From Alphaproteobacteria bacterium (GTDB lineage Bacteria > Pseudomonadota > Alphaproteobacteria > Sphingomonadales > Sphingomonadaceae): DNA of 11,875 nt. Every line of letters starts with the position of its first letter. Within the stretch, counting starts at the first letter, position 1. Position numbers and translations under genes: made by a program. The notes beneath the pieces were generated by a model. The model saw only the letters and a program-made list of their open reading frames with translations. It did no database searches and had not been told where the DNA came from. The stretch covers positions 1 to 11,875 of the forward strand of contig JAENVZ010000167.1 of assembly GCA_016650315.1 (NCBI GenBank). Reading direction: 5' to 3'. This document shows, in pieces, positions 1 to 11,875 of the stretch.

Positions 1-174
1 GGTGTGATCCTTGCCGATGCCGACGTTGCGGCCCGGGTAGAATTTCGTTCCGCGCTGGCGGACCAGAATGTTGCCGCCGATGACCTCCTGGCCACCGAAC
101 TTTTTTACGCCAAGGCGTTTGGACTCTGAATCGCGACCGTTACGCGAGGAGCCGCCTGCTTTCTTATGTGCCAT
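1..174 (-). CDS. rpmA: 50S ribosomal protein L27, partial (C-terminus cut by window edge)
   Basis: Ribosomal protein L27 of the large subunit, whose N-terminus reaches towards the peptidyl-transferase centre. The minus-strand reading frame starts at the ATG at 174 and runs 58 codons to the left edge without a stop. It begins [20 protein letters not shown] and continues with LGVKKFGGQ and the conserved stretch [19 protein letters not shown], which is unmistakably L27. The family is about 85-90 residues long, so roughly the last third is missing. A strong Shine-Dalgarno, AAGGAG (183-188 on the complementary strand), lies 8 nt before the ATG. The gene follows rplU by 20 nt, so it is very probably co-transcribed from the rplU promoter; rplU-rpmA is a near-universal bacterial pair, often followed by obgE. 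The protein already starts MAHKK, so there is no sign of the cleaved N-terminal extension seen in Firmicutes. Confidence 0.97.
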
Positions 175-194
175 CTTCTATGCTCCTTATCTGC

Positions 195-563
195 TCAGGC
201 TTCGCCGGCTTCCGCGGCGGGGGCAGCCTCGGCCTTCGCGGCCTTCTTCGGTGCGTCCTTCTTTTCAGCGCCGATGCTCAGGATCCGCAGGATCGTGAGC
301 TGCTGACGATGACCATTCTTGCGGCGATAATTGTGCCGACGGCGCTTTTTGAAGACGATAACCTTTTCGCCCTTCGCCTGCGCAATGATTTCGGCCGAAA
401 CGGTCAGGCCCTTGGTGTCCTTCAGTTCCGCGCCTTCGCCAGCGAGCAGAACATCGTCCAGCGCAATTGTCGCACCGGCTTCACCAGCCAGCTTCTCAAC
501 TACGATCTTGTCTCCTGCGGCAACACGATATTGCTTGCCGCCCGTGCGCACAACAGCGAACAT
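195..563 (-). CDS. rplU: 50S ribosomal protein L21
   Basis: Ribosomal protein L21, a 23S rRNA-binding protein of the large subunit. The 122-residue product opens [20 protein letters not shown], the L21 N-terminal signature. The basic block [17 protein letters not shown] (about residues 71-87) matches the family's RNA-binding loop. After the canonical core (about 100 residues) there is a Lys/Ala/Glu-rich tail ([17 protein letters not shown]...), a low-complexity extension common in alphaproteobacterial L21. The ATG at 563 is preceded by a purine-rich GAAGAG, 7 nt upstream. A candidate promoter lies about 80-105 bases upstream, and rpmA follows 20 nt downstream. The untranslated leader would be about 70 nt long. 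I see no clear attenuator or L21-leader structure in it, but this was judged by eye only. Confidence 0.97.
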
Positions 564-639
564 GGCTTATCTCTTCATTCTAAAATGCTAGCGCAAGCCA
601 AATGACAATAGCCAAATGCCTCCGCGCGGGAAAGCCGGT

Positions 640-668
640 CCGCTAATGGATTGAGTCCCGCCTGTCAA
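640..668 (-). promoter_or_regulatory. Candidate sigma-70 promoter of rplU-rpmA, with a GANTC site in its spacer
   Basis: On the minus strand there is a perfect -35 box TTGACA (663-668), a 17-bp spacer and a weak -10 TAGCGG (640-645). A GANTC methylation site (653-657) lies inside the spacer. The -35 is also enclosed by a short inverted repeat, CCCGCC (657-662) and GGCGGG (676-681). The position in the 146-bp gap between the AEC permease and rplU fits a housekeeping promoter. The -10 is poor, so the exact start site is uncertain. Confidence 0.5.
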
Positions 669-709
669 CGCTTTTGGCGGGCACGGCGGGATTTTCCCGG
701 TCATCTCTG

Positions 710-1657
710 TCAGGGCGCGCTGTGCCCCAGCCATGCCAGCGCCGCCGCGATCGTCAGCACTGAAATTGTGGTCGACAATAATATGGAACCCGAGGTTACT
801 TTGCCATCCCTGGCATAGAATTCGGCGACCATGAAGGGGCCAGTGCCGGTCGGCAGGGCGGCCATGATAATGGCCATGACCGCGATTTCGTGAGGGAGGT
901 GCAGTATATAAATGGCGAGAAGCGCCGTCAGCGCCGGATGTGCGACAAGTTTGATCGCAGTCAGCGTCAGAACGAACGGGTTGGTCACTGCCTCCCGCAA
1001 CGGGCGCGCTGCAAGGAACAGGCCAATGGCGACCAACGCTGCCGGACTTGCCGCTCCACCGAGCAACGAGACGAATGTATTCACCGGTTGGGGCAGGGGG
1101 ATGCCTGTCATCCACCAGCCAAAGCCAGCAAGCGGTGACATGACGATGGGGTTGCGTAGCATGGACTTTCCGACTTTCGTCGCGACGACATGTCCGCGTT
1201 GGCCGCTATGTTGCGCAAATTCGATGAGAATGATGGAGGCAGCAAACAAGCACATAAGGGTCAATGCCGCCGCGATGACCACAAAGGGCCGGCTCGCTTC
1301 ACCAAATAGCAGGAACATCAGTGGAAAGCCGACATAGGCCGAATTGGAATAAGACGCGTTCAATCCATCGACACTCATGTCGGCCAGATTGAGACCGCGT
1401 ACCTTGCCGACGATCAGACCCAATATGAAAGCTGCAAAACTGCCGACTACCGATGCTGCCACAAAGCCGGGATGCCAGACGGCCTGCCAGTCCGTGGTCG
1501 CCACCACGTCGAACATCAGGCATGGCAGGGCCAGCCAGACAACGAAGCGGTTAAGCTCGCTGCTGGCTTGTTCACCCAGCAAGCCCGCCTTGCGGCTGCC
1601 ATAGCCAGCAAGGATGATCAGAAAGACAGGAAGAATGATCAGGGCGGTGGAGAGCAT
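710..1657 (-). CDS. AEC-family (auxin efflux carrier-like) permease
   Basis: A 315-residue integral membrane protein of the AEC/AET secondary transporter family, which includes bacterial malate/malonate carriers and plant PIN proteins. It is almost entirely hydrophobic, with about ten membrane segments visible. It starts with a helix LSTALIILPVFLIILAGYG and shows the family pattern of a five-helix half, a hydrophilic centre (HSGQRGHVVATKVGKS, around residue 155) and a second five-helix half. The NASYSNSAYVGFPL block at about residues 99-112 is the broken-helix motif typical of the family, and MAALPTGTGPFMVAEFY (around 269-285) corresponds to its counterpart in the second half. The substrate cannot be read from sequence. 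The length is normal. The gene is divergent from the lipoprotein gene across 57 bp and has no strong ribosome-binding site. It is upstream of rplU on the same strand but not functionally linked to it. Confidence 0.88.
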   Translation of the reverse strand: MLSTALIILPVFLIILAGYGSRKAGLLGEQASSELNRFVVWLALPCLMFDVVATTDWQAVWHPGFVAASVVGSFAAFILGLIVGKVRGLNLADMSVDGLNASYSNSAYVGFPLMFLLFGEASRPFVVIAAALTLMCLFAASIILIEFAQHSGQRGHVVATKVGKSMLRNPIVMSPLAGFGWWMTGIPLPQPVNTFVSLLGGAASPAALVAIGLFLAARPLREAVTNPFVLTLTAIKLVAHPALTALLAIYILHLPHEIAVMAIIMAALPTGTGPFMVAEFYARDGKVTSGSILLSTTISVLTIAAALAWLGHSAP

Positions 1658-1688
1658 GGCTGTCTGGCCCTAACCTTTTCCGGTGCGG

Positions 1689-1717
1689 TTGCCAATGCGG
1701 CTCGCCGTGCATAGATG
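1689..1717 (+). promoter_or_regulatory. Possible promoter of the lipoprotein gene
   Basis: TTGCCA (1689-1694), a 17-bp spacer and TAGATG (1712-1717) resemble sigma-70 boxes. A transcript initiated about 7 nt downstream would begin at or next to the ATG at 1724, giving a leaderless mRNA; no Shine-Dalgarno at proper spacing is seen for either ATG. The match is only moderate and rests on one pair of hexamers. Confidence 0.25.
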
Positions 1718-2245
1718 GGAGCTATGAAACTGCGCGCTTATATTCAGATGCTGGCCCTGTTCCTGGCGGGATGCGCCAGCAACGGTTCTGGCAGCTATCC
1801 TTCACTTGCCAAGCGACCCGTTGAATCCAGCAACGGAGCGGCTGTCAGCGCACCTGTATCCCAACCCGGTCCTGTCGATACAGCACTGGAGCGGGAGGTT
1901 AATGGCTTGATGGATAAAGCACGGGCAGGAGCCGCGGCCTTTGATGCGCACGTCCATGATGCCGAACAACGGGTCGCGGCGGCGAAGGAGTCGGCCATTT
2001 CAAGTGAGGCCTGGGTTACGGCGCAGGTCGCGATTTCCAATCTGGACAGTGAACGGTATGACAGCGTATTCGCGCTTGCCAGCCTGGACACCCTCTATGT
2101 CAACCGTCTGAAGGCTGTCACCGCCAACGATGCGCGGAGCAGCGGCGTTGACATGATTGACCGGGCGAGGGGCGATGCCCTGGTCATAATCGACCGGCAG
2201 AATGACATATTGGATGCGCTGAAGAACCGGTTGCGAACGCCCTGA
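1715..2245 (+). CDS. Hypothetical periplasmic lipoprotein, mostly helical
   Basis: I do not recognise a family. The product is 176 residues long from the ATG at 1715, or 173 from the second ATG at 1724. The second may be the better start because MKLR opens a normal signal peptide. The N-terminus has a basic residue or two, a hydrophobic core (AYIQMLALF) and a lipobox LAGC, with Cys20 (17 from the second start) as the expected lipidation site. The residue after the Cys is Ala, with no Asp at +2, so outer-membrane sorting is expected. A Ser/Gly/Pro-rich linker follows, then a charged, Ala-rich stretch from about residue 55 to the end. That stretch (TALEREVNGLMDKARAGAAA..., HDAEQRVAAAK..., IDRQNDILDALKNRL) looks like long amphipathic helices or a coiled coil. 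There are no enzymatic motifs. It converges on the GntR gene with 14 nt between the stops, and its codon use looks like that of its neighbours. Confidence 0.75.
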   Translation: MGAMKLRAYIQMLALFLAGCASNGSGSYPSLAKRPVESSNGAAVSAPVSQPGPVDTALEREVNGLMDKARAGAAAFDAHVHDAEQRVAAAKESAISSEAWVTAQVAISNLDSERYDSVFALASLDTLYVNRLKAVTANDARSSGVDMIDRARGDALVIIDRQNDILDALKNRLRTP

Positions 2246-2259
2246 CCAACAGCCCTGCT

Positions 2260-2607
2260 TCAGTCGTTCCGATCGGTTGGCAGATCCTGTAAGGTGATCC
2301 CGATACGGCGCATATGTTCAGCGATGGCAGGCCATGTTTGTTGTAGAAAGCGGGTACGTTCCATATTGCGCAACCGGTGAGTTGCGCCATCCGCAACAAA
2401 CATGCCGATCCCGCGCCGGACAATGACCAGTCCGTCATCCTGAAAACTTTGATAGGCCTTGGCGACCGTCAACGGATTGGCGCCCTGTTGCGCGGCGAAG
2501 GCGCGGACCGAGGGTAATATGGCGCCGTCCTGGTATTCGCCATCGAGGATCGAGGCAGAAATAATCTCACGCAGGCGCAGATAGACAGGTTTGCCTTCGT
2601 CATTCAT
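2260..2607 (-). CDS. Short GntR-family (YtrA-type) transcriptional regulator
   Basis: DNA-binding regulator of the GntR family. From the ATG at 2607 it is 115 residues long. Residues 7-71 form the winged helix: PVYLRLREIISASI, LPSVRAFAAQQGANPLTVAK (residues 31-50, the helix-turn-helix) and the wing GLVIVRRGIGMFV. Only about 40 helical residues follow (RNMERTRFLQQTWPAIAEHM...), which is too short for an FCD, UTRA or aminotransferase effector domain; this is the build of the YtrA subfamily, which usually dimerises through that tail. The frame is open upstream to a TTG at 2643, but the family N-terminus fits the ATG at 2607 and the promoter boxes would lie inside the longer form. It sits 75 nt downstream of the nitroreductase on the same strand. 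Classical YtrA regulators control ABC transporters, and none is present here. Autoregulation and control of the nitroreductase are inferences. Confidence 0.88.
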   Translation of the reverse strand: MNDEGKPVYLRLREIISASILDGEYQDGAILPSVRAFAAQQGANPLTVAKAYQSFQDDGLVIVRRGIGMFVADGATHRLRNMERTRFLQQTWPAIAEHMRRIGITLQDLPTDRND

Positions 2608-2608
2608 A

Positions 2609-2650
2609 CTGCATGAGTGACATAATACAGCGAGTCTCGTCAATTGTGAA
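2609..2650 (-). promoter_or_regulatory. Candidate gntR promoter with overlapping imperfect palindrome
   Basis: On the minus strand: TTCACA (2645-2650), a 17-bp spacer and TATTAT (2622-2627), a good sigma-70 pair. An imperfect palindrome (2609-2630; outer half-sites CTGCAT and CTGTAT, 7 of 11 positions symmetric) covers the -10 and the start-site region, where an autorepressor would bind. A GANTC site (2633-2637) lies in the spacer. Transcription would begin about 8 nt before the ATG at 2607, leaving almost no leader, and no Shine-Dalgarno is visible. The hexamers are directly visible; the operator role is inference. Confidence 0.45.
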
Positions 2651-2682
2651 ATGAAAGTATCATTTCTGGTTTTAATTTGAAA

Positions 2683-3261
2683 CTATATGTCCCAGACGGA
2701 GACTCGTTCATCATAATCTGGCCGGGGGCGCTCTTCCAGCGGTCTGGATGGGGTGCCAAGGAACAGGAAACCAGCGATTTTCTCCGGGGCATGGCCAAAG
2801 GCGTCCCGGACATCGCTGTTATATGTGGGCCAACCTGTGAGCCAGCCGCCGCCAAAACCAAGCGCAGTTGCGGCGTGAAGCAGGTTCATGCACGCCGCCC
2901 CAGCCGACAGTTCCTGTTCCCAGAGCGGTATCTTGCTGTCTTCCGCTGGCGACGACAGGGCAACGACCAGCGCTGGCGCCTGATGCGCGAATTGCGCCAT
3001 CGCCTCTATCTCCAACCGTCCAGCTTCCGGCTTTTCGGCGCGATAGGCAGTGGTGAGGCGTTCTGCGAGCGCCTCCCGCTGGTCAGCACCGATAATGACG
3101 AACCGCCAGGGCGCAAGCTTGCCATGATCAGGCGTGCGCATCGCGGCGGTCAAGATTTGCTGTATCTGGCCGGCATCCGGGCCGGGTGCGATCAGGTCGC
3201 GTGGCTTGGCTGAACGGCGGGTAAGGCAATAGCGGATGGGGGAGGAGAAATCGTTGAACAT
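2683..3261 (-). CDS. YdjA-like NAD(P)H nitroreductase (FMN-dependent)
   Basis: A small flavoprotein of the nitroreductase fold, 192 residues from the ATG at 3261. It matches the order and motifs of the E. coli YdjA subgroup: RRSAK (15-19, FMN phosphate-binding region), MRTPDHGKLAPWRF (41-54), WEQELSAGAACM (114-125), LGFGGGWLTGWP (134-145) and FLFLGTP (165-171). Members are cytosolic homodimers that bind FMN and reduce nitro compounds, quinones or related substrates with NAD(P)H; the physiological substrate is generally unknown. The frame stays open a long way upstream (to about 3732), but that extension is antisense to the peptide transporter and the family begins just before RRSxK, so the ATG at 3261 was chosen. 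It has no Shine-Dalgarno but a well-placed promoter directly upstream. The GntR regulator follows on the same strand and may sense or control its output; this is inference from adjacency. Confidence 0.9.
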   Translation of the reverse strand: MFNDFSSPIRYCLTRRSAKPRDLIAPGPDAGQIQQILTAAMRTPDHGKLAPWRFVIIGADQREALAERLTTAYRAEKPEAGRLEIEAMAQFAHQAPALVVALSSPAEDSKIPLWEQELSAGAACMNLLHAATALGFGGGWLTGWPTYNSDVRDAFGHAPEKIAGFLFLGTPSRPLEERPRPDYDERVSVWDI

Positions 3262-3268
3262 GAGCCAG

Positions 3269-3297
3269 CCTATATTCCAGCGTGTCACAGGCGGCAA
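3269..3297 (-). promoter_or_regulatory. Candidate nitroreductase promoter, predicted leaderless
   Basis: On the minus strand: TTGCCG (3292-3297), a 17-bp spacer and TATAGG (3269-3274). The expected start of transcription, 7-8 nt past the -10, coincides with the A of the ATG at 3261. Together with the absence of any Shine-Dalgarno in this stretch, this suggests a leaderless mRNA. Only the hexamers and spacing are observed. Confidence 0.4.
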
Positions 3298-3368
3298 GCA
3301 CAGGGCCAGCTTTACATGTGCGTGACTGGTCCTTGAAACAATGTTCTTCCCAGACGCAATTTTTTGGT

Positions 3369-3382
3369 TAGTCTGCAGACTA
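3369..3382. promoter_or_regulatory. 14-bp perfect palindrome, candidate operator of the peptide transporter gene
   Basis: TAGTCTGCAGACTA is perfectly self-complementary and lies 39 bp before the first ATG of the transporter gene, in the 159-bp region shared with the divergent nitroreductase. The size and symmetry are those of operators for dimeric TetR- or MarR-type repressors. No such regulator is encoded in the window, so the binding protein is unknown. I could not place convincing -35/-10 boxes for the transporter gene. Confidence 0.45.
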
Positions 3383-3420
3383 TTGAAGCAGTCAGGCAGG
3401 CTGTAAAAAGATCTGGGAGT

Positions 3421-5016
3421 ATGGCCCTGATGGCAAGCGGCTACATGGCGACCGGCAAGGAGGAATCCAGCTTTCTGGGTCATCCGACGGGGCTGTTCGT
3501 CCTGTTTTTTGCCGAAATGTGGGAGCGTTTTTCCTATTACGGTATGCGGGCGCTGCTGATCTTTTACCTGGTGCAGCACTGGATGTATTCCGATGAACAG
3601 GCGTCGGTCATATACGGGGTCTATACCGCGCTGGTTTATATTACGCCGGTGATCGGCGGTTATCTGGCCGACCGGTATCTGGGACAGCGAAAGGCAGTGC
3701 TGTTCGGCGCTGTGATCCTGACCTGCGGTCATTTCCTGATGGCGTTCGAAGGCGAAGGGGGGCAGGGCAGCGCCGCGATCAATGTCTTCTGGCTGGCGCT
3801 ATCCTTTATCATCGTCGGTTCGGGTTTCCTGAAGGCCAATATCTCCGTGATCGTTGGCCAGCTTTATTCCCGTACCGACGTCCGGCGTGACCCGGCCTAT
3901 ACGATTTTCTACATGGGCATCAATCTGGGCGCGGCGCTGGGCGCCATTGTCGCGGGTTATCTGGGGCAGACTTATGGCTGGCCCTATGGCTTTGGTTCGG
4001 CGGGCTTTGGTATGTTGCTGGGCCTTTTCGTCTTCATGTGGGGCAAGCCCTATTTGCTGGGGCACGGCGAAGCCCCCGACCCCGCACGGCTGGCTTCGCC
4101 GGTTGCGGGCATAAGGTTTGAATGGCTGCTCTATATATTGAGCATAATGTCGATAGGTGTCGTTTGGTGGTTGATCCAGAATCAGGCGCTGGTGGGCAGC
4201 TTGCTGGGCGTGGCCGGGGCGATATTGGTATTTTATGTGCTCTATACGGCCGTGGCAAAGCTGCCCGCGCAGGACCGGGACCGGATATTTGCGGCCATGT
4301 TCCTGATCTTTGGTTCCATCCTGTTCTGGGCGCTTTTCGAACAGGCGGGGTCCTCGCTCAACCTCTATACCGACCGGCAGGTGGACCGCACGATGCTCGG
4401 CATTGATGTGCCCGCGTCGGTATTCCAATCGATCAATTCGATTTATATCGTGACCCTTGGCCCAGTGTTTGCGGTCATGTGGACGGTGCTGGCAAAGCGG
4501 GGGCTGGAGCCTTCGACCCCGGCGAAATTCGGATTGGGCCTGATCCAGCTTGGCGCCGGTTTCCTGGTGCTGGTCTGGGGCGCGGCGGCAGCGGGACCGG
4601 GGAACCTGACGCCTGTGTTGTTCATCTTTCTGATCTATCTGCTGCATACCACCGGGGAATTGTGTCTGTCGCCGGTGGGGCTATCCGCCATGAACCGGCT
4701 GGCGCCCGCCCATATGGCGAGCCTGATCATGGGGACGTGGTTCTTTGCTTCGGCAGCCGGCAATTTTTCGGCCGGGCTGATCGCAGCGGCAACCGGAGCG
4801 GAGGGCGCTGGCCCCGAACGCGTAACCAACGTTTATAATGTTGTGGGATGGGTGGGCGTTGCGGTCGGTATCGGTGTGGTCGTGATTTCGCCATTGATCC
4901 AGAAATTCATGCATCTCGATTTGCTGCGCGATGACGTTCATCACGCCATGGCGGGTGAGCAGGAGATTGGCGAACCGGCTGCGGCGGGTGTGAATACGCG
5001 CGGGGAGACGCGCTGA
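3421..5016 (+). CDS. POT/PTR2-family proton-coupled oligopeptide transporter
   Basis: Inner-membrane MFS transporter of the POT (PTR2, DtpA/DtpT-like) family, which imports di- and tripeptides with protons. From the ATG at 3421 it is 531 residues long, with about 12-14 hydrophobic helices. Diagnostic features are HPTGLFVLFF, then EMWERFSYYGMR (32-43), the ExxERFxYY proton/substrate motif of helix 1; the PTR2 signature in GGYLADRYLGQRKAVLFGAV (about 99-118); and FYMGINLGAALG on helix 5. The C-terminal half has LFEQAGSSLNLY and the TGELCLSPVGLSAMNRLAP block. Start choice is unsettled: GGGAG at 3415-3419 is too close to 3421 but well spaced for the ATG at 3430, so the true protein may be three residues shorter. 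A TTG further upstream (3364) would place the palindromic operator candidate inside the gene and is less likely. The nnrU-like gene follows after 40 nt and is probably co-transcribed. Confidence 0.93.
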   Translation: MALMASGYMATGKEESSFLGHPTGLFVLFFAEMWERFSYYGMRALLIFYLVQHWMYSDEQASVIYGVYTALVYITPVIGGYLADRYLGQRKAVLFGAVILTCGHFLMAFEGEGGQGSAAINVFWLALSFIIVGSGFLKANISVIVGQLYSRTDVRRDPAYTIFYMGINLGAALGAIVAGYLGQTYGWPYGFGSAGFGMLLGLFVFMWGKPYLLGHGEAPDPARLASPVAGIRFEWLLYILSIMSIGVVWWLIQNQALVGSLLGVAGAILVFYVLYTAVAKLPAQDRDRIFAAMFLIFGSILFWALFEQAGSSLNLYTDRQVDRTMLGIDVPASVFQSINSIYIVTLGPVFAVMWTVLAKRGLEPSTPAKFGLGLIQLGAGFLVLVWGAAAAGPGNLTPVLFIFLIYLLHTTGELCLSPVGLSAMNRLAPAHMASLIMGTWFFASAAGNFSAGLIAAATGAEGAGPERVTNVYNVVGWVGVAVGIGVVVISPLIQKFMHLDLLRDDVHHAMAGEQEIGEPAAAGVNTRGETR

Positions 5017-5056
5017 TGCCGGGTGAATTCCAAAAGGTATGTGAAAGGTGAGTCCG

Positions 5057-5737
5057 ATGACGTCCCTGATCGCCGCATGTGTGGTTTTCGTGGGGAGTCA
5101 TTTCCTCCTGTCCCATCCTTTGCGCGCGCCTTTGATCGCGCGGATGGGGAAAGGCATGTTCCTGGCCTTTTATTCGCTGGTCGCGCTGATGAGCTTTCTG
5201 TGGATGATCTATGCCTTTCGCGCGACGCCTGGCGGCACGGCCTATTGGGCATCGTCAGATGCTCTTTGGGCCATAGCGAGCGCGGCCATGCTTTTTGCCA
5301 GCATATTGTTTGCAGGATCGCTGTCGGGCAATCCGGCACTCCCTGACCCCCGCGCCCGGATGTATGTGACCAAGCCAGCCGAAGGGGTGTTTACCATCAC
5401 CCGCCATCCAATGATGTGGTCGTTCATCCTTTGGAGTACAGTACATATCGTCCTGATGCCGACCAACGCCAATATCGTCCTGGCGGGCAGCATCATCTTT
5501 CTCGCCTTTTTCGGGGCGTTGGCGCAGGATCGCAAGAAGGTGCGGCAACTGGGAACGGGATGGCAGGGGTGGCGCGGGCGGACGGCCTTTGTCCCTTTCG
5601 GGATGCAATTGGCCGGAAAGGCGGGATGGCGTGATGCCATTCCTTCCATGGGAGAATTCACCGCCGGTACGATCATATGGCTGGGTGCAACCTGGGCGCA
5701 TGGCGGTATGGGGGCGGGGATCTGGCGCTGGATATAG
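5057..5737 (+). CDS. NnrU-family integral membrane protein
   Basis: A 226-residue membrane protein of the NnrU family, with about five or six hydrophobic segments. It begins TSLIAACVVFVGSHFLLSHPLR; His15, His20, His117 (TRHPMMW) and His130 are the notable histidines, of the kind that could ligate haem. NnrU was named for a gene needed for nitrite/nitric-oxide reductase activity in Rhodobacter, and the plant haem enzyme 15-cis-zeta-carotene isomerase (Z-ISO) belongs to the same family. No denitrification or carotenoid gene lies in this window, so the function here is open. The ATG at 5057 was chosen because AAGGTG (5045-5050) lies 6 nt before it; a GTG at 5048 would add three residues. It follows the peptide transporter by 40 nt. 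The C-terminus after residue 185 is unremarkable. Confidence 0.85.
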   Translation: MTSLIAACVVFVGSHFLLSHPLRAPLIARMGKGMFLAFYSLVALMSFLWMIYAFRATPGGTAYWASSDALWAIASAAMLFASILFAGSLSGNPALPDPRARMYVTKPAEGVFTITRHPMMWSFILWSTVHIVLMPTNANIVLAGSIIFLAFFGALAQDRKKVRQLGTGWQGWRGRTAFVPFGMQLAGKAGWRDAIPSMGEFTAGTIIWLGATWAHGGMGAGIWRWI

Positions 5738-5745
5738 GTTGGGCG

Positions 5746-5789
5746 GGGAATGGTCATGCTGGGAATGGCCATGCTGGGAATGGATTGCT
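5746..5789. repeat. 15-bp tandem repeat, about three copies
   Basis: The unit GGGAATGGYCATGCT occurs at 5746-5760 and 5761-5775 (one mismatch between them). A degenerate, 1-nt-shorter third copy lies at 5776-5789. It lies directly after the nnrU-like stop, in the 120-bp gap before glmM, and looks like slippage-generated sequence; no function is apparent. Confidence 0.7.
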
Positions 5790-5857
5790 GGTCAATTTCC
5801 GGTATAGCTGCCTGAGGGGAATCTTGAGCGATAGCGGGTGAAGGCCTTGAAGAATTT

Positions 5858-7198
5858 ATGAGCAGGAAGTTTTTCGGGACCGACGGCATCCGTGGTCGTA
5901 CCAACGCCTGGCCGATGACGGCGGAACTGGCGATGAAGGTCGGCATGGCGGCGGGCGCGCATTTCCAGCGGGGCACACACCGGCATCGCGTCGTGATCGG
6001 CAAGGATACCCGGCTTTCTGGCTATATGGTCGAAAATGCGTTGGTCGCGGGTTTTACCAGCGTTGGCATGGATGTGGTGCAGTTCGGTCCCATCCCGACG
6101 CCTGCCGTCGCCATGCTGGCGCAAAGCATGAGGGCCGATCTGGGCGTCATGATCTCGGCCAGCCACAATCCCTATTTCGATAATGGAATCAAGCTGTTCG
6201 GACCTGATGGTTACAAGCTTTCCGACGAAGACGAGTTGAAGATCGAATCCCTGCTGGAGAGCAATATTCCGCTCGCCAGTTCGCAGGACATCGGCCGCGC
6301 CCGCCGGGTAGAGGATGCGCGGGGCCGCTATATCCATGCGGTGAAGTCCAGTTTCCCCCATCATTTGCGCCTCGATGGCCTGAAAATCGTGATCGATTGC
6401 GCAAACGGCGCGGCCTATCAGGTGGCGCCCTCCGCACTATGGGAATTGGGCGCGGAGATTGTTGCCATTGGCGTTAGCCCTGATGGCCTGAACATCAATG
6501 ATGGCTGCGGATCGACCGCGCCCTTGTCATGCCAGGAAACGGTGGTGGCGTCGGGCGCGGATATGGGCATCGCTCTGGATGGCGATGCGGACCGGCTGAT
6601 CGTGGTCGATGAAAAGGGCCAGATCATTGATGGCGATCAGATCATGGCGCTGATTGGCAGTAGCTGGGCCAGGGCGGGAACGCTGCGCGGGGGCGGTCTG
6701 GTCGCTACGGTCATGTCCAATCTGGGGCTGGAACGGTTCCTGAATGGGCAGGGGATCGACCTTGTCCGCACGAAGGTGGGCGATCGTTATGTGCTCGAAC
6801 AGATGAAACGGGGCGGTTATAATGTCGGCGGGGAACAGTCGGGCCACATGATCCTGACCGATTACGCGACCACGGGCGATGGGACGATTGCGGCGCTGCA
6901 GGTGCTGGCCGCCGTGGTTGCAAGCGGCAAGCCTGCCAGCGAAGTGCTGCATCAGTTCGATCCGGTGCCGCAGCTTTTGAAAAATGTGCATTATACGTCT
7001 GGAAAGCCGTTGGAAAATGACGCTGTAAAGCAAGTGATCGCGGGTGCGGAACGGGAACTGGACGGTTGCGGCCGGCTGGTGATTCGGCCTTCAGGCACGG
7101 AACCTGTCATTCGCGTTATGGCAGAAGGCGACCGTGAAGATCAGGTGCGCGACGTGGTCGATCGTATCTGCGCGGCGGTGGAGCGGGCGGCGACTTGA
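5858..7198 (+). CDS. glmM: Phosphoglucosamine mutase
   Basis: Interconverts glucosamine-6-phosphate and glucosamine-1-phosphate, a cytosolic step towards UDP-GlcNAc for peptidoglycan and lipid A. The 446-residue product is full length for the family (E. coli GlmM is 445). It shows [13 protein letters not shown] at the start; the active-site loop [12 protein letters not shown], with the phosphorylated Ser102; the Mg2+-binding DGDADR (241-246); the sugar-specificity loop GGEQSGH (324-330); and the phosphate-binding loop RPSGTEP (410-416). No key residue is missing. The start is fixed by the family N-terminus, though the Shine-Dalgarno is weak. It opens a compact cluster, its TGA overlapping the thiD start by three nucleotides in TTGA. 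The 120-bp upstream gap holds the tandem repeat and no convincing promoter boxes. Confidence 0.97.
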
Positions 7199-8043
7199 AC
7201 AGCATCGCGCGCATATTGGTGATTGCCGGGTCCGACAGCGGCGGCGGAGCGGGGATACAGGCGGACATCAGGACCATCACCACGCTGGGCGGTTACGCGA
7301 TGACCGCGATCACGGCGATCACGGCGCAAAATACGCTGGGTGTGCAGGGTGTGCATCCGGTGCCTGTGGACATGGTACTGGCGCAGATTGACAGCGTAGT
7401 TACCGACATCGGCGTGGACGCAGTGAAAATCGGTATGATCGGTTCGGCGGGAACCGCTCAAGCGGTGGCCGATTATTTATTCGCTCTCGATCGTCGTTCC
7501 CGCGAAGGCGGGGATCCATCTCCCATGCCGGTCAAGCAAAATTTGGCGTCAGGAGATGGGTTCCCGCCTTCGCGGGAACGACGAAATTTTGTTCCCATCG
7601 TCTTTGATCCTGTCATGGTTGCGACCAGCGGATCGGTTCTGGCCGATGCGGACACTATTGCCGCCTTCGAACGGTTGATACGGATTGCTACGGTCGTCAC
7701 GCCCAATATTCCTGAGTTGGAAGCCTTGGGCGGCGATGGTATTGCCAGTCTTCTTGGTTGCACCGTGCTGGCCAAGGGTGGGCACGGTGCAGGCGGCATA
7801 TTGGTGGACCGGCTGTTCGATGCAGGCGGCGAGATCGCCCGTTGGGAGGACGCACGCATCGACACGCCCCACACCCATGGCACCGGCTGCACGCTGGCGA
7901 GCGCCATTGCAGTCGGGTTGGGGCAGGGCATGACGCTGACCGGCGCTATTGCGCGGGCGCGGCACTATGTCCGTGCTGCCCTGTTGGCGGCACCCGGTCT
8001 GGGCCATGGCCACGGGCCGATGGGGGTGCCGCGCGATGCCTGA
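7195..8043 (+). CDS. thiD: Hydroxymethylpyrimidine (phosphate) kinase, with in-frame palindromic insertion
   Basis: Phosphorylates HMP and HMP-P to HMP-PP in the pyrimidine branch of thiamine synthesis; ribokinase fold, cytosolic. Family signatures: [19 protein letters not shown] (9-27), VKIGMIG (78-84), [11 protein letters not shown] (136-146), [10 protein letters not shown] (169-178), KGGHGAGG (194-201) and the anion-hole motif THGTGCT (227-233). It starts with TTG at 7195, overlapping the glmM stop in TTGA; no ATG or GTG fits the family N-terminus. The odd part is residues 99-130, encoded by the palindromic element at 7491-7584. They read [12 protein letters not shown]...PPSRERR and fall between the helix [11 protein letters not shown] and the strand [10 protein letters not shown], where ordinary ThiD proteins have only a short turn. 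Without it the protein would be about 250 residues, the usual size. The frame is intact on both sides, so the enzyme is probably functional, with an extra surface loop. It overlaps rnhB by 8 nt. Confidence 0.94.
7491..7584. repeat. 94-bp palindromic (REP/BIME-like) element inserted in frame in thiD
   Basis: Two 33-nt arms (7491-7523 and 7552-7584) are inverted copies that differ at only two positions. Both differences would form G-U pairs in RNA, so all 33 pairs can form in the transcript. The 28-nt centre holds a further 5-bp stem (7525-7529 with 7545-7549). Each arm contains its own small hairpin, TTCCCGC-GAAG-GCGGGGA in the left arm, so the element looks like two REP units facing each other. 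Similar CCCGCGAAGGCGGG-type palindromes are, to my knowledge, abundant between genes in sphingomonads and other proteobacteria. A copy inside a coding region resembles the Rickettsia palindromic elements. No transposase or clear target duplication is seen. Confidence 0.92.
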
Positions 8044-8632
8044 TTTCTCCCATGAAGATCGACACGACGGCCCTGTGGCGGGAGTCGATGAGGCGGGACG
8101 TGGGCCGCTGGCTGGGCCAGTGGTAGCCGCCGCCGTGATCCTTGACCGGCAAGCGGTGCCCGATGGCCTGGACGACAGCAAGAAGCTGACGGCGCGGCGT
8201 CGTGCGGGTCTGGATGGAGATATCCGCCGGTCGGCGATCGGCTTTGGCATCGGCATCTGCACCGTCGAGGAAATTGACGCACTCAACATCCTGTGGGCAA
8301 CGATGCTTGCCATGCGCCGCGCGGTGGAAGCGATGGCGCGAGAGTGCGCGCATATATTGGTGGACGGCAATCGCTGCCCGGACTGGCGCTGGTCATCGAC
8401 GGCGGTGGTGGAGGGGGACGCCAAATGCCTGACCATCGCGGCGGCCTCGATTTTGGCAAAGGAAGAGCGTGACCGGATGATGGCGGCGGCGGCGCTGGAT
8501 CACCCCCATTATGGCTGGGAACGCAACAAGGGCTATGGCACGAAAGAGCATCTCGATGCCCTGCGTCACCATGGGCCGACCCCACTTCACCGCCGCAGTT
8601 TTGCTCCGGTGGCGCAATTATTGCTGCTTTGA
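8036..8632 (+). CDS. rnhB: Ribonuclease HII
   Basis: Endonuclease that cuts the RNA strand of RNA-DNA hybrids and 5' of ribonucleotides misincorporated in DNA; it acts in replication-linked repair. From the ATG at 8036 it is 198 residues long, normal for the family. The motif VDEAGRGPLAGPVVAAAVIL (17-36) carries catalytic Asp18 and Glu19. VDGN (Asp110) and GDAKCLTIAAASILAK (Asp128, residues 127-142) supply the rest of the DEDD active site. YGWERNKGYGTKEHLDAL (159-176) and LHRRSFAP close the protein. The start was chosen because GGGGGTG (8022-8028) lies 7 nt before it and the protein begins shortly before the active-site strand. It overlaps the end of thiD by 8 nt, which suggests translational coupling. 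rnhB directly before ccrM is a conserved alphaproteobacterial arrangement, to my knowledge. Confidence 0.96.
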   Translation: MPDFSHEDRHDGPVAGVDEAGRGPLAGPVVAAAVILDRQAVPDGLDDSKKLTARRRAGLDGDIRRSAIGFGIGICTVEEIDALNILWATMLAMRRAVEAMARECAHILVDGNRCPDWRWSSTAVVEGDAKCLTIAAASILAKEERDRMMAAAALDHPHYGWERNKGYGTKEHLDALRHHGPTPLHRRSFAPVAQLLLL

Positions 8633-8676
8633 AACGAAAGCTGCGCGAAAAAATTCGCTGAGTCCTTGTGGCAACA

Positions 8677-8727
8677 CCCACGACATGTTGAGTCTGAAAT
8701 GGTGTTGTGGACTCTATATGTCGTGGG
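8677..8727. repeat. 18-bp inverted repeat in the ccrM regulatory region
   Basis: The left arm (8677-8694) and right arm (8710-8727) are inverted copies matching at 16 of 18 positions, separated by 15 bp. The outer 10 bp, CCCACGACAT and its complement, are perfect. Each arm ends at its inner edge in a GANTC site (GAGTC on the left, GACTC on the right). It could be a large operator, a cruciform, or an RNA hairpin if transcription starts upstream; there is no T-tract to make it a classic terminator. Confidence 0.85.
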
Positions 8728-8763
8728 GACTCGTTTCGTTCTCATGGTGTTAACTATTTTGTG

Positions 8764-11080
<2,317 letters not shown>

Positions 11081-11094
<14 letters not shown>

Positions 11095-11839
11095 CGCTTT
11101 CGGGGTAATCCGCCCGCACGAAATACAGACCATCTGGCGGGGCATTGAGGCCCAGGGCTTGCCGGTCCTTTGCCTCCAGCGCCGCTTTCAGGTCGTCCGC
11201 GCTCCATTTGCCCATGCCGACCAGCGCAAGGCAACCCACCATCGAGCGTACCTGATGATGCAGGAAGGACCGGGCGGCGGCGTGGATGAAAATATGGTCG
11301 CCGTCTCGCTCTACATTGAGCCGGTCGAGCGTCTTGACAGGGCTTTGCGATTGGCACTGGACCGACCGGAATGTCGTAAAGTCGTGATGGCCCACCAATA
11401 TTTGCGCGGCCTTATGCATGGCGTCGTCATTGAGTTCCAACCTGATCCGCCATACCCGGCTCGCCTCCAGCGCCAGCGGTGCGCGACGATTGACGATGCG
11501 ATATTCATAGGACCGACCGATACAGGAAAAGCGGGCGTGCCAATCATCGGCCACGATGTCGCAGCCAATGATCGCCACTGGCTGAGGCCGCAATTTGGCG
11601 TTTAGGCCCTCCATCAGCCGAAACGGCGTGATGGTCTTCGCAATATCCAGATGCGCCCGCATGGCAAGGCCGTGCACCCCCGCGTCCGTGCGTCCGGCGG
11701 CGTGGACGGCGCTTCGCTCGCCTGTGATAGCGAAGGCAGCATCTTCTATGGCCTGTTGCACACTGGGGCCATGCGGCTGCCTTTGCCAGCCCATATAGGG
11801 GCGGCCATCAAATTCGATGGTGAGGGCGAAGCGGGTCAT
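11081..11839 (-). CDS. truA: tRNA pseudouridine(38-40) synthase
   Basis: Forms pseudouridine at positions 38-40 of the tRNA anticodon stem-loop. The 252-residue product is typical in length. The start [22 protein letters not shown] is the TruA N-terminal strand. [11 protein letters not shown] (48-58) contains the catalytic Asp52, followed by LNAKLRP and the [14 protein letters not shown] region (RxYxY-type motif). [13 protein letters not shown] (residues 215-227) is the C-terminal conserved helix. Nothing essential is missing. The ATG at 11839 has only a weak upstream GGA. The gene converges on folP and their coding ends share 14 bp, so neither has room for an intergenic terminator. A repeat element begins 10 bp upstream of the ATG, so the promoter must lie beyond the window or within the repeat. 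Confidence 0.96.
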
Positions 11840-11848
11840 GCGGGCATC

Positions 11849-11875
11849 CGTTCGTCCCGAGCGAAGTCGAGGGAC
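11849..11875. repeat. Partial dispersed palindromic repeat, cut by window edge
   Basis: The segment CGTTCGTCCCGAGCGAAGTC plus the following AGGGAC-ending bases can fold with GTCCC pairing to the terminal GGGAC. I recognise this pattern (TTCGTCCCGAGCGAAGTCGAGG-like) as a very common intergenic repeat of sphingomonads and relatives; this is recall, not a search. The element continues beyond the window, just upstream of truA. It is unrelated in sequence to the element in thiD. Confidence 0.6.

Follow-up and report, generated by a model that had tools for sequence, protein, structure and literature searches.

The thiD gene of a sphingomonad carries, in frame, an inverted dimer of CGTC-1 REP units. 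The dimer belongs to a family of repeats dispersed through the home genome, relatives compared with it lack the insert, and the reading frame of thiD is kept. The gene lies in an 11,875-nt stretch of DNA (the window); this is one contig of the home genome, a 2.06-Mb MAG that is 90% complete and in 324 contigs. We consider it probable that a resident dimer, moved by a putative trans-acting process, inserted at a turn of ThiD, and that a tolerant loop has retained this in-frame copy. The features are collected in Table 1.

Table 1. Position of thiD and of the parts of the REP dimer in the window
Feature	Position	Strand	Basis
thiD (phosphomethylpyrimidine kinase of 282 aa), starting at TTG, frame uninterrupted by the element	7195..8043	+	ORF, Pfam, PDB alignments
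Whole CGTC-1 REP inverted dimer in thiD	7491..7584	none	Arms, BLAST, RNA fold, unit structure
Left arm, REP unit	7491..7523	+	Inverted-repeat search and unit structure
Left-arm unit, CGTC tag	7492..7495	+	Counted on sequence
Left-arm unit, stem (first strand)	7496..7503	+	Counted on sequence
Left-arm unit, loop GAAG	7504..7507	+	Counted on sequence
Left-arm unit, stem (second strand)	7508..7515	+	Counted on sequence
Left-arm unit, tail CCA	7516..7518	+	Counted on sequence
Spacer, 28 nt	7524..7551	+	Comparison of home copies
Right arm, second REP unit	7552..7584	-	Unit structure
Right-arm unit, tag	7580..7583	-	Unit structure

The element is 94 nt long. Its 33-nt arms, 28 nt apart, are 94% Watson-Crick complementary; in the window, the second-best inverted repeat reaches 75% over 32 nt. 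When folded as RNA, 33/33 arm positions are paired, two of them as G.U, with an energy of -77.9 kcal/mol; the preliminary description, made from the letters alone, had likewise held that every arm position could pair. Both units have the CGTC tag at their outer end, an 8-bp stem, a 4-nt loop and an unpaired CCA tail, if G.U is allowed. In the parts of PMC3733652 drawn on here, CGTC-1 REPs are defined by the same tag, stem, loop and tail; inverted dimers with a 20-100 bp spacer predominate, and the first two stem positions are 'almost invariably' complementary AT residues. In tag, stem, loop and tail the thiD element fits this definition, and it is a CGTC-1 REP dimer. Of its two units, one begins the stem with a G.T pair and the other with G-C, and the second stem pair is T-A; AT at the first two positions is usual in the other home copies. 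The thiD region had no Rfam match at the gathering threshold.

The arm repeats are not due to chance: the arm core has 35 matches at ≤3 mismatches in the home genome, and the reversed control has none. The search thus found the further copies predicted for a dispersed repeat. BLAST of the 94 nt, with inspection, gave 12 inverted dimers including that in thiD (11 full, one truncated), so the element is repetitive as well as palindromic, and single REP units are also present. Arms are nearly identical among the home dimers and spacers mostly differ, with similar ones at three loci (L037, L038 and L041); at least one unit with CGTC, 8-bp stem, 4-nt loop and CCA was found in each of the 12 loci. 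There was no target duplication at any of the nine home dimers checked, of 12, which rules out target-site duplication by insertion at those nine. Five contigs of the home genome (C77, C205, C147, C295 and C50 of G000) have a REP-like match within ~100 bases of an end, and look as if repeats broke the assembly.

The frame of thiD is open from the TTG at 7195 to the stop at 8043, also across the element, as first described, and Pfam Phos_pyr_kin matches the product in two stretches (E 2.4e-70), confirming conserved ThiD on either side of the element. Solved ThiD-type structures align to residue 94 or 95 and resume at 130 or 131 (three alignments displayed). An AlphaFold2 model from a six-row alignment has the ThiD fold (pTM 0.77, mean pLDDT 74), and the best Foldseek matches of this model are ThiD-type kinases (best PDB match 8g1h, E 8.2e-20). 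Residues 103-130 of the model have pLDDT < 50 and lie between a helix (85-104) and a strand (135-137), consistent with the loop between helix and VFDPVMV strand in which the element had been placed; pLDDT is also < 50 at 46-48, 142-148, 225-229 and 269-282. Judging from the fold family, the turn would be expected to face away from the active site. The earlier figure of about 31 extra residues holds against relatives with a 6-nt gap (93 nt, 31 codons); the added length is 78 nt against the one congener and up to 99 nt against the shortest turns. We rejected an intein or intron-like element: thiD's own Pfam domain alone was detected, the insert is 31 codons, and it is in frame in 6/6 cases.

These six cases are REP dimers at the same ThiD turn in six genomes, all sphingomonads: that of the window, Chakrabartia godavariana, Blastomonas aquatica, B. 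natatoria, Sphingobium phenoxybenzoativorans and Hephaestia mangrovi (a decayed copy, L084). We compared 48 ThiD loci (45 after removal of three duplicates), a chosen set made up of the best 30 (174/298 genomes matched), five from a pattern scan and 13 picked. In most of the 48, the turn that counts 36 residues in the home protein is short, and the insert is absent from 39 compared ThiDs, one congener included; the segment is therefore not common to all ThiDs. The pattern scan of GTDB species genomes returned the five named inserts, all from sphingomonads, and a wider pattern found an insert in at least 4 of 397 family genomes; both counts are lower bounds, as both patterns demand certain codons. 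In three further ThiDs (L055, L057 and L070), which the wider pattern missed because they read LDP, this turn is taken up by a long loop of another kind, conserved and non-palindromic. Not every long loop at this turn is a palindrome.

On a tree of the ThiD core (6 REP and 39 other rows), six changes are needed, also when starred branches alone are counted, and 0% of 200 bootstrap trees have one change; these counts treat gains and losses alike. A single, simple ancestral insert was rejected on this basis, a gain with many losses being formally possible. The spacers of the two Blastomonas are alike, and we therefore count five safe events. The insertion points differ by a few codons and the inserted peptide differs between species. 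The four other CGTC-like thiD inserts share one frame, which differs from that of the window; because of this frame shared by four of five, and the similar Blastomonas spacers, some thiD inserts may have a common origin followed by losses.

Three thiD inserts match the commonest REP variant of their host. At 0-1 mismatch, the Chakrabartia arm matches 22 sites in its own genome, 2 in thiD and 20 elsewhere, and none in six other genomes searched. The loop of the B. aquatica insert is the variant commonest in that species' genome (14/25 exact matches listed), the GAAG loop of the window insert is common in the home genome, and the B. natatoria insert has a loop variant that is a minority one in its own genome. 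We counted 56 REP matches in the S. phenoxybenzoativorans genome; that of Hephaestia has two matches to the CGTC-1 pattern. The Hephaestia and Chakrabartia inserts cluster with no other insert by BLAST. Two side observations concern these loci. The Blastomonas ThiDs (L081:5783-7006 and L083:2138-3355) have a C-terminal fusion to a glyoxalase-type domain (PF00903), and just upstream of the Chakrabartia thiD start (L080, ~5200-5282) there is an open frame like another repeat family (peptides AEPVEA and RQAQGER), perhaps one seen in some TruB loops.

All six thiD insert spans are multiples of 3, and the scan patterns set no frame condition. Over the 11 full home dimers, 32/66 frames are free of stops. 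The right arm of the thiD copy has AACGACG, with a changed letter that is T in 9/10 other full home dimers; a T here would create an in-frame TGA in thiD. Alone among the 11, the thiD dimer has the changed letter on both arms.

The home genome has a second dimer in frame within a gene, truB (L042:547-1536, on contig C239), where it forms residues 164-198 between TruB_N (37-159) and TruB_C_2 (213-271). In relatives, the same TruB loop holds at least five groups of palindromes without a BLAST match to each other. For a sample not chosen by score we took every third genome handle, one genome per genus in 30 genera; 29 matched and 26 had both TruB halves. Palindromic arms scored ≥12 in 5/26 of these loops (0/116 control windows) and ≥10 in 7/26 (1/116 control windows). 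Loop lengths were multiples of three in 29/29, partly because the search that yielded the loops looked for open proteins. We first assigned families by eye and afterwards tested the labels by BLAST clustering, with seven non-palindromic TruB loops left out. The clusters comprised 8 TruB loops with 4 thiD inserts (CGTC), and then 10, 5, 2 and 2; L140 (which had been labelled with the 10), L158 and two thiD inserts were singletons, and some family members are decayed palindromes.

Thirty further TruB loci were the best-scoring set, and the TruB tree, without four duplicate and three incomplete loci, has 52 rows that are thus partly best-scoring. Its palindrome-free rows are clustered (11 changes, as low in 0/500 shuffles), whereas family labels need 25 changes against a shuffle mean of 26.6 (as low in 42/200), nearly as scattered as the shuffles. 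Sisters on starred branches have different families (L133/L134/L135, L136/L150 and L143/L175).

To estimate how often dimers enter genes, we examined 40 regions in B. aquatica and Chakrabartia, which gave 31 other dimers resolved and 10 regions without. Eleven ORFs of ≥150 aa span those dimers (shorter ones were left out) and 10 were scanned; a domain was found in one, where it lies downstream of the element, and none of the 31 dimers was found within a domain. In the home genome, 2/12 dimers are in domain-bearing ORFs (9 spanning ORFs scanned; short ones at L036 and L037 left out). From these counts, gene insertions appear, as far as seen, to be few and to fall repeatedly on the same loops.

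REPs of the CGTC and GTAG types within genes, sphingomonads included, were reported in 2013 (Di Nocera et al., PMC3733652), and truB of E. litoralis and S. alaskensis is among the REP-bearing genes. The preliminary description had suggested that an intragenic repeat in a sphingomonad would be a parallel to Rickettsia; in view of that report, the parallel is not new. The same source assigns Rickettsia RPE-6 and RPE-4 to the CGTC superfamily, and the link to the Rickettsia elements rests on it. As in Rickettsia, the palindrome is in frame within a protein gene that is still conserved and may be expressed; the differences are a sphingomonad host and the share of home dimers in domain-bearing ORFs given above. 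Likeness to published CGTC-1 dimers extends from tag, stem, loop, tail and spacer size to intragenic copies, truB as a host, and units that flank no transposase gene (PMC3733652). In the parts of that paper drawn on, an intragenic REP at the same site was seen once, in recB of two Xanthomonas, with different sites otherwise; here, in contrast, several lineages have inserts at one and the same loop, and the families found in the TruB loop are unrelated. Its text, in the same parts, does not name thiD, which its supplementary gene list may include, and intragenic REPs are not treated in the passages of PMC12306157 drawn on. Among the best-ranked titles of the literature searched, a scope outside which most subscription papers fall, there was no further report of the thiD case, the truB case or intragenic REPs. 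As far as searched, the recurrence at the same ThiD turn is new, as are the in-frame truB copy here and the at least five palindrome families in the TruB loop.

In REPINs, two inverted REPs form one long hairpin, and these dispersed elements are mobilised by RAYT transposases. The inverted pair, the long hairpin and the dispersal are shared by the elements described here. A difference is that PF01797 (Y1 transposase) has no match in the home genome, which is weak evidence because this is a 90% complete MAG; another is that the sampled RAYT loci have no recognisable sphingomonad CGTC REP alongside. A Y1 transposase is present in 27/199 family genomes, from which we examined 29 loci with a script that requires perfect stems. 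It found one stem each in L111, L116 and L129, which by eye did not resemble sphingomonad REPs, and the remaining 26 loci gave none; the same script found a unit in 12/12 home loci, yet misses some true units, including the thiD inserts of L082 and L084. We therefore rejected a RAYT-mobilised REPIN.

In the reading that we prefer, REP dimers would be inserted at many positions through a trans-acting process, of single-strand or repair type, with a putative enzyme. Within genes, a dimer would survive only if it preserved the frame, brought in no stop and lay in a loop able to accommodate ~30 extra residues. The dimer at the ThiD turn, from the helix end ADYL to the strand VPIVFDPVM, is presumably translated as a disordered surface passenger of ~31 residues on a kinase that would still be active. 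If both the turn of ThiD and the loop of TruB are tolerant in this way, they would be hit independently in several lineages, TruB by different families. Loop tolerance is the simplest reason for recurrence at the two loops. On its own it leaves the rarity of other gene hits unexplained, the scan for these being limited.

That rarity, with no other dimer of B. aquatica or Chakrabartia found inside a domain, would be expected if the two loops were preferred targets: either the insertion process or insertion of palindrome into palindrome would favour these DNA sites, keeping them filled as the occupant is swapped. The clustering of palindrome-free TruB rows beside scattered family labels, and sisters on starred branches with different families, are also consistent with this, and some insertion sequences are known to target REPs (PMC1525189, in the part drawn on here). 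However, the points of entry into ThiD are spread over a few codons, the home dimers checked have no target duplication, loop tolerance accounts for the recurrence without targeting, and the rows of the TruB tree are partly best-scoring; we therefore regard target preference as unlikely. A bolder proposal, that the ThiD and above all the TruB loops are landing pads in Sphingomonadaceae, mostly kept filled while at least five unrelated families replace one another there between sisters, is doubtful.

The very stable hairpin, and the retention of inserts in six ThiDs and many TruBs, could also suggest a benefit, where the mRNA hairpin or an Arg-rich peptide tunes ThiD or TruB expression or activity. 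We think this very improbable: the compared relatives do without the insert, the peptide differs between species, one thiD copy (L084) has decayed, and unrelated families occupy the TruB loop. An assembly artefact, which might be feared in a MAG of 324 contigs with REPs close to some contig ends, is scarcely credible given that thiD is open and conserved on both sides and that analogous inserts are at the same turn in named isolates such as Blastomonas natatoria DSM 3183 and Chakrabartia godavariana PRB40.

The thiD element is a known type of repeat, here in a gene that the parts of PMC3733652 drawn on do not mention. The ThiD turn and the TruB loop form a natural series of replicates: palindromes, whether related or not, have entered them more than once, and relatives with uninterrupted copies are at hand for comparison. 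This series makes two questions testable in harmless bacteria: how CGTC REPs move, given that they have no known transposase, and whether repeats inside genes are targeted or selected there, or instead persist as neutral passengers where a loop tolerates them. Were the loops of the family landing pads after all, there would therefore be site preference, or replacement of palindrome by palindrome, inside housekeeping genes.
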